From Synergistaceae bacterium (GTDB lineage Bacteria > Synergistota > Synergistia > Synergistales > Synergistaceae): a stretch of 64,000 nucleotides of DNA. A program made the translations under genes and the position numbers. The notes below the pieces were generated by a model. It worked only from the letters and a program-made list of their open reading frames with translations, was not told the DNA's origin and ran no database searches. This document shows, one piece after another, positions 1-64,000 of this stretch (position 1 is the stretch's first letter; each line of letters opens with the position of its first letter). The DNA lies in the NCBI GenBank assembly GCA_012728235.1, contig JAAYFL010000038.1, positions 1 to 64,000 on the forward strand, given 5' to 3'.

Positions 1-1
1 A

Positions 2-694
2 ATGATAGTAGCTTATTTAATTGGAATTCCCACACTTAAACTGGTGGGGGATTATTATACTATAGCCTCTCTTGGTTTAGGGGAGGCTATACGTCTTATT
101 ATTGAAAATTGGGAAAGCGTAACACGCGGTGCGAGGGGATTCCCTGGTATAGCACCATATACTTCTCTTCCTGTGGCACTTGTTTTTCTGATAATAATGG
201 CAGTTGCAATGTTTTTTATCGTAAATAGTAGTTATGGACGAGCATTCAAGGCTTGTCGCGACGATTACGTGGCCGCATCTCTTTTAGGTTTTAATACCGC
301 TCATTATAGAGTACTCAGCCTGGCTGTATCAGGTTTTTACTGCGGTGTATCAGGTGCACTTCTTGCTGGTTTTATGTCATTTGTACAGCCTGTTATGTTT
401 GATATGGCAAAATCGACAGAGCTTGTCTCTGTTGTTGTATTTGGAGGGCTAGGGTCTATAAGTGGTTCTCTTATAGGGGCAACTATTCTTACTTTAGTTA
501 CAGAACTTTTTCGTCCGATATCCCAATATCGCATGTTGATATATGGCTTGGTTCTTGTCTTTGTAATGGTATTCCGACCGGAAGGTATAATGGGCACGAA
601 TGAGCTTACTCTTAATTACATAAAAAATATCTTCTCTGCCAAAAAGAAAGCTTCTGAATTTGATAGGAGGACAACAGATGACTGTGCTTCTTGA
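2..694 (+). CDS. livM: Branched-chain amino acid ABC transporter permease LivM, 5' partial
   Basis: This is the C-terminal part of an inner-membrane permease of the high-affinity branched-chain amino acid (LIV) importer. About 230 residues are visible, against roughly 300-330 usual for LivM, so the gene very probably begins upstream of the window and the ATG at base 2 is internal. Several hydrophobic segments are present (around residues 60-75, 100-125, 140-165 and 175-195). The conserved stretch around residues 75-115 (YGRAFKACRDDYVAASLLG, then a GVSGALLAG segment) is typical of LivH/LivM permeases. LivG and LivF, its ATPase partners, follow directly, and the end of this gene overlaps livG by 17 bases, which indicates one operon. 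The substrate could be another amino acid or amide, since the family is broad. Confidence 0.9.
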   Translation: MIVAYLIGIPTLKLVGDYYTIASLGLGEAIRLIIENWESVTRGARGFPGIAPYTSLPVALVFLIIMAVAMFFIVNSSYGRAFKACRDDYVAASLLGFNTAHYRVLSLAVSGFYCGVSGALLAGFMSFVQPVMFDMAKSTELVSVVVFGGLGSISGSLIGATILTLVTELFRPISQYRMLIYGLVLVFVMVFRPEGIMGTNELTLNYIKNIFSAKKKASEFDRRTTDDCAS

Positions 695-1442
695 ATTAAA
701 AGGAGTAAGTAAATCTTTTGGCGGCGTTCAAGCTGTGGAGAACATGTCCCTAAAGTTGGAAAAGGGGGAACTTACCGGATTGATAGGCCCTAATGGAGCG
801 GGCAAAACCACCGTGTTCAACTTGATAACAGCAGTATATGACGTTACAAAAGGCGATATAGAATATAAAGGTATAAATATAAATAAACTAAAAACCTATC
901 AAGTTGTTTCTTTAGGAATAGCCAGGACATTTCAAAACCTTAGATTATTTTCCGGCTCCTCTGTTTTAGAAAATGTAATGTCAGCGGCTCAACAGTCACA
1001 TAAATATAGTTTCTGTGAAGCGATTACTCATCTTGGTCGATGGAATAAGTTTGAGAAAAAGATACAAGACGAAAGTATGCAACTGCTTGAGCGAGTTGGA
1101 CTCGCAGACCGTGCACATCAGAGAGCAGCGACTCTTCCCTACGGATTGCAAAGACGTTTGGAAATTGCGAGAGCGTGTTCTCTTCGTCCGGAGTTATTGC
1201 TTCTTGATGAGCCGGCAGCTGGTATGAACTCTGAAGAAGTAGAACAACTTAACATTCTTATTCAAGATATACATAAAGATTATAATCTTACAATTTTACT
1301 GATAGAACATCATATGGATATGGTTATGGAAATTTGTCCCCATATCATTTGTATGAATTTCGGAGCTAAAATTGCTGAGGGATCCCCAGAGTGTATACAG
1401 AGCCACCCTGAAGTTTTGAAGGCTTACTTGGGAGAGGAGTAG
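678..1442 (+). CDS. livG: Branched-chain amino acid ABC transporter ATP-binding protein LivG
   Basis: This is one of the two cytoplasmic ATPases that drive the LIV importer. Visible motifs are Walker A GPNGAGKT at about residues 37-44, a LivG-type signature (LPYGLQRRLEIARA) in place of the classical LSGGQ, Walker B LLLLDEPAAGMN, and an H-loop in LLIEHHMDMVM. I chose the ATG at 678 because AGGAGG lies seven bases upstream; an upstream in-frame TTG at 660 would put that site inside the gene. The product is 254 residues, normal for LivG. It overlaps the end of livM by 17 bases, and livF follows six bases after its stop. Confidence 0.95.
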   Translation: MTVLLELKGVSKSFGGVQAVENMSLKLEKGELTGLIGPNGAGKTTVFNLITAVYDVTKGDIEYKGININKLKTYQVVSLGIARTFQNLRLFSGSSVLENVMSAAQQSHKYSFCEAITHLGRWNKFEKKIQDESMQLLERVGLADRAHQRAATLPYGLQRRLEIARACSLRPELLLLDEPAAGMNSEEVEQLNILIQDIHKDYNLTILLIEHHMDMVMEICPHIICMNFGAKIAEGSPECIQSHPEVLKAYLGEE

Positions 1443-1448
1443 TTCAAA

Positions 1449-2180
1449 ATGGCTAGTGAGGAAGCGATTCTCTCAATTAGAAATCTAGTGGTAAATTATG
1501 GCGCCATAAGGGCTCTCAAGAGTGTCTCTTTGGATGTGTATCCGGGTGAAATAGTTGCGGTTATCGGAGCAAATGGTGCAGGTAAATCTACGATGATGAA
1601 CGCTATAATGGGAGCAGTTGAAAGATCTGAAGGAACGATTTATTTCAATGGCACACCTCTTTCTAAAAAAAGCTATGAAGTTGTAACGTCTGGAGTGAGT
1701 TTGGTTCCTGAAGGAAGAAATGTCTTTGCTCCACTTACGGTAATGGAAAATTTAGAAATGGGTGCTTTCCCTCTTTCAAATCGCAAAGATATTGTCTATG
1801 AGCTTGAAAAAGTTTTCACTCTTTTCCCCCGTTTAAAAGAAAGAAAATCTCAATATGCCGGTACTTTGTCTGGTGGAGACCAGCAAATGTTGGCGATTGG
1901 GCGGGCTCTAATGGCAAAGCCCAAAGTCTTACTTCTTGATGAGCCATCGCTCGGCCTAGCCCCCATTATAATTAGTGAAATATTTAAAGAGCTAACAGAA
2001 ATAAACGAGCAATTTGGTATGACAATAATGATAGTAGAACAAAATGCCAAGAAAGCCCTACTGCTTTCCCACAGAGCATACGTTTTACAGACGGGAAATA
2101 TAGTAATGGAGGGAGAGTCTTCCCTTCTATTGCATAATCCTGAAATAGAAAAAGCGTATCTTGGGGGAAGAAAGGGATAG
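1449..2180 (+). CDS. livF: Branched-chain amino acid ABC transporter ATP-binding protein LivF
   Basis: This is the second ATPase subunit of the LIV importer, 243 residues long, normal for LivF. It has Walker A GANGAGKST near residue 40, signature LSGGDQQMLAIGRAL, and Walker B LLLDEPSLGLAP, followed by the expected IVEQN H-loop region. It starts at an ATG six bases after the livG stop, and the ribosome site probably lies in the GGAGAGGAG at the end of livG. It is the last gene of the operon, since a strong terminator hairpin follows. Its partners are the LivM fragment, LivG and presumably LivH plus a binding protein upstream of the window. Confidence 0.95.
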   Translation: MASEEAILSIRNLVVNYGAIRALKSVSLDVYPGEIVAVIGANGAGKSTMMNAIMGAVERSEGTIYFNGTPLSKKSYEVVTSGVSLVPEGRNVFAPLTVMENLEMGAFPLSNRKDIVYELEKVFTLFPRLKERKSQYAGTLSGGDQQMLAIGRALMAKPKVLLLDEPSLGLAPIIISEIFKELTEINEQFGMTIMIVEQNAKKALLLSHRAYVLQTGNIVMEGESSLLLHNPEIEKAYLGGRKG

Positions 2181-2214
2181 CATAAATCAACTTAAAATTA
2201 AATATAAATTTTAT

Positions 2215-2258
2215 AAAGCGACGGTATTGAACAAGATTTTTCCTTACTGTCGTTTTTT
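2215..2258 (+). terminator. Rho-independent terminator after livF
   Basis: A 12-base left arm (2215-2226) can pair with 2245-2256 with two G-U wobbles around an 18-base loop, and a run of six T follows the GC-rich part of the stem. It sits 35 bases after the livF stop and closes the liv operon. Confidence 0.75.
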
Positions 2259-2362
2259 ATTTTAGGTTTTAAAATTCTAAAAAAAACCGAAGATATTTTG
2301 TGGGATTGTCATATTTATGAGTTACAATAAAAGACGCAATTTCTGGCAAGGAGCTGATTGTA

Positions 2363-3238
2363 ATGAAAAAAATGGAAAAAAATTATTGGTGGTACATTAC
2401 GATATCAGAAAATAATGGTGCTATAGACATATTGCATTCTCTGGCCGACATAACAGAAAGCATTGGAACCGAGTTGCAGGAGTTTCTTCAAGACAGAGAT
2501 CATCTTAGAATGTATTACAGAAGTGACAAGGATCTTTCGTATTGGAAAGGTCTCTTATTGGACGCAATGAAAGAATTTCAGTCAGTAAAGATTGAAGATT
2601 TTGGAAAAATAGAGAATCAACCGTGGAACGTACAAGCAGAGGACGCGTTTCCTCCCTTACTTGTAGGCAAAGAGCTTGTGGTCCTTGCTCCGTGGCATAA
2701 GGGTAAAGAGCCAAAAAATAAATTACCACTCTACATAAATCCGGGGAGTGCCTTTGGTACAGGTTATCACGAAAGCACTCAAATAGCTCTGGAGTTGTTG
2801 GAGACCAATATAAAACAAAATGCTATTCTTGCTGATATAGGAACCGGCTCTGGCATTTTAACTATATGTGCTCTTAAAAAAGGTGCTATAAGAGCGTTTG
2901 CACGTGATATTGATCCCATGGTAATAGAAGAAGTTCATAAGAATCTAATGCTTAACGACCTTGATTTAGCGAAGATTAACCTCGCAACTGGTGATCTCTT
3001 AAAAGACTTTAAGCACAAAGTTGACATATTAACAGCTAATATTCTTATAGGCCCCCTATCAAGCATGCTTTCAGATGTGCCATCTATTTTAAATGAAGAT
3101 GGAGTTGCAATATTTTCCGGCATGTTAGAAAGAGAAAAACCTTTATTTTTAGAAGCATTAAAACAAGTCGACATGCAGCCAATCAAAGAACTCGTTAAGG
3201 GGGAGTGGTGGGGTGTCTCTGCCAAGGCTAAGGCTTGA
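2363..3238 (+). CDS. prmA: Ribosomal protein L11 methyltransferase PrmA
   Basis: This is an AdoMet-dependent enzyme that methylates ribosomal protein L11. The 291-residue product is family length. The AdoMet-binding loop ADIGTGSGIL lies at about residue 157, and the catalytic-region motif NILIGPL near residue 227 matches the N-I/P-L-x-x-P-L motif of PrmA. The NPGSAFGTGYHEST stretch upstream of the methyltransferase core is also characteristic. The N-terminal third, which binds L11 in known PrmA proteins, is more divergent. AAGGAG lies about nine bases before the ATG. rsmE begins inside its last 26 bases, so the two are translationally linked. The pair prmA-rsmE is a common bacterial arrangement. 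Confidence 0.93.
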   Translation: MKKMEKNYWWYITISENNGAIDILHSLADITESIGTELQEFLQDRDHLRMYYRSDKDLSYWKGLLLDAMKEFQSVKIEDFGKIENQPWNVQAEDAFPPLLVGKELVVLAPWHKGKEPKNKLPLYINPGSAFGTGYHESTQIALELLETNIKQNAILADIGTGSGILTICALKKGAIRAFARDIDPMVIEEVHKNLMLNDLDLAKINLATGDLLKDFKHKVDILTANILIGPLSSMLSDVPSILNEDGVAIFSGMLEREKPLFLEALKQVDMQPIKELVKGEWWGVSAKAKA

Positions 3239-3929
3239 AAATTGTACTTTTGATGGAAAAATCTGGACAATTGATGTCGAACAATCACACCATCTCGTTA
3301 AAGTAAGACGCTGCTACACAGGGTCTTTAGTCGAAGGTTTATTAAGTGGTGAAAGGATAAAATTAAAGCTTCTGTGCTATGGTAATTCGGTTTTTGCGGA
3401 AGAAATATCCAGAAAAACAGAAGCTCCTATAAAACCGCACCTTCATTTACTTCTTGCCTTATTAAAAAATGAACAATTTGATGATGCTCTCCGTTTTTCG
3501 GCAGAAATTGGTGTGCACACAATCCATATTCTATTGTGCGAAAGGTCTGTTCCCAAATATACGACAAAAAAGACTGAGGATAAAATGAACCGCTGGGAGA
3601 AAATACTGGAAGAAGCTACGAAACAAGCTGGTTCTACTAACCCCCCAATCCTGAATTATCCTACAGAAATAACAAAATTTAATTTTAATTTATTGCCAAA
3701 AAACAAATATATAACTCTTATCGGAGAAGAGGTCCAAAAAATAAAAGGAATAGAGATCCCTTCAGAATTGGCTGTAGCAATTGGTCCTGAGGGAGACTGG
3801 ACGCACTCTGAAGTACAACTCTTTTTAGAAAACAGTTTTATACCAATAAGTCTTGGCAAAAGGATTCTACGCGCCAGTACAGCGGTAGCAGTTGCATGCG
3901 GTACTCTGATGTTATTGGGTAAAAAATAG
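3213..3929 (+). CDS. rsmE: 16S rRNA (uracil-1498-N3)-methyltransferase RsmE
   Basis: This SPOUT-family enzyme methylates N3 of U1498 in 16S rRNA. The diagnostic C-terminal motifs are present: AIGPEGDW at about residue 190 and LGKRILRASTAV at about residue 212, which form the AdoMet-binding knot. An N-terminal PUA-like region covers roughly residues 1-75. The length, 238 residues, is normal. The start is a GTG at 3213, preceded by AAGGGGGA inside the prmA coding region. The 26-base overlap with prmA supports coupled translation. mtaB follows 17 bases after the stop, so prmA, rsmE and mtaB probably share a transcript. Confidence 0.93.
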   Translation: MSLPRLRLENCTFDGKIWTIDVEQSHHLVKVRRCYTGSLVEGLLSGERIKLKLLCYGNSVFAEEISRKTEAPIKPHLHLLLALLKNEQFDDALRFSAEIGVHTIHILLCERSVPKYTTKKTEDKMNRWEKILEEATKQAGSTNPPILNYPTEITKFNFNLLPKNKYITLIGEEVQKIKGIEIPSELAVAIGPEGDWTHSEVQLFLENSFIPISLGKRILRASTAVAVACGTLMLLGKK

Positions 3930-3946
3930 TAGGTAAATAGACGAAA

Positions 3947-5236
3947 ATGGAAAGATTAAAGGACAAAACATTTTCTGTAAACACATTTGGTTGCAGAACG
4001 AATCAGTATGAGGCCGAGGCTATAACTTTCGCACTTGAGGAAGCAGGAGCCGTATATAAGGAGGAAGAGCCGGATATCCTTATAGTTGTTTCCTGTACCA
4101 TAACAGAAGCTGCAGAGAGAAAATGTCGTAAGCTTATAAGAAAAAGACTGAGAGAGAGGAGTTCCACGCTTGTAGTTGTTTGCGGTTGTTATGCCCAAAA
4201 AATCAACGAAAAAGAACGAAAAAAAATAGGGATTGATATTCTTGTAGGAAGTAGAATGAAACATCGATTGCCCGATATTTTAGCAGATTATTTCGAATTT
4301 CCTGAGAGATCCACACCCTACTTGCTTTCAGAAGAAAGTCTTCTGAAAGAAAAATCTTGGGATTTATTGAAGCTTGACAAACCACACCACAGAACAAGAG
4401 CCTTTCTTAAAGTACAGGATGGATGCAATCATTTTTGTAGTTATTGTGTGGTTCCGTATGTAAGGGGTTATCCTGTTTCGCGAAATCTAGCTGAAACGGT
4501 AGAAGAAGCGGCAAAAATAGTAGAATCTGGTTGCAATGAAATTGTATTGACTGGCGTACATCTAGGACTTTATGAGGAACTGGATGTTTTGGTAAGACGT
4601 ATTGGCGAAATACCGGGATTGAAAAGATTGAGATTTGGCTCTATTGAGCCATTTGCAATTACTGATGAGCTTTTGAAAGCCCTTGTTGAAACAGAAGTCT
4701 TTTGTCCTCACCTTCACTTGCCGCTTCAAAGCGGAGACGATAAAGTGTTAAAGATGATGCGAAGAGGCTACAACACAGACGGATACCGGAAAATTGTAGA
4801 AAAAATTCGCAATATATTTGGTGACAGGCTTCACATAAGCACAGATTTGATGTTGGGTTTTCCCAGCGAAGATGATAGAGCTTTTAAAAATAGCATGAAT
4901 TTTCTTAATGAAATTGAATTCGGGAAAGTACACGTGTTTCCATACTCACGTCGCCCCGGCACAAAGGCAGCGGAACTTCCTCTAATTTCTCAAGATATTA
5001 TAAGGGAACGTAAAGGCGAGGCATTATCTCTGTCGAGAGAGTTGCTTAAAAAGTACTGCTTAAAATGTATAGGAGAACAGACGTCGATATTGGTTGAGGA
5101 AAAAAAGACTGCATTGATAAGCGGTCTTACTCCAACTTTCATCAGGCTTTATAAAAAGGATAATTCTGAAAATATTCTTGATATTGTAGAAGTGACTCCG
5201 AGAGAATACAAGAATGGAGCTCTCTATGCTGATTAA
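3947..5236 (+). CDS. mtaB: tRNA t6A37 methylthiotransferase MtaB
   Basis: This radical-SAM methylthiotransferase converts t6A to ms2t6A at position 37 of ANN-decoding tRNAs. The N-terminal MTTase domain carries three conserved cysteines, in FGCRTNQYE (near residue 16), VSCTITEAAERK and CGCYAQ. The radical-SAM cluster motif CNHFCSYC lies at about residue 160, followed by VPYVRG. A short C-terminal TRAM-like region follows the core. The sequence pattern, with NTFGCRTNQYE at the N-terminus and no RimO or MiaB signature, favours MtaB. The length is 429 residues. The ATG at 3947 has only a weak upstream AGGTAA. The gene ends 28 bases from the end of the convergent asparaginase gene. Confidence 0.93.
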   Translation: MERLKDKTFSVNTFGCRTNQYEAEAITFALEEAGAVYKEEEPDILIVVSCTITEAAERKCRKLIRKRLRERSSTLVVVCGCYAQKINEKERKKIGIDILVGSRMKHRLPDILADYFEFPERSTPYLLSEESLLKEKSWDLLKLDKPHHRTRAFLKVQDGCNHFCSYCVVPYVRGYPVSRNLAETVEEAAKIVESGCNEIVLTGVHLGLYEELDVLVRRIGEIPGLKRLRFGSIEPFAITDELLKALVETEVFCPHLHLPLQSGDDKVLKMMRRGYNTDGYRKIVEKIRNIFGDRLHISTDLMLGFPSEDDRAFKNSMNFLNEIEFGKVHVFPYSRRPGTKAAELPLISQDIIRERKGEALSLSRELLKKYCLKCIGEQTSILVEEKKTALISGLTPTFIRLYKKDNSENILDIVEVTPREYKNGALYAD

Positions 5237-5264
5237 GTTAAAGTGAGAAAGCCAGGGGCACTTA

Positions 5265-6320
5265 TCAATATTGATTGAAGAACCCTTGTATCTCCTCCAA
5301 AGAATTGGTTTTTGTAAGGGAAAGCATTAACAATATCCTTGCTTTCTGCGGAGTAAGATCGTCAGCCGTAAGGATGTCTATTTCCTTATATTTTTTCATT
5401 TGCTGCACAGCACCGCACATAGTTTTAGAGGAACGAACAAGTACGGGCAGAGATTTGGCAGATTTAAGATAAGAAATAGTATTTTTATTGAGACTTCCGT
5501 TTCCATTTCCCGCAAAAACGATACCCTGACACGATTTAATAGCATGTGAGATTAAACTTATAGAACTTCCTAAATATCCATATATTATCTCAACATTGGG
5601 CAGATCTTCTAAATCATAGATGTTAAAAGAACTCTTCCAAGTATGTTTTTTTATAGATTCGTAATAAAATCTTACAGTACCGCTTTGTACAGACCCTATG
5701 CAGCCATATTCACTTCCTTGAAAAGCATTAGCCTTATAAGTTGACGTTTTCCTTACATCTCGTGCACAATAAATCCCGTCATTTATGCAGATTAAAACAC
5801 CCTTACCGACTGCTTCCTTATTGCACGCAACTAAAATTGCATTATATAAATTTAAAGGCCCATCGGCACTAATAGCAGAATCAGGTCTCATTGCACCAAC
5901 AAGGACGATAGGTTTATTGCTCCTAACTGTTAAATTAAGAAAATAAGCAGCTTCTTCCATAGTATCTGTACCGTAAGTAAGAACTAGAGCATCTATTGTG
6001 TCTTTCATGAGAAGACTATTTATGTATTTGGATAATGCCAGCATCTCTTTTGTAGTAATGTCAGAGCTGTCAAGTTCTGAAAACTGCTCACTATCTATCT
6101 CGCACAGGGGCCCCAAATCAGGCAATGACCGAAGCAACTCGCGAATTGAACGCTGTGCAACGGTATAATCTGAAGTTTCAGCGTTGTTTTCTGCAGCAGC
6201 GGAGATGGTGCCACCTGTAGCTAAAACATAAACGCGTGGAGTTTTGTTAATTTCTGTTGCTGATACAATAGAAGGGTAGAAGAAAAAAAATACCAAAAGA
6301 ACAAATAGGAAGTTTATCAT
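5265..6320 (-). CDS. ansB: Type II (exported) L-asparaginase
   Basis: This enzyme hydrolyses asparagine to aspartate and ammonia. The N-terminus (MINFLFVLLVFFFFYPSIVSA) is a very hydrophobic signal peptide with a likely cleavage after residue 21, so the enzyme should act outside the cytoplasm, as type II asparaginases do. Both active-site motifs are visible: ATGGTISA with its first threonine at residue 35, and YGTDTMEE near residue 115, supplying the second catalytic threonine and the acidic residue. The mature part, about 330 residues, is normal. It is a single gene on the opposite strand between mtaB and rpsU. In an amino acid fermenter it would make asparagine available as fuel; this last point is inference. 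The symbol is given by family resemblance. Confidence 0.9.
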   Translation of the reverse strand: MINFLFVLLVFFFFYPSIVSATEINKTPRVYVLATGGTISAAAENNAETSDYTVAQRSIRELLRSLPDLGPLCEIDSEQFSELDSSDITTKEMLALSKYINSLLMKDTIDALVLTYGTDTMEEAAYFLNLTVRSNKPIVLVGAMRPDSAISADGPLNLYNAILVACNKEAVGKGVLICINDGIYCARDVRKTSTYKANAFQGSEYGCIGSVQSGTVRFYYESIKKHTWKSSFNIYDLEDLPNVEIIYGYLGSSISLISHAIKSCQGIVFAGNGNGSLNKNTISYLKSAKSLPVLVRSSKTMCGAVQQMKKYKEIDILTADDLTPQKARILLMLSLTKTNSLEEIQGFFNQY

Positions 6321-6463
6321 TTAATTAACCTCAAATATCTGTAATATTTTTACATTTTTGTAATAAGGCTTTTTATGAATTCTATGTCTATAAAATACTG
6401 ATGTCAATGAACCAGCGTATGGGAAAGAAAAAAACGAATTTACCTTTTATGCAATTTGAAAAC

Positions 6464-6492
6464 TTGAAACGGAGTGAGTTTTAAGATATACT
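6464..6492 (+). promoter_or_regulatory. Sigma-70-type promoter for rpsU-yqeY
   Basis: TTGAAA at 6464-6469 and TATACT at 6487-6492 are separated by exactly 17 bases, close to the housekeeping consensus. It lies about 75 bases upstream of the rpsU start, in the divergent region shared with the asparaginase gene. Confidence 0.6.
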
Positions 6493-6565
6493 CACTTGGT
6501 ATTTATCCCCGCTTGCACGTTTCTTATTTGTTTTGTAAGTGGCATTAGAAAGGGGGGGAATGTAG

Positions 6566-6754
6566 ATGACCACCGTAAGAAGACGCGACAATGAGTCTAT
6601 TGAGGATGCGCTGAAACGTTTTAAGCGTGAAATCAGAAAGGTGGGCGTGCTTCGTGATGCAAGAAAGCACGAACGTTACGAAAAACCCAGCGAAATCAAA
6701 AAACGTAAGAAGGCCGAATTGGCTCGAAATAAGGGTAGAAAGATTGAAAGATAA
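6566..6754 (+). CDS. rpsU: 30S ribosomal protein S21
   Basis: This small basic protein of the 30S subunit is implicated in translation initiation. The 62-residue product has the S21 pattern near the N-terminus ([20 protein letters not shown]) and a highly basic C-terminus ending in [16 protein letters not shown]. The ATG at 6566 is preceded by a strong AGGGGGGG ribosome site. yqeY follows two bases after its stop, the same order seen in many Firmicutes. It is expressed from the promoter at 6464-6492. Confidence 0.97.
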
Positions 6755-6756
6755 TC

Positions 6757-7218
6757 ATGTCTAAACTTGAAAACAGGCTCCAGGATGACATCGTAGCAGC
6801 AATGAAAGATAGAGACTCTTTGAAGCTTGCTGTTCTGCGTATGCTAAAATCTGCAGTCCAGCTGGCTCATATAGAAAAACGTTGTGAAGGATCTTTTACA
6901 GAAGAAGACTTTTTTGCAATAGTAAGAAGGCTCATTAAACAACGCCGAGAAGCAGCTGATATGTATGCATCAAATGGAGCTAGCGACCGAGCTGAATCAG
7001 AGCTCAAAGAAATAAAAGTACTTGAGGCCTATCAGCCCAAGCAAATGTCCGATGAGGAACTTGCAAGAATTGTTGAAGAAGCGGCATTACAACTTGCAAT
7101 TTCAGACCCTAAGGATATGGGGAAGTTGATGGGGAAAGTTATTGCTTCTGTTAAGGGGCAGGCAGAAGGCAACAGAGTGAAGATTCAGGTACAGGCCTAC
7201 ATGTCATCTATTAAATGA
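6757..7218 (+). CDS. yqeY: GatB/YqeY domain protein
   Basis: This is a YqeY-family protein of 153 residues. The family resembles the C-terminal helical domain of GatB, the tRNA-dependent amidotransferase subunit, and may bind tRNA; its precise function is not established. Typical pieces are visible: LQDDIVAAMKDRDSLKLAVLRMLKSA at the N-terminus, RRLIKQRREAADMY in the middle, and DPKDMGKLMGKVIASVKGQAEGNRV at the C-terminus. It begins two bases after rpsU, so the two genes are cotranscribed, and a perfect hairpin terminator follows. Confidence 0.92.
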   Translation: MSKLENRLQDDIVAAMKDRDSLKLAVLRMLKSAVQLAHIEKRCEGSFTEEDFFAIVRRLIKQRREAADMYASNGASDRAESELKEIKVLEAYQPKQMSDEELARIVEEAALQLAISDPKDMGKLMGKVIASVKGQAEGNRVKIQVQAYMSSIK

Positions 7219-7240
7219 CGATATTTTTATTGTTCAACGC

Positions 7241-7278
7241 AAAAGAGCGCTAAACTTTGTTTAGCGCTCTTTTATATT
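7241..7278 (+). terminator. Rho-independent terminator after yqeY
   Basis: AAAGAGCGCTAAA pairs perfectly with TTTAGCGCTCTTT around a 5-base loop, followed by TATATTTTT. It ends the rpsU-yqeY unit, about 25 bases past the yqeY stop. Confidence 0.9.
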
Positions 7279-7340
7279 TTTAAGGTTATAGTGCTATTAT
7301 CTCTTACTCCATTTTTCAAAAAAACTCTTTAAATATTAAT

Positions 7341-7382
7341 GCATGTAGTGTATACTAAAATAGTTGCATATATATAGCGTTA
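7341..7382 (+). promoter_or_regulatory. Candidate NrdR boxes before nrdR
   Basis: Two stretches, ending in TAGTGT at 7346-7351 and in TATATATAGCGT at 7369-7380, resemble the NrdR box (ACACTATATATAGTGT-like). The second matches best. They lie 22-52 bases before the nrdR ATG and overlap a possible -10 (TATACT, 7351-7356). Their spacing is 29 bases, slightly short of the three helical turns usual for tandem NrdR boxes. This is inference from sequence likeness only. Confidence 0.35.
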
Positions 7383-7402
7383 CAGTCGTTTGGAGGAGTA
7401 TT

Positions 7403-7888
7403 ATGTACTGTCCTATTTGTGGAGCTTCGGATACCAGGGTAATAGAAACAAGAAGTGTAAATGAGGGTAAGGCTAATCGCCGCAGACGAGAATGCCCGAT
7501 TTGTCAAGGCAGGTTTACAACTTATGAACGTTTGGAAGAAAAGCCATATCTTTGGGTTGCGAAGAAAAGTGGCCGCAGGGAAGCTTTTGACAGAGAAAAG
7601 TTAATAAAGGGAATCCAAAGATCATGTGAAAAACTTCCCATTTCTTTGGAGCAAATAGAAGAAGCTGTTGCTCATATTGAGTCGAGGTTGAGAGCCACCG
7701 GCCAGGGAGAGGTCGCAGCTGAGACAATCGGGAATTTTGTTTCTGATGAATTGCGCAAAATAAATAAGGTCGCGTACGTACGTTTTGCCTCTGTATACAG
7801 AGAGTTTACGGATATAGAAAGCTTTACAAAGGAAGTAGCTAAATTGAATGAGGACAAGGAGCCGGATTGTAATGACAAAGGAATTTAA
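7403..7888 (+). CDS. nrdR: Transcriptional repressor NrdR
   Basis: This nucleotide-sensing repressor controls ribonucleotide reductase genes. The 161-residue product starts with a zinc ribbon formed by Cys3, Cys6, Cys31 and Cys34 (CPIC and CPIC) with the basic stretch RRRRE between the pairs, followed by an ATP-cone domain over about residues 46-136. I placed the start at the ATG at 7403 because GGAGGAG is just upstream and the zinc ribbon begins at residue 3; an upstream in-frame start at 7364 would add 13 residues of no family likeness. The last 17 bases overlap nrdD, its likely target, so autoregulation of the nrdR-nrdD unit is plausible. Confidence 0.95.
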   Translation: MYCPICGASDTRVIETRSVNEGKANRRRRECPICQGRFTTYERLEEKPYLWVAKKSGRREAFDREKLIKGIQRSCEKLPISLEQIEEAVAHIESRLRATGQGEVAAETIGNFVSDELRKINKVAYVRFASVYREFTDIESFTKEVAKLNEDKEPDCNDKGI

Positions 7889-10022
7889 GCAGGAATCGGA
7901 ATTTTATTTGGGACGGCAAGCTCATTTATTTGATGGAAGCAAGGAATCAACTGATCTTGCCCTGATGGTAGATGCTCTTGCACAGGAAAAACGTACTCCT
8001 TGGGACACAGGCAAGATTCGTGATGCCCTTATCATAGAAGCTGGTGTTGATCCGGCAACAGCTGAAGAGATAGCCATTGAAGTAGAAGAGGTTTTACTTA
8101 GACAGAATAGAACTCATGTGACAACGACCATAATTAGAGAACTTGTTAACGTTAAGCTTTTTCAGCGCGGCTTGGATGCAAAACTTTTAGACCACAGCCG
8201 TATAGGTATTCCTGTTCACGATTTAGAAAAAATGATGTTGACCAAAAATAAGGAAAATAGCAATACTTCGCATAACCCAGAATCAATAAATCTTTCAATA
8301 GCGGAAATGGTGCTTAAAGAATATGCTCTGACAAAGATTTTTAGCAAAGATGTAGCTGACGCACATCTTAAGGGTGATATTCATTTACATGACTTGGGAA
8401 TGGTAGATCGTCCTTACTGTTCGGGGCAAAGCATTGCTTATGTTGCAAGATTTGGTCTTAACATCCCCTCTATAACAAGTGTTTCTTCTCCTGCGAAACA
8501 TGCCGATGTTCTTCTCGCTCATATTTTAAAAATGACGTCTGTTTTACAGAATCACTTTGCTGGGGCCATAGGATGGGATGCCATAAATATGTACTTTGCA
8601 CCCTATATTGTTGGTTGGTCGTATGAACAGTGCAAACAATTGGCACAACAGCTTATATTTGAATTCAATCAGCTTGCGGGAGGCAGGGGCGGTCAGATAG
8701 CATTCACAGATATAAATGTATACTATGAAATCCCAAATCATTTCCGTGATGTTCCTGCGATTGGACCGGGTGGAAAATTTACCGGAAAAACATATGCCGA
8801 ATACGATAAAGAGGCCAAATTATTTGTAAAAGCTTTATTTGATGTATTTATGGAAGGCGACAGCAGAGGGCAACCGTTCTTTTTCCCGAAGCCTTTGCTG
8901 CACATAACCGATTATTTCTTTGAGGAGGAAGGTTGGGAGGAGTTTTTGGATCTTTCTTGTCGCTTAGCTTCGGAGAAAGGTAATACATACTTTGTGTTTG
9001 ATAGAGGTGGAGTAGCCAAGCTTTCTGAATGTTGTCGTCTCTCGTTTGAACTAACTCCGGAAGACTTGGAAGAAGCTAAACATCCTTGGAAAATGCGTTA
9101 CTGTGCACTTCAGAACATAACATTAAATTTACCTAGAGCAGCATACAAAAGCAATGGAGATAGAGAATTGCTTTTTGACATAATAGATGAAGAAATGGAA
9201 CTTGCAGCCAAGGCACATCTTCAGAAACGTGCATTTATCCAACTTATATTAGATCTTGGTAAGGATGGCCCGTTGGCAGCTCTTTGCTCCTCTCACGATG
9301 ATGAGCCGTATCTAAGAATGCGGAAAGCCAGTCACCTCATTGGAATTCTCGGATTAAATGAAATGCTTCAAGCCATGACTGGATTTGAACTTCATGAGAG
9401 TCCAAAAGCAGAAGAGCTAGGGTTGGCCGTAATTCAATATATGGATCTCAAATGCCAACAGCTATCTGAACGCTTAGGATTAAAAATAGTTCTTGAACAG
9501 ACTCCCGCGGAAAGTACTGCTTTACGTTTCGCTAAATTAGATCTTCGTTCATATCCACAAGAAGCACAAAAATATGTAAAGGGCAATAGTGAAACAGGTG
9601 AGATTTATTACACCAACAGTACACACCTAAATTATAAACATGCCAAAGATCCAATAGAGAAAGTGGTAAAAGAGAGCGTTTTTCACCCTATGATTAAAGC
9701 GGGTTCAATTACTCATCTTTGGATGGGCGAGCATAAGCCCGATCCAAGAGCATTGGCGTCATTTGTGATTAAAACGTTTAAAAATACAGAAAACGCACAA
9801 ATTGCATTTAGCCCGGAATTTACGATATGTAATGATTGTGATCATATGCAGAGGGGGCTTGTGTCTACCTGTGAAATTTGTGGGTCGGAAAACGTGGATG
9901 GAATAACAAGAGTAACTGGCTATTTTACAAGAACATCTTCGTGGAACGCAGGAAAACGAGGCGAATTAAGAGACAGAGCCAGAGTTCCTATTTCAACGAA
10001 TGAAAAGCTGTCCTCTAATTAA
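7872..10022 (+). CDS. nrdD: Anaerobic (class III) ribonucleoside-triphosphate reductase NrdD
   Basis: This oxygen-sensitive glycyl-radical enzyme reduces ribonucleoside triphosphates to deoxy forms. The 716-residue product has an N-terminal ATP-cone-like region (about residues 20-100) and the barrel core with GDIHLHDLG and CALQNITLNLPRAAY. A C-terminal zinc site of two C-x2-C pairs (CNDC, CEIC) is followed by the glycyl-radical loop RVTGYFTRT. The start is the ATG at 7872, with AAGGAG about nine bases upstream, inside the end of nrdR. The activase gene follows 42 bases downstream. Having only this class in view agrees with a strict anaerobe, though other classes could be encoded elsewhere. 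Confidence 0.96.
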   Translation: MTKEFKQESEFYLGRQAHLFDGSKESTDLALMVDALAQEKRTPWDTGKIRDALIIEAGVDPATAEEIAIEVEEVLLRQNRTHVTTTIIRELVNVKLFQRGLDAKLLDHSRIGIPVHDLEKMMLTKNKENSNTSHNPESINLSIAEMVLKEYALTKIFSKDVADAHLKGDIHLHDLGMVDRPYCSGQSIAYVARFGLNIPSITSVSSPAKHADVLLAHILKMTSVLQNHFAGAIGWDAINMYFAPYIVGWSYEQCKQLAQQLIFEFNQLAGGRGGQIAFTDINVYYEIPNHFRDVPAIGPGGKFTGKTYAEYDKEAKLFVKALFDVFMEGDSRGQPFFFPKPLLHITDYFFEEEGWEEFLDLSCRLASEKGNTYFVFDRGGVAKLSECCRLSFELTPEDLEEAKHPWKMRYCALQNITLNLPRAAYKSNGDRELLFDIIDEEMELAAKAHLQKRAFIQLILDLGKDGPLAALCSSHDDEPYLRMRKASHLIGILGLNEMLQAMTGFELHESPKAEELGLAVIQYMDLKCQQLSERLGLKIVLEQTPAESTALRFAKLDLRSYPQEAQKYVKGNSETGEIYYTNSTHLNYKHAKDPIEKVVKESVFHPMIKAGSITHLWMGEHKPDPRALASFVIKTFKNTENAQIAFSPEFTICNDCDHMQRGLVSTCEICGSENVDGITRVTGYFTRTSSWNAGKRGELRDRARVPISTNEKLSSN

Positions 10023-10064
10023 TAACATAAATATTCTGAAATATTTTAATAAAATAGTTGGGCT

Positions 10065-10754
10065 GTGATAAATATGCAAAATATAAGTGCGGGGGGTTAT
10101 CTCTCCGCTTCTTTTTTAGACTGGGAAGGACACGTTGCTGCAGTAATTTTTATGTCAGGCTGTAACTTTAAATGTCCATGGTGTCATAATTCAGATTTAG
10201 TTTTCAACAAAACCACACCTATAAAGGTTACAGAAATTATAGAAGACATAAAACGGAGAAAACTATTTCTAGATGGAGTAGTTATAAGCGGAGGAGAGCC
10301 TACTTGTTCATTAGGCCTCATATCAATGATTCGAGAAATGAAAAAAATTGGTTTGCCAATAAAGCTTGATACAAATGGTTCGCATCCTGAAGTTTTAAAG
10401 CGACTATTAGATGAAAAATTAGTGGAATTTATAGCAATGGACGTCAAATCCCCACTAAACGACCAAGATTTGATGAGAATGACAGGGGTTTCAATTTCTT
10501 CAGATTTATTAAAAGAGAGTATTGAGCTGATAAAAAGGTTAGCTCTAAATTATGAGTTCAGAACCACATATACTCCGGAGCTACTTTCTCAAGAAGAACT
10601 TTTAAAGATACGAAAAGAACTTAACGACGATGTACACTGGGTTGTACAATGTTTTAAGCCGGTGAACTGTATTGATGATAACTGTCTAAATTATAAAGAG
10701 GTTAAATCGGAAGATATAAAGAAAATTTTACCCGGTATAAAGATTAGAGGATAA
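10065..10754 (+). CDS. nrdG: Anaerobic ribonucleotide reductase activating protein (radical SAM)
   Basis: This radical-SAM activase should install the glycyl radical on NrdD. Cys33, Cys37 and Cys40 form the CX3CX2C motif in GCNFKCPWCHN, which binds the 4Fe-4S cluster, and the GGEPT motif follows near residue 80. The 229-residue length and the AAVIFMSG lead-in match the NrdG2-type activases paired with NrdD in anaerobes. The start is either GTG at 10065 or ATG at 10074; neither has a strong ribosome site. It lies right after nrdD with no terminator between. By sequence alone it could activate another glycyl-radical enzyme, but position makes NrdD by far the likeliest partner. Confidence 0.88.
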   Translation: MINMQNISAGGYLSASFLDWEGHVAAVIFMSGCNFKCPWCHNSDLVFNKTTPIKVTEIIEDIKRRKLFLDGVVISGGEPTCSLGLISMIREMKKIGLPIKLDTNGSHPEVLKRLLDEKLVEFIAMDVKSPLNDQDLMRMTGVSISSDLLKESIELIKRLALNYEFRTTYTPELLSQEELLKIRKELNDDVHWVVQCFKPVNCIDDNCLNYKEVKSEDIKKILPGIKIRG

Positions 10755-10942
10755 CTGTATATATCAAATTTTAAAGTGGCTCAGAGTTGGAGTTTATCTT
10801 TGCTTTACTGTTTACAAATATATTAAGTGATGTTTATGTTATACCGCTATAATTATTTTTATGCGAACGTTTTGACAGAGAAAGTATATGATAGATAATA
10901 TTAGTATGCCAAAACACTCGAAGAAAGATGATAGGAGAAAAA

Positions 10943-11962
10943 ATGAATCTAATTAAAATTGCCGAACTCTCAAAATTAACTCCAGGAGATTCCTTTAAAT
11001 CAATATTCGTTATAACAGAACTATTTCAGAAGACTGATAAAAATGGAAGATCTTACTATGATGTTTCTGTCTCCGATTCTACAGGCAATATAGAAGCCAA
11101 AATATGGTCTGATGCAACCTGGATTGACAGATCCACAGCAGAAAAAGAAAGTTCTGACGAAATATTGTCTGAAGAACAGACACTTGAATTGCTGGGGAAA
11201 ACTGTAGGAGTACATGGGAAAACTACAGAATACCGCAAACAATTGCAATTCAACTTTAGCAAAATAACACTCTTAAATCAGGATAAATTCCCTGCTGCAC
11301 AGTATCTTCCCAGATCTCCCATTCCTATAGAAGAAATGCTAACGCGCTACGAAAGTTTAGTCGATTCATGTAGACCTCAAATAGCCAATTTTATAAAATA
11401 TGTTTATAAAGATCAGGTTTGGCTGCAATTTAGAGATTGGCCTGCAGCTGTCTCGCACCACCATGCCTACGCCAATGGTTTGTTAGAACACACTCTTGCT
11501 GTTGCTGACTGTGCTAAATCGATGGCAGAATCAATGAGACGTTCCGGTTACGATATTGACGTTGATATTGTGGTTGCAGGCGGCCTTTTGCACGATTTAG
11601 GGAAGATAGATTCTTATAAAATGACGTCAATTCCTGAAATGACATTAGAGGGAGCAGTTATAGATCATGTGGCTAAGGGATATTTGCGTCTTATGCAGTA
11701 TGCCGAAGAGTATAAATTGGATGAAAGTCTTAAACTTCATTTGGCTCACATAATGCTCAGCCATCACGGACAGAGAGATTTTGGTTCTCCAGTAGTACCA
11801 GCCACCCCGGAGGCTCTTATCGTATCCTCTGCTGATGAACTAGATTTTCGAATTTTTTGTTGGAATGAAAGCGTAAAAGATCTGCCGGACAATCAGCCTA
11901 TATCTCAGTGGCACAACGCCACCGGAAGAAGATTCTGGAAAAGAGAGAGCTCCGAGGAATAA
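10943..11962 (+). CDS. yhaM: YhaM-like 3'-5' exoribonuclease (OB fold + HD domain)
   Basis: This is a predicted metal-dependent 3'-5' exonuclease. An N-terminal OB-fold nucleic-acid-binding domain (about residues 10-115, with YYDVSVSDSTGNIEAKIWSD) is followed by an HD phosphohydrolase domain. Metal ligands are visible in LLEHTLAVADC, GGLLHDLGKID and MLSHHGQRDFGSP. That order and the 339-residue length match YhaM of Firmicutes. The ATG at 10943 follows AGGAGAAA; an upstream ATG at 10928 would place that site inside the gene. The RluA-family gene follows eight bases after the stop. The substrate (RNA or single-stranded DNA) is taken from the family. Confidence 0.87.
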   Translation: MNLIKIAELSKLTPGDSFKSIFVITELFQKTDKNGRSYYDVSVSDSTGNIEAKIWSDATWIDRSTAEKESSDEILSEEQTLELLGKTVGVHGKTTEYRKQLQFNFSKITLLNQDKFPAAQYLPRSPIPIEEMLTRYESLVDSCRPQIANFIKYVYKDQVWLQFRDWPAAVSHHHAYANGLLEHTLAVADCAKSMAESMRRSGYDIDVDIVVAGGLLHDLGKIDSYKMTSIPEMTLEGAVIDHVAKGYLRLMQYAEEYKLDESLKLHLAHIMLSHHGQRDFGSPVVPATPEALIVSSADELDFRIFCWNESVKDLPDNQPISQWHNATGRRFWKRESSEE

Positions 11963-11970
11963 AAGCTGGT

Positions 11971-12870
11971 ATGGGAAATGAGTTTTATATAACGATTGAT
12001 CAGGCAGGACGTCGTATAGATAGGCTGCTGCGGACAACATATCCCCACGTCTCACTCGGTGCGATTATGAAGGCCATCAGAAAGGGAGAAGTTCGACTCA
12101 ATGGTGAGAAAGTATCTGTAAGCACCAGGCTTGAGGAGGGGCAGTTCCTTCAAGTACCATGGCAGAAAAATGTTTCGGAATCTTTTTTTCATAATCATGC
12201 TCAAAATGAAACTAATCATTCCCCAATTGAAACTATCTATAAAGACAATCATATATGGGTGCTTAATAAACCTGCCGGCCTGCTGACTCAGCCCAATGTT
12301 AAGAATGGAGATTCTTTGATTACGAGGGCTCTATCAGAGTTAAATTGGACGAGAACAGATTTTTGTCCTGCCACTGTACAACGCCTTGACAGGAACACTT
12401 CTGGGTTGGTAATTATAGCAATGTCCGGGTTGACCCTGAGAGTGTTCTCTGAGGTTATAAGGTCACGTAATGTAAAAAAAATATATTATGCAGTGGTTTT
12501 AGGGGATATTCAGAATGAAGGAGAAATCGATGCTCCACTCCTCAAAGACCCTGAAAGCAATACAGTAAAAATAGATAAAGATGGACAAAATGCTTTAACA
12601 CGCTATAAAAAACTTGCGTCAATAGGAAAGTTCAGTATCGTGGAAATAGAGCTTGTCACCGGGCGCCCTCACCAGGCTAGAGTACACATGTCATCAGTGG
12701 GACATCCTATACTAGGCGACAAAAAATACGGTGGAGGGAATCAGGCAGCACGCCCTATGCTTCACTCTTATTCAATTACCTTGCCTCAAGATTTGATTAT
12801 TCCGGAAGAGTTGAGAAATAAAACTTTTGTTGCTCCAATTCCAAAAGATATGCTGTGCTTTTTTAACTAA
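11971..12870 (+). CDS. RluA-family 23S rRNA pseudouridine synthase (RluC/RluD-like)
   Basis: This enzyme isomerises uridine to pseudouridine in RNA, most likely 23S rRNA. An S4-type RNA-binding domain at about residues 10-60 (RIDRLLRTTYPHVSL, KGEVRLNGEKV) precedes the catalytic domain. The catalytic aspartate lies in VQRLDRNTSGLVIIA near residue 140, and GRPHQARVHMSSVGHPILGD is the second conserved block. The 299-residue length is normal. I chose the ATG at 11971, preceded by GAGGAA; an upstream GTG lies deep in the previous gene. Family members differ in target uridines, so I do not assign RluC or RluD. Confidence 0.9.
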   Translation: MGNEFYITIDQAGRRIDRLLRTTYPHVSLGAIMKAIRKGEVRLNGEKVSVSTRLEEGQFLQVPWQKNVSESFFHNHAQNETNHSPIETIYKDNHIWVLNKPAGLLTQPNVKNGDSLITRALSELNWTRTDFCPATVQRLDRNTSGLVIIAMSGLTLRVFSEVIRSRNVKKIYYAVVLGDIQNEGEIDAPLLKDPESNTVKIDKDGQNALTRYKKLASIGKFSIVEIELVTGRPHQARVHMSSVGHPILGDKKYGGGNQAARPMLHSYSITLPQDLIIPEELRNKTFVAPIPKDMLCFFN

Positions 12871-12929
12871 AACACAGCATAAATGTTTGAAGGTTATGAA
12901 TGTAAATTTATTTTTATACTAAATTGATA

Positions 12930-13283
12930 CTATATCGTAGGAGCTCCGTTGTCTGCTATCGAAGGTTGACAGAGCAGCCACACAATCCAAAAAAAACCAA
13001 TAATCGGGATTATTCCGACTAATATCCAGTACCACTCTTTTCCAGTGTCATTAAGGCGTCTAATAGTTACAGCTATCCCAGGTATTAGCACTGCTGCTCC
13101 GTATACATAGTTTAATAAGTTGGTTCTAAGTATGAATTGGCCGATAAGGCCCAAAATTGCGATAATTATAAAATTTACTAAAAATGCCATCCAATAGCCT
13201 TTAATATTTGTACGGTCGGTGAAATTAGTGGCGTTCTTCCACATTACAAAATACTCTTTACAAAAATCATTTAAAAAATCCAT
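12930..13283 (-). CDS. DUF805 family membrane protein
   Basis: This is a small membrane protein of unknown function, 117 residues long. The DUF805 pattern is clear: the N-terminal FCKEYFVMWKNATNFTDRTN, then GYWMAFLVNFIIIAILGLIGQF (first membrane segment), VYGAAVLIPGIAVTIRRLNDTGKEWYW, and a last hydrophobic segment IIPIIGFFWIVWLLCQPS. I chose the ATG whose first base is 13283 because AAGGAGGT lies six bases upstream; a further in-frame ATG at 13301 would swallow that site. It stands alone on the minus strand between the pseudouridine synthase and rpsO genes. Confidence 0.85.
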   Translation of the reverse strand: MDFLNDFCKEYFVMWKNATNFTDRTNIKGYWMAFLVNFIIIAILGLIGQFILRTNLLNYVYGAAVLIPGIAVTIRRLNDTGKEWYWILVGIIPIIGFFWIVWLLCQPSIADNGAPTI

Positions 13284-13461
13284 TGAAACTACCTCCTTCA
13301 CAGTAATTTAGAAATAGTCGCTGTATTTCGTTCAGAATACAATCAGAGTGTTAGACTGTCAATAATTAACTTCAAATATGATGTTATTAAACAGTTGCAA
13401 GTATTAAGATTTTCTGTTATTATCACACAGCCTGTTACACGGACATGCGCATAACGTCGCA

Positions 13462-13506
13462 GCTCTGAGTTTCGGGAGAGTAGAGCGCAATAGGCTCAGA
13501 TAGGAG
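13462..13506 (+). promoter_or_regulatory. Structured leader of rpsO, candidate S15 autoregulatory pseudoknot
   Basis: GCTCT (13462-13466) can pair with AGAGC (13482-13486). TCTGAG (13464-13469) can pair with CTCAGA (13495-13500), directly before the TAGGAG ribosome site at 13501-13506. The two helices either exclude each other or combine as an H-type pseudoknot using GAG/CTC. S15 of other bacteria represses its own translation through leader structures at this place. Pairing is seen in the sequence; regulation is inference. Confidence 0.5.
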
Positions 13507-13514
13507 TGATCACT

Positions 13515-13781
13515 ATGATCAAAAAAGAAAAGAAGGAACAGTTAATCGAAGAGTATAAAGTACACGGAGCAGATACTGGCTCAACTGAAGTGCAGGTCGC
13601 TATTCTTACGGCTCGTATTCGTGAGTTGACAGACCATATGCGAATTCACAAAAAAGATTTCCATTCACGCAGAGGACTTCTGATTATGGTAGGGAAACGT
13701 CGTAAACTACTTCAGTACTTAAAGAAAAGAGACTTCGCTCGATATGAGTCTCTGATTCAGCGTTTAGGCTTACGTCACTAA
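13515..13781 (+). CDS. rpsO: 30S ribosomal protein S15
   Basis: This primary 16S rRNA-binding protein of the 30S platform is 88 residues long from the ATG at 13515. Hallmarks are [38 protein letters not shown] and [23 protein letters not shown]. The start follows TAGGAG by eight bases; the GTG nine bases upstream overlaps that site and is unlikely. A terminator hairpin separates it from pnp. The rpsO-pnp order is widely conserved, and both genes are commonly controlled after transcription. Confidence 0.97.
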
Positions 13782-13811
13782 TCGCAAAAATATCAGTAGT
13801 AGCCTATTAAT

Positions 13812-13847
13812 AATGGCGAAGGGGGTGCCCCTTCGCCATTTTGTTAT
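13812..13847 (+). terminator. Terminator between rpsO and pnp
   Basis: A perfect 13-base-pair stem (13812-13824 with 13828-13840) and a 3-base loop are followed by TTGTTATT. It lies 30 bases past rpsO; the T tract is modest, so read-through into pnp is possible. Confidence 0.8.
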
Positions 13848-13898
13848 TATTGTGCTAACATTCAAGAGTTGAAGATAGATTATAGGAGGAAAAATAGT

Positions 13899-16184
13899 AT
13901 GAAAAAAGTGTATGAATTAGAACTATACGGAAAAAAGATTTCATTTGAAATAGGACGTCTTGCAAAACAGGCAAATGCAGCGGTATTGGCAAAACAGGGG
14001 AATACAGTGCTTTTGGTTACAGCAGTGCTTGCGGAAAAAGCAAGAGATGGATTGGATTTTTTCCCGCTTCTTGTCGACTATGAGGAGCGTTATTATGCTG
14101 CGGGTAAAGTTCCCGGCGGTTTTATAAAAAGAGAGGGGCGTCCTACTGAGGCTGCAATTCTCAGTGGTAGAATGATTGACCGTTCAATACGCTCACAATT
14201 TGACGATTGGATGAGAAATGACGTTCATGTTGTGGCTACAGTAATGTCAGTAGATCAGATGAACCCAGCCAATATACTTGGTATAAACGGAGCCTCTATG
14301 GCTCTTTCAATTTCTGACATACCTTGGAATGGTCCAGTAGGTGCTGTTCGCATAGGATGTTTGAATGGAGAGTTGGTTGTCAACCCTGACGAGTCAGAAA
14401 TGTCTGAGAGTACTCTAGAGCTTGTTGTTTCAGGCAACCGTGACGGAATAACAATGGTAGAAGCAGGTGCTCAAGAAGTTTCAGAAGAAGTCTTAGTGGA
14501 TGCTATCGAGCTGGCCAATGAGGCTATTCGTCAAATAATAGATTTTATTGACACAGTTCGCAACGAAATAGGAAAAGAAAAAGCGATACTTCCAACACCT
14601 GAAGTTATATCAGAAATAGATGAATGGATAGAGAGAGAAATTTACAACGACATTTACAGTGCGGTACAAATTAATGAGAAACAGCCGCGTAAAGCAGCTA
14701 TTGCTGAGGCACAGAAAAAAGCAGAAGCTCAATTCTCAGAAGTTATGCCAGGTTCAGAGAGTTATATCGCATCAAAAATCGAAGAAACTGTAAAAAAATG
14801 TGTGAGACTACTTCTTGTTGAAGAAAAATTGAGAGCAGACGGACGTACAACGGATGAGCTTCGTAAGATTTCATGCGAGATTGATATCCTCCCAATGGCA
14901 CATGGCTCAGCTCTTTTCACACGCGGTGAAACCCAATCTTTAGGTGTCACCACTTTAGGAATAGTGGGAACAGATGACCAGGTATTGGACGGCCTTAAAT
15001 TAGACGAGCCTTCTAAGAGATTTATACTGCATTACAACTTCCCCCCTTATTCAGTTGGAGAGGTTAGACCTATGCGTGGCCCGGGACGAAGAGAGATAGG
15101 ACATGGTGCTCTAGCTGAAAAAGCGTTGGCTCCCGTACTTCCTTCTGAAGCGGACTTCCCTTACGTTGTTCGTCAAGTCTCAGACATCTTGGAATCAAAT
15201 GGTTCTAGTTCCATGGCAAGTGTTTGTAGCGGAAGTCTTTCCATGATGGCGGCAGGTGTACCAATAAAAAAACAGGTTGCAGGTATTGCAATGGGGCTTA
15301 TCGCAGAAAATGGCAAGTATGAGATATTAACAGACATTCAAGGTCTTGAAGATCATTACGGAGATATGGACTTTAAAGTTGCTGGTACAAGAGAAGGAGT
15401 TACTGCACTTCAAATGGACAATAAGGCCGGTGGCATCAATAGAGAGATTTTGACAAAAGCACTCAGACAAGCCAATAAAGCAAGAGTTCAACTGTTGGAT
15501 ATTATGGATGAAGTTATATCAGAACCGAGATCAGATGTAGCGGAAGTTGCTCCGAAAATTACGACACTGCAGATTAACCCTGAAAAAATTCGGGATGTTA
15601 TAGGCAAGGGCGGTGCTGTAATTCGCTCTTTGGTTCAGACATCAGGCGCAAAAATAGATATAGATGATAACGGTGTGGTGTCAATTGCGGCTGTAAATAA
15701 TGAGTCCGCTCAAATCGCAATCAAATTAATTCAGGATATCGTACGCGAAGTTGAAGTTGGAGAAAACTATGTTGGGACCGTTACAAGGCTTATGACCTTT
15801 GGAGCGTTTGTTGAACTTCTTCCCGGTAAAGAAGGGTTGCTGCACATAAGTGAAGTAAGCGACCATCGTATTCCTAAAATAGAAAGTGCCCTAAATGTAG
15901 GAGACAAAGTTTTAGTCACGGTAAAAGAAATAGATGACATGAAAAGAGTGAACCTAAGCCGTAAACGTCTGTTAAGTATGTTGGACGAACTTTCACAAGA
16001 TCCTAAATTTGAAGAACAAATTGAAATAGAAAAGCAAAGGGAAGAAGAATACGCAAATCTCCCCAAAAATGAAGATGGTGTCAGACATGAAAACATGGGG
16101 AGGTCACGCAAAGATTTCCCAAGCTCAGACAAAAATAGAGAAGCACGTCCGGCTAGGCGTTTTGACAGAGATAAGAGAAGGTAG
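13899..16184 (+). CDS. pnp: Polyribonucleotide nucleotidyltransferase (PNPase)
   Basis: This trimeric phosphorolytic 3'-5' exoribonuclease acts in mRNA decay and RNA tailing. The 761-residue chain shows two RNase PH domains (about residues 10-220 and 310-540, the second with GGINREILTKALRQA), a KH domain with IRDVIGKGGAVIRSL near residue 570, and an S1 domain with GTVTRLMTFGAFVELLPGKEGLLH near residue 630. A charged, low-complexity tail of about 60 residues ends in RPARRFDRDKRR. The ATG at 13899 follows AGGAGGA. The dUTPase gene starts only ten bases past the stop, an unusually tight link that suggests cotranscription. Confidence 0.97.
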   Translation: MKKVYELELYGKKISFEIGRLAKQANAAVLAKQGNTVLLVTAVLAEKARDGLDFFPLLVDYEERYYAAGKVPGGFIKREGRPTEAAILSGRMIDRSIRSQFDDWMRNDVHVVATVMSVDQMNPANILGINGASMALSISDIPWNGPVGAVRIGCLNGELVVNPDESEMSESTLELVVSGNRDGITMVEAGAQEVSEEVLVDAIELANEAIRQIIDFIDTVRNEIGKEKAILPTPEVISEIDEWIEREIYNDIYSAVQINEKQPRKAAIAEAQKKAEAQFSEVMPGSESYIASKIEETVKKCVRLLLVEEKLRADGRTTDELRKISCEIDILPMAHGSALFTRGETQSLGVTTLGIVGTDDQVLDGLKLDEPSKRFILHYNFPPYSVGEVRPMRGPGRREIGHGALAEKALAPVLPSEADFPYVVRQVSDILESNGSSSMASVCSGSLSMMAAGVPIKKQVAGIAMGLIAENGKYEILTDIQGLEDHYGDMDFKVAGTREGVTALQMDNKAGGINREILTKALRQANKARVQLLDIMDEVISEPRSDVAEVAPKITTLQINPEKIRDVIGKGGAVIRSLVQTSGAKIDIDDNGVVSIAAVNNESAQIAIKLIQDIVREVEVGENYVGTVTRLMTFGAFVELLPGKEGLLHISEVSDHRIPKIESALNVGDKVLVTVKEIDDMKRVNLSRKRLLSMLDELSQDPKFEEQIEIEKQREEEYANLPKNEDGVRHENMGRSRKDFPSSDKNREARPARRFDRDKRR

Positions 16185-16194
16185 AATTCACTAA

Positions 16195-16632
16195 ATGGAT
16201 AAAATAGTCATAAAAGTAAAAACTGAAAATAATATTTCTCTTCCTGCTTACGCAACTCCCGGATCGTCCGGAATGGATTTACGCGCCTCAGAATCAGCGA
16301 GAATTACAGCCGGCGAACGAGCTTGTGTTGGAACAGGGTTATTCTTAGAAATTCCTATTGGGTACGAAGCCCAAGTACGTCCGCGCAGTGGACTGGCGTT
16401 AAAAAAAGGAATAACTGTTCTCAATACACCTGGGACAATTGATTCTGATTATCGTGGGGAAATAAAAGTTATTCTTGCCAATCTTGGCAATGAAGACTTT
16501 ATTGTTGAGCCGGGGGATAGAATAGCACAAATAGTGTTTGCGCCTGTAATGCAGGTCAGTCTCGTAAAAACAGATGAACTTGAAGATACAGACCGTTCAT
16601 CCGGAGGGTTTGGAAGCACTGGGGTAAACTAG
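16195..16632 (+). CDS. dut: Deoxyuridine 5'-triphosphate nucleotidohydrolase (dUTPase)
   Basis: This enzyme hydrolyses dUTP to dUMP, keeping uracil out of DNA and feeding dTMP synthesis. All five trimeric dUTPase motifs can be read in the 145 residues: [10 protein letters not shown] (1), RPRSGLAL (2), [14 protein letters not shown] (3), [10 protein letters not shown] (4) and [10 protein letters not shown] (5). It sits ten bases after pnp and is the last gene before the thrS leader. With nrdD in the same window it belongs to deoxynucleotide supply. Confidence 0.96.
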
Positions 16633-16661
16633 GCGTTTTAAGTCGCAGCATTTTACTCAAC

Positions 16662-16690
16662 TTGACAATAAGCATGACGAGTAGTATAAA
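16662..16690 (+). promoter_or_regulatory. Promoter of the thrS T-box transcript
   Basis: TTGACA at 16662-16667, a perfect -35 box, is 17 bases from TATAAA at 16685-16690. It sits directly upstream of the T-box leader, so the leader transcript probably starts near 16697. Confidence 0.75.
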
Positions 16691-16696
16691 AATCTA

Positions 16697-16957
16697 AGAT
16701 TTATCAATAGATACAATGCAATGAAGGGGAAAAGTATAAAACGGTCGTATCACAGAGAGGGAGTCCCATATTTAGGAAGTGAAAGATTCCTGATATGAAT
16801 TTTTGAAAACCACCCCAGAGCAGATGTCGAAGCCAAATGGATAAGACATTAGGGTGCGCCCTGTATAGCGCGAAGAGGGCCTGTGAGCAGGTTGAATTGG
16901 AGTGGAACCGTGGTGATAGCCGCCTCCTGATTTTTCAGGATGGCGGTTTTGTATTTT
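16697..16957 (+). promoter_or_regulatory. Threonine T-box riboswitch leader of thrS with terminator
   Basis: This is a tRNA-sensing leader. The T-box sequence GTGGAACCGTGG (16902-16913) is the 5' part of the antiterminator, and a GC-rich terminator (CCGCC TCCTGA ... TCAGGA t GGCGG, 16920-16946, then TTTTG and a T-rich run) follows. In stem I, GAAAACCACCCC at 16805-16816 places ACC, a threonine codon, in the specifier position (16809-16811) followed by the usual purine. Uncharged tRNA-Thr should bind and favour read-through into thrS. It fills the 343-base gap between dut and thrS, in which I see no coding region. Confidence 0.92.
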
Positions 16958-16975
16958 TATAAAGGAGGTAATTTT

Positions 16976-18874
16976 ATGGCATTTTTTACAACACCGGAAG
17001 GTAAACGCTATGAAGCAGACAGCGTATCAGTTCGCCAACTTTTCGAAATATGGCGTCTAAAAAAAGCTTTAGGAGCGAAAATTAATGGATCTTTTGTCTC
17101 TTTCGATAAAATACTAACAGAAGACACAGAGATTATTCCTATCTCAGCTGATATGGAGGAGGGCCTTGACATACTACGGCACTCAACGGCTCATCTTTTG
17201 GCTCATGCAGTTTTACGCCTATATCCGGAAGCAAAGTTTGGAATAGGGCCGTCAATAAAAGATGGTTTCTACTATGATATTAGATTCCCTAAACCGATAT
17301 CTGATGAAGACCTTCCAAAAATTGAAGCTGAAATGAGAAGGATAGCACAAGAAAAAATCCCATTTATAAGAGAAGAGCTCCCAAAAGTAGAAGCTATAAA
17401 ATTTTTCACAGAACGTGGAGAAGATTTGAAGGTAGAGATGATTCAAAATATAGACGAAGGTGAAGTTCTGTCTATTTATAAAGCAGGAGATTTTGCAGAT
17501 TTATGCCGTGGCCCACACGTGCCGCACACTGGCAGTTGCAAGTTTTTTAAACTTCTCTCTCTTGCAGGTGCATATTGGCACGGAGATGAAAAAAATGAAA
17601 TGCTTACAAGAATATATGGGACGGCTTTCGGAAGCGAAGATGAATTAAAGGAACATCTTCGTCGTTTGGAGGAAGCTAAAGCAAGAGATCACAGAAAATT
17701 AGGGCGAGAGCTTGGAATGTTTACTTTCCTCAAAGAAAGCCCCGGTTTTCCTTTCTTCCTTCCAAATGGCATGGCTGTCATGAATAAACTCATAGAATTT
17801 TGGAGAGTTGAGCATGCAAAGAGAGATTATGTAGAAATTAAGACACCCATGATACTTGACAGGGCTCTCTGGCTTAGATCTGGACATTGGGATCATTACA
17901 AAGACAACATGTATTTTACTACTATTGACGATGCTCCTTTTGCAATAAAACCGATGAACTGTCCCGGCGGGATACTTGTATACAAAAATGATATACACAG
18001 TTATCGAGAATTGCCTATGAGAGTGGCTGAACTGGGTTTCGTACACAGGCATGAACGCACGGGGGCATTGCATGGCCTATTGCGTGTTAGAGCCTTTACA
18101 CAGGACGATGCCCATATTTATTGTACTCCCGAACAGATAAAGGATGAAATAAAGGCGATTATGAGCTTAAGCAACTACATTTATAAAGACGTTTTCGGTT
18201 TTAATTATTATATTGAACTTTCAACAAGGCCGGAAGATTCGATGGGGGATCCAGCTCTTTGGGATTTAGCTGAAGAAAAATTAAAAGAGGCTTTAGAAGA
18301 AACAGGAACTCCTTTTAAGCTCAATCCAGGTGATGGCGCTTTCTATGGACCGAAGATAGATTTCCATCTGGAAGATTGCATAGGAAGAACTTGGCAGTGT
18401 GGAACCATCCAGCTGGATTTCCAAATGCCAGAAAAGTTTGAAATGACATATATCGGTGCTGACGGAGCGGAACATCGTCCAGTGATGATTCATAGAGCGG
18501 TATTGGGTAGTTTGGAAAGATTCATGGGCATACTCATTGAAAACTATGCAGGGGCCTTCCCTTTCTGGATCGCACCTGTTCAGTTGAGACTCCTTCAAGT
18601 CAGCTCTAACTTTGCCGATTACACTATGAAACTAAAGAAAGAGCTTCAAGCAAAGGGGCTCCGTATTGAAGTTGACGAAAGAGATGAAAAGCTTGGAAAG
18701 AAAATTAGGGATGCTCAACTTCAGAAAGTACCATATATGCTCATTATAGGTCAGAAAGAGGTAGATTCGGGAACAGTTTCTGTACGAGATAGGTCTAAAG
18801 GAGATATTGGCTCTATGGATATGGAAACGCTTTTGACACATTTGGGTGGAGAGTTTAATCCAATAAAAAATTAG
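16976..18874 (+). CDS. thrS: Threonyl-tRNA synthetase
   Basis: This class II synthetase charges tRNA-Thr. The 632-residue chain has an N-terminal TGS domain (about residues 1-60), the editing/SAD domain with HSTAHLLAHAV near residue 70, and a catalytic core with MNCPGGILVY (zinc cysteine), RHERTGALHGLLRVRAFTQ, DGAFYGPKIDFHLED and HRAVLGSLERFMG. A C-terminal anticodon-binding domain completes the chain. I chose the ATG at 16976, preceded by AAAGGAGGT; an in-frame start at 16940 falls inside the leader terminator. Expression should be controlled by the threonine T-box directly upstream. Confidence 0.97.
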   Translation: MAFFTTPEGKRYEADSVSVRQLFEIWRLKKALGAKINGSFVSFDKILTEDTEIIPISADMEEGLDILRHSTAHLLAHAVLRLYPEAKFGIGPSIKDGFYYDIRFPKPISDEDLPKIEAEMRRIAQEKIPFIREELPKVEAIKFFTERGEDLKVEMIQNIDEGEVLSIYKAGDFADLCRGPHVPHTGSCKFFKLLSLAGAYWHGDEKNEMLTRIYGTAFGSEDELKEHLRRLEEAKARDHRKLGRELGMFTFLKESPGFPFFLPNGMAVMNKLIEFWRVEHAKRDYVEIKTPMILDRALWLRSGHWDHYKDNMYFTTIDDAPFAIKPMNCPGGILVYKNDIHSYRELPMRVAELGFVHRHERTGALHGLLRVRAFTQDDAHIYCTPEQIKDEIKAIMSLSNYIYKDVFGFNYYIELSTRPEDSMGDPALWDLAEEKLKEALEETGTPFKLNPGDGAFYGPKIDFHLEDCIGRTWQCGTIQLDFQMPEKFEMTYIGADGAEHRPVMIHRAVLGSLERFMGILIENYAGAFPFWIAPVQLRLLQVSSNFADYTMKLKKELQAKGLRIEVDERDEKLGKKIRDAQLQKVPYMLIIGQKEVDSGTVSVRDRSKGDIGSMDMETLLTHLGGEFNPIKN

Positions 18875-18916
18875 GCCTTGATTTAATAATTAAATTAAGT
18901 AAATTTTACAAGCGAC

Positions 18917-18954
18917 TTGCATAATTTGCATAATAAAAGTTAATATGTTATTAT
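18917..18954 (+). promoter_or_regulatory. Candidate promoter of the infC-rpmI-rplT operon
   Basis: Two overlapping possibilities exist: TTGCAT (18917-18922) with TAATAT (18941-18946), spacing 18; or TTGCAT (18926-18931) with TATTAT (18949-18954), spacing 17. Either would start transcription just before the structured infC leader. Confidence 0.5.
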
Positions 18955-18983
18955 TCTCAAGTTGATAAATAATAATGGGTTTC

Positions 18984-19110
18984 TAAGCAGAGGATGCACC
19001 TCTCACCTGCCGATGTTTTCGGTTGTCAGGTTGACCCCCGTAGAAAGAGTCTGGGGCTTGGTGCATTTTGCATCGAGCCTCATTTTATTTGGAAAAAATA
19101 TCTCAGGAGG
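18984..19110 (+). promoter_or_regulatory. Structured leader RNA upstream of infC
   Basis: A long folded leader is readable. GATGCACC (18993-19000) pairs with GGTGCAT (19060-19066) and closes a domain with two inner hairpins: CACCTG/CAGGTT with CCGA/TCGG at its tip (19004-19032), and CCCC/GGGG (19036-19056). A second partner for the same left arm, TGCATC at 19069-19074, suggests an alternative fold. Leaders controlling infC-rpmI-rplT through L20 or other signals are known in several bacteria. Which class this belongs to was not tested. The infC Shine-Dalgarno (AGGAGG, 19105-19110) lies just downstream of the folded part. Confidence 0.6.
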
Positions 19111-19119
19111 TGTAACGCC

Positions 19120-19758
19120 ATAGCAACAAACATAAAAGAAGACGAGTTTAGAGTTAATACGGAAATTAAGTCAGCAGAGATTCTTCTCATCGATGAGAAG
19201 GGCGAGAAGCGAGGTATAGTTAAAATAGCAGATGCACTACAGATGGCAGAGGATGCAGCACTAGACCTCGTTGAGGTCGCACCTACTGCAAAGCCGCCAG
19301 TATGTCGCATAATGAATTACGGCAAATATCGTTTTCAGCAGCAGAAAAAAGATAAGGATGCTCGAAAAAAACAAAAGAGTCATGTAGTAAAAGAAATAAA
19401 AATGCGTCCTAAAATTGACAAACATGATTACGACTTTAAGGTAAAAGCATTAAGAAAATTCCTTAAAGAGGGAAATAAAGTTAAAACATCGATTTTCTTT
19501 CGCGGACGTGAGATGGCCTTTCTGGATAGGGGACGGGAAGTCCTTAATAAAGTAATACTTGAGGTTGAAGAGCTAGGCAAGGTTGAGAGTGAACCTCGTA
19601 TGGAAGGATCCTACATGAGAATCATGATAGCCCCTCTGCCCCCCGAAGTTATAGCTAAGGCCAAATCTGTAAAAGCAGTGCTCGCAGAAGAGGCGTCTGC
19701 GGCAGAAACAGCAATCAAAGAAGAGAATACAGATACTAATACGGAAACAGAAGCATAA
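19120..19758 (+). CDS. infC: Translation initiation factor IF-3 (AUA start)
   Basis: IF-3 binds the 30S subunit, polices start-codon choice and prevents premature 50S joining. The 212-residue protein opens with ATNIKEDEFRVNTEI, the usual IF-3 N-terminus, has the N-domain to about residue 75 (VAPTAKPPVCRIMNYGKYRFQ) and the C-domain from about 85 (VKEIKMRPKIDKHDYDFK). It ends in an extra acidic tail of about 25 residues. No ATG, GTG or TTG stands at the family start. AGGAGG (19105-19110) is nine bases before an in-frame ATA at 19120, which I take as the initiation codon. Non-standard infC starts (AUU, AUA) are a known route of IF-3 autoregulation. Extension to an ATG at 18994 would translate the leader RNA and is rejected. 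Confidence 0.93.
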   Translation: MATNIKEDEFRVNTEIKSAEILLIDEKGEKRGIVKIADALQMAEDAALDLVEVAPTAKPPVCRIMNYGKYRFQQQKKDKDARKKQKSHVVKEIKMRPKIDKHDYDFKVKALRKFLKEGNKVKTSIFFRGREMAFLDRGREVLNKVILEVEELGKVESEPRMEGSYMRIMIAPLPPEVIAKAKSVKAVLAEEASAAETAIKEENTDTNTETEA

Positions 19759-19809
19759 AATTGACCACACACCCGACTATGGGTACGTATAAAAGAGGAG
19801 GAACAGGCA

Positions 19810-20007
19810 ATGCCTAAACTGAAGACACATTCAGGCACAAAAAAACGCTTTAAACTTACGGGAACTGGCAAGGTAAGCTTTAAAAAAAGTGGAAGGGGTC
19901 ACCTTCTATCAACAAAGAATTCTAAACGCTTGCGCCGCCTAAAGAAAAAGGGAATACTTCCGCTCGCAGTAGCATCACACGTTAAAAAAGTATTGCCCTA
20001 CGATTAA
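19810..20007 (+). CDS. rpmI: 50S ribosomal protein L35
   Basis: This small basic protein of the large subunit, 65 residues, has the typical [20 protein letters not shown] start, then [19 protein letters not shown]. It lies between infC and rplT, the conserved order of this operon. AGAGGAGGAA stands just upstream of the ATG. Confidence 0.98.
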
Positions 20008-20049
20008 ACTTAAATAAAATTAGAAAGATAATTAGAGGAGTGACACAAA

Positions 20050-20400
20050 ATGCGAGTAAAAGGTTCTAGCGCAAGTCGTAATAAATTAAAAAAATTATAT
20101 AAAGTGACAAAAGGTTTCTGGGGGCAGAAGAAAAACGTAACACGTCGTGCTCGCGAAGCCTATCTGCATGCTTTATCAAGCTCATTTATAGATCGTAAAA
20201 GGAAAAAACGAGATTTTCGTAAGCTTTGGATTGTACGTATAAATGCAGCCGCACGAGCAAACGGTATGGCATACAGCGCTTTAATTAGTGGGCTTAAAAA
20301 AGGAAATATAGCAATAAATCGCAAAATGCTTGCCGATCTTGCAGTAAATGACATGGCTGCTTTTGCTCAGCTTGTCGAGAAGGCTAAAGCGGCCCTCTAA
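20050..20400 (+). CDS. rplT: 50S ribosomal protein L20
   Basis: This early 23S rRNA-binding assembly protein is 116 residues long and of family length. It has the very basic N-terminal extension (SASRNKLKKLYKVTKGFWGQ), then RAREAYLHALSSSFIDRKRKKRDFRKLWIVRINAA and NGMAYSALISGLKK. In other bacteria L20 represses its own operon by binding the leader RNA, which makes it a candidate regulator of the folded infC leader here. GAGGAG precedes the ATG. The potassium transporter gene begins 13 bases after the stop. Confidence 0.98.
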   Translation: MRVKGSSASRNKLKKLYKVTKGFWGQKKNVTRRAREAYLHALSSSFIDRKRKKRDFRKLWIVRINAAARANGMAYSALISGLKKGNIAINRKMLADLAVNDMAAFAQLVEKAKAAL

Positions 20401-20413
20401 GCGAGGGAGTATC

Positions 20414-21739
20414 TTGCTTTTTCGCACTTCATATAGGATAGAAAGAGTTATTATACAGGGCTTCCTGCTAGTTATACTAGTGGGAGCCTTTCTGTTATAT
20501 TTGTCTAATAAGTATATTTACAACATTCCGATTTCACCTGTAGATTCACTTTTTCTTGCAACATCAGGCGTATGTGTGACCGGTTTGACCACTGTAAATG
20601 TTGCGACAGAATTGGGGTTTTTATCACAAATCATCTTATTAATGCTGGTTCAGCTTGGTGGATTAGGATTTATGACTGGAATGATGTTCCTGGCTATGGC
20701 AGTAGGAAAGCGTATCGGTGTAAGAAACCGTATGTCATTTCTTTCCGGACTAGGTGTGGAAGGTCTACAAGGAGCAGTAAAACTTTTTAGGATAATAATT
20801 TACTATACTCTTTTTATAGAACTTACAGGAGCTCTCTTCCTTTTTTGGGGTTTTAGACTTCATGGAGACCCTTATCTGAATTCAATATATTACGCTATTT
20901 TTCACTCTATATGTGCTTTTTGTAGCGCAGGTTTTTCGCCAATAATAAATGGCATGCAGGTTTTTTCGTCCTCATATTTCATTCCCGGAATTATAATGAT
21001 TCTTGTTACACTAGGTGGAATAGGGTTTCCTGTTGTAGTTGAATGTTGGCAGATGATCTCTAAGAAAAAGCAATTATCTTATTACTCTAAAATCGTCATT
21101 TTTATTTCACTTTCTCTTGTGTTCATAGGCACAATCCTAATTCTTATCTCTGATTGGAATGAGTCGTTGAAAGATCTCCCCTATCTTTCCAGGATTTGGA
21201 ATGCTCTGTTTGCAAGTATAACTTGCAGAACTTCAGGATATGACACATTGTCTCCTGCACAATTCTCCACTTTGGGACGTATAGTAATGATAATATTAAT
21301 GGTATTTGGAGCGTCTCCCTCCTCTACAGGTGGAGGAATTAAGACAACCACAGTTGGAGTGCTTGCTATATCAGTATGGAATGAGTTGCACAGCAGAAGA
21401 GAGACCACCTTTATGCATAAAACGATTCCTCATATCACTGAACGTCGAGCTCTGGCTTTAACAGTAGTATATGTTATGACTTTTTTTATTGCGGCTATAC
21501 TCCTTACTTTTATTGAAGGACTTCCGTTTTCCGACATAATTTTTGAATCTGCATCTGCGATGGGAACTGTAGGATTAACCACAGGAATTACTGCAAAATT
21601 TTCTACTGCTGGTAAAATGATATTTGTTCTTCTTATGTTTTGGGGAAGGGTCGGAATCCTGACATTTTTTGCCTCAATAGTTTCTCGAGATAAGGGGCCA
21701 GAAGTAAAATATCCGGATATAAATATCCTAATAGGATAG
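20414..21739 (+). CDS. ktrB: Potassium transporter membrane subunit KtrB/TrkH family
   Basis: This is an ion-conducting subunit of a Ktr/Trk potassium uptake system in the inner membrane. The 441-residue chain has the four-repeat layout with a selectivity glycine in each pore loop: TSGVCVTGLTTVN, CSAGFSP, TCRTSGYDTL and GTVGLTTG. The compact length fits KtrB better than TrkH. I chose the TTG at 20414 because GAGGGAG lies four to ten bases upstream; the ATG at 20348 would overlap rplT. It sits 13 bases after rplT with no visible terminator, so it may be cotranscribed with the infC operon. The regulator gene ktrA follows. Confidence 0.92.
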   Translation: MLFRTSYRIERVIIQGFLLVILVGAFLLYLSNKYIYNIPISPVDSLFLATSGVCVTGLTTVNVATELGFLSQIILLMLVQLGGLGFMTGMMFLAMAVGKRIGVRNRMSFLSGLGVEGLQGAVKLFRIIIYYTLFIELTGALFLFWGFRLHGDPYLNSIYYAIFHSICAFCSAGFSPIINGMQVFSSSYFIPGIIMILVTLGGIGFPVVVECWQMISKKKQLSYYSKIVIFISLSLVFIGTILILISDWNESLKDLPYLSRIWNALFASITCRTSGYDTLSPAQFSTLGRIVMIILMVFGASPSSTGGGIKTTTVGVLAISVWNELHSRRETTFMHKTIPHITERRALALTVVYVMTFFIAAILLTFIEGLPFSDIIFESASAMGTVGLTTGITAKFSTAGKMIFVLLMFWGRVGILTFFASIVSRDKGPEVKYPDINILIG

Positions 21740-21790
21740 AAAGGTTCAGGTAAACTCAAACTAAAAGACCAAAAGTTTGGAGGTTGTAAC

Positions 21791-22456
21791 ATGACAAACA
21801 ATAAAAAGGTATATTTAATAATAGGACTGGGACGTTTTGGGATATCCTTTTCTGAAAAGCTTGTGGAGCTTGGACAAACAGTTATTGGAGTGGATAACCA
21901 GATAGCACCAGTTACAGAGATGGCTGAGAAAATAGACGTTGCTGCACAGATAGATGTAGAAGATGAAGCTTCCTTAATAAAAATCGGAGCCAAAGAAGTT
22001 GACGTAGCTGTTGTTGCAATAGGCGAATCAATAGAAGCTAGTATTTTATGCACATCTATATTAGTGGACATTGGTGTTCCATTAGTAATTGCCAGGGCAT
22101 CTAATGCCGTACATGCAAAGGTATTAAATCGTGTTGGCGCTCACTCTGTTATTATGCCCGAGAGGCAAATGGGACAGCACATGGCTGAAAATATGGTATA
22201 CCCCTGGTATGATAGTTTCACAAAGATAGATGGAGGAGATTTCGTTTTGGGGAAGATTACTCCTACCAAAGATATGATTGGAAAAACAATAGCGGATTTG
22301 CGTTTTATGCAGAGATATGACGCTGTTGCTGTTTTGCTTGAACATAATGGGAAACAATTGGTTCCCCTACCTAACAGACCCTTTGAAACTGGAGATAAAT
22401 TGTGGGTATTAGGGCACAAAGACTCCATGAATAAATTGGTATCAAAAGAACAGTAG
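21791..22456 (+). CDS. ktrA: Potassium uptake regulatory subunit KtrA (TrkA-N/TrkA-C)
   Basis: This cytoplasmic RCK-domain subunit gates KtrB in response to nucleotides. The 221 residues comprise one TrkA-N Rossmann domain with the glycine-rich loop GLGRFGISF at about residue 12 and a TrkA-C domain from about residue 135. That single N-C pair is the KtrA pattern, whereas enteric TrkA has two. A clear TTTGGAGG ribosome site precedes the ATG. It lies 51 bases after ktrB. Confidence 0.92.
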   Translation: MTNNKKVYLIIGLGRFGISFSEKLVELGQTVIGVDNQIAPVTEMAEKIDVAAQIDVEDEASLIKIGAKEVDVAVVAIGESIEASILCTSILVDIGVPLVIARASNAVHAKVLNRVGAHSVIMPERQMGQHMAENMVYPWYDSFTKIDGGDFVLGKITPTKDMIGKTIADLRFMQRYDAVAVLLEHNGKQLVPLPNRPFETGDKLWVLGHKDSMNKLVSKEQ

Positions 22457-22469
22457 AATAACATATAAG

Positions 22470-22497
22470 TTGTAATTTTTTAATGTGATAATATAAA
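22470..22497 (+). promoter_or_regulatory. Candidate promoter of pheS-pheT
   Basis: TTGTAA (22470-22475) and TATAAA (22492-22497) are 16 bases apart, in the gap between ktrA and pheS. No T-box or Phe leader peptide is recognisable in this short gap. Confidence 0.45.
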
Positions 22498-22525
22498 TTG
22501 CCTTAAAATATTGGGGGAAGACAAA

Positions 22526-23623
22526 GTGCTTAATACATCTAAAGAAAATAATCAGATAGAAAGGGACAGTTTGTTAAAAGACGATCTCTTTTCAAAACTG
22601 AAACAGATAAAAGAAGAAGGATTAGGGAGAATAAAGAACACTCTTGCTACAGATGAGCTCCAGATAGTTAGGGCCAAATTGCTAGGTCGCAAAGGAGAAG
22701 TTACGGAAATATTAAAAAGTATTGGACTGGCCGCTCCTGAGGTTAAGAAAATACTGGGACAAACAGCTAATGAAGTTAAACAAATATTAAGCAACGCAAT
22801 AGAACAGCATCAAGAGCAGCTGCTAAGCAATGTTTCATCGGTTAAAGGAATTGTTGATATTACTTTACCTGGCATAGAACCTTCAAATGGGGGACTTCAT
22901 CCCATAACTCAAATGTGTTATGACCTAAATGATGCTTTTAATTCGCTAGGTTTTGAAGTTTACAATGGGCCTGAGATAACAAGTGAACTTTTTGCTTTTG
23001 ATAATTTAAATTTCCCCCCGGAACATCCGGCAAGGGAGAGCATGGATACATATTGGATAAAAGATCATGATAGGGGGCATGGAGCGAAACGTTTATGTTT
23101 GCGGCCCCACCTAACAGGAGCCAGTGTCCGTTATCTGCAAAAACATGGAGCCCCCGCTAGGTTCGTATATCCGGGGCGAGTCTACCGCAGTGAGACGACC
23201 GATGCCCGTCATGAAAGAGCTTTCTTTCAGTATGAGGCTTTAATAATAGATAAAGACTTTTCCTTCGCTTCGGGTAAAATATTAGTCAAAACAATTCTAG
23301 ATAAAGTATTTGGCCGGGATGTAAAAGTGAGAATGAGAGCAGGTTATTTCCCTTTTGTTGAGCCAGGTTTTGAAATAGATATGGAATGTCTGGTGTGTGA
23401 AGGGGTGGGGTGCAAAGTATGTAAGCATGTTGGTTGGATAGAAGTAATGCCGGGCGGCACACCTCATCCGAACGTGCTTCGTGCAGCAGGCTTAGATCCT
23501 TCTATCTGGTCGGGTTTTTATATTAATATAGGTCTGGATCGTCTCGTAATGATGCGTTATGGTGTTGATGATGTAAGGTTGTTCCACAGTGCCGACCTTC
23601 GTTTTCTTAATCAGTTTAAATAG
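22526..23623 (+). CDS. pheS: Phenylalanyl-tRNA synthetase alpha subunit
   Basis: This is the catalytic subunit of the alpha2-beta2 PheRS. The 365-residue chain has an N-terminal coiled-coil tRNA-binding arm (about residues 10-105) and the class II core. Core landmarks are HPITQMCYDLNDAF, RPHLTGASVRYL, YPGRVYRSETTDARHERAFFQYE and GLDRLVMMRYGVDDVRLF. A CLVCEGVGCKVC insertion of four cysteines resembles the metal-binding insert of some bacterial PheS. I use the GTG at 22526, six bases after GGGGGAAG; the TTG at 22511 overlaps that site. pheT follows 12 bases downstream. Confidence 0.95.
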   Translation: MLNTSKENNQIERDSLLKDDLFSKLKQIKEEGLGRIKNTLATDELQIVRAKLLGRKGEVTEILKSIGLAAPEVKKILGQTANEVKQILSNAIEQHQEQLLSNVSSVKGIVDITLPGIEPSNGGLHPITQMCYDLNDAFNSLGFEVYNGPEITSELFAFDNLNFPPEHPARESMDTYWIKDHDRGHGAKRLCLRPHLTGASVRYLQKHGAPARFVYPGRVYRSETTDARHERAFFQYEALIIDKDFSFASGKILVKTILDKVFGRDVKVRMRAGYFPFVEPGFEIDMECLVCEGVGCKVCKHVGWIEVMPGGTPHPNVLRAAGLDPSIWSGFYINIGLDRLVMMRYGVDDVRLFHSADLRFLNQFK

Positions 23624-23635
23624 GAGATAACAATA

Positions 23636-26062
23636 ATGAAACTTTCTTTGAATTGGATAAAAAAATATGTAGATCTTCCTGAAGAGCTTTCAAAGGAAAA
23701 ACTTGCTCACGACCTTACTATGTGTACGGTTGAAGTTGAGGAAGTGATAAGTATTGCAGAGAAATTTGAAAATATTGTAGTGGGACGGATATTAACGGTA
23801 GAACCACATCCAAATGCAGATAAACTTAGAGTTTGCAAGGTAGATATTGGAGAAAATGAACCAAGTATCATAGTCTGTGGAGGATCCAACCTTAAACAGA
23901 ATCAGTTGACAGTAGTGGCAACGCCGGGAGCTAAAGTTGCTTGGCACGGGATGAACGATATTGTAGAAATAAAACCAACAAAACTCCGTGGCGTGGAAAG
24001 TAACGGCATGATTTGCTCTTCTTCGGAAATAGGTTTAGAGGAGCTTTTTCCAATAACCCAACCTGCAGAAATTATGGATATATCAGACTTTGACGTAAAG
24101 CCGGGAACATCCGTGGCAGATGCTCTTGATATAAACGACATCATTTTTGATATCGATAACAAGTCACTGACAAATCGCCCTGATTTGTGGGGACATTATG
24201 GAATGGCAAGAGAATTTGCAGCCATATACAATTGTGAATTGAAGCCTTTTAAAAAAGTAGATTTGCCGGATAAGTCAGACGGCTTGGAAATATGTATTGA
24301 ATCAGAGGCACGTTGTCCTCGTTATGCAGCCTTGATTATAAAAAATATCAAGAACATTCCATCCTCTTTTGAAATCCAAAGCCTTCTTTGGAGAGTGGGT
24401 GTTAGACCTATAAATCTTCCGGTAGATATAACAAATTATGCCATGATGGTTACCGGACAGCCTACTCATGCTTTTGACCGAACCCATGTGACCGGAAATA
24501 TCAATATAAGATTGGCTTCCCCGGATGAAAAACTAGAATTGCTTGATGGAGAAGTGTTAGAGCTGACAACAGAAGATCTTGTAATTGCGGATGACAAAGG
24601 GCCTATTGCTTTGGCAGGGGTTATGGGTGGGGAATTAAGTTCGGTACTGAGCGACACTACAGAATTGATAATAGAGATAGCTAATTTCAACGCACTTTCA
24701 GTACGCAGAACAGCAAAGCGCTTTGATAAGAGAACAGAAGCTTCTTCACGCTACGAAAAGGCTATTGACCCGCAAAGAGTTGATGATGCAGTGGCTATTA
24801 CAGCAGAACTTTTTAAAAGCGAGTTCCCAGAATCCCAAATAATCGGTTTTGTCGATAGATATCCTTCCTCATTAGAAAATTCTAAAATTGAAGTAAGTTT
24901 GAACTTCCTGTATAAAAGGCTAGGAAAAGAACTTCCGGAAGACGACATAAAAAAATATCTAATGTCACTTGGTTTCAAAGTTTCATTTGCAGGAGATTCG
25001 ATGTATGTTGAAGCGCCTTCCTGGAGATCAACGGGAGATATTTCTCTCCCCGATGATATATTGGAAGAAGTAGCTCGTATGATAGGGTACGAGAATTTCG
25101 ATTTTATACCTCCAACTGTTTTATTAGATAAAGCAATAAATCAAAGAAGTATAGCAATGGAACGTTCAATACGAGAATATATGGCTTTTCGTTGTAATAT
25201 GCAAGAAATCTTTACTTACCCATGGGTGGACGAGGAATATATTGTAGCATCTGGGATAGACGGTACTGATATGCTTGAACTAAGTGCACCTCCGGCTCCA
25301 AATGAAAGGCATTTGCGCTCCTCCCTTATTCCTGGATTATTAAAATCAGTGTTTATTAACTTACGTTACTATGAGAGCTTTCGCATATTTGAATTAACCC
25401 AAACCTTTAGAAACAACAAAGACAGTTCTAAGGATACAACCTCGGAAGTATTGCCTGACATGCCGCGCCATTTAGCGGCGGCTTTTGTGGGAAGTGATGG
25501 TAGAACACTTTTTAGAGAGGCTAAAGGTGTCATAGAATATATGCACAAAGTAGTTCAGATTGAAGAACTTTCATTCGCACACCTTAAAAAACCAGTTTGG
25601 TCGGATGAAAAACTTTGGGTTAATATCGTCAGTAATGATGAAATTATCGGTGACATAGGGCTTGTCTGTCAAAAGGTTGCTCATGATTCAGGAATAAAAC
25701 GGAGTTTAACTGTTATTTTTGATCTGGATATTGAAACGCTTAAGTCCCTAGCGTCGCGGGACAATGTCTTTGTTCATTTACCCGAGTTCCCTCTGGTTAA
25801 TTTCGATTTATCAATAATATTTGATGAAACAGTTGAGTGGCTAGAGATTCACAAGATAGTCTCTAAAACAGAACTCGTAAAAGATATTAGTTTTGTTGAC
25901 GAGTATAGGAGTTCGCAAATTGGAGACGGTAAAAAGTCAGTAACCTTCCGCACGTGGATTGGTTCTGATGAAGGTACTCTAACGTCCGACAAGATTGAAC
26001 TTATTACAAAGCAAATCACAAAGAATTTAAACAACAAATTAGGCGGAGAGATTCGAAGATAA
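23636..26062 (+). CDS. pheT: Phenylalanyl-tRNA synthetase beta subunit
   Basis: This is the editing and tRNA-binding subunit of PheRS, 808 residues, full length. Domains in order: an EMAP/tRNA-binding domain with VGRILTVEPHPNADKLRVCKVD near residue 47; the B3/B4 editing domain (about 210-390, including SSRYEKAIDP); B5 (about 400-480); the core-like domain with RHLRSSLIPGLLKS; and a C-terminal FDX-ACB anticodon-binding domain ending in LNNKLGGEIRR. It starts 12 bases after pheS, and AGGAGA precedes the ATG. The order pheT-zapA-cvpA-mutS2 downstream matches Firmicutes. Confidence 0.96.
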   Translation: MKLSLNWIKKYVDLPEELSKEKLAHDLTMCTVEVEEVISIAEKFENIVVGRILTVEPHPNADKLRVCKVDIGENEPSIIVCGGSNLKQNQLTVVATPGAKVAWHGMNDIVEIKPTKLRGVESNGMICSSSEIGLEELFPITQPAEIMDISDFDVKPGTSVADALDINDIIFDIDNKSLTNRPDLWGHYGMAREFAAIYNCELKPFKKVDLPDKSDGLEICIESEARCPRYAALIIKNIKNIPSSFEIQSLLWRVGVRPINLPVDITNYAMMVTGQPTHAFDRTHVTGNINIRLASPDEKLELLDGEVLELTTEDLVIADDKGPIALAGVMGGELSSVLSDTTELIIEIANFNALSVRRTAKRFDKRTEASSRYEKAIDPQRVDDAVAITAELFKSEFPESQIIGFVDRYPSSLENSKIEVSLNFLYKRLGKELPEDDIKKYLMSLGFKVSFAGDSMYVEAPSWRSTGDISLPDDILEEVARMIGYENFDFIPPTVLLDKAINQRSIAMERSIREYMAFRCNMQEIFTYPWVDEEYIVASGIDGTDMLELSAPPAPNERHLRSSLIPGLLKSVFINLRYYESFRIFELTQTFRNNKDSSKDTTSEVLPDMPRHLAAAFVGSDGRTLFREAKGVIEYMHKVVQIEELSFAHLKKPVWSDEKLWVNIVSNDEIIGDIGLVCQKVAHDSGIKRSLTVIFDLDIETLKSLASRDNVFVHLPEFPLVNFDLSIIFDETVEWLEIHKIVSKTELVKDISFVDEYRSSQIGDGKKSVTFRTWIGSDEGTLTSDKIELITKQITKNLNNKLGGEIRR

Positions 26063-26115
26063 AAATAGAAAAACCAATAATATTGCCTTATACTTCATAT
26101 GGGGGTGTATAAATA

Positions 26116-26412
26116 ATGCAGCAAATAGAAAATATAGAAAAGGCTATAGATAAAATTGACTCTTTTATGAAGAACTTGAAGGAAGAAAATAGCAGCCTTT
26201 TGCGAGAAAACAAAGAACTTCTCAGTGTCATTGAGGATAGAGATCTTGAGATTCTCCAGCTTCAAGAAGACTTATCCAGAAGAAGCAACGAAAATGAAGG
26301 AGAAAAGACTGAAATTACCAATAAGCTTCAAGGGTTATTGGGACGCATGCAGTCTATGATTCCTGATGAAAAAAAAGAAGAAGAGGAAGAGAAAGAGCAT
26401 ACGATTTTTTAG
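26116..26412 (+). CDS. Small coiled-coil protein, possibly ZapB-like
   Basis: I cannot name this gene with certainty. The 98-residue product is almost entirely predicted coiled coil: residues 1-65 show heptad-like spacing of I/L (IENIEKAIDKIDSFMKNL, then ENSSLLRENKELLSVIEDR). It ends in an acidic tail (EEEEEKEHTIF). There is no signal peptide or membrane segment. GGGGGTG precedes the ATG. It lies between pheT and the zapA-like gene, so a structural role with ZapA at the division ring is a reasonable guess: ZapB in enterobacteria is a short coiled coil that binds ZapA. That link is inference from position and composition only. Confidence 0.75.
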   Translation: MQQIENIEKAIDKIDSFMKNLKEENSSLLRENKELLSVIEDRDLEILQLQEDLSRRSNENEGEKTEITNKLQGLLGRMQSMIPDEKKEEEEEKEHTIF

Positions 26413-26445
26413 CGTTGAGATTTTGTAGAGAGGGGGCAGTCGCAG

Positions 26446-26715
26446 ATGGGAGATATGTCGGAGATAAAAAAAACAGAAGACGGGAAATATTCCTTTGTAG
26501 TTGGTCGCCAAAGATATACACTAAGTACGCCTCTGGAAGAAAATTTTTTCTGTTCAATAGTTCGTACTGTCCAAGACGCAGTTTCTTCCTTCTCCCCCCA
26601 ACTCACTCAAGAAGAGCGGCTTTTTCTTGCTCTAATGTCAATTTCCCATAAAAGCAACAGTATCGCACTGAAACTCAAGGGATTAATCGACAATATAGAG
26701 GAACTGGAAGACTGA
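26446..26715 (+). CDS. zapA: ZapA-like cell division protein
   Basis: This is a likely FtsZ-ring-associated protein. The 89 residues show a ZapA-type layout: a short beta region (GKYSFVVGRQRYTLSTPLEE) followed by a helix with DAVSSFSPQLTQEERLFLALMSISHKSN and a C-terminal coiled coil (LKLKGLIDNIEELED). Similarity is modest and I rely partly on position: pheT-zapA-cvpA-mutS2 is the Firmicutes order. A purine-rich GAGGGGG site precedes the ATG at 26446. Its TGA overlaps the ATG of cvpA, indicating coupled translation. Confidence 0.7.
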   Translation: MGDMSEIKKTEDGKYSFVVGRQRYTLSTPLEENFFCSIVRTVQDAVSSFSPQLTQEERLFLALMSISHKSNSIALKLKGLIDNIEELED

Positions 26716-27302
26716 TGTTTGCTCACTGGCATGCATTAGATATTTTTTTTGTAATCTTAGGTTGTTATTTTGTAATAAGAGGGATTTTTCGAGGCTTTAT
26801 TGGTGAGGCAATAACCTTATTGGGGCTTGTTTGCTCTATTTACCTTTCTTTTAAATTTTCCGGTACTTTGGGCACAGTCCTAGAAAGTATTTTGGGAATG
26901 AACAGCTATTTAGCGCAATTCATTGCAATAATCATTGTATGGCTCTTAACAACGATTATCATTGCAATTTTTAGAAGTGCTTTCAAAAGTGTAATTTCTG
27001 CGGCCAGTATGGGTGGAATGGATAAACTGCTTGGTTTTTTCTCTGGGTTGATAAAGACGGCTTTAGTCATATATGTTGTATTGATATCTGGGTTTCTACT
27101 CTCTCCCGTTGCAAGCCCTACATGGATGTCTTCAAGCGATATACTTCGTTATTCGGGAAGACATTGGCCAACTGTTAGGCATTTGCTAGTAGACTTTAAA
27201 CTCTTTCCCAATGCTTCAAGCTTGCCGGAAGGTACACTTGAAGAAATACTTCGCCCCTATCGCACAGGCTCCAATTACCCTAAGAACGAAATGGAACATT
27301 AG
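26715..27302 (+). CDS. CvpA family membrane protein
   Basis: This is an integral membrane protein of the CvpA (colicin V production) family, 195 residues. Four hydrophobic segments are visible: residues 8-25 (LDIFFVILGCYFVIRGIFRG, overlapping the conserved RG), 35-52, 66-90 and 112-135. The family pattern GFxGExxxLxGLV appears as RGFIGEAITLLGLVCSIYLS. The biochemical role of CvpA proteins is unsettled; envelope stress and biofilm links are reported for enteric members. Its start codon overlaps the zapA-like stop (TGATG), and mutS2 follows within 40 bases. Confidence 0.88.
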   Translation: MFAHWHALDIFFVILGCYFVIRGIFRGFIGEAITLLGLVCSIYLSFKFSGTLGTVLESILGMNSYLAQFIAIIIVWLLTTIIIAIFRSAFKSVISAASMGGMDKLLGFFSGLIKTALVIYVVLISGFLLSPVASPTWMSSSDILRYSGRHWPTVRHLLVDFKLFPNASSLPEGTLEEILRPYRTGSNYPKNEMEH

Positions 27303-27340
27303 TCATGCACGATTTTAATGTTCTCTGGAAGTAATTCGAA

Positions 27341-29701
27341 ATGTATGTTGATGAAAAAGCGTTTAAAAACTTAGAGATTGATAAAGTTCTCTCCCTTATT
27401 TCAAAACAGTGTCGTAGCGAACTGGGAGTGAATGTCGCTTTAAAAGTAGAACCAGCGGAAGAGATTAATGAGTTAAGAAAAAGACAAAATCTTTTTATTG
27501 CAGTTAAAAGGTATTGTGAAAAAAACGGTGAACTGCCGTGGAATAAAGACTTAGCCTCCGTCATATCTCTTTTGGAAGAAGCATCAGATACAGGATTCCT
27601 TTCTGGCCCCGACCTTCTAAAAATAAAGATACTACTAATACTTGTTTCACGGTTAAGAATATGTTTCTTGTCAGAACTGGATAAATATCCGGAATTTTCT
27701 TATTTTACAAAGATTTTGCGTGATTTTGTGCATGAAATAGATGCTCTGAATGTGCTGGATCTCGATGGTAGATTATATGATAACGCTTCAGATAAGCTCA
27801 AAAAAGCGAGAGAAGCCTCTCGCTCTCTTCGAGATGCTATTCGCAAAAAAAGTCATTTTATTCTGAATAATCCATCTACTGCATCAATGTTGCAAGAACG
27901 AGTTCTAACCATCAGAAATGGCCGCTATACGGTTATAGTTCGAGAAGATGCTTTAAGTCTTTTCCCTGGCACAGTTGTAGATCGTTCAAGTTCCGGAAAT
28001 AGCGTTTACATGGAACCGCACTCACTCTTAAAGCTTAATAATGAATACAGCACTGCCTTTAACGTTGAAACACAGGAAGAACAGCGTATTCTACGAGAAT
28101 TAACAGGGATAATAACAAAAAGAATAAGAGCCATCCTTGATGCAGAGAGTGTTTTAGGAACATTGGATTTGTTTTTTGCACTATCAGAAATGCAAAGGCT
28201 GAATAATTGGCAAACTCCACAATTAACGGAGAATATAATGTTTGATTTTAAAGGAGCCAAACATCCACTGCTTGGGGAAAAAGCGGTTCCTATCGAAATA
28301 AATTGCGGTAAAAACTACCGTATCTTAGTAATAACAGGGCCCAATACCGGGGGCAAAACAGTTGCTCTAAAAACAGCTGGAATATGTATAACTTTGGGCT
28401 GGATGGGATTTCCAATCCCGGCAAGTGAAGGCTCTCTTATTGGCGATATAGGAGAACTGTTTGCAGATATTGGTGATGAGCAAAGCATAGAACAAAGCTT
28501 ATCTACATTCAGTGGGCACGTTACTCACATAAAGGATATACTTAAAAAAGTTACACCAAAATCTCTTATAATTCTTGATGAACTTGGTGCGGGAACAGAT
28601 CCAGAGGAAGGAGCTGCACTGGGCATTGCCCTGCTCGATTGGCTTCTTGAAAAAAAGGCCTTAGTTCTCGCTACTACGCATCACAACCCAATAAAGAAAT
28701 ATGCACTTTCAAAAGAATTGATAGAAACTGCAGGAGTAGAGTTTAACACGTCTACTCTTTCTCCAACTTATAAAATACTCATAGGTATTCCAGGCCGTAG
28801 CAACGCATTGTTGATAGCAGAAAAACTCGGATTACCTGAGGATATAGTAATGAGAGCGAGTGCGGTTATAAAAGACAATGAAGTGAATATGATTGAGCTT
28901 ATTAATGAATTGCACACAAAAAATGAAAACTTAGAGCGAGAGAAAAATGAGGTTAATAAACTCAGGGGAACATTAGAAAGAGTTAGGAAAGAATACGAAA
29001 ATAAAATTTCTGAAATAGTTGAAAAACGTGATGATTTAATAGGCAAAGCTGACCAAAAAGCGTTAAGCATAGTAAAAAATGCAGAAAACTCCGCTAAAGC
29101 TCTTATAAAAAAAATAGAGGATGCCAAGGTCGAATCTGAAGCAAGAAGAGAGCTTGAAAAAAAGAGATTGCACTTCAACAAAATACAAAAGTCAATAGAA
29201 GATAGAAACGAGAAAAAAATCGCAAAACAATCTGTCGTTGCTTCTAAAGAAAAACTAATGGTTGGAGATACAGTCAGCATAATAGGGACAAAAGGCAGCG
29301 CAACAGTGATTAACGTCAAGAGGAATAAAGCAAAGCTTAGAGTAGGAGCGTTAGAAATAGATGTTCCTTTGGCAAGATTAACGAAAATAACAGAGGAAAA
29401 AACAAAAAGGAATACCCCTAATTTTCAGATAAAAATACCACGCCCTACTGGAGTACCGAGTTCAATAATGGTTAGAAATATGACCAAAGATGAAGCTATC
29501 CCTATGGTAGAGCAGTACTTAGATAAGGCGTATAGAGCCGGGTATGATTCGGTAACAGTTATACATGGCAGAGGTGAGGGTATACTTAGAAAAGAAATTC
29601 AACTGTTATGCAAAAGCATTCCTTACGTCGTTGAACATAATCTGGGAGCTCCAGAAGAAGGCGGATATGGTGTTACAATTGTTAAATTCTCAAAAAAATA
29701 G
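27341..29701 (+). CDS. mutS2: Endonuclease MutS2 (recombination/ribosome-rescue ATPase)
   Basis: This is a MutS paralogue that suppresses recombination and, in Bacillus, also acts on collided ribosomes. The 786 residues run: a core/lever domain (1-300), ATPase with Walker A GPNTGGKT near residue 330, Walker B LIILDELGAGTDPEEGAALG, a long coiled coil (about 525-630), a KOW-like segment, and a C-terminal Smr nuclease domain with IHGRGEGILRKEIQ and HNLGAPEEGGYGVTIVKF. It lacks the mismatch-recognition domain of MutS1, as expected. An ATG start at 27341 is supported by CTGGAAG only weakly. Confidence 0.95.
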   Translation: MYVDEKAFKNLEIDKVLSLISKQCRSELGVNVALKVEPAEEINELRKRQNLFIAVKRYCEKNGELPWNKDLASVISLLEEASDTGFLSGPDLLKIKILLILVSRLRICFLSELDKYPEFSYFTKILRDFVHEIDALNVLDLDGRLYDNASDKLKKAREASRSLRDAIRKKSHFILNNPSTASMLQERVLTIRNGRYTVIVREDALSLFPGTVVDRSSSGNSVYMEPHSLLKLNNEYSTAFNVETQEEQRILRELTGIITKRIRAILDAESVLGTLDLFFALSEMQRLNNWQTPQLTENIMFDFKGAKHPLLGEKAVPIEINCGKNYRILVITGPNTGGKTVALKTAGICITLGWMGFPIPASEGSLIGDIGELFADIGDEQSIEQSLSTFSGHVTHIKDILKKVTPKSLIILDELGAGTDPEEGAALGIALLDWLLEKKALVLATTHHNPIKKYALSKELIETAGVEFNTSTLSPTYKILIGIPGRSNALLIAEKLGLPEDIVMRASAVIKDNEVNMIELINELHTKNENLEREKNEVNKLRGTLERVRKEYENKISEIVEKRDDLIGKADQKALSIVKNAENSAKALIKKIEDAKVESEARRELEKKRLHFNKIQKSIEDRNEKKIAKQSVVASKEKLMVGDTVSIIGTKGSATVINVKRNKAKLRVGALEIDVPLARLTKITEEKTKRNTPNFQIKIPRPTGVPSSIMVRNMTKDEAIPMVEQYLDKAYRAGYDSVTVIHGRGEGILRKEIQLLCKSIPYVVEHNLGAPEEGGYGVTIVKFSKK

Positions 29702-29798
29702 TTATAAAATTATATGAGTTATTAATAAAAACTTATGAGTATTATTGTTTTTTAATAAATATATAAAGAAGAGAATAATTTTACGGAGGAGAATGTCA

Positions 29799-30341
29799 AT
29801 GTCCCCATTAAATTTACCTAATATTTTGAGTCTATCACGAGTTTTTCTTGTTCCAGTCGTGATGGTTTTTTTGACATTGAGAACCCAGTTCGGTTTTATT
29901 GAAGGGGTAAGTATTGGAGATCTAATCGCGGGATTTATATTTATAGTAGCCTCAATCACAGATGCCGCTGATGGATATATTGCCAGAAAACAGGGACAAG
30001 TGACGACCCTTGGCAAATTCATTGATCCTCTTGCGGATAAAATAATGGTTGTAGCGGTGCTAGTTGCGTTGGTAGAATTGCATAGAATTCCAGCTTGGAT
30101 GGTTGTAATTATTGTGGCCAGAGAGTTTATGGTGACGGGACTCAGAATGATAGCCGCTTCTGAGGGAGTGGTCATCGCAGCATCAAAGCTAGGCAAATAC
30201 AAGACGATAAGTCAAATATTGGGGGTAATCGCCCTCATATTTAATTTGCCAGGAGCAATAATAGTAATGTGGATTGCTATGTTGTTGACGGTGCTCTCAG
30301 GTGCTGATTACCTCATAAAAAGTGTAGATATGCTTTACTAA
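29799..30341 (+). CDS. pgsA: CDP-diacylglycerol-glycerol-3-phosphate 3-phosphatidyltransferase
   Basis: This membrane enzyme makes phosphatidylglycerol phosphate, the first committed step to phosphatidylglycerol and cardiolipin. The 180-residue protein carries the CDP-alcohol phosphatidyltransferase motif D-x2-D-G-x2-A-R-x8-G-x3-D-x3-D, read as DAADGYIARKQ then GKFIDPLADK (about residues 47-70), and several hydrophobic segments. NLPNILSLSRVFLVPVVM is the usual N-terminus. The ATG at 29799 lies eight bases from GGAGGA; the ATG six bases upstream is too close to it. It follows mutS2 by about 100 bases. Confidence 0.94.
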   Translation: MSPLNLPNILSLSRVFLVPVVMVFLTLRTQFGFIEGVSIGDLIAGFIFIVASITDAADGYIARKQGQVTTLGKFIDPLADKIMVVAVLVALVELHRIPAWMVVIIVAREFMVTGLRMIAASEGVVIAASKLGKYKTISQILGVIALIFNLPGAIIVMWIAMLLTVLSGADYLIKSVDMLY

Positions 30342-30389
30342 TTTGTAAAATTAGAAACGTTTAAATTAATTAAAAAAGGCAGAACTCAA

Positions 30390-31610
30390 GTGAAAGAAAA
30401 ATTATTTAATACCATCGAGCTTTTTAAAACGGATATGATAAAAACTCTATCTGAATTGATATCAATTCCTGCGATTAATCCTATTGACGGCGGATTGGGC
30501 GAGTACAGAAAAGCGGAATATATATTGGAGAAACTCAAGCAACTCGGACTAGACGAAGTGAAGGTTTATAATTCGGAGGATTCTGCTGCTGAACGAGGTG
30601 TTCGTCCTAACATTATTGTCAAAATAAAGGGCAAGACAAAAAAACGGTTATGGATTATTTCTCATGTGGATGTTGTTCCGGCCGGCGACCTTTCTCTTTG
30701 GATGACAGACCCATTCCAAGCGTTTTTTAAAGATGGCAAGCTTTATGGTAGAGGTAGCAGCGACAATGGACAAGAGATAGTTGCATCACTCTATTCTCTA
30801 CTTGCTTTGTTGGAAAACAAGGTGACTCCTCAATTTGAAATATGCCTCTGTTTTGTAGCTTCAGAAGAGGTTGGCAGTGAACATGGCATTCGTTATCTGA
30901 TGAAACAGAATCTCTTCAACAAGGACGATCTTATAGTAGTTCCCGATGCAGGTAGCAGTGATGGTAGTTTCATTCAGATCGCTGAAAAAAGCACATGTTG
31001 GATTGAGTTTGAAGTTATCGGGGAACAGGTGCATGCTAGTACACCGAACCTCGGTAACAATTCTTGCCGAGTCGCAAATGAATTCTCAGTATCACTTGAC
31101 ATGGCTTTGCACTCAGCTTTCCCAGATATGAATAGCCTTTTTTCACCCTCTATTTCAACATTTGAACCGACACGTCGCATTACAAATGTTGAAAATATAA
31201 ACACAGTCCCGGGCAGAGAGCTTTTCTGTTTTGATTGTAGAATTTTGCCCTCAATCAATATTGATAAAATTTCTAAGGTCATAGATTCAGAAATAAAGAA
31301 ATTTTCAGATAGGACAAAAACTAAAATTCAGTACAAGTTTATACAAAAAGAGCAGGCCCCTGCAGCAACATCGCCAGATGCTCCTGTAGTGGATTTATTA
31401 CAAAGGTCATTACTACAGGTAATACCGATAACTCCCAAAATAGGAGGCATTGGAGGCGGGACATGTGCTGCCTATTTGCGCAAAGAGGGGATCCCTGTTG
31501 TAGTCTGGGGACAAGAGGATGCGGTTGCTCATATGCCAAATGAATACTCAAAAATTGAACATATGTTAAATGAGACAAAAGTATTTGCTTTAATGATGGC
31601 CGGTTTATAA
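30390..31610 (+). CDS. M20 family metallopeptidase
   Basis: This is a zinc-dependent amidohydrolase or peptidase of the M20 group, 406 residues. Metal ligands and catalytic residues are recognisable in ISHVDVVPAG (near residue 90), YGRGSSDNGQEIV (near 125), the EE of ASEEVGSEHG (near 160) and a late GGGTCAAYLRKEGIPVVVWG. A dimerisation lid lies between. The layout resembles M20A dipeptidases, ArgE-like deacetylases and DapE-like enzymes, and I cannot pick the substrate. The start is GTG at 30390 with only AAGG in front. A peptidase suits an amino acid fermenter; that is context, not proof. Confidence 0.85.
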   Translation: MKEKLFNTIELFKTDMIKTLSELISIPAINPIDGGLGEYRKAEYILEKLKQLGLDEVKVYNSEDSAAERGVRPNIIVKIKGKTKKRLWIISHVDVVPAGDLSLWMTDPFQAFFKDGKLYGRGSSDNGQEIVASLYSLLALLENKVTPQFEICLCFVASEEVGSEHGIRYLMKQNLFNKDDLIVVPDAGSSDGSFIQIAEKSTCWIEFEVIGEQVHASTPNLGNNSCRVANEFSVSLDMALHSAFPDMNSLFSPSISTFEPTRRITNVENINTVPGRELFCFDCRILPSINIDKISKVIDSEIKKFSDRTKTKIQYKFIQKEQAPAATSPDAPVVDLLQRSLLQVIPITPKIGGIGGGTCAAYLRKEGIPVVVWGQEDAVAHMPNEYSKIEHMLNETKVFALMMAGL

Positions 31611-31717
31611 CTTAAGCCGTTTTACTTTGACGGTCATACATACTAAAGGATATAATCACCGAACGACAAAAAGCAGTAATTATGAAGGTGTTTTGTTTTT
31701 GAAGGGTGGAATAGAGA

Positions 31718-34414
31718 TTGGGCATTTTTAGCGGAATAATAAAAGCATTGGGTTACGATCCTAATGATCGAGCGATAGCTAAATATGAAAAAATAGCAGA
31801 TATAATAGATTCTTATGAGGATAGAGTAAAAGAACTTACAGATCAAGAACTAGCACAGTCCGTCTCTATTTTTCGAACACGTTTAGAAAAAGGAGAAACT
31901 TTAGAAGATATTCTTCCTGAAGTTTTTGCAAGAGTTAGGGAGGTTTCAGTAAGAACGTTAGGCTTACGCCACTTTAAAGAACAGCTAATAGGCGGGATGG
32001 CTTTAAATGACGGCAGCATAGCTGAAATGAAAACAGGGGAAGGGAAAACGCTTGTGGCTACACTTGCCGTAGCACTAAATGCAATAGCAGGTAACGGTGT
32101 TCACGTAGTAACGGTTAATGATTACCTTGCAAAGCGAGATGCTGAGTGGATGACCCCTGTTTACAATGGGCTAGGACTTACTATAGGGATTTTGTCGCCT
32201 TTCATGACACAGGAAGAGCGTCTTGAAGCCTATAGTCAAGATATTACTTATGGAACAAACACTGAGTTTGGATTCGATTATCTAAGAGACAACATGGCAG
32301 TTCAAAAGGGACAACAAGTCCAAAGAGGATATGAATTCTGTATTGTTGACGAAGTTGACTCAATATTAATAGACGAAGCAAGAACTCCCCTCATAATATC
32401 TGGTCCCTCTGAAGACGATACAGATGCTTATAAAAGAGCGGACTCAGTAGCAAGAGATCTTGTTAAAGGTGTCGACTTCGAAGTAGAGGAAAAAGAACAA
32501 AACCTGGCTTTAACAGAGGCTGGTATTTTAAAAACAGAAAAAATCATGAATCTGCCCAATTTATTCACGGACTTTACGAATTCAGCATTGACACACAAGA
32601 TTGTACAAGCTTTAAAGGCTCACCATCTTTTTCAGAGAGATGTACACTACGTAGTTAAAGACAATGAGATAATCATAGTGGATGAATTTACAGGGCGTCT
32701 TATGTTTGGCCGTAGATACTCTGATGGGCTTCACCAAGCAATAGAAGCAAAGGAACGTGTTACGGTTGGTTCAGAAAGCCAGACTTTGGCAACCATTACC
32801 CTTCAAAACTATTTTAGAATGTATAAAAAATTAGCAGGTATGACTGGAACTGCTCTTACAGAGGCAGAGGAATTCAAAGAAATATACGGTCTGAAAGTAC
32901 TTGTAATCCCAACACACAAACCTATGATACGCATTGACAATCCGGATGCAATTTATAAAACAGTTCTTGAAAAGTATAACGCGGCTGCAGATGAAGTTGC
33001 CGAGTGTCACAGAAACGGACAGCCGGTTCTTGTCGGAACCACTTCAATTGAACATTCAGAGCAGATAAGCAAGCTTTTGAACGTTCGTAAAATAAAACAC
33101 AACGTGTTAAACGCTAAAGTACACGATAAAGAAGCTATGATAATAGCTCAAGCGGGACGCCTAGGAGCCGTAACAGTAGCCACCAATATGGCGGGAAGAG
33201 GAACGGACATAATACTGGGAGGCAATCCCGAATCTCTGGCGAAGGAAGAATTGTTAAAGCAAGGGAAGGAACCAAAGACAGATTTAGAAGGATATAACCT
33301 GCTTCTCAACGAATTTCGTACTTCTTGTGCCGAGGAGGGTGCAAAAGTTCTGAGGGCTGGAGGACTAAGAGTTATTGGAACAGAGCGTCACGAATCTAGG
33401 CGCATTGATAACCAGCTTAGAGGACGCTCTGGAAGACAGGGAGACCCTGGCGAAAGTCGTTTCTATATAGCACTTGAGGATGATATCATACGCCTGTTTG
33501 GCGGAGAACGCATACAGGGAATTATGGAAAGGCTCGGAATGAGCGAAGGGGATTGTATTGAACACCCTCTTTTGACTAAAGCCATAGAGAATGCACAAAA
33601 AAAAGTAGAAGAGATGCATTTTGATATGAGAAAACAGCTGCTCGCTTTTGATAATGTAATGAATCAGCAGCGTGAAGCTATATACACGGAACGATCAGAG
33701 ATTCTTAATGACGAGGACATTATAGAAAGAACAAAAGATATATTTCAAGACACAGCACGTGCACTACTTGAAAGAATATTCGCAGAAGGCGATGATGTTG
33801 AGTCAACTTTACAAGCTGTAAGTGTAAGGCTTAATGCTCTTTACTGGCCAGGTATATCAAAGCATATAGAAAATGTACAAACACAAGCAGATCTTGATGA
33901 ATCGACTCCGCTTTTGCTTGATGAAATTGTCACTCGCTTTAACTTAAAGGTGCAAGAATTAGGAATAGAAGTTGCAAACAACATATTCCGATATATCTTT
34001 TTAGAAGTTCTTGACACAAACTGGAAAGAACACTTGCTAGCCATGGATGAGCTTAGAAGAGGAATAGGTCTAAGGGCGATAGGTCAGAAAGATCCGTTAT
34101 TAGAATATCAGTTTGAGTCGTTCAATCTATTTCAAAATACTTTGGTGCAAATCAGAGAAGGTGTCACAGAATATGCACTCAAAGTTTCTGTTGTAACAGA
34201 TAGAAGGGACGAAAAGAAAAATTGGACAGAGGGTCGAGATACTATTGATATATCAGGCTTTTCGGCTTATGGAGACGATATAGAGAACCCTGGAGCCTTA
34301 GCTACTGCACAGAGAACAAAGACGATAGTGAAAGAAAACAAAGTTGGTCGCAATGAGCCTTGTCCCTGTGGAAGCGGCAAAAAATATAAACAGTGTTGCG
34401 GCAGAGGAGACTAA
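31718..34414 (+). CDS. secA: Preprotein translocase ATPase SecA
   Basis: This is the motor of the SecYEG protein export channel. At 898 residues it is full length and uninterrupted. Landmarks are MKTGEGKTLVATLA (Walker A, near residue 104), DEVDSILIDEARTPLIISG (Walker B and after), NMAGRGTDI, and GTERHESRRIDNQLRGRSGRQGDPG. A C-terminal zinc-binding tail reads CPCGSGKKYKQCC, which in other SecA proteins contacts SecB or ribosomes. The start is a TTG at 31718 after GGGTGGA. The gene for an exported protein follows 16 bases later. Confidence 0.98.
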   Translation: MGIFSGIIKALGYDPNDRAIAKYEKIADIIDSYEDRVKELTDQELAQSVSIFRTRLEKGETLEDILPEVFARVREVSVRTLGLRHFKEQLIGGMALNDGSIAEMKTGEGKTLVATLAVALNAIAGNGVHVVTVNDYLAKRDAEWMTPVYNGLGLTIGILSPFMTQEERLEAYSQDITYGTNTEFGFDYLRDNMAVQKGQQVQRGYEFCIVDEVDSILIDEARTPLIISGPSEDDTDAYKRADSVARDLVKGVDFEVEEKEQNLALTEAGILKTEKIMNLPNLFTDFTNSALTHKIVQALKAHHLFQRDVHYVVKDNEIIIVDEFTGRLMFGRRYSDGLHQAIEAKERVTVGSESQTLATITLQNYFRMYKKLAGMTGTALTEAEEFKEIYGLKVLVIPTHKPMIRIDNPDAIYKTVLEKYNAAADEVAECHRNGQPVLVGTTSIEHSEQISKLLNVRKIKHNVLNAKVHDKEAMIIAQAGRLGAVTVATNMAGRGTDIILGGNPESLAKEELLKQGKEPKTDLEGYNLLLNEFRTSCAEEGAKVLRAGGLRVIGTERHESRRIDNQLRGRSGRQGDPGESRFYIALEDDIIRLFGGERIQGIMERLGMSEGDCIEHPLLTKAIENAQKKVEEMHFDMRKQLLAFDNVMNQQREAIYTERSEILNDEDIIERTKDIFQDTARALLERIFAEGDDVESTLQAVSVRLNALYWPGISKHIENVQTQADLDESTPLLLDEIVTRFNLKVQELGIEVANNIFRYIFLEVLDTNWKEHLLAMDELRRGIGLRAIGQKDPLLEYQFESFNLFQNTLVQIREGVTEYALKVSVVTDRRDEKKNWTEGRDTIDISGFSAYGDDIENPGALATAQRTKTIVKENKVGRNEPCPCGSGKKYKQCCGRGD

Positions 34415-34430
34415 TAGGGGGTATCTTACC

Positions 34431-36260
34431 TTGAAAAAATATTTATTTTTTGGCCTAACCTTAAGTTTTTTAATTTCTTTAACATCCATATCTTTTGCTT
34501 GGGACGCAGCAACAGAAGTCAGGCGCTTAAACAAAGAGGCTCCGTCAATCGATGGGTTTTCCGGTTCTGGTGCTTTGATTTGGCTTAAAAATAATGAATT
34601 TAAAATGCTCAATGACGGAAGCATGGAAAACAATAGACAGACAATTATTTTAATAGGAGAGAATATTCCGGAAACATTGAAGACTATAAAACTGCCCGTT
34701 CCCGCAGAGGGATCCGTCGAAGTTTTGGAGGCTTCATGGTATAACCCAATGACGGGTTTGAAAGAAGGAACGCTTAACGTGCGAGACGAGCAGCTTGACG
34801 GAGGTGCCTTGGCAAAAGTTATCCAACCCACAAACGAGGTTGTTGGGAGAGCTATTGTTCTGAATGTGAAAGAGGTTCAAAAGAAAAGGTACGGTGTAGA
34901 CAGCACAATTGAAATGGCCGGCATTCTTCCCGTTTGGGAGCAAGTGGTAACTGTTGAAACTCCAGAGGGGCTTGAACTTAACTGGATTGCAAGAGATGTA
35001 AAAGAACCAGTTATTATGAAAAACAAAGGGACTCAATCTTACAAGTGGCAAGTTATGAATCAGGCTCCTTGGGCAGGTAAGGGATTTGTTGTTTATAAAA
35101 GACCCTCATTGACCTTCAGTTCTAAAAAAGGCGTCGAACAAAGTTTGAAAGAGATGAAAGTTTTGGCAGATTCTATTCCCACTCTCCCCTTTCCCATTGA
35201 ATTAAGTTCGAATGCGGAAAAAGCGGGGATATCCCTAATGGAATGGATGCAAAATCCATCACGTACTCTTACAAATTATCCCAGTAATTGGGTGCGTACC
35301 ACAGAACAGATTCCGGCAAAAGGTCCTTGGACACCATGGGAAAAGACCTTAATACTCAATAAATGGTTAAAGAAATTAGGTTGGGACACAAAAGTGTGGT
35401 GGCAAACTGAAAGTGAGTTGGACAAAGATAGCCCCGCATCCCGAACAACATGGACGGCACCGGTCTTAAACATACATACGGCTAAGGGGAAGCAGGAACA
35501 GTATCAGGCCGGGCAGGCTGCAGATTTTGGTGTGATTGCTCCAAATCTTGTTGGCACAACGCTTTATGTTCACAACGATAAGGTAGAAGAAAAAGGGTAT
35601 GAAAAAAAGAGGATATCTTCCGGGAATCCTTCGGATCATAAACTGGAGCTACTTTGGCTGTTGGAGATGGATGAAAATGGTGTTGCACAGGGGACACTAG
35701 ATTTTACGGCAACAGGGGGTTGGACAGTTCTTTTATCCTCAGGAAATATGCCGGAAAAAGAAAATCTCAGTGAATTTATTTCATCTCATATCAACTTCGC
35801 CTTACCGGGACTGCAGTTGATTCCGATAGGCGTGTCTCCTAAAAAAACAGGTTACAACATGAAATTTAATGTAAAGTGTCCTGCAGGAATCCTACATGCG
35901 AACAATCTCCTTTTACGTCTTCCTGGGGGGATACCGGTCAGAGTGGGAGAGATGATTGTAGAAAGTACTAACTATACACTTCGCTTCCCCTTCATTATGG
36001 ACCAGAAAGTGCGCATGCAAATGCCAAAAGGATATAACCTGCTCATGGAGCCATCCGTTAAGAAACTGGGAGTAGGAAGCAAGGCCGTGTTAAATGAATC
36101 CATTAATCATTGGCCAAAGAAAGCACAGCTTGTAGCGGACAGCACGTGGGTTGTAAAAACGACTTCAATAGACTCGAACTTGGCGTTAACTATGAGAGAT
36201 GAGTTAAATGCTTGTTTGAGATGGCCGTTATTAGATCTTCCATTTAGAAAAGGGAAGTAA
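34431..36260 (+). CDS. Exported protein of unknown function, possibly transglutaminase-like
   Basis: I do not recognise this gene. The 609-residue product starts at a TTG at 34431 (AGGGGG nine bases upstream) and has a good signal peptide: Lys-Lys, a hydrophobic core, and a likely cut after SISFA near residue 23. No membrane segment follows, so it should be periplasmic or surface-located. Residues about 300-400 (WTPWEKTLILNKWLKKLGWDTKVWW, then a proline/threonine-rich stretch, then QAADFGVIAPNLVGTTLYVHN) recall the DUF3857/transglutaminase-like layout, in which a peptide-processing domain is followed by lipid- or wall-related beta domains. I see no intact Cys-His-Asp triad. It lies between secA and argS and may share the secA transcript. 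Confidence 0.8.
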   Translation: MKKYLFFGLTLSFLISLTSISFAWDAATEVRRLNKEAPSIDGFSGSGALIWLKNNEFKMLNDGSMENNRQTIILIGENIPETLKTIKLPVPAEGSVEVLEASWYNPMTGLKEGTLNVRDEQLDGGALAKVIQPTNEVVGRAIVLNVKEVQKKRYGVDSTIEMAGILPVWEQVVTVETPEGLELNWIARDVKEPVIMKNKGTQSYKWQVMNQAPWAGKGFVVYKRPSLTFSSKKGVEQSLKEMKVLADSIPTLPFPIELSSNAEKAGISLMEWMQNPSRTLTNYPSNWVRTTEQIPAKGPWTPWEKTLILNKWLKKLGWDTKVWWQTESELDKDSPASRTTWTAPVLNIHTAKGKQEQYQAGQAADFGVIAPNLVGTTLYVHNDKVEEKGYEKKRISSGNPSDHKLELLWLLEMDENGVAQGTLDFTATGGWTVLLSSGNMPEKENLSEFISSHINFALPGLQLIPIGVSPKKTGYNMKFNVKCPAGILHANNLLLRLPGGIPVRVGEMIVESTNYTLRFPFIMDQKVRMQMPKGYNLLMEPSVKKLGVGSKAVLNESINHWPKKAQLVADSTWVVKTTSIDSNLALTMRDELNACLRWPLLDLPFRKGK

Positions 36261-36288
36261 GTTTTAATATTTGAGGGAGTGTTAAGGT

Positions 36289-37965
36289 TTGCAACAGATA
36301 ATTAAAGATTTAAAAGAACTATTAAATGACGCAGTATGTAAGGTGGCAAAAGAAAATAAAAGCGAGATTCCCAATAATTTTACGGTGGGATTAGAGCGAC
36401 CGAAACAAGCAAGTCATGGAGATTGGGCTTCAAATATTGCGATGCAATTGGCCAAGCCCTTTGGCACAGCTCCAAGGCAGATTGCCGCTAAAATAATAGA
36501 TGCACTTCCCCAAAACAATATCGTGAAAAACATAGAAGTGGCAGGTCCTGGTTTTTTAAATTTTACACTGAATACTACATGGATTACAGACACTGTTCAG
36601 ACAGCCATAGAAAAGGGCGAAAACTACGGGAGAACCAACGACGGGGAATCACGAAAAATCCAAGTTGAATTTGTCAGTGCAAATCCAACGGGTCCCCTTC
36701 ATTTGGGACACGGGAGAGGCGCTGCCGTCGGAGACATAACGGCATCCATTCTTGATTTTGCAGGATGGAATGTGGAGCGTGAATTTTACGTAAATGATGC
36801 AGGTCTCCAAATTGAATTGCTAGGAGAATCCGCCCGAGCTCGCTATTTCGAAGTGATTGGCCGAGGAGATGAGGCTCCCATTCCGGAAGATGGCTATCAC
36901 GGAGAATATATGGAAGACATAGCCAAAAGACTAGTAGAAAAATATGGGAAAGCTTTGGCAGATAAACCTAAAGAAGAAGCCCTTAAAATATTTTCAGAAG
37001 AAACTGTCAAAATGGTTCTCGAAATGATCAAGAAAGATCTTGGAGATTTTGGCGTGAATTTTGACGTATGGTTTTCTGAAAAAACACTATACACAAATAA
37101 TTTAATTGAACCAGCCATGGAGGCTCTCAAAAGTGGAGATTTCGCCTACGAACAGGATGGTGCTCTCTGGTTTAAGTCGACGTTATTCGGAGATGACAAA
37201 GATAGGGTATTAATAAGACAGAATGGTGTTCCTACCTACTTTACTTCTGATGTTGCTTATCTCAACAACAAGTTCGAACGTAAATTTGAAAAGCTTATCT
37301 ACGTTTGGGGAGCAGATCATCATGGCTATGTCCCGCGTATAAAGTCTGCCAATAAAGCATTTGGCAATAAAGAAGATTCTTTAGAAGTGCTCTTAATACA
37401 GATGGTTAATTTATTACGAGATGGCAAACCGGTACAGATGTCAAAACGAGCCGGCACTATTATTACCTTACGAGAAATAATAGATGAGGTTGGAGTTGAC
37501 GCCACCAGATTTTTCTTTGTAATGCGCCGTTGTGACAGCACCTTGGATTTCGATCTTGAACTCGCAAAGAAAGCGACATCAGAGAACCCAGTTTTTTATG
37601 TTCAATATGCATATGCACGCATTTGCAGCATATACAGAGAGCTTTCCGAAAGAAATATCGCAATGCCAGAAACAACAGATTTTGACGTATCAGTTTTAAC
37701 CAGTCCGTTAGAGACAGCTCTTGCACGGGAGATATCGCGTTTCCCTGAAGAAATATCCAAGGCTGCAGAAGAGTTGGCCCCTCACCAGATCGCTTACTAT
37801 GCAACCGATTTAGCCGAAGCATTCCATGCTTTTTACAATACAGAAAGAGTACTTGGTATGGAAGAGTCTATCATGAAAACTCGATTGTTATTAATTGAAG
37901 CAGCTCGTATTACATTGGGAAATGTATTAAAAATTCTTGGTGTGTCTGCACCTGAGAAAATGTAG
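36289..37965 (+). CDS. argS: Arginyl-tRNA synthetase
   Basis: This class I synthetase charges tRNA-Arg. The 558-residue chain has the N-terminal Add1 domain (about residues 1-90, with KQASHGDWASNIAMQLAK), the HIGH-type motif SANPTGPLHLGHGRGA near residue 130, and the KMSKS-region equivalent QMSKRAGTIITLREI near residue 385. It ends in a DALR anticodon-binding domain (YATDLAEAFHAFYN, ARITLGNVLKILGV). The start is TTG at 36289 with GAGGGAG about ten bases upstream. It follows the exported protein gene by 28 bases and precedes the FtsB/DivIC-like gene. Confidence 0.96.
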   Translation: MQQIIKDLKELLNDAVCKVAKENKSEIPNNFTVGLERPKQASHGDWASNIAMQLAKPFGTAPRQIAAKIIDALPQNNIVKNIEVAGPGFLNFTLNTTWITDTVQTAIEKGENYGRTNDGESRKIQVEFVSANPTGPLHLGHGRGAAVGDITASILDFAGWNVEREFYVNDAGLQIELLGESARARYFEVIGRGDEAPIPEDGYHGEYMEDIAKRLVEKYGKALADKPKEEALKIFSEETVKMVLEMIKKDLGDFGVNFDVWFSEKTLYTNNLIEPAMEALKSGDFAYEQDGALWFKSTLFGDDKDRVLIRQNGVPTYFTSDVAYLNNKFERKFEKLIYVWGADHHGYVPRIKSANKAFGNKEDSLEVLLIQMVNLLRDGKPVQMSKRAGTIITLREIIDEVGVDATRFFFVMRRCDSTLDFDLELAKKATSENPVFYVQYAYARICSIYRELSERNIAMPETTDFDVSVLTSPLETALAREISRFPEEISKAAEELAPHQIAYYATDLAEAFHAFYNTERVLGMEESIMKTRLLLIEAARITLGNVLKILGVSAPEKM

Positions 37966-38000
37966 CAATTTATCTAAAAAATCATAGGAGTAACTAAATT

Positions 38001-38306
38001 ATGAGAGCACCTCGATTAAGATGGGTAATATATTCCGCTATAGTAACTTTTCTTCTAGTTGTTTTGTTAGCTTCCTTCTTTCGAGAAATAAAAAGAGTGG
38101 ACACACTTTCAAAAGCATTGGACAGGAAAATGGAAGAACTTGTCCTTGAAAAGCGAAAGAGCCATCAGCTGCAACAAAAAATAGATTATTATAACTCACC
38201 TGAGGGCATTGCCAGATTAGCACGAGAACAGTTTGATCTTGTGCGTTCAGGTGAACAGATTTATAAAATAGAAATAGTTTCAAATGACAAAAACTTGCAA
38301 AGATAA
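38001..38306 (+). CDS. FtsB/DivIC-family septum formation protein
   Basis: This is a bitopic cell-division protein of the FtsB/DivIC family, 101 residues. Residues 8-25 (WVIYSAIVTFLLVVLLASF) form the single membrane segment. A coiled coil (about 30-65) follows, with the family motif YYNSPEGIARLAREQFDLVRSGEQIY near residue 63. Such proteins join FtsL/DivIB in activating septal wall synthesis. ATAGGAG precedes the ATG. It lies between argS and rpsF. I leave the symbol blank because the FtsB and DivIC names overlap. Confidence 0.85.
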   Translation: MRAPRLRWVIYSAIVTFLLVVLLASFFREIKRVDTLSKALDRKMEELVLEKRKSHQLQQKIDYYNSPEGIARLAREQFDLVRSGEQIYKIEIVSNDKNLQR

Positions 38307-38341
38307 GTTGTCAGTGTTAAAATATTTTGCTGTATGTCCCT

Positions 38342-38382
38342 GTCTCTTCAAAAAGAAGAGACCATAGACCAAGGGGAGGAGG
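38342..38382 (+). promoter_or_regulatory. Leader hairpin of rpsF
   Basis: GTCTCTTC (38342-38349) pairs perfectly with GAAGAGAC (38355-38362) around AAAAA. No T tract follows. The hairpin sits just before the AGGAGG site of rpsF, and the adjacent CCCT (38338-38341) could pair with AGGGG at the edge of that site. It may tune rpsF translation; it does not obviously match the known S6:S18-binding leader motif. Confidence 0.4.
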
Positions 38383-38390
38383 TGTTATTC

Positions 38391-38675
38391 GTGCGATCTT
38401 ATGAAATGGTAGTAATTCTTCAGGCAGATCTGGAGGACCACAATGCAGTCTCAGAAGAAATTGCAGAGGTCGTGCGTGGTTTAGGAGCTGAAGTAGAAAA
38501 AGTTGATCTTTGGGGTAAAAAGCGTTTTGCCTATCCTATCGAAAAACAAGTTGAGGGTTTTTACCTTCTCTACACATTCAAGCTCGATCCCGCGCAAATC
38601 AAGGAAATGGAACGAATCCTTAGATTGAAAAGCCAGGTTATTCGACACATGGTTGTTAATTTGGAGGAGAAGTAG
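38391..38675 (+). CDS. rpsF: 30S ribosomal protein S6
   Basis: This S18-binding protein of the 30S platform is 94 residues from the GTG at 38391. Conserved pieces are RSYEMVVILQADLEDHN, VEKVDLWGKKRFAYPIEKQVEGFYLLYTF and ERILRLKSQVIRHMVV. I prefer the GTG because AGGAGG is eight bases upstream and the family start (RSYE) is right after it; an upstream in-frame start at 38334 would add 19 unrelated residues. It heads the rpsF-ssb-rpsR operon; ssb starts five bases later. Confidence 0.96.
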   Translation: MRSYEMVVILQADLEDHNAVSEEIAEVVRGLGAEVEKVDLWGKKRFAYPIEKQVEGFYLLYTFKLDPAQIKEMERILRLKSQVIRHMVVNLEEK

Positions 38676-38680
38676 ACTTA

Positions 38681-39226
38681 ATGGCACGAGGATTTAATCG
38701 AGTTGTTATAATGGGAAATCTTGCGAGAGACCCTGATGTGAGATTTACCCCTAACAAACAAAAATTTGCTCGTTTCACGGTAGCAGTTGGACGCCAGTGG
38801 AAGAACAGAGCAACCGGAGAACTACAGAATCAAACAGATTTTATTCCCGTTGTTTCGTGGGGCTTTACCGCAGATATCGTAGAAAAATATCTAAGCAAGG
38901 GGCGCCCTGTGCTAGTAGAAGGTCGCATTACTGTGAGAAGTTTTGACGATCCCAAAACAGGCCAACGTCGTTGGATGACTGAAGTAGTAGCTGAAAATGT
39001 AGTGCTCTTGGGATCAGGTAGAAGAGACAGCAATGATACATCCGATTATTCGGATCGCTCCTCAGCCGCTTCTTATCAAGGAGAATATGGACAGCATACT
39101 GATGCAGTGCCTTCCGGTGATATGGCGAGCTTGAGGGAAGAAGATGGATTTGAAGAAGAATTCCCATTAGATGTGTCAGAGATGGATGATTCAGATGGCC
39201 CGGGAGATGTAGAGATACCGTTCTAG
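38681..39226 (+). CDS. ssb: Single-stranded DNA-binding protein
   Basis: This tetrameric OB-fold protein coats single-stranded DNA in replication and repair. The 181 residues comprise the OB domain (1-110, with FNRVVIMGNLARDPDVRFTP and FIPVVSWGFTADIVEKYLSKG), a flexible serine/glutamate-rich linker, and the acidic C-terminal tip ending in DVEIPF, which recruits partner proteins. It sits between rpsF and rpsR, as in many bacteria, so replication and ribosome supply are cotranscribed. Confidence 0.97.
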   Translation: MARGFNRVVIMGNLARDPDVRFTPNKQKFARFTVAVGRQWKNRATGELQNQTDFIPVVSWGFTADIVEKYLSKGRPVLVEGRITVRSFDDPKTGQRRWMTEVVAENVVLLGSGRRDSNDTSDYSDRSSAASYQGEYGQHTDAVPSGDMASLREEDGFEEEFPLDVSEMDDSDGPGDVEIPF

Positions 39227-39244
39227 GAAGAGGTGGAGTCTTAA

Positions 39245-39484
39245 ATGGAAGGTTCATTTAACCGTAAGCGTCGCAAGCGTAGACCAAAAGTATGTAATTT
39301 TTGTGTCGAAAAGGCTGAACACGTAGATTATAAAGAAGTTGAAAAACTTAAAAAATTTGTGACAGAGCGTGGAAAAATTGTTCCGCGTAGAGTAACAGGA
39401 GCATGTGCGAAGCATCAGCGCCAAGTAACAAGAGCAATAAAACGTGCAAGATTAATCGCATTACTTCCGTTTTCACAGGATTAA
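39245..39484 (+). CDS. rpsR: 30S ribosomal protein S18
   Basis: This partner of S6 in the 30S platform has 79 residues with CNFC and CAKH, the cysteine/histidine positions of the zinc-bearing S18 form, and the core [25 protein letters not shown]. The last gene of the rpsF-ssb-rpsR operon, it is followed by a strong terminator. Its ATG lies 19 bases after ssb and is preceded by AGGAAGAGG. Confidence 0.97.
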
Positions 39485-39510
39485 TTTTTAAATACAGCTG
39501 TTATAATGAG

Positions 39511-39538
39511 GAGAGGGCCTTTGGCTCTCTCTTTTTTT
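39511..39538 (+). terminator. Rho-independent terminator after rpsR
   Basis: GAGAGGGCC (39511-39519) pairs with GGCTCTCTC (39523-39531) with one G-U, a 3-base loop and a following run of seven T. It ends the rpsF-ssb-rpsR transcript. Confidence 0.92.
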
Positions 39539-39562
39539 AGATAAATATTCGGAGGACTAGAA

Positions 39563-40516
39563 GTGGACAATAAAAAAATCATTGAACTCATTCTTTGGGT
39601 TTTTATAAGTATTTCTATGTTTGTTTTTACCATAGGATTTGCTCTCTCATCTACATTTTTTGTGCTTATCGCACCCGTTCCCTTTATGTTGATAACGAGA
39701 AGGTATGGCCATAAAATAGCGTTTTTATCAGCGTTTATTGCTTCAGGCATAGTCTTTTTTTTGTTAGATCCCGTTGCTTCGCTTATGTTTGCGTTACTAT
39801 TTTGCCTAACAGGAATCGCCTTTGGTGTAATCTCAGTTAAAGTAAAAAGCGCTTCTGACTATATGCTAGCTGCTATTCTCGCATCTCTTTTTTCAAAAAT
39901 GATACTCGTTGTTATTTTTTCAAAGATAATAGGGGTTAATCCTTTCGTTATAGATGCTGATGCTACGTCCGGAATAATTTCTTCTGTAATAAAAGTATTC
40001 CCAAAAGTTGGAGCACAACTTTCCGTTTCTTCTATTGAAGAACAGATAAAAACAATGGCTAATAACTTATCATTACTTATGCCCGCAATGCTTATACTTT
40101 TCTCGGCTATGGACAGCTTAGCTTCATATTACTGTTCATCGTACATAATAAAACGTCTGAAATATGTACCCCTTGTAAAAATGCCTCCATTTAGTGAATG
40201 GCGTTGTCCTCAGAATATTTTCTGGGCTTTGTTTGCTTCGCTAATCATAGATTTAACCAGTAGGGCTTATCCTGAAGTAAGACAGTTGACGGTAATATCT
40301 GTTAATCTTTTAGAAATATTAAGGGCTGTTTTTATAGTTCAGGGATTGTCTCTTGCTTGGTATTTTATGACATTACGTAAAGTTCACAGAGTCCTTAAGG
40401 TTATGTTTGTGATTTTATCCATAATTTTTGCACCTCTTTCATATATTTTATATATAGTTGGAATTTTTGATATCTGTTATGATTTACGCAAGTTAATAAG
40501 GAGGAAAATGAAATGA
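39563..40516 (+). CDS. DUF2232 (YybS-like) polytopic membrane protein
   Basis: This is a multi-spanning membrane protein of 317 residues with about eight hydrophobic segments, for example 9-30, 34-52, 57-75, 77-95, 110-130, 170-190 and 270-310. The overall layout, and its place between rpsR and rplI-dnaB, match the DUF2232/YybS proteins of Firmicutes, whose function is unknown. The start is GTG at 39563 with GGAGGA nine bases upstream. Its stop overlaps the rplI ATG by four bases (ATGA), so rplI translation is probably coupled to it. Confidence 0.8.
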   Translation: MDNKKIIELILWVFISISMFVFTIGFALSSTFFVLIAPVPFMLITRRYGHKIAFLSAFIASGIVFFLLDPVASLMFALLFCLTGIAFGVISVKVKSASDYMLAAILASLFSKMILVVIFSKIIGVNPFVIDADATSGIISSVIKVFPKVGAQLSVSSIEEQIKTMANNLSLLMPAMLILFSAMDSLASYYCSSYIIKRLKYVPLVKMPPFSEWRCPQNIFWALFASLIIDLTSRAYPEVRQLTVISVNLLEILRAVFIVQGLSLAWYFMTLRKVHRVLKVMFVILSIIFAPLSYILYIVGIFDICYDLRKLIRRKMK

Positions 40517-40959
40517 AAGTCATTTTAAAACAAGACGTTAAAAAAGTAGGAATAAAAGGAGAAATACTCGAGGTCTCAGATGGGTATGCACGTAATTACT
40601 TGATAGCCCGTGGATTAGCAGAAGAAGCTACATCGGGCAAGATTCGTGAAAACAAAGAGTTAAAAAAAGCCCAAAAAGAAAAAGACGATAAAAAACTAAG
40701 TCTTGCTGAAGCTGCAAAAAGTAAAATAACAGGCAAGGTTGTGCTTATAAAAAGTACTACAGGTGATGGAGAAAAACTGTTTGGAAGTGTTACGACTGCG
40801 CAAATTGCAGACCAAATAGCATCCTCATATTCTGTCATAGTAGATAAAAAAGATATCAAACTAGACGATGTAGTCAAGCAAGTAGGTACATATCCATTTA
40901 AAGTTCGGCTATACACAAATGTTGAAGCTGATATGACATTGAAAGTGGAGACTGAATAA
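40513..40959 (+). CDS. rplI: 50S ribosomal protein L9
   Basis: This is an elongated protein of the large subunit. The 148 residues have the N-terminal domain (MKVILKQDVKKVGIKGEILEVSDGYARNYLIARGLA), a connecting helix (residues 41-75) and a C-terminal domain with TTGDGEKLFGSVTTAQIADQI. The length is normal. Its ATG overlaps the end of the DUF2232 gene, with AGGAGGAAA in front. dnaB begins two bases after the stop, the conserved rplI-dnaB pair. Confidence 0.97.
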   Translation: MKVILKQDVKKVGIKGEILEVSDGYARNYLIARGLAEEATSGKIRENKELKKAQKEKDDKKLSLAEAAKSKITGKVVLIKSTTGDGEKLFGSVTTAQIADQIASSYSVIVDKKDIKLDDVVKQVGTYPFKVRLYTNVEADMTLKVETE

Positions 40960-40960
40960 C

Positions 40961-42322
40961 TTGAACGTTGCCGGCGCAGCGGGAAGAATTCCCCCATTTA
41001 ATCTTGAAGCAGAGCGCTCCGTGCTTGGTGCGTGTCTTCTTGAGAAAGAAGCTTTATGCTCTGTTGTTGAGGAGCTACTGCCCGAAGACTTTTATGATCC
41101 CAGACACCGTGTCGCTTTCGAATTGATGAGCGACATGTATGAAAAGGGTATTCCAGTGGATTCCCTTTCATTCAAAGATGAATTGACAAAACGCAACCTT
41201 GAAGAGAAGACGGGGGGATTGCCTTTCATCGCGGCCCTCTTGGATGCGGTGACCACAACAGCAAATGTTGATTATCACATAGGTATAGTACGAGATAAAT
41301 CAGTACATAGAAACTTAATAAGAGTAGGAAGCGACATAACAAAGCTAGGTTTTGCAGAGGACAAAGAAGTTAATGAAATTCTAGAAACAGCAGAACAAAA
41401 GGTTTTTCAAATAGCACACAGCGGAGGAAGCACTACTACAATACGAGACTCAAAGCAGGTAGTGCAGTTAGCGTTAAGTGATATAGAAAAGAGACTGGTT
41501 AGCGGATTATCCATGACCGGTGTTCCAACAGGCTTTAAGGACTTCGATAAAATGTCGGGAGGACTTCAAGCAGGAAGCCTTTATATATTGGCGGCGAGAC
41601 CCTCCATGGGAAAAACCGCATGGGCAATAAATGTCGCCCAGCATGTTGCACTACAGGAAGATATTCCTGCACTGGTCTTCAGTCTAGAGATGTCTGGAGA
41701 ACAAATAGCACAACGGATGCTTTCCTCTGTTTCAAGAGTAAATTTGCGGCAACTGTATCTTTCGAAAAGCATTCAAAATGAACAGTGGAATAATCTTTCC
41801 ACAGCTGCGAAAAATCTCTCTTCTGCACCAATCTTTATAGATGACAGCTCTACTTTAGATACAATGGAGCTAAGATCACGTTGTAGGAGATTTTTTGCTA
41901 AACAAAAAACGGGGAAGGGTTTAATCGTTTTAGACTACCTCCAACTAATGAATTCAGCAAGAAGAGCAGAAAACCGTCAGCAGGAAGTTTCAGAGATATC
42001 AAGAGCATTAAAGGGGATTGCAAAAGAATTTAAAGTACCTGTTCTTGCTCTTTCTCAACTTTCACGTGACGTTGAGAAACGGGGAGGAAGCAAGAAGCCT
42101 CAACTCTCAGATCTTCGTGACAGCGGTGCGATAGAGCAAGACGCAGACATGGTAATATTTCTTTACAGAGACGCATATTACGCACATGAAGAAAGCCAAG
42201 ACTCGACTGCCGAAGTTATTATTGCAAAAAACAGATCCGGACCGACAGGGAGAGTCAATCTCGTCTTTTTTAAAGAATATTCAAGATTTGAAGATAGCAT
42301 CGTGAGTGGATATTCTGAATAG
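40961..42322 (+). CDS. dnaB: Replicative DNA helicase DnaB
   Basis: This hexameric helicase unwinds DNA at the replication fork. The 453 residues comprise the N-terminal primase-interacting domain (about 1-110, with PPFNLEAERSVLGACLL), a linker, and the RecA-like domain with Walker A ARPSMGKTAWAINVA near residue 213, LIVLDYLQLMN (Walker B region) and LSQLSRDVEKRG. No intein or insertion is present. The start is a TTG at 40961, two bases after rplI; GTGGAG lies in the rplI tail. Confidence 0.97.
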   Translation: MNVAGAAGRIPPFNLEAERSVLGACLLEKEALCSVVEELLPEDFYDPRHRVAFELMSDMYEKGIPVDSLSFKDELTKRNLEEKTGGLPFIAALLDAVTTTANVDYHIGIVRDKSVHRNLIRVGSDITKLGFAEDKEVNEILETAEQKVFQIAHSGGSTTTIRDSKQVVQLALSDIEKRLVSGLSMTGVPTGFKDFDKMSGGLQAGSLYILAARPSMGKTAWAINVAQHVALQEDIPALVFSLEMSGEQIAQRMLSSVSRVNLRQLYLSKSIQNEQWNNLSTAAKNLSSAPIFIDDSSTLDTMELRSRCRRFFAKQKTGKGLIVLDYLQLMNSARRAENRQQEVSEISRALKGIAKEFKVPVLALSQLSRDVEKRGGSKKPQLSDLRDSGAIEQDADMVIFLYRDAYYAHEESQDSTAEVIIAKNRSGPTGRVNLVFFKEYSRFEDSIVSGYSE

Positions 42323-42374
42323 TTGAAAATAACAAAACCTCGTCTTTTATAGTTTTAACAAAGGAGATTTTGTC

Positions 42375-44198
42375 TTGAATTTAAAAAACATTATAAATCA
42401 TTCCGAACAACTGATTATCACTGAAGTTCAGAGTGTCTCTCTCATACCAAAATTTATTTTTTACTTTTTTGTTGTTTTTCTTTTATCAATACCAAACCTA
42501 ATATTTTCTGGACCAAGCTGGTTTGATACCCTACATATAATGAAATGGACATATACAATGGTGCCGATTGCACTCCTGTCAATTATAGGAGGAGTCAACT
42601 TGTTTGTCTTTGGAGCAAATCGCACTAATTTTGAGTTAGACTTCTTCGGTTTAATATGGTTTTTAATGCTAAGTTATATCACGCTTCAACCTTTATGGGT
42701 TGAGATTACATCTTGGTCCACTTACTTAAAAGAATGGTATTTCTTTGCCAGTTTATTGAGCCTTTATATATTTTGCTACAACTTATTTAAAGAAGAGAAA
42801 TATCACAAATTAGTTCTATGGATGGCGAACATGGCGGCCGCAGTAAATGTCTTGTTTGCCGAGTTGTTAATCAGAGATCTTAATGCACCTTTCTCATTTA
42901 TAATGAACGTTCCCGGAAACTACATAGGCAACACAGGACAACAAGAAATGTTTGGCTTATGGATAGCCATGGCTGTAATGAACAGTATATATTTAAACAC
43001 TCTCTATTCTTCAGATAAAACAACTTCCAGAACAGAAAAGATGCTCAAATATTTTAATCTTCTTTTGCTTGCATTTAATTCTTGGGGGATGTGGAACTCA
43101 ACAACTCGTGCCGGTGTACTTTCCCTATTAACCGGAACTATAATTATCGCAATAATATTTTATACGGCACAAGACAGAGCTAAACTGAAAAAAGTTGCTC
43201 AAGCAGTTGTAATAGTAATGCTTGTTCTAGCTCTTAATATAGGACTTGCGAAGCTTGGATTGAGTAGAGCATACTACTTTTTAAACAAAACTATGGATAT
43301 GTTCATGAACCCCGGTACATTTGGGAAAAGGGACGGCATTTGGAAAACAGCATTAAGCATGATAAGTGAAAACCCTATAAAAGGGGTTGGAATTGGACAT
43401 TTTAAGTGGCACTACTTAAAAGCACAGATCATAGCCATGTCAAAATTTCCGTCAATGGAATGGCAATACACCTACTGGGCACATAGTGAGTATTTACAAT
43501 GGGTTGCAGAGTTTGGACTTTTTGGAGGATTGCTACTTTTTTCTTTGGGAGCATGGTGGATTGTATCCTTCATAAAAGTTTTAGTCTCAAAAAAAAGATT
43601 ATCAATGGAAGCAACATGGGCAATATCCATGGTATTTCTTATTTGGTTTGACGCCCTTTTCAGCAGACCCTTTCATAGAATAGAAATTACGGTATGGTTA
43701 GCCTTTGCCTTTGCAATATCAAACAGAGAAATTTTGCCTCAGAAGACAGATTGGTTGGAAGTAAAACATTCACAAATTTATAAAATTTTCGCAGCATTAG
43801 TGGTGTTTATTGCACTATCAGGACTAATTTTCTTAGGTGGCGGCCTTATAGGGGATAAGAACCTTAGAGCGGCAACTAAAACTAAGAATGCAAAATTACA
43901 GCGTTTAAGGATAGAAAGAGCTCTAATAATGCCGATGAAAAAAGATGAAGCACAAGAACAGTTAGCATATCATCTGCTTGCTGTTGCTAACTTCACTCAG
44001 AAAGATGAGGATTGGGATAACGCAATAAACCAACTCTATCACTCATTTAAAATTAGACCTAAAGCTAAACAGCTCAATGAACTGTTCTCATTAGCACAAC
44101 AGACGGAAAATATAGAACTTTTGAGGGAGCTTTTGACCTATCTACAACCAGTCTCTGATGATTTAATAAAAAGTATATCTCCCACAAGCGGAGATTGA
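42375..44198 (+). CDS. O-antigen ligase/polymerase-like membrane protein with C-terminal helical repeats
   Basis: This is a polytopic membrane protein of 607 residues. About twelve hydrophobic segments occupy residues 20-460. The conserved Wzy_C/WaaL-type block lies around residues 310-380: FGKRDGIWKTALSMISENPIKGVGIGHFKW, then HSEYLQWVAEFGLFG, with the periplasmic histidine and tyrosine expected of this fold. A C-terminal tail of about 130 residues looks like helical tetratricopeptide-type repeats (LYHSFKIRPKAKQLNELF). It could be an O-antigen ligase, an O-antigen polymerase or a protein O-glycosylation enzyme; sequence alone does not decide. The start is TTG at 42375 after AAGGAG. The wzz gene is at the other end of the window. 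Confidence 0.8.
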   Translation: MNLKNIINHSEQLIITEVQSVSLIPKFIFYFFVVFLLSIPNLIFSGPSWFDTLHIMKWTYTMVPIALLSIIGGVNLFVFGANRTNFELDFFGLIWFLMLSYITLQPLWVEITSWSTYLKEWYFFASLLSLYIFCYNLFKEEKYHKLVLWMANMAAAVNVLFAELLIRDLNAPFSFIMNVPGNYIGNTGQQEMFGLWIAMAVMNSIYLNTLYSSDKTTSRTEKMLKYFNLLLLAFNSWGMWNSTTRAGVLSLLTGTIIIAIIFYTAQDRAKLKKVAQAVVIVMLVLALNIGLAKLGLSRAYYFLNKTMDMFMNPGTFGKRDGIWKTALSMISENPIKGVGIGHFKWHYLKAQIIAMSKFPSMEWQYTYWAHSEYLQWVAEFGLFGGLLLFSLGAWWIVSFIKVLVSKKRLSMEATWAISMVFLIWFDALFSRPFHRIEITVWLAFAFAISNREILPQKTDWLEVKHSQIYKIFAALVVFIALSGLIFLGGGLIGDKNLRAATKTKNAKLQRLRIERALIMPMKKDEAQEQLAYHLLAVANFTQKDEDWDNAINQLYHSFKIRPKAKQLNELFSLAQQTENIELLRELLTYLQPVSDDLIKSISPTSGD

Positions 44199-44274
44199 TT
44201 TGAGTAGATGAACTAGGACAACAAGTATTCCTGCTATTAATGATAGAATTTAGATATAAAAATAAGTATAGGGA

Positions 44275-44649
44275 GTGAAAGACATTTTACTATGTAGAAA
44301 ATTTAAATTTGATGCAGCACATAATCTAGTAAACTACAACGGAAAATGCGAAAAACTGCATGGTCATACATATCACTTATCTGTTGTATTAAAAGGTACA
44401 CCTGACAGTGAGGGGATGGTCTTTGATTTCACTGAGGTTAAAAGAATTGTGAATGAACTTGTGATTTCAAAATTGGATCATTCTTACATAAATGATATTA
44501 TTCCGCAGCCTACGGCCGAGTATATTGCACAGTGGATATTTAAGACAATAGATAAGGCTTTGATTCGTGATAATTGTGAACTATACGAAGTTCAAGTTTG
44601 GGAAACAGAAAATTCCTCTGTAATATGTCATCGAGAGGATATATCGTAA
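44275..44649 (+). CDS. queD: 6-carboxy-5,6,7,8-tetrahydropterin synthase QueD
   Basis: This T-fold enzyme converts dihydroneopterin triphosphate to carboxy-tetrahydropterin in queuosine and 7-deazaguanine synthesis. The 124 residues show the zinc histidines in FDAAHNL and LHGHTYHL, the catalytic cysteine in NGKCEKLHGH, and the C-terminal WETENSSVICH with the conserved glutamate. The start is uncertain: the GTG at 44275 abuts its AGGGAG, while an ATT at 44284 lies at ideal distance from GGGAG. folE2, which supplies the substrate, overlaps the stop. queC and queE are not in view. Confidence 0.9.
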   Translation: MKDILLCRKFKFDAAHNLVNYNGKCEKLHGHTYHLSVVLKGTPDSEGMVFDFTEVKRIVNELVISKLDHSYINDIIPQPTAEYIAQWIFKTIDKALIRDNCELYEVQVWETENSSVICHREDIS

Positions 44650-45437
44650 TGAGAGATGTCCAAAGCGAACGTGACAATCGTAATTTATCCATTGACCAAG
44701 TTGGGATAAGCAATATTTCTTGGCCTATTCAGGTTCTTGACAGATCGTACGAAGTACAGGATACGGTTGCAGAAGTTAGCCTATCAGTGCACCTTCCAAA
44801 AGACCACAGAGGGACGCACATGAGTAGATTCATAGAAGTTCTGACAATGCAAGAAAAACGCGTAACTTTGCATAATATGGAAGAAACGTTAGAAAGTTTA
44901 AAAGAACGTCTCAATGCGAATGAAGCACATGCGGAATTTTACTTCCCTTATTTTATAACAAAAAAAGCTCCGATAAGTGGAGCAGAGGGACGAGTGAGAT
45001 ACGATGTAGCTTTTAAGGCAACTCTTAAAGGAAGCGAATTTGATTTAATTACGGAAGTAACCGCTCCTATCCAAACTCTTTGCCCCTGTTCAAAAGAAAT
45101 TTCGGAATTTGGTGCTCACAGTCAGCGTGCTTATGCGAAAATTGAAGTGCGTATGAAGGAATGGATGTGGATAGAGGAGTTGGCAGAAATCGGAGATTCT
45201 TGTGGCTCCGCTCCTATTTACAGTATATTAAAACGAGAAGACGAAAAAGAAATTACTGAACGTGCATACAAAAATCCACGTTTTGTAGAGGATGCTGTTC
45301 GTGAACTAGCTCTTATTTTAGATCAAGACACGAGAGTGTCTTGGTTTCGTGTATCTGTAACTAGCCAAGAAAGCATTCATAACCACAACGCATTTGCCAG
45401 TATTGAAAGAGATAAATGCGAACAAAAAATAAATTAA
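44649..45437 (+). CDS. folE2: GTP cyclohydrolase FolE2 (type IB)
   Basis: This metal-dependent GTP cyclohydrolase IB forms dihydroneopterin triphosphate for folate and queuosine synthesis. From the ATG at 44649 it has 262 residues. The N-terminal region (VGISNISWPIQVLDR) and the active-site block TAPIQTLCPCSKEISEFGAHSQRAY near residue 140, with its metal-binding cysteine, are typical. A second block, DEDTRVSWFRV-like (LDQDTRVSWFRVSV), stands near the C-terminus. It overlaps the queD stop (TAATG), so the two are coupled. The type IB enzyme works without zinc dependence of FolE; here it probably feeds QueD. Confidence 0.93.
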   Translation: MRDVQSERDNRNLSIDQVGISNISWPIQVLDRSYEVQDTVAEVSLSVHLPKDHRGTHMSRFIEVLTMQEKRVTLHNMEETLESLKERLNANEAHAEFYFPYFITKKAPISGAEGRVRYDVAFKATLKGSEFDLITEVTAPIQTLCPCSKEISEFGAHSQRAYAKIEVRMKEWMWIEELAEIGDSCGSAPIYSILKREDEKEITERAYKNPRFVEDAVRELALILDQDTRVSWFRVSVTSQESIHNHNAFASIERDKCEQKIN

Positions 45438-45484
45438 GCACTATAAATAAAACAACAGGTGATGTTTATGAGAGTGGGTAAGAA

Positions 45485-46129
45485 ATGAAAGAATTTGAGA
45501 AAATCGAAGCAATCCTATTCGATTTTGATATGACTCTTGTTGACAGCAGTTATGCCATACATCGCTGCATTAATCTCCTCGCCGAATATGCCGGTCTAAA
45601 TTTGGTGCCAAGAGAGAAAGTATTGAAAAATATCGGATTAAAAATAGAAGACTGTTATATAAATTTTTGGGGAGAGTTTAAACAGGAATGGTTGGACTAC
45701 TATAGAGAGCTTTTTATGGTTGAAGAGAAAGCAGGATTGATACTTTATCCAGGAGTCGTAGAAACGCTAAATGAATTAAAAGAAAAAGGGCTGAAAGTTG
45801 GTGTGGCATCAAACAGACACAATGTTACAACTGTTCTTGAAGCTACTAAGCTCTCAGAGTTCTTGGATGTATCGGTTGGACTTAATGATGTGAAAAACGC
45901 CAAACCAAACCCGGACATATTATACAAAGGGTTAGAAACACTCGGAGTTCCACATGAAAATAGCATATATGTAGGAGATACTGATATAGATATGCAAACA
46001 ACAGTTGCTGCTGGAATAAGAGGGGTCGGCACAACAACCGGAAATTTTTCGGCCAAAGAGTTAAAAGAACATGGTGCTTGGAGAGTCATAGACGATATTA
46101 GAGAAATAATGACTCTGATACTGGAATAA
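45485..46129 (+). CDS. HAD-superfamily phosphatase (phosphoglycolate phosphatase-like)
   Basis: This is a haloacid-dehalogenase-type hydrolase of 214 residues. Motif I reads LFDFDMTLVDSS (nucleophile Asp near residue 13, with Met where Gly is usual), the second motif lies in VASNRHN, the lysine block in NAKPNPDILYKGLE, and motif IV in YVGDTDIDMQTTVAAG. A four-helix cap lies between motif I and the rest. The layout fits the PGP/Gph or PpaX group. The substrate cannot be told from sequence. It lies between folE2 and the HlyD-like gene; the latter begins 15 bases on. Confidence 0.88.
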   Translation: MKEFEKIEAILFDFDMTLVDSSYAIHRCINLLAEYAGLNLVPREKVLKNIGLKIEDCYINFWGEFKQEWLDYYRELFMVEEKAGLILYPGVVETLNELKEKGLKVGVASNRHNVTTVLEATKLSEFLDVSVGLNDVKNAKPNPDILYKGLETLGVPHENSIYVGDTDIDMQTTVAAGIRGVGTTTGNFSAKELKEHGAWRVIDDIREIMTLILE

Positions 46130-46144
46130 ATAAGAGGTACTCTA

Positions 46145-47092
46145 ATGGTAAGGCAAATCTCCAGGAATGATGAAGAGCAAAGAGAATTTAGACTTGATTA
46201 CTGGATAGCTGTCCTTGTAATAATAATTATTTGGGTATGGGGCGTTAAACTTTATTTCACTCGCTATGATTATTTACGCCCTGAAATAGCGTGGGCTACG
46301 CAAGGTATGAACACAGAAGTAGTCAAATCAGAGGGAGTCCTTTTATGGAGTGAATCCCTTCTGACATCTGAAAAAAACGGAGTAATTTCTTATCCTCAGG
46401 GGGTCGGTCCAGTAAGAGTTGGCAAAGGAACGGTTTTGGCGGTTATCACCTCAGGTTCTGTAACGACAAATATAAAAGCCCCCGACGTGGGCTATTTTAT
46501 AGCCGGAACTGACGGTTTAGAGATGGGATGGAAATACTCTCAGCTTTGGCATGAAGACCTAAAACCATTTGAAACAAAAGCGTTGCAAATGAAAAAAAAT
46601 AATGATGAAATAAATTCCGGAGAACCGATTGGCAAGCTGATAGCGCTGCCACAAGAGCTACGCTTTATAGGTAAAATAGATTTAGTGGGAGATCTAAATG
46701 AACAGATAAAAAACAAATCCTTAAGAATTATGTTAGACGAGATGGACATACTTTCAAGAGCGGCAGTAAGAGCTTCAAAAAACATTGGTAATAGCGTCAA
46801 AGTATACCTTACTCTGCCTTGGTTTCCACCGGAAATATTAAAAGACAGAAAATATACCTTAACAATTGAGGCTGGAAGAGCGTCAGGAGCATTAATACCA
46901 TCAACATCAGTTGAAAGAAAGAACGGCACTCAGATAGTATATCTTGTCCGAGGCACAAGAGTTATGATTAAACAGGTTGAAGGCAAATATATCGAAGATG
47001 GCAAATTTCTCGCAACAAAGGGGATTTCAGTCGGAGATCCCGTAGTAAAAGATGCTTCCGGAGCGAGAGAGGGTAGGATACAATTATGGTAA
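46145..47092 (+). CDS. HlyD-like membrane-anchored protein of unknown role
   Basis: This 315-residue protein has one membrane segment (about residues 19-38, YWIAVLVIIIIWVWGVKLYF) and a long extracytoplasmic part. Residues 55-110 show a biotinyl/lipoyl-like beta barrel-sandwich (EGVLLWSESLLTSEKNGVIS, GVGPVRVGKGTVLAVI). The C-terminal region (from about 215) has HlyD-like beta strands ending in VSVGDPVVKDASGAREGRIQLW. There is no companion ABC or MFS pump gene nearby. It overlaps yggS by seven bases and sits just before yggS-divIVA, a position also seen for such proteins in Clostridia. A role in division or envelope assembly is possible but unproved. Confidence 0.75.
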   Translation: MVRQISRNDEEQREFRLDYWIAVLVIIIIWVWGVKLYFTRYDYLRPEIAWATQGMNTEVVKSEGVLLWSESLLTSEKNGVISYPQGVGPVRVGKGTVLAVITSGSVTTNIKAPDVGYFIAGTDGLEMGWKYSQLWHEDLKPFETKALQMKKNNDEINSGEPIGKLIALPQELRFIGKIDLVGDLNEQIKNKSLRIMLDEMDILSRAAVRASKNIGNSVKVYLTLPWFPPEILKDRKYTLTIEAGRASGALIPSTSVERKNGTQIVYLVRGTRVMIKQVEGKYIEDGKFLATKGISVGDPVVKDASGAREGRIQLW

Positions 47093-47790
47093 CAAATGAT
47101 ATCAAAAAAAATATAGAGATAATACGTCAAAGGATAGAACTTTCACTTAAAAAAAGTAATAGAAAAGAAAAAGAAGTAAAATTAATGGCAGTTTCCAAAT
47201 TCCACCCGATAGAAAAAATGTTGATAGCTTCAAGTTTTGTCGATTTGTTTGGAGAAAATAGGGTGCAAGAAGCTGAAGATAAGTCTCTGTTATGGCCAGA
47301 AGAAAACAGTGTTCCTTGGCACCTGATAGGTCCACTTCAGCGCAATAAAGTGCGTAAAGCAGTAAGTATATTTGACCTTATAGAAAGCGTTGATACTCTA
47401 AAGTTGGCCGAAACAATAAATAGGGTTGCAAAAGAACAGAATGTTCGCAAATATCCGATATTCATAGAGGTGAATATGTCTGACGAAAGAAGTAAAATTG
47501 GGATAGCTCCGGAAGGAGCAGAAGAATTAATGAGCGATATTATGGAAAAATGCCCTCATATATCAATAGAAGGGCTTATGACAATAGGGCCAAATACCAA
47601 CGATGTTAAGCTCATAAGAAAAGCATTTGAAGGATTAAGAAATAAAAGGGATTTTCTGCGAACTCAGTTAGGACTTGAATTGCCTGAACTTTCTATGGGG
47701 ATGAGCGGAGATTTCGAATTTGCGATTGAAGCGGGAAGCACCATTGTTCGTTTAGGCACTTCTATATTCGGGGACAGAAATAACAATTAA
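47086..47790 (+). CDS. yggS: YggS family pyridoxal phosphate-binding protein
   Basis: This PLP-homeostasis protein is a single-domain TIM barrel of 234 residues. The cofactor lysine lies in LMAVSKFHPIEKM near residue 36. Other family marks are FGENRVQEAEDK, WHLIGPLQRNKVRK, EGLMTIGPN and LSMGMSGDFEFAIEAGSTIVRLGTSIFG. The order yggS (ylmE) before divIVA matches the Gram-positive division cluster, though sepF, ylmG and ylmH are absent between them here. It starts within the end of the HlyD-like gene. Confidence 0.95.
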   Translation: MVTNDIKKNIEIIRQRIELSLKKSNRKEKEVKLMAVSKFHPIEKMLIASSFVDLFGENRVQEAEDKSLLWPEENSVPWHLIGPLQRNKVRKAVSIFDLIESVDTLKLAETINRVAKEQNVRKYPIFIEVNMSDERSKIGIAPEGAEELMSDIMEKCPHISIEGLMTIGPNTNDVKLIRKAFEGLRNKRDFLRTQLGLELPELSMGMSGDFEFAIEAGSTIVRLGTSIFGDRNNN

Positions 47791-47841
47791 GTGATATTTG
47801 CTTTTTTGAAAATAAAAGAAAAAGAGGAGGATAATAATAAA

Positions 47842-48552
47842 ATGGTTGAAATTTTAACTTCACTTGATGTAGTAAACCAATCCTTTAAAAAAAGCTTAAG
47901 AGGGTACGATGTTGTTGAGGTTGATGAATTTCTAGATGCAATAGCAGAAACATTGCAATACTACGCTCAGGAAACAAAAGATCTAAGAAATGCTCTGTCC
48001 GAAAAAGAAGCAAGCTTAAATGAATATGAAAAAATGAAAAATGTGCTTCAAGAAGCCTTGATTCTAGCCCAAAAAAGTGCCGATGAGAGGGTTCGTTCAG
48101 CAAAAGAACAAGCTAAAAAAATAATAGCGGATGCAGAAAAAAAAGCTGAAATTACCTGTGCCGAGGCGGCAGGAGAAGCTGGAAGATTGAGGGAGGGCGT
48201 ATATCAAATAAAAAACATACGTACTCTTTATGAACAAGAGGTAAGAGAACTCGTTGCAAAGTATGAGGAAATTATAGACAACATTGACTCTGACTCCAAT
48301 ATGAAGGAAGCTGTAGATAGTGTCCTTGAAGTTTATGAAGAAGAGAAAGCTCGTGACAAAGAAGCTTCTTCCGAATCTGGCGACGGGCAGGAATTAGAAC
48401 TTGAGTTTACAGAAGAAACAATAGATAAAGAAGAACTTGCGGCAGCATATGACATGTTGGGTGTAAACCCTGATGAGATATTAAAAGAAGAGTTTGAAGA
48501 GGAAGAGAGTTTAGAAGAACAAGAAGAGGAAATTCTAGAGGAAGAAAATTAA
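47842..48552 (+). CDS. divIVA: DivIVA domain cell division/polarity protein
   Basis: This scaffold protein recognises curved membrane at poles and septa in Gram-positive cells. The 236-residue product begins with the DivIVA N-terminal domain (TSLDVVNQSFKKSLRGYDVVEVDEFLDAIAE), followed by a coiled coil (about 50-180, with a run of Ala/Glu/Lys). An unusually acidic tail ends in EEEESLEEQEEEILEEEN. I chose the ATG at 47842 because GAGGAGG lies 12 bases upstream; an upstream in-frame ATT-region start at 47791 adds 17 residues with no family likeness. It precedes recG by seven bases. Confidence 0.92.
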   Translation: MVEILTSLDVVNQSFKKSLRGYDVVEVDEFLDAIAETLQYYAQETKDLRNALSEKEASLNEYEKMKNVLQEALILAQKSADERVRSAKEQAKKIIADAEKKAEITCAEAAGEAGRLREGVYQIKNIRTLYEQEVRELVAKYEEIIDNIDSDSNMKEAVDSVLEVYEEEKARDKEASSESGDGQELELEFTEETIDKEELAAAYDMLGVNPDEILKEEFEEEESLEEQEEEILEEEN

Positions 48553-48559
48553 TTTAACA

Positions 48560-50614
48560 GTGTCAGAACCACTATCCGAATCTATAACAGCTCAACCTGG
48601 CGTAGGTATTAAGAGAGCGGCGCAGCTTGCTAACTTAGGAATCGCTACGCTAGAAGATTTGTTATGGTTTTTTCCCAGAAAATATATAGATAGAAGAAAC
48701 ATGGTGTCCATATCAAAGCTTGTACCGGGCTCTCCCTCAGTTTTAAATGTTAAAGTAATAAATATAAAACGCACAAAACTGAGAAAAAGAGGGTTGGAGT
48801 TAGTGACTGCGGAGTTAAGTGACGATACGGGAACTATAATTGCGACTTGGTTTAACAGAAGAGGGCTTGAATATATATTAAAAAATGAAACAGAGATTAT
48901 TTTATTTGGCACAGCTTCTATACGAGGAAACTTTTTGGAATTTTCAAACCCTGAATTTGAAGTCATAAAAGATTTGTCAGATAGAGCAGCTTTTTGTGGG
49001 ATTGTGCCTGTATATCCTTCTACAGCAGGATTGCAGAACAGATGGTTTCGGAAGTTTATATCAGAGAGAATAGAAGAGAATCTTCATTATATTAGAGAAA
49101 CTCTTCCTCAATCTATAATAGAAAAAAGAAAATTCCCTACCCTTTCAGAAGCAATTAAAATAATGCACAGGCCTCCTACACCGGAAAAGTGGAAAGAAGC
49201 TAGAACCAGGCTGGCATATGAAGAATTTTTCATTATCCAAGCTACAATGGCACATCGTAGAAAAAAAATTAAAGACTTAAACACTTCTCCGGTAATAAGC
49301 CCCAATGGAAAGATCTACGAAAAATTCACAAAAGAGCTTGCCTTTAAACTCACAAAATCACAAGAAATAGCACTGGAAGAAATATTTAATGACACGTCTT
49401 TCACGATGCCAATGTCGCGTCTACTACAGGGTGATGTTGGTAGCGGAAAGACTATCATTGCAATTGCTTTGGCTGCAGCTGCTGTGGATTCAAATGCTCA
49501 GACTGCGCTACTTGCTCCAACAGAAGTCCTCGCAGATCAACTTTTTTCTCAGCTAAGTAAATATTTATCTTCTCAAGGTGTTTCAGTAGTTCTTCTTAAA
49601 GGAGCTTTAACAGATAGAGAAAAAAAAGAGATACTTAAGTCAATAAAAGATGGTTCTGCGAACGTAATTGTTGGTACTCAATCTTTACTTGAAGAAAAAG
49701 TGGAATTCTATAATTTAGGTGTAGTAATAATAGATGAACAGCACAGATTTGGGGTGAAACAGAGAGCAGCTCTGCTCAAACGTGAAAAAGTTCCCCATAT
49801 ACTACTGATGAGTGCAACTCCTATCCCGCGCACTCTAACTATGTGTTTGTTTGGAGATTTGGATATTTCGCTGCTTCAAGAGAAACCACACGGTCGAAAA
49901 AAAATTGAAACAAGAATCATAGACGAATCAAAAATGTCAAAATTGCTGCAATTCATAACGCAAGAAATAAAAAACGAAGGCAGAGTTTATTGGATATGTC
50001 CAAGAGTGGAAGGGGAAGAAGATCCTGACATAGCCTCCTCAAAAAAAAGATTTAAGTTGCTGCAGAAAGAGTTGCCTGAAATAAAAAGCGGCCTGCTTCA
50101 TGGGCGTTTAGAGAGTAAAGAGAAAGAAAAAGTTCTTTCGATGTTTAGAGAAGGAACAATAAAATTATTGGTTTCTACGACAGTAATTGAAGTGGGAGTA
50201 GATGTATCTGAAGCTTCAATAATAGTGATAGAGTCTCCCGAATTTTTTGGTCTTTCCCAACTGCATCAACTTAGAGGAAGAGTAGGCAGAAGCGCTCGAA
50301 GAGGGGTATGTGTTCTTCTTACCACTTCCGGTACAGCTGTTCCGGAGAGATTAAAAATTATGTTAAAAAGCGATGATGGTTTTGAGATAGCAGAAGCGGA
50401 TCTTTCTTTCCGTGGTTCAGGTGAAATAGATGGCGTCTCGCAACATGGTGAAACAAAATTTAAAGTAGCAGATCTTTTTAGAGATACAAAAATACTATTA
50501 GAAGCCAAAGAAGACGCTTATGAACTGATAAACAAGGATCCAAACTTTACAGAAATCCCACATCTTTTGGAAAAAATCCAATTGGACAAAGAGCAAACTC
50601 TGGGTATTGGATAA
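48560..50614 (+). CDS. recG: ATP-dependent DNA helicase RecG
   Basis: This branch-migrating helicase rescues stalled replication forks. The 684 residues comprise the wedge OB domain (about 55-145), Walker A QGDVGSGKTIIAIAL near residue 297, DEQHRFG, MSATPIPRTL, VSTTVIEVGVDV and HQLRGRVGRSARRG. The length is normal. The start is GTG at 48560, seven bases after divIVA, with a weak ribosome site in AGAGGAAG. The following gap of 175 bases separates it from rny. Confidence 0.97.
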   Translation: MSEPLSESITAQPGVGIKRAAQLANLGIATLEDLLWFFPRKYIDRRNMVSISKLVPGSPSVLNVKVINIKRTKLRKRGLELVTAELSDDTGTIIATWFNRRGLEYILKNETEIILFGTASIRGNFLEFSNPEFEVIKDLSDRAAFCGIVPVYPSTAGLQNRWFRKFISERIEENLHYIRETLPQSIIEKRKFPTLSEAIKIMHRPPTPEKWKEARTRLAYEEFFIIQATMAHRRKKIKDLNTSPVISPNGKIYEKFTKELAFKLTKSQEIALEEIFNDTSFTMPMSRLLQGDVGSGKTIIAIALAAAAVDSNAQTALLAPTEVLADQLFSQLSKYLSSQGVSVVLLKGALTDREKKEILKSIKDGSANVIVGTQSLLEEKVEFYNLGVVIIDEQHRFGVKQRAALLKREKVPHILLMSATPIPRTLTMCLFGDLDISLLQEKPHGRKKIETRIIDESKMSKLLQFITQEIKNEGRVYWICPRVEGEEDPDIASSKKRFKLLQKELPEIKSGLLHGRLESKEKEKVLSMFREGTIKLLVSTTVIEVGVDVSEASIIVIESPEFFGLSQLHQLRGRVGRSARRGVCVLLTTSGTAVPERLKIMLKSDDGFEIAEADLSFRGSGEIDGVSQHGETKFKVADLFRDTKILLEAKEDAYELINKDPNFTEIPHLLEKIQLDKEQTLGIG

Positions 50615-50789
50615 GCGTTTATAGTACAGAAATTAATTGCACTTGTGAATAAAACATTTGTTATGTACAATGTTATACATCGGCGTAAAATCATGTAACT
50701 TTAAATCAACCTATATTGAGTTAATTTTTGTTTGCAAAATTAAGAAAAGACAGATGTACCATGACAATTTAAATTGAGGTGACAAGTAG

Positions 50790-52325
50790 ATGTTAATTAC
50801 ACTTTTATGTGTAATCACAGCTTCTGCCATTGGCGTGCTGTTTGGTTACACTTATCGAAAAAAAAGAGAAGTTCAAAAGTACAAAGGTGCTCTTTCAGAG
50901 TCTGAACGTTTGATTTCAGAAGCAGCTAAAAAAGCGGAACAACTCAAACGAGATTTACTCTTAGAAGGCAAAGACGAAATACTTAGATTAAGACAAGAAA
51001 TTGAAAAAGAAATAAAAGAACGCCGCAGTGAAGTGCAACGATCAGAGCGACGTTTGGAACAAAAAGAAGACAACTTAGACAAAAAGATAGAAAACATAAC
51101 AAGAAAAGAAGAAGAACTTCGTTTAGACGACGAAAAGATACAAGAAAAGCTAAGAGCTCTTTCAACACAAGAAGAAGAGTTTATATCAAAGCTTGAGCAG
51201 ATAGCTCAGTTAAAACGCGAAGAAGCAACTGACATGTTGCTTGCGAAAGTTGAATCTGAGGCCAATCACCTAATAGGTCTTAGACTTATAGAACTTGAAG
51301 AAAAAGCTAAGCGAGAAGCCGATCGCAAAGCACAAGAAATTATAGCCACAGCCGTCCAGCGCTGCAGCGTAGAATTTACTTCGGATGCAGTAGTAAGTGT
51401 TGTCAATTTACCCACAGATGACATGAAAGGCCGCATTATAGGTCGTGAAGGACGTAATATAAGAACATTCGAAACGTTGACCGGAGTTGATTTAATAGTT
51501 GATGATACCCCGGAGGCAGTAACGCTAAGCAGTTTCGATCCAGTGAGACGCGAAGTAGCTCGTATGTCCCTGGAAAGGCTTGTAGTTGATGGTCGTATTC
51601 ATCCCGCGCGTATCGAAGAAATAATAGAACGAGCAGAAAAGGATGTCCAGACAGAAATAGTCGAAGCGGCTGAACAAGCTTTAAAAGAAACCGGGATAAA
51701 AAATATGAACTACGATCTTACAAAAATAATAGGACAGCTCCGTTATCGTACAAGCTACGGTCAAAATGCACTGTCTCATAGTTTAGAGGTTGCGCATATA
51801 GCCGGGATAATGGCTGCAGAGTTGGGGTTAGACGACATAAAAGCTCGCAGAGCCGGACTTCTTCATGACATAGGCAAAGCGGTTGATCATCAGGTAGAGG
51901 GACCTCATGCAAGAATTGGTGCCGATTTAGCCAAAAGATACGGAGAAACAGCAGATATTGTCAATGCTATAGCGGCTCACCACGAAGACGAAGAGCCTGA
52001 GACAATATATGCCATTCTGGTTGCGGCTTCTGATGCAATCAGCGCATCTCGCCCTGGAGCTCGCAGAGAAAGCCACGATGCATATATAAAACGACTCGAA
52101 AAACTCGAAGAAATTGCAAAATCATTTGAGGGAGTTGGCAAAGCATATGCTATTCAGGCTGGACGAGAGCTGCGCATAGCAGTTGCTCCTACGGTTACGG
52201 ATGAGGGAGAAATGGAAAAAATGGCCTATGACATAGCGCGTAAGATAGAAGAAGAAATGCGTTATCCTGGTCAAATTAAAGTTACTTTAATAAGGGAAAC
52301 AAGAGCTATCGAATATGCAAAGTAG
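50790..52325 (+). CDS. rny: Ribonuclease Y
   Basis: This membrane-anchored endoribonuclease starts mRNA decay. The 511 residues comprise an N-terminal membrane segment (about 1-20, [21 protein letters not shown]), a long charged coiled coil (25-190), a KH domain with [19 protein letters not shown] near residue 210, and the HD domain with [13 protein letters not shown] near residue 352 and [17 protein letters not shown] stands before the ATG. ymdB follows 11 bases later, the usual rny-ymdB pair. With pnp and yhaM it gives the cell a Gram-positive-type RNA decay set. Confidence 0.97.
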
Positions 52326-52336
52326 GTTGTTTATTA

Positions 52337-53110
52337 ATGAAAATACTTTTTATAGGTGATATTATGGGGCGCCCGGGACGAGAAGCATTCGCCAGGGCGC
52401 TTCCTTCTATGCGCACAGAGTATGGTCCTTTTGATTTCATCGTTGCAAACGGGGAAAATAGTGCAGCGGGAAGAGGGCTTACAGAAAAAATCATGAATGA
52501 ACTCTTCTCTATGGGGATAGATATCCTCACAAGTGGAAATCATATTTGGGATAAAAAAGATTTTATCCCTTACTTGGACTCTGAACCTAGAGTGCTTCGC
52601 CCTGCGAATTATCCTGAGGGAGCGCCTGGGAGAGGGTTTGGAGTCTATGAGAAAAACGGAGAAAAATTAGCTGTAATATGTTTACAAGGAAGAGCTTTCA
52701 TGCCCCCTCTCGACTGTCCCTTTAAAGAGGCAGAAAGAATTTTAGAGCAAATTGAAACAACGGCCATATTTGTAGATATGCATGCAGAAGCATCTTCAGA
52801 AAAACGGGCGTTGGCGTTAAAGCTTGATGGCAAAGTCTCAGCCGTAGTTGGAACACATACACACGTACAAACAGCTGATGAAGAAGTTCTCCCCAGTGGG
52901 ACTGCTTTTATCTCAGATGTAGGTATGACTGGTGGTCACGCTGGAGTTATTGGGATGACCTATGAATCTGTAATTCCAAAATTTTTGTATGGTACGCCCA
53001 GCAAATTTGAAATATGTAATGAGGGGATCAAATTACAGGCAGTTGCTATAAGTATAGACAACGAAACCGGAAGAGCTATGGATATAAAGAGAATTAATAT
53101 ATCGTTGTAA
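52337..53110 (+). CDS. ymdB: TIGR00282 metallophosphoesterase (YmdB)
   Basis: This is a dimetal phosphoesterase of the YmdB family (2',3'-cyclic nucleotide phosphodiesterase activity is reported for the Bacillus member). The 257 residues show all metal motifs: LFIGDIMGRPGREA, VANGENSAAGRGLT, TSGNHIWDKK and VVGTHTHVQTADEEVL. It lies 11 bases after rny and shares its transcript. A strong terminator ends the unit. Confidence 0.94.
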   Translation: MKILFIGDIMGRPGREAFARALPSMRTEYGPFDFIVANGENSAAGRGLTEKIMNELFSMGIDILTSGNHIWDKKDFIPYLDSEPRVLRPANYPEGAPGRGFGVYEKNGEKLAVICLQGRAFMPPLDCPFKEAERILEQIETTAIFVDMHAEASSEKRALALKLDGKVSAVVGTHTHVQTADEEVLPSGTAFISDVGMTGGHAGVIGMTYESVIPKFLYGTPSKFEICNEGIKLQAVAISIDNETGRAMDIKRINISL

Positions 53111-53111
53111 C

Positions 53112-53152
53112 AAAATGACGAAAGCGTTTTAATGCTTTCGTCATTTTTTCTT
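53112..53152 (+). terminator. Rho-independent terminator after ymdB
   Basis: AAAATGACGAAAGC (53112-53125) pairs perfectly with GCTTTCGTCATTTT (53134-53147) and more T follow. It ends the rny-ymdB transcript. Confidence 0.93.
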
Positions 53153-53221
53153 TTTTATCAACATACAGTCAGTAATAAAACAAAAATTGCATATATTTAC
53201 GTACTTAAACAAATATTATTG

Positions 53222-53227
53222 TATAAT
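53222..53227 (+). promoter_or_regulatory. Candidate -10 box before the NSS transporter
   Basis: A perfect TATAAT lies 64 bases before the transporter start. No convincing -35 box is at 16-18 bases (TTTACG is 20 bases upstream), so either the promoter is weak or it needs an activator. Confidence 0.35.
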
Positions 53228-53290
53228 CATGAATTAAAGGTTTTTATATTGTTTAATACAAGCTTCTAAAATTCGAAAGGGGTTGCATTT

Positions 53291-54625
53291 ATGTCTGAAA
53301 AAAGAGAACAGTGGGGCAGTAAGTTTGGTTTTATCATGGCTGCCGCAGGCTCCGCAATCGGTCTTGGAAATATCTGGCGTTTTCCCTATATAACAGGTAA
53401 ATATGGTGGCGCCGCATTTGTATTAGTTTATTTAGCTATAGTTATTATTCTTGGAATGTCCCTAATGTTGGCTGAGTTTGCAATAGGACGCTGCGCGAAA
53501 CAAGATGCAGTCGGTTCTTTTAAAAAGCTTGGCGGAGGACTCTGGCCCATAGTTGGTTGGATGGGTTTCTTTGTAGCTTTCGTGGTTCTTTCCTACTATT
53601 TAGTTATCTCTGGTTGGACAGTTGCCTATATATTTAAGTCTTTTACAGGTCTTATGGACTCCGCTGCTCTAGGCAAAACAGGCGAGGTATTTGTTAATTT
53701 TATTTCAAATCCTGTACAAGCCATAACCTATCACCTAATAGTTATGGGAATAGTAATCGGGATTGTGTACAAAGGTATCTCAGGAGGTATAGAAAAAAGC
53801 TGCAAGGTTCTTATGCCTGCTCTTTTTATTATATTGCTGGTACTTATTGTTCGTTCGTTAACCTTCCCAGGAGCTATGGCTGGGCTTGAGTTTTACCTAA
53901 AACCTGATTTTTCAAAATTAACCGGTGAAGCTATATTAGCTGCTGTTGGGCAAGGCTTCTTTTCTTTATCGCTTGCAATGGGCATAATGATTACATATGG
54001 AAGCTATATACCAAAAGAAGAGTATCTTCCCTCAGCTGTGCAAAAGGTTGTTTTCTTGGATACATTGGCGGCGATTTTAGCTGGATTGGTTATTTTTCCA
54101 GCAGCATTTGCTTTCGGTGTAGCGCCAAATAGCGGAGTAGGCCTTACATTCGTAACATTACCGGTTGTATTTTCAAAAATGCCGCTAGGATTCGCATTCT
54201 CTTCCGCATTCTTTGTTCTTCTTTTCATATCAGCATTGACCTCTGCTATTTCACTTTTTGAAGTTGTTGTTGCTTATGGCATTGACCAGCTTAAATGGAG
54301 CAGAATAAAATCAGTCATCATTATGGGGATTGCGATTGCGCTTTTCGGAATACCCTCAGCATTGGGTGAAGGTGGACATTTTATAAAAATAGCCGGAAAA
54401 ACTTTCCTTGATTTTGCAGACTACATTACAAACAACGTGGTTATGCCGCTTGGCGGAATATTTATCTGTCTTTTTGTGGGATGGTTCTGGGTCAAGGGAG
54501 CGAAAGATGAGATTACCGACAACGGAAAAATCTCCTTCCCCTCGTACAACATTTGGCTCTGGATTTGTCGTATCCTCGCACCTATTACAAATGCTTTAAT
54601 TTTCTATAATGGTCTTAAGTGGTAA
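53291..54625 (+). CDS. NSS-family sodium-dependent amino acid transporter
   Basis: This is an inner-membrane Na+:substrate symporter of the LeuT/NSS family, 444 residues with about 11 membrane segments. The first segment carries the sodium- and substrate-binding signature GSAIGLGNIWRFPYITGKYGG near residue 17, and later GxF/QGFFSLSLAMGIMI is typical of segment 6. GAAAGGGG precedes the ATG. The grd cluster lies 110 bases past its stop, beyond a terminator, so an intake role for glycine, sarcosine or betaine is plausible by position. The family also moves tryptophan, tyrosine, leucine and others, so the substrate is open. Confidence 0.92.
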   Translation: MSEKREQWGSKFGFIMAAAGSAIGLGNIWRFPYITGKYGGAAFVLVYLAIVIILGMSLMLAEFAIGRCAKQDAVGSFKKLGGGLWPIVGWMGFFVAFVVLSYYLVISGWTVAYIFKSFTGLMDSAALGKTGEVFVNFISNPVQAITYHLIVMGIVIGIVYKGISGGIEKSCKVLMPALFIILLVLIVRSLTFPGAMAGLEFYLKPDFSKLTGEAILAAVGQGFFSLSLAMGIMITYGSYIPKEEYLPSAVQKVVFLDTLAAILAGLVIFPAAFAFGVAPNSGVGLTFVTLPVVFSKMPLGFAFSSAFFVLLFISALTSAISLFEVVVAYGIDQLKWSRIKSVIIMGIAIALFGIPSALGEGGHFIKIAGKTFLDFADYITNNVVMPLGGIFICLFVGWFWVKGAKDEITDNGKISFPSYNIWLWICRILAPITNALIFYNGLKW

Positions 54626-54643
54626 AAAGTAAATAAACACACT

Positions 54644-54685
54644 AAAATAATTGTCGCAGTCTTGACTGCGACAATTATTTTTCTA
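54644..54685 (+). terminator. Bidirectional-looking terminator after the NSS transporter
   Basis: A perfect 17-base-pair inverted repeat (54644-54660 with 54665-54681) has a 4-base loop and is followed by further T. It separates the transporter transcript from the grd genes. Confidence 0.93.
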
Positions 54686-54735
54686 TTTATTTTAAAAAAA
54701 CAAAAAATGTATTTAATTAAAAGTGAGGTAATTCT

Positions 54736-55152
54736 TTGCACCCTTCGCTTTTTTTGTATCTAACCGTAACGAATAATCCATATATCATAGAACGAGTCAA
54801 AGGTGCGAAGTTACTTAAAGGCACTGCTCTTGATGTCATGACAGAGGCTCGTAATTTAGTACACGCCGGTTGGAATTTAGTTACGAGCCCTCTATATGGA
54901 AATTTTAAACCCAATCAACAACCCTACAGAACTATTGTTTTAAGCAAGTGGAAGGGCGACAATAATATGCCTACGGACTTTGAATTCTTAAATTATTTGG
55001 AAGAAGCAATAAGTATTTATAAAGACGCTCCTATAATAAGGCAAGTTGGAGAATTCTCCGAGGAAATAGATATAGATTTTAGACAGCTCGACTTCATGTT
55101 AATGTCAAAAACATTTCAAAACTGCGGACTACTTCTTTCCCCGTTAAATTAA
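54736..55152 (+). CDS. grdX: GrdX protein of the glycine reductase cluster
   Basis: This small protein of 138 residues matches GrdX, a conserved but functionally undefined member of grd operons. Recognisable parts are LYLTVTNNPYIIERV at the N-terminus, LDVMTEARNLVHAGWNLVTSPLYGNFKPNQQPYRTIVL in the middle, and a C-terminal LDFMLMSKTFQNCGLLL. The start is TTG at 54736 after GTGAGGTA. It leads the cluster; grdE begins about 65 bases later with its own ribosome site. The combination of the middle block and its position makes the name fairly safe, while its role remains unknown in the family. Confidence 0.87.
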   Translation: MHPSLFLYLTVTNNPYIIERVKGAKLLKGTALDVMTEARNLVHAGWNLVTSPLYGNFKPNQQPYRTIVLSKWKGDNNMPTDFEFLNYLEEAISIYKDAPIIRQVGEFSEEIDIDFRQLDFMLMSKTFQNCGLLLSPLN

Positions 55153-55216
55153 AATTAGGGGAGTATAATATAGAAAAGTATTCATGTGAAGCAAAATGCA
55201 TAAAGGGGGAATTTTT

Positions 55217-56512
55217 GTGAAATTAGAACTGCAAAAAGCATTAGTAAAAGGGATAGTCTGGGGCAATAAGACAGAACTACTCAAAGATTCAACCCTTCAA
55301 ATCAACAAAAATGAGCTTTTGGAGTTTGTTTCTGATGTGGAAAATTTTAGCGCCATAGACGCGGACTTGGCCAGACCTGGCGAAAAGGTCAGGATTGTGC
55401 CAGTAAAAGATGTCATTCAACCTCGCTACAAAATAGAGGGAAAGGGACAGGTCTTTCCCGGTATGATTAGCGACGTCGAAACTGTGGGAGAAGGCAAAAC
55501 CTTTGTGCTTGAAGGTGCCGCAGTGGTAACTTGCGGAAAAATTATTAACTTTCAAGAGGGAATAATAGATATGTCGGGAGAAGGAGCCAAATACACTCCT
55601 TTTTCAAAAACAATGAATATGGTCCTTGTAGTAGAAAGAAAAGAGGGGCTTGAAAATCACGCATACGAAGAAGCGTGTAGAATGGCAGGTTTTAAGGCTG
55701 CCCTCTATCTCGCAAAAAAAGCATACGAGAGTGGAGCTAAAGCGGATAGTATAGAAACATATGAAATGCCGTCTCTTTCAGAAAGACTCTCAGAACATCC
55801 CCAACTTCCTAAGGTTGCCTACTTATATATGTTGCAAACTCAAGGCCTTCTACATGACAGCTATGTTTATGGTGTTGATGTCAAAAATATTATTCCCACT
55901 CTTATCAGCCCAACCGAAATTATGGATGGCGCAATAGTATCTGGGAATTGTGTTTCTGCTTGCGACAAAAATAGTACTTACACTCACCAAAATAATCCAG
56001 TAATAAATAAACTATACGAACATCACGGCAAGGACCTAAACTTCGTCGGAGTAATTATTACAAATGAAAATGTTACTTTGGCAGATAAAAGACGCAGCTC
56101 CTCCTACGCTGTTAAACTTGCAACAATGATAGGAGTAGACGGACTCATAATAAGTGAAGAAGGATTCGGGAACCCTGATGCAGATCTCATAATGAACTGT
56201 ACAAAAGCAGAAAAAGTCGGAATAAAAACTGTTTTGATAACGGACGAATATGCCGGCCGCGATGGGGCAAGCCAATCGTTGGCAGATGCAGCTCCTGAAG
56301 CTGATGCAGTAGTAACAGCCGGCAACGCAAATGAAATAGTAGTTCTTCCCAAAATGGACAAGATTATAGGTTTCACAGAATATGTAGACATCATCGCAGG
56401 CGGATTTGACGGTTCTCTTCGTCCCGACGGAACAATAGAGGTAGAACTTCAAGCCATAACAGGTTCCACATCGGAACTTGGATTCACAAATATTGGCGCC
56501 AAGAGCTGGTAG
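55217..56512 (+). CDS. grdE: Glycine/sarcosine/betaine reductase component B proprotein (alpha and beta subunits)
   Basis: This component B proprotein is cleaved into two subunits, one carrying a pyruvoyl group that forms a Schiff base with the substrate amine. The 431-residue protein starts at GTG 55217 with AAGGGGGA seven bases upstream; the ATG at 55196 overlaps that site. The expected processing site is present as SGNC, Asn244-Cys245, in IVSGNCVSACDKN. Later blocks such as TDEYAGRDGASQSL are conserved. grdB, the selenocysteine subunit, follows 12 bases later. GrdE (glycine), GrdG (sarcosine) and GrdI (betaine) are close relatives; the position next to grdX favours glycine, but I cannot exclude sarcosine. 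Confidence 0.9.
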   Translation: MKLELQKALVKGIVWGNKTELLKDSTLQINKNELLEFVSDVENFSAIDADLARPGEKVRIVPVKDVIQPRYKIEGKGQVFPGMISDVETVGEGKTFVLEGAAVVTCGKIINFQEGIIDMSGEGAKYTPFSKTMNMVLVVERKEGLENHAYEEACRMAGFKAALYLAKKAYESGAKADSIETYEMPSLSERLSEHPQLPKVAYLYMLQTQGLLHDSYVYGVDVKNIIPTLISPTEIMDGAIVSGNCVSACDKNSTYTHQNNPVINKLYEHHGKDLNFVGVIITNENVTLADKRRSSSYAVKLATMIGVDGLIISEEGFGNPDADLIMNCTKAEKVGIKTVLITDEYAGRDGASQSLADAAPEADAVVTAGNANEIVVLPKMDKIIGFTEYVDIIAGGFDGSLRPDGTIEVELQAITGSTSELGFTNIGAKSW

Positions 56513-56524
56513 GAGGGTAAGAAG

Positions 56525-57832
56525 ATGACATATAGAGTCGTACATTATATCAATCAGTTTTTTGCCGGCATTGGAGGAGAAGAAAAAGCAGACATAGCTC
56601 CTGAATCTCGCCCAGGCGTAGTTGGCCCCGGTATGGCTTTAAAAGCATCATTCGGTTCACAAGCAGAAATTGTGGGGACCGTAATTTGTGGAGATGGCTA
56701 CTTTGCTGAGAATATGGAGTCAGCCACAGATGAAGTGCTAAAACTAATAGCAGAATTTAAACCGGATGCTTTTGTAGCAGGCCCGGCTTTTAATGCCGGA
56801 CGCTATGGTACGGCCTGTGGTGCTGTTTGCGAGGCTGTTTCAAGGCAGCTAAACATTCCGGTTGTTACAGGAATGTATCCTGAGAATCCCGGCGTTGATA
56901 TGTATCGCAAGTCAGTATACATAGTTGAAACAGAGGGAAGTGCCAGAGGACTGAAAGATGCTGCTCCAGCAATGGCGAAACTCCTTCTCAAAGCACTTTC
57001 TCCTGAAGGATTAGGTAGTCCGCAAGATGATGGATACCTTTCTCGCGGAGTTCGTATTAACTGTTTCTTTGAAAAAACCGGAGCCACACGTGCTGTTGAG
57101 ATGCTTATTAAAAAATTAAAGGGTGAAAAGTTTGAGACGGAATATCCCATGCCCTCATTTGACAGAGTGCCCCCTGCGGCTGCACTTACAGACTTGGAAG
57201 AAGCGACCATCGCTGTCATCACTTCTGGAGGGGTAGTCCCGAAAGGAAATCCTGATCGCATAGAATCGTCAAGTGCAAGTAAATTTGGCACATACAGTAT
57301 ATTGAACGTACAGTCTGCAAACAAAGAAAATTATCAGACTGCACATGGCGGATATGACCCGACATGCGTGAATGAAGATCCTAACAGAGCTCTTCCAGTT
57401 GACGTGCTACGTGAAATGGAAAGAGAGGGAGTATTCAAAAAACTTTACGAATACTTCTCGACAACCGTTGGGAATGGGACCTCTACAGCTAATGCAAAAA
57501 AGTTTGGGATAGCAATAGGAGAACAGCTCAAAAAAGATCATGTGGATGCAGTAATTCTTACTTCAACTTGAGGAACTTGCACTCGTTGCGGTGCAACGAT
57601 GGTAAAAGCTATAGAAAGCTATGGGATTCCGGTAGTACACGTGTGTACAATCGTGCCAATTTCACAAACGGTAGGAGCGAATAGAATTGTCCCCGCCGTA
57701 GCAATACCTTATCCTCTGGGAGACCCATCAAAATCTCCGTCAGAGGAAAAAGATCTTCGCAGAACAATACTTGAAAAAGCTCTAAAAGCACTACAGACAC
57801 CTGTTACCGAGCAAACAGTGTTTACAGATTAA
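56525..57832 (+). CDS. grdB: Glycine reductase component B selenoprotein GrdB (in-frame UGA = selenocysteine)
   Basis: This is the substrate-specific selenoprotein subunit of glycine reductase component B. The coding region contains a TGA at 57569-57571 (codon 349), which I read as selenocysteine. The same frame continues without a break to TAA at 57832, giving 435 residues, the family length. The residues around it, LTSTU then GTCTRCGATMVKAIESYG, match the GrdB active site U-x2-C. A hairpin directly after the TGA looks like a bacterial SECIS. A gene caller that stops at TGA would split this into a 348-residue protein and a spurious downstream ORF. GGAGGGTAAG precedes the ATG. Relatives GrdF and GrdH use sarcosine or betaine. 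Confidence 0.93.
57569..57600 (+). promoter_or_regulatory. UGA selenocysteine codon and bacterial SECIS-like hairpin in grdB
   Basis: Starting six bases after TGA (57569-57571), TTGCAC (57577-57582) pairs perfectly with GTGCAA (57591-57596) around the 8-base loop TCGTTGCG. Stem position, length and a G/U-bearing loop about 12-20 bases downstream fit the SelB-binding element of bacterial selenoprotein mRNAs. The pairing is seen; the SelB function is inferred. Confidence 0.8.
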
Positions 57833-57843
57833 AATATTAAAAT

Positions 57844-57882
57844 AACAAGGCAGTTGTGAACGTGAGTTTCAACTGCCTTGTT
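57844..57882 (+). repeat. Inverted repeat between grdB and grdC, weak terminator or attenuator
   Basis: AACAAGGCAGTTG (57844-57856) pairs perfectly with CAACTGCCTTGTT (57870-57882), but the stem is followed by ACTACC, not a T run. It lies 12 bases past grdB in the 192-base grdB-grdC gap, so it may lower grdCD transcription or protect the upstream mRNA end. Confidence 0.6.
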
Positions 57883-58024
57883 ACTACCTCTGCAGAATAC
57901 TTAAAATACTTTAATACTGCAACTTAGATTGAGAAATTAATAGCCATAGTAAGAATCTCTAAACTCTTACTGTATCTGTGGTTATATAATCCTAATAATT
58001 TAACTTAAACAGGGAGGAACTGAA

Positions 58025-59560
58025 ATGCCCAAAGCCGCAATTAAAGCAGCCTCATATTCGTTAAACCATGTGCCTGAACTGGCTATTTTTTATGGCAATA
58101 CGCCCTATGTAGAAAGATCGAAACATCCTAACTCAGAATTTCTTACCGAACTTCCAAAACATGTTCAACAATACAATGAAGCAGCTGGATATCCACCAAA
58201 TAAAACTTACATAGGTTCTTTAACGATTGATGAATTAGAGGCTAAAGTTCAACCTTGGCACGAAAATCTCGACAAATCGACAGAACGGTATGGCAAATAC
58301 GGAGAGATTATGCCTGAAGACGAGACAATTGGATTCTTGGATATTTGTGACGTTTTCGATCTTATATGGTTAGAAAAAGAATTCGCCGAATCAATTAGGA
58401 AGAAGCTGGCGAAACATCCACTAATGAGAGAAGAGATTTTGTCGCGCCTTGAAAAAGGACATGAGCTTTCAGAAATAAATGATGAAATCTCAAAATCAAC
58501 AGCTCTGCCACTTTATTTCGAAAATAAAGTAGTAGGCTGTTGTAGAAGGGCGCATGAATCAGATCCAAATCTCACTTCCTATGAGCTTCTTGTAAATATA
58601 ACATCCAAGGCCACGGCGGTTCTATCTCTTCTTCATCTTATAAAAAGTAGCAATCTGAAAGCAGAAGAAATTGATTTTGTTATAGAGTGTTCTGAAGAGG
58701 CAGCGGGAGATATGAATCAGCGCGGTGGCGGCAACTTCGCTAAGGCAATAGCTGAAATAGCAGGTTGTACAAATGCTTCTGGCTGCGATGTCCGTGGTTT
58801 TTGTGCAGGACCGGTACATGCAATACTCAGCGGAGCTTCAATGGTAGCAGCTGGAACCAGAAAGAACGTTGCAGTTGTAGCAGGAGGAGCCATTCCCAAA
58901 CTTTATATGAACTCACGTGACCACGTGAAAAAACAGCTTCCCGCACTTGAAAACTGTCTTGGCTCATTTGGAGTTTTGATAGTTCCTGAAGACGGCATTT
59001 CACCGGTAATACGTCTAGATGCGATAGGGAAGCATACTGTTGGTGCCGGTGCTTCTCCCCAAGCGGTAACATCTGTTCTTACATACGAACCTCTGCAAAA
59101 AATAGGCTTAACTCTCAACGATGTAGATAAATATGCTCCTGAACTTCAAAATCCAGAAATCACACTGCCAGCAGGAGCGGGCAATGTGCCGGAAGCAAAC
59201 TTTAAAATGATTGCGGCTCTTGGTGTAATGAAAGGGCAAATAGAAAAAAGCGATATGCTAACCTTTATAAAAAAACATGGAATGACAGGTTTCGCACACA
59301 CACAAGGGCACATCCCTTCGGGAGTTCCATACATTGGTCATGCTATAGATGCTATGGCCTCCGGCACAATAAACAGAGCAATGATTATAGGTAAGGGAAG
59401 TTTATTTTTGGGACGTCTAACAAACCTGGCAGATGGAGCCTCTTTTTTATTAGAAAGGGCAACAGGCCGGGTAGAGTCTGAAAGTGCAACTACAAAAGAG
59501 GAAATTCGAACACTAATATTGGAATCTCTCATAGAAATAGCTGAAGGCCTGAATAAATAA
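58025..59560 (+). CDS. grdC: Glycine reductase component C, beta subunit GrdC
   Basis: This subunit of component C (PC) takes the carboxymethyl group from selenoprotein A and, with GrdD, forms acetyl phosphate. The 511-residue protein is of family length. It has a thiolase-like core with several Gly/Ala-rich loops (AAGDMNQRGGGNFAKAIAEIAG, GAGASPQAVTSVL) and a C-terminal HTQGHIPSGVPYIGHAIDAM block recalling ketoacyl-synthase-type enzymes. GGGAGGAA precedes the ATG. grdD follows ten bases later. Component C is shared among glycine, sarcosine and betaine reductases. Confidence 0.93.
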   Translation: MPKAAIKAASYSLNHVPELAIFYGNTPYVERSKHPNSEFLTELPKHVQQYNEAAGYPPNKTYIGSLTIDELEAKVQPWHENLDKSTERYGKYGEIMPEDETIGFLDICDVFDLIWLEKEFAESIRKKLAKHPLMREEILSRLEKGHELSEINDEISKSTALPLYFENKVVGCCRRAHESDPNLTSYELLVNITSKATAVLSLLHLIKSSNLKAEEIDFVIECSEEAAGDMNQRGGGNFAKAIAEIAGCTNASGCDVRGFCAGPVHAILSGASMVAAGTRKNVAVVAGGAIPKLYMNSRDHVKKQLPALENCLGSFGVLIVPEDGISPVIRLDAIGKHTVGAGASPQAVTSVLTYEPLQKIGLTLNDVDKYAPELQNPEITLPAGAGNVPEANFKMIAALGVMKGQIEKSDMLTFIKKHGMTGFAHTQGHIPSGVPYIGHAIDAMASGTINRAMIIGKGSLFLGRLTNLADGASFLLERATGRVESESATTKEEIRTLILESLIEIAEGLNK

Positions 59561-59570
59561 GGTGAAAAAT

Positions 59571-60746
59571 ATGGACAATATAAATTCAAAAGCCGAAACA
59601 AAAAAAATAATAGGCGAAGTCCTAACAGAGATAGTCGAAAGTGTCAAATACGGAAACTTTAAAAAGACAAAAATCGGCTTAATGGTTTATGGAAGCGAGT
59701 TGGGAGAAGAAGAGCTGCTCAAGGGCGCTTTCCGCGCCATGCAAAATGATCCTTCCATTGAAGTTGTCCCTATTGGGCCGAAACTCGAAGGTTACGAAAA
59801 TTACGAATGGATAGAAACTCAAGCTTGTGAAAGTGAAGTTTCCGAGGCAATGGAGAAAGCACTTAGAAATGGCGAGATTGAAGGTGCGGTGGCCCTACAC
59901 TATCCATTCCCTCTCGGAATAATTACCATTGGCAGAATAATAACCCCAGCAAAAGGTAATTCTTGTTTTATAGCTTCATCAACAGGTTCATCTTCAGCAA
60001 ACAGAGTTGAAGCTATGATACGAAATGCCATTTTAGCCATAGCCACAGCAAAGGCAAATGGCATTGCTAACCCGACAATAGGGATATTAAATCTTGATGG
60101 AGCACGTACAGCACTTCGTGCACTTCAAAAACTAAATGAAAACGGATATAAAATAAATTTTGCATCAAGCGCCAGAAAAGACGGAGGAGCCATACTCAGG
60201 GGGAATGATCTTCTTATCGGAGTTGCGGATATCTGCGTAACAGACACATTAACAGGCAATGTACTCATGAAACTGTTTTCAGCATGGAATACAGGAGGCA
60301 ACTTCGAATCAGTCGGTTGGGGTTACGGTCCTTCTGTTGGTGATGGCTGGGATAAAGTAGTATCCATAATCTCTAGAGTATCAGGAGCCCCTGTTGTGGC
60401 AAATGCACTCTCATACAATGCTAAATCAGTGAGAAATGAATTGTCCACAAAAGTTCGGGAAGAGCTTGTCCTGGCCCAAAAAGCAGGTTTAGACGAAATA
60501 ATAAATTCAATTAGCTCAAGAGAAACTGTAGAAAACCCGTGTGAGGTTAAAGCTCCGGAAAAAGAGACAACAGATGAGGAGCTCCAAGGTATAGATGTAT
60601 TGGAAATAGAAAATGCAGTTATAACACTTTGGAAAGCCGGAGTATATGCAGAGTCTTCAATGGGCTGTACCGGCCCCGTTGTAAAGTTTTCGTCATCTAA
60701 AAAAGAAATGGTCAGAAAAATACTCAAAGAAAACGGCTATATATAG
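59571..60746 (+). CDS. grdD: Glycine reductase component C, alpha subunit GrdD
   Basis: This is the partner of GrdC that releases acetyl phosphate. The 391-residue protein has a PlsX-like fold (blocks such as NPTIGILNLDGARTALRAL and GNDLLIGVADICVTDTLTGNVLMK). The C-terminal cysteine in SSMGCTGPVV (about residue 366) corresponds to the active-site thiol Cys359 described for GrdD of Eubacterium acidaminophilum. I use the ATG at 59571, with AAGGTG seven bases upstream; the GTG at 59562 is part of that site. It is the last gene of the cluster, and a hairpin separates it from convergent etfA. Confidence 0.93.
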   Translation: MDNINSKAETKKIIGEVLTEIVESVKYGNFKKTKIGLMVYGSELGEEELLKGAFRAMQNDPSIEVVPIGPKLEGYENYEWIETQACESEVSEAMEKALRNGEIEGAVALHYPFPLGIITIGRIITPAKGNSCFIASSTGSSSANRVEAMIRNAILAIATAKANGIANPTIGILNLDGARTALRALQKLNENGYKINFASSARKDGGAILRGNDLLIGVADICVTDTLTGNVLMKLFSAWNTGGNFESVGWGYGPSVGDGWDKVVSIISRVSGAPVVANALSYNAKSVRNELSTKVREELVLAQKAGLDEIINSISSRETVENPCEVKAPEKETTDEELQGIDVLEIENAVITLWKAGVYAESSMGCTGPVVKFSSSKKEMVRKILKENGYI

Positions 60747-60783
60747 AAAATAGCAAATTAAAGAAAAATAAAAGTGATATAAA

Positions 60784-60815
60784 AAAAGAGACCTGGTTAA
60801 AGGTCTCTTTTAATT
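60784..60815. terminator. Bidirectional terminator between grdD and etfA
   Basis: AAAAGAGACCT (60784-60794) pairs perfectly with AGGTCTCTTTT (60801-60811) with loop GGTTAA. Read from the minus strand it is followed by a run of seven T, so it serves etfA best, and it also lies right after grdD. Confidence 0.88.
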
Positions 60816-60840
60816 GGCTAGAAGTTTTAACGAGAAACAA

Positions 60841-61845
60841 TTACCTATTTTTTCGTGATTTTATCCTCTCAATGAGAGCTTCAAGCACTTCCATTGCATC
60901 ACCTTGGATACTTAAGTCTGCTACTCTAAAGATAGGGGCTTCCGGGTCGCTATTTATGGCGATGATTGTTTCCGAACCGGAAGTTCCAGCGATATGCTGT
61001 ACTGCTCCTGATATACCGAAAGCAAGATACATTCTAGGAGTAACTGCCTTTCCACTAAGTCCTATCTGAGCTGAATAGGGAGCCCATCCCAAGTCTACTG
61101 CGGCTCTCGATGCGCCCACAGAGCCTTCTAAAAGTTCAGCAAGCTCATTTAATCTTGCGAAATTTTTCCCCGTCTTCATTCCCTTTCCACCTGCGACGAT
61201 CAGCTCTGCTTCTTGTAAAGGTAGTCCTACGCTTCCCTCAGCTTCAAAACCGATATAAGTAAGCAGGGAGTCTAGTGCGTCTTGGGGTACCGATTCCTCT
61301 ATCACAACGCCTTCATGTTTTTCGTTTTTTGCTAGTGGTCTTTTTGACTTAGGTCTCACTGTACACATCTGTGGATGTCTACCTATTGTTTTTATATCTG
61401 CCATGACATTTCCGCCTATTGCAGGTCTTGTCTGTATAAGCTCTTTTGTATTAGGGTCAATTGACATTTCAGTACAGTCTGCAGTAAGGCCGCATCCCAG
61501 CCTTGCGCTCAGCAGAGGCATAATAGTTCTGCCCCGTGTGGTTGCTGATGCTATAAGAATAGAAGGCATATATTTGTCTATAAGTTTTTCAAGACTGTTT
61601 ACAACAATATCAGAATGAAAGTTTTCAAACTTTGAATTATCTATTACGTAAACCTTGTCGGCACCGTAGGAAATTAAATCTCCGGCACAACTTTTTATAT
61701 CGCTTCCTAGCACAATGCTTGCAAGGGGCGCATCTAATTTATCAGCTAACTCTCTTCCCCAAGCCAACAGTTCAAGAGAAACTGTATGAATTTTGCCTCC
61801 TCTGACCTCTGCTAAAGTCCAGACTTCCTTACCTACACGACTCAT
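60841..61845 (-). CDS. etfA: Electron transfer flavoprotein alpha subunit
   Basis: This subunit of the ETF dimer has 334 residues and carries the FAD-binding C-terminal domain. The block SGAVQHIAGTSGSETIIAIN then EAPIFRVADLSIQGDAMEVLE (about residues 265-320) is the EtfA signature. The N-terminal domain spans about 1-190. Its ATG overlaps the etfB stop by four bases (ATGA), so the two are translated together. The genes point towards the grd cluster. No acyl-CoA or other dehydrogenase gene is next to them here, so the electron partner is unknown; in amino acid fermenters EtfAB often serves a butyryl-CoA-type or other dehydrogenase. Confidence 0.95.
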   Translation of the reverse strand: MSRVGKEVWTLAEVRGGKIHTVSLELLAWGRELADKLDAPLASIVLGSDIKSCAGDLISYGADKVYVIDNSKFENFHSDIVVNSLEKLIDKYMPSILIASATTRGRTIMPLLSARLGCGLTADCTEMSIDPNTKELIQTRPAIGGNVMADIKTIGRHPQMCTVRPKSKRPLAKNEKHEGVVIEESVPQDALDSLLTYIGFEAEGSVGLPLQEAELIVAGGKGMKTGKNFARLNELAELLEGSVGASRAAVDLGWAPYSAQIGLSGKAVTPRMYLAFGISGAVQHIAGTSGSETIIAINSDPEAPIFRVADLSIQGDAMEVLEALIERIKSRKNR

Positions 61846-62654
61846 CTTGCCGCCTCCAAAAAGTTTCTATCCTCAAGTTTTTCTAAAATGGCTGTGAGCG
61901 CATCTTCAAAACAATCAGAAGTTTTAATTTTCTTCCCCTGTCTTGTAACTTTAGGGTAAGTTATCTTTACAACACGAGTCGGAGAACCTTTTAATCCCAT
62001 CTCATCCTCTGATAAGTCGAGGACATCAGCCGTAACTGTTGGGATTTCACTCTGCTTGGCTTTTATTTTCCCATCCAAAGTACAAAGCCTTGGAATATTA
62101 ATCTCTTTAATGGGAATGACAAAAGAGGGAAGAGGAGCTTCAAGAGTTTCATGTCCACCCTCAACGGCACGAACCACGCGGATACTATCTGTAGTTAATT
62201 TTTCAATTGCACTGACATAAGTAAACACGGGTAACTTGAGCAACTCAGCCACAGCAGGGCCGACTTGTCCTGTTTCGCCATCTGTCGCTCTTTCTCCGGC
62301 AAAAAACAGATCAAAAGGCCCTTCCTTTTCAAGGAACTTGGCCAGAGTTCTTGCTGTAGCCAAAGTATCAGCTCCGCCGAAACGTCTGTCAGTAAGCAGC
62401 ACACCTCTGTCGCATCCCATTGCGATTGCATAAGTTGCGGTTTTTTTTGCCTGAGGAGGCCCCATTGTAATAGCTACTATCTCAGTTGGATGTTTGCCTC
62501 TGCTCTCTTTTATTCTTACTGCAGCTTCAATAGCGTGCAAGTCAAGCGGATTAAGTTCAGATTCGACGCCATCTCGAATCATGGTTCCTGTATTTTCGTC
62601 AATTTTAACCGTCTCTACTGACGGTACTTGTTTCACAAGTACAGCAATGCGCAA
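61842..62654 (-). CDS. etfB: Electron transfer flavoprotein beta subunit
   Basis: This is the AMP/FAD-binding partner of EtfA. From the TTG at 62654 (reverse strand) the product is 270 residues, beginning LRIAVLVKQVPSVETVKID, the usual EtfB N-terminus. The AGGAGGA-like site GGAGGA lies about seven bases upstream, and an ATG at 62672 would contain it. Blocks ATAxAIALGCDR-like (TYAIAMGCDRGVLLTD) and FAGERATDGETGQVGPAVAELL (nucleotide-binding loop) are clear. It is the first gene of the etfBA pair and should have its promoter in 62655-62750. Confidence 0.94.
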   Translation of the reverse strand: MRIAVLVKQVPSVETVKIDENTGTMIRDGVESELNPLDLHAIEAAVRIKESRGKHPTEIVAITMGPPQAKKTATYAIAMGCDRGVLLTDRRFGGADTLATARTLAKFLEKEGPFDLFFAGERATDGETGQVGPAVAELLKLPVFTYVSAIEKLTTDSIRVVRAVEGGHETLEAPLPSFVIPIKEINIPRLCTLDGKIKAKQSEIPTVTADVLDLSEDEMGLKGSPTRVVKITYPKVTRQGKKIKTSDCFEDALTAILEKLEDRNFLEAAR

Positions 62655-62748
62655 AGTACTTCCTCCATTCAATTTCTATATATTCATATGAGTGTAATTA
62701 AAATCAAAAGCTAATTATATATCATATTAACTTTATGGCTAACAAATT

Positions 62749-62800
62749 ATCAGAGCAGGGGCTTCTCTTTTATTTAAAACAGAGAAGCCCCTACTCTGAT
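62749..62800. repeat. Long inverted repeat between etfB and wzz
   Basis: ATCAGAGCAGGGGCTTCTCT (62749-62768) and AGAGAAGCCCCTACTCTGAT (62781-62800) pair with one mismatched position, loop 12 bases. It lies just past the 3' end of wzz (minus strand) and upstream of etfB. It could stop the wzz transcript before it reaches the etf genes, although no clear T run follows. Confidence 0.7.
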
Positions 62801-62820
62801 AGCTGTAAATATGATTTTTA

Positions 62821-63729
62821 TTATTTATTTCTCAGTCCGAGAAGTGCCTTTAGCTTATTAATCTTCTCCTTGCTTTCAACATCATTTGAAGAAACGCGCC
62901 AAAAATATCTTAAGAAAACAAATGCAAATCCGAGGAAGAGTCCCAAGAATGCAGAAAGCAGAGCAGTCTTTGCTCTCCCTCTGGGAAGAGGCTGGTCTGG
63001 CAGTTTGGGTGCGGAAACAAGCTGGATTACCAATGGAGCTTCTTCTCTGTATAAAGTACCCTCTTTATATAAAGAAAAAAGAGATAGAGTTCTAAGCAGT
63101 TCTTCAATTTCTTTGTTTGTATCCACTGTGCTATTCTGTTCTCTGTAAGCATTAATTTTTTCAATGTTTTTTTCTATTTCAGAAAGAATATAAGAGTTTT
63201 TTTGGTTAGAAATAGTTTTTCCCATTTCACTCATAATGTCTAAAGTATATTCGTAAAGTGACTTAGCTATATCAAGAGTTTTTTGAGGGTTTTTATTTTT
63301 TACTTCTACAGTAATTATGCCACTTTTATCTTCCATTTTTGTGTCAATACTATTTTTTAACATTTTTCTGGCAGTTGTATTGCTATATAAGGAACCGTCC
63401 TCTTTAATCAAGAGATTATTTTTTTTGATAACAGAATCCAAGACGGAATCGCTGAGCATAATTCCTGAGATAAGATTGCCGTCCGCGTAAATATTGAAAT
63501 CGCCAGTTTTTGGGCTGTTTTGTGAAATTGGTGCTATTTGAAGTCTACTGACATATTCTGGTTTTTGAATAAAAATTCCGTACGACAATCCAAGGAGCAA
63601 GAAGAGAAATAGGAATGAAAGAATTATCTTTTTCCCCTCAGCAATAATGAGCAAAATATCTAATATAGAAATTTCGTCTCCTTCATCTTCGTAAGTTATT
63701 ATTTGATTATTTAATTCCTGCAAAATCAT
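62821..63729 (-). CDS. Wzz-type polysaccharide chain-length regulator
   Basis: This is an inner-membrane protein controlling the length of surface polysaccharide. The 302 residues have an N-terminal cytoplasmic part, a membrane segment at about residues 35-54 (LSFLFLFLLLGLSYGIFI), a long periplasmic region with coiled-coil character (about 175-215), the proline-containing block SAPKLPDQPLPRGRAK before the second membrane segment (about 255-277, LLSAFLGLFLGFAFVFLRYFW), and a short cytoplasmic tail. That architecture is the Wzz/PCP family. It is alone on the minus strand here. With the O-antigen-ligase-like gene at 42375 it argues for a diderm envelope with O-antigen-like polymers. Confidence 0.9.
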   Translation of the reverse strand: MILQELNNQIITYEDEGDEISILDILLIIAEGKKIILSFLFLFLLLGLSYGIFIQKPEYVSRLQIAPISQNSPKTGDFNIYADGNLISGIMLSDSVLDSVIKKNNLLIKEDGSLYSNTTARKMLKNSIDTKMEDKSGIITVEVKNKNPQKTLDIAKSLYEYTLDIMSEMGKTISNQKNSYILSEIEKNIEKINAYREQNSTVDTNKEIEELLRTLSLFSLYKEGTLYREEAPLVIQLVSAPKLPDQPLPRGRAKTALLSAFLGLFLGFAFVFLRYFWRVSSNDVESKEKINKLKALLGLRNK

Positions 63730-63950
63730 ACCCCCAAAAAAATTATAAAATATACAAATTTAAAGTAGGAACCGCTTGTTTTATAGCTATTTTCTAAGCC
63801 ATAATTTTATCATATATATCAGATAAGACAAAAGTAAATAAAGAAACAGCGTGAAATAGAAGTCTACAAAAAGATACTGTTATAGAGTAGAATTAATACA
63901 TATGACAGCTGTATTTTTTTGTTTGATTATTGAAAGGGGTTTTATGCAAA

Positions 63951-64000
63951 ATGAAAGTAGTCGATGAAATCAAAGGGTTTAAGGCGAATGCTATCAGCGC
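63951..64000 (+). CDS. Partial gene at the window end, possibly argJ
   Basis: Only the first 16 codons are visible, from an ATG at 63951: MKVVDEIKGFKANAIS. The ribosome site AAAGGGG is about 12 bases upstream. The GFKANAIS stretch is compatible with the start of ArgJ (glutamate N-acetyltransferase), whose N-terminus usually reads GFKA followed by a GIK motif, but too little is present to name it. The ATG at 63944 gives only a seven-codon ORF and is not the start. Confidence 0.5.
   Translation, partial: MKVVDEIKGFKANAIS

Follow-up and report, generated by a model that had tools for sequence, protein, structure and literature searches.

The gene grdB (positions 56525 to 57832, forward strand) of the window, the whole 64,000-nt stretch of DNA analysed here, is a selenoprotein gene. 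It is very nearly certain that its UGA at 57569-57571 is decoded as selenocysteine (Sec) via SelB, Sec-tRNA(Sec) and a SECIS_4 hairpin, giving a selenoprotein B of glycine reductase (GrdB) of 435 residues. Decoding as selenocysteine was proposed in an earlier sequence-only reading, and is supported by the conservation of the TGA, the SECIS element, the presence of selA, selB and selC, and the score of the protein against TIGR01917. The codon, its conservation, the SECIS element and the presence of selA, selB, selC and grdA were established directly.

The grdB reading frame and its conserved TGA

The frame of grdB, set by the ATG at 56525, is interrupted by the TGA and then continues for 86 sense codons to a TAA at 57830-57832. 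The sequence-only reading had given 87 codons up to a normal stop; the open frame is there, and 87 is reached only by counting the TGA or the stop. Sec is residue 349, in the context DAVILTST-U-GTCTRCGATMVK. This is the UxxCxxC motif of GrdB with its U coded by UGA (UGTCTRC), which bears out the resemblance noticed earlier between the residues flanking the TGA and the GrdB active site. The table-11 listing of open reading frames cuts grdB to 348 aa, ending at 57571, the truncation by standard gene calling that had been foreseen.

Against TIGR01917, the NCBIfam equivalog for glycine reductase selenoprotein B, the read-through protein scored 639.3 bits over residues 4-433 and the truncated protein 474.9, with the cut-off at 602.2. 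Since only the read-through form passes, read-through is needed for membership in the equivalog. A GrdB family model gave 645.5 bits for the read-through and 481.6 for the truncated protein, so that read-through gains approximately 164 bits on both models. The product also matched Pfam GRDB (PF07355) at 550.4 bits, and fell below the curated cut-offs of the models for sarcosine GrdF (693.2 vs. 800) and betaine GrdH (539.6 vs. 775). A sequence search of the PDB found no relative at 0.001. The 347 positions of PF07355 end exactly one residue before Sec, which suggests that this model was built on truncated gene calls.

A search of 188 Synergistota genomes found grdB in 134, and the codon after residue 348 was read in 130 further loci, or 131 with that of the window. 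It is TGA in all 131. The residues that come next are GTCTRCGA or differ from it slightly, and the frame after the TGA stays open for 84-89 codons (one locus runs off its contig). Long open-frame values at some of these loci were considered as a sign of a sense codon and rejected; the frames are long because they open upstream, and the TGA is present there too. A set of 80 named records, drawn from Synergistota, Clostridia, Spirochaetia, Fusobacteria and others and partly overlapping the Synergistota genomes of the 131-locus set, has 81 grdB sites, of which 80 have TGA and one TAG. No sense codon, for Cys or any other residue, occurs at the 131 + 81 sites; a relative carrying one had been named beforehand as evidence against selenocysteine. 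The absence of sense codons agrees with the very few Cys homologues known for GrdB (PMC1794560). The closest named relatives of the window's grdB are from Synergistaceae MAGs, with up to 76% identity, which points to Synergistota as the phylum of the genome. A divergent GrdB in a Candidatus Tectomicrobia MAG (L245), 49% identical, has kept the TGA, and in it the middle Cys of UxxCxxC is replaced by Ser (U-GTSTRCGA).

The SECIS element after the UGA

Rfam has a single match in the window, beginning at the base after the TGA. It is to RF01990, SECIS_4, at 57572-57609 on the forward strand, with 60.5 bits (gathering threshold 38, E 7e-12). All 38 positions of the model are matched, and the element shares with it the inner stem, the GGU loop and the location directly after the UGA, differing by minor base changes only. 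Its apical hairpin (57583-57599) has a 7-bp stem, 57583-57589/57593-57599, closed by the loop GGU at 57590-57592, and the distance from UGA to loop is 18 nt. This structure is the one given by energy minimization, by the Rfam model and by covariation alike.

The sequence-only reading had placed a hairpin in the same stretch in another register, with a 6-bp stem and an 8-base loop (57577-57582/57591-57596). The letters of that stem exist; it was nonetheless rejected, both by covariation and by the bacterial SECIS (bSECIS) rules, as the wrong register and not the conserved structure. The two stems were compared in the 131 loci, numbering from the T of TGA, with expected pairing obtained by synonymous resampling from each locus's own codons. 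For the minimum-energy stem, 15-21/25-31, 97.5% of cells are paired vs. 60% expected (sd 1.1), an excess of 38 points. The stem proposed earlier, 9-14/23-28, is paired in 81% of cells vs. 65% expected (sd 1.1), an excess of 16 points, part of which is probably a by-product of the other stem because the two share bases 25-28. Its outer pair, 9-28, forms in 20% of the loci and pair 13-24 in 67%; the remaining four are unbroken throughout, though mostly on bases that the protein fixes. Outside Synergistota, in 59 loci, the GGU-loop stem is paired in 91% of cells vs. 84% for the alternative.

Pair 18-28 of the GGU-loop stem holds in each of the 131 loci, as TA (104 loci), AT (20) or GT (7). Both sides have changed in 27 of them, a change that tracks a Thr/Ser replacement in the protein. 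Pair 16-30 is CG in 130 loci and AT in one, and the codons TGC and GCA of the stem keep their third base throughout (131/131 each). The rules printed in PMC13188914 call for a loop of 3-9 nt, a stem of 4-16 bp, a G at loop position 1 or 2, a UGA-to-loop distance of 16-37 nt and a minimum free energy of at most -7.5. With its 3-nt loop, 7 bp and 18-nt spacing, and an energy of -7.5 kcal/mol alone or -11.5 with flanks, the GGU hairpin satisfies all of them. The earlier register departs from three: its loop begins UC, its spacing is 11 nt and its energy is -6.4 kcal/mol. A test by bacterial SECIS rules, for which bSECISearch had been suggested, thus favors the GGU-loop register.

The grd cluster, the selenocysteine machinery and the missing selD

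On the forward strand around grdB lie, in order, a sodium-dependent transporter of the SNF family recognized by profile matches (53291-54625), a grdX family gene (54736-55152; NF038093, 100.8 bits, cut-off 40), grdE, grdB, grdC and grdD, followed by convergent electron-transfer flavoprotein genes. The transporter is possibly the importer of the substrate. A strong terminator-like hairpin with 17 pairs (54644-54681) separates it from grdX, which suggests separate transcripts. Directly upstream of grdB is grdE (55217-56512), which encodes the component B pro-protein (Pfam Gly_reductase, 677 bits); its start is probably the GTG at 55217, judging by the preceding AAAGGGGG. The genes for component C, grdC (subunit beta, 58025-59560; NF040746, 747.3 bits, cut-off 450) and grdD (subunit alpha, 59562-60746; NF040747, 543.4 bits, cut-off 350), follow. 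Between grdB and grdC, an inverted repeat of 14 bp without mismatch encloses a 13-nt loop (57843-57883; -24.5 kcal/mol, z -7.8); it has no T run and may serve in processing or attenuation. The contig also carries grdA, which has its own in-frame TGA, and trxA, at a distance of approximately 44 kb; with these, grdE, grdC, grdD, grdA and a thioredoxin are all present in the genome.

The assembly comprises 1.57 Mb in 163 contigs and is 96% complete. The sequence-only reading had asked for selA, selB, selC and selD, and the first three were found, all over their cut-offs: selA (575.2 bits) and selB (354.3 bits) are adjacent on contig C16, and a tRNA-Sec (selC; 72.2 bits) with anticodon UCA is on contig C28. 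Among the 188 Synergistota genomes, selA is present in 123 of 134 with grdB and in 10 of 54 without it (Fisher p 7e-23, a descriptive value only, as the genomes are related). Either selA or tRNA-Sec is carried by 131 of the 134; the three exceptions are 75-83% complete.

The expected selD was not found, a profile search of the assembly giving no match over the cut-off. The best selD match, a HypE-like AIR synthase at C38:66476, was rejected as a stand-in because hypE is its best-scoring family, it reaches none of the cut-offs and inspection by eye showed no Cys/Sec loop. In G141, the only other genome of the genus compared, there are two selD genes that are 49% identical to each other and both contain an in-frame TGA; the lptG-birA interval houses one of them (L168), and a 9-kb contig carries the other. 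The window genome has the same order on C16, lpxA-kdsC-lptG-birA-prfB (gene names by eye from translations), with a lptG-birA interval of only 69 bases that holds no selD, and a birA with an in-frame TAA (L253:8340-9501). From this gap in a conserved gene order, that copy of selD is judged to be truly absent. The second kind could be missing through a gap in so fragmented an assembly; a DNA search of the window genome with the G141 selD contig gave no match, in a search run without a positive control. G141 gave no grdB match, which means that not every member of the genus has the system.

These findings bear on the possibility that grdB is a Sec gene no longer made as a selenoprotein here, selD having been lost and the Sec system being in decay. 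The lack of selD at 96% completeness, together with the short interval beside an interrupted birA, is what such decay would leave behind, but selA, selB, selC, grdA and grdB are all intact, as is the SECIS. Moreover, 14 other draft genomes with grdB, selA and selC also have no selD, which makes an assembly gap the ordinary explanation, and G141's second copy is on a contig of a kind possibly missing here. Decay is therefore unlikely. It is likewise doubtful, and slightly more so, that the GrdA and GrdB selenoproteins would be made with SelA, SelB and tRNA-Sec and without any SelD, with activated selenium coming from another enzyme or from outside. A truncated or dying grdB, with the TGA as a genuine stop or as an artifact of sequencing or assembly, would fit the standard gene call and the end of the Pfam model one residue earlier, but is scarcely credible when 131/131 relatives share the TGA, frame and protein are conserved beyond it and a SECIS of 60.5 bits follows. 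Equally far-fetched is a genome-wide reading of UGA as another amino acid, e.g., Trp (code 4): the frame is open if TGA is taken as sense, but neighboring annotated genes are full length under table 11, and tRNA-Sec, SelA and SelB are present with a SECIS at the right distance.

Relation to known glycine reductase systems

The established mechanism in bacteria has SelB attach to the loop of the SECIS and bring Sec-tRNA(Sec) to the UGA (PMC13188914). A ribosome arriving at the UGA of this grdB would not terminate there but receive Sec from a SelB that holds Sec-tRNA(Sec) and sits on the GGU-loop hairpin, and the product would be a GrdB of 435 residues whose active site is U-x-x-C-x-x-C. With GrdE this protein would make up component B, which binds the substrate of glycine reductase; GrdA, the second selenoprotein, and GrdC/GrdD would complete the conversion of glycine to acetyl phosphate. 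The action of SelB at the SECIS, the presence of Sec in the protein, and the reaction and its substrate are predicted from the known biology of the family.

With a full-length match to GrdB of glycine reductase (TIGR01917/TIGR01918, PF07355), Sec in UxxCxxC and a shared grdE-grdB-grdC-grdD neighborhood, nothing of substance sets this system apart from those already described; here grdA and trxA lie at some distance on the contig. Recoding of grdB is a textbook, catalogued case. In the table of PMC5029168 only two bacterial selenoprotein families are more common than GrdB, the SECIS is already in Rfam, and UGA with SECIS has already been reported for the phylum. Cloacibacillus porcorum MFA1, also of the Synergistota, has eight grdB genes with UGA and predicted SECIS and the full Sec machinery (PMC10838667); the window genome likewise has UGA and SECIS, with one grdB as against eight paralogues.

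More unusual than the UGA described here is the occurrence of UAG at both Sec sites in a Coriobacteriia MAG (L223, JAUNNF010000009.1). It has TAG, not TGA, at the Sec sites of grdB (5945-5947) and grdA (10448-10450), and SECIS_4 matches at 55.7 bits directly after the TAG of grdB. Its grdE and grdD end on TAG, and TGA is found at none of 11 gene ends checked. Sequencing error hardly accounts for a TAG at each of two Sec sites of a single contig. Selenocysteine coded by UAG is known in Geodermatophilaceae (PMC5330540), and these sites raise the possibility that it occurs outside that family; a literature text search for selenocysteine, UAG and Coriobacteri- together found no paper.

The grdB of the window introduces no new principle and is a clean example of a recoded stop overlooked by standard gene calling. 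Its correct annotation decides whether glycine (Stickland-type) reduction is recognized in this genome.
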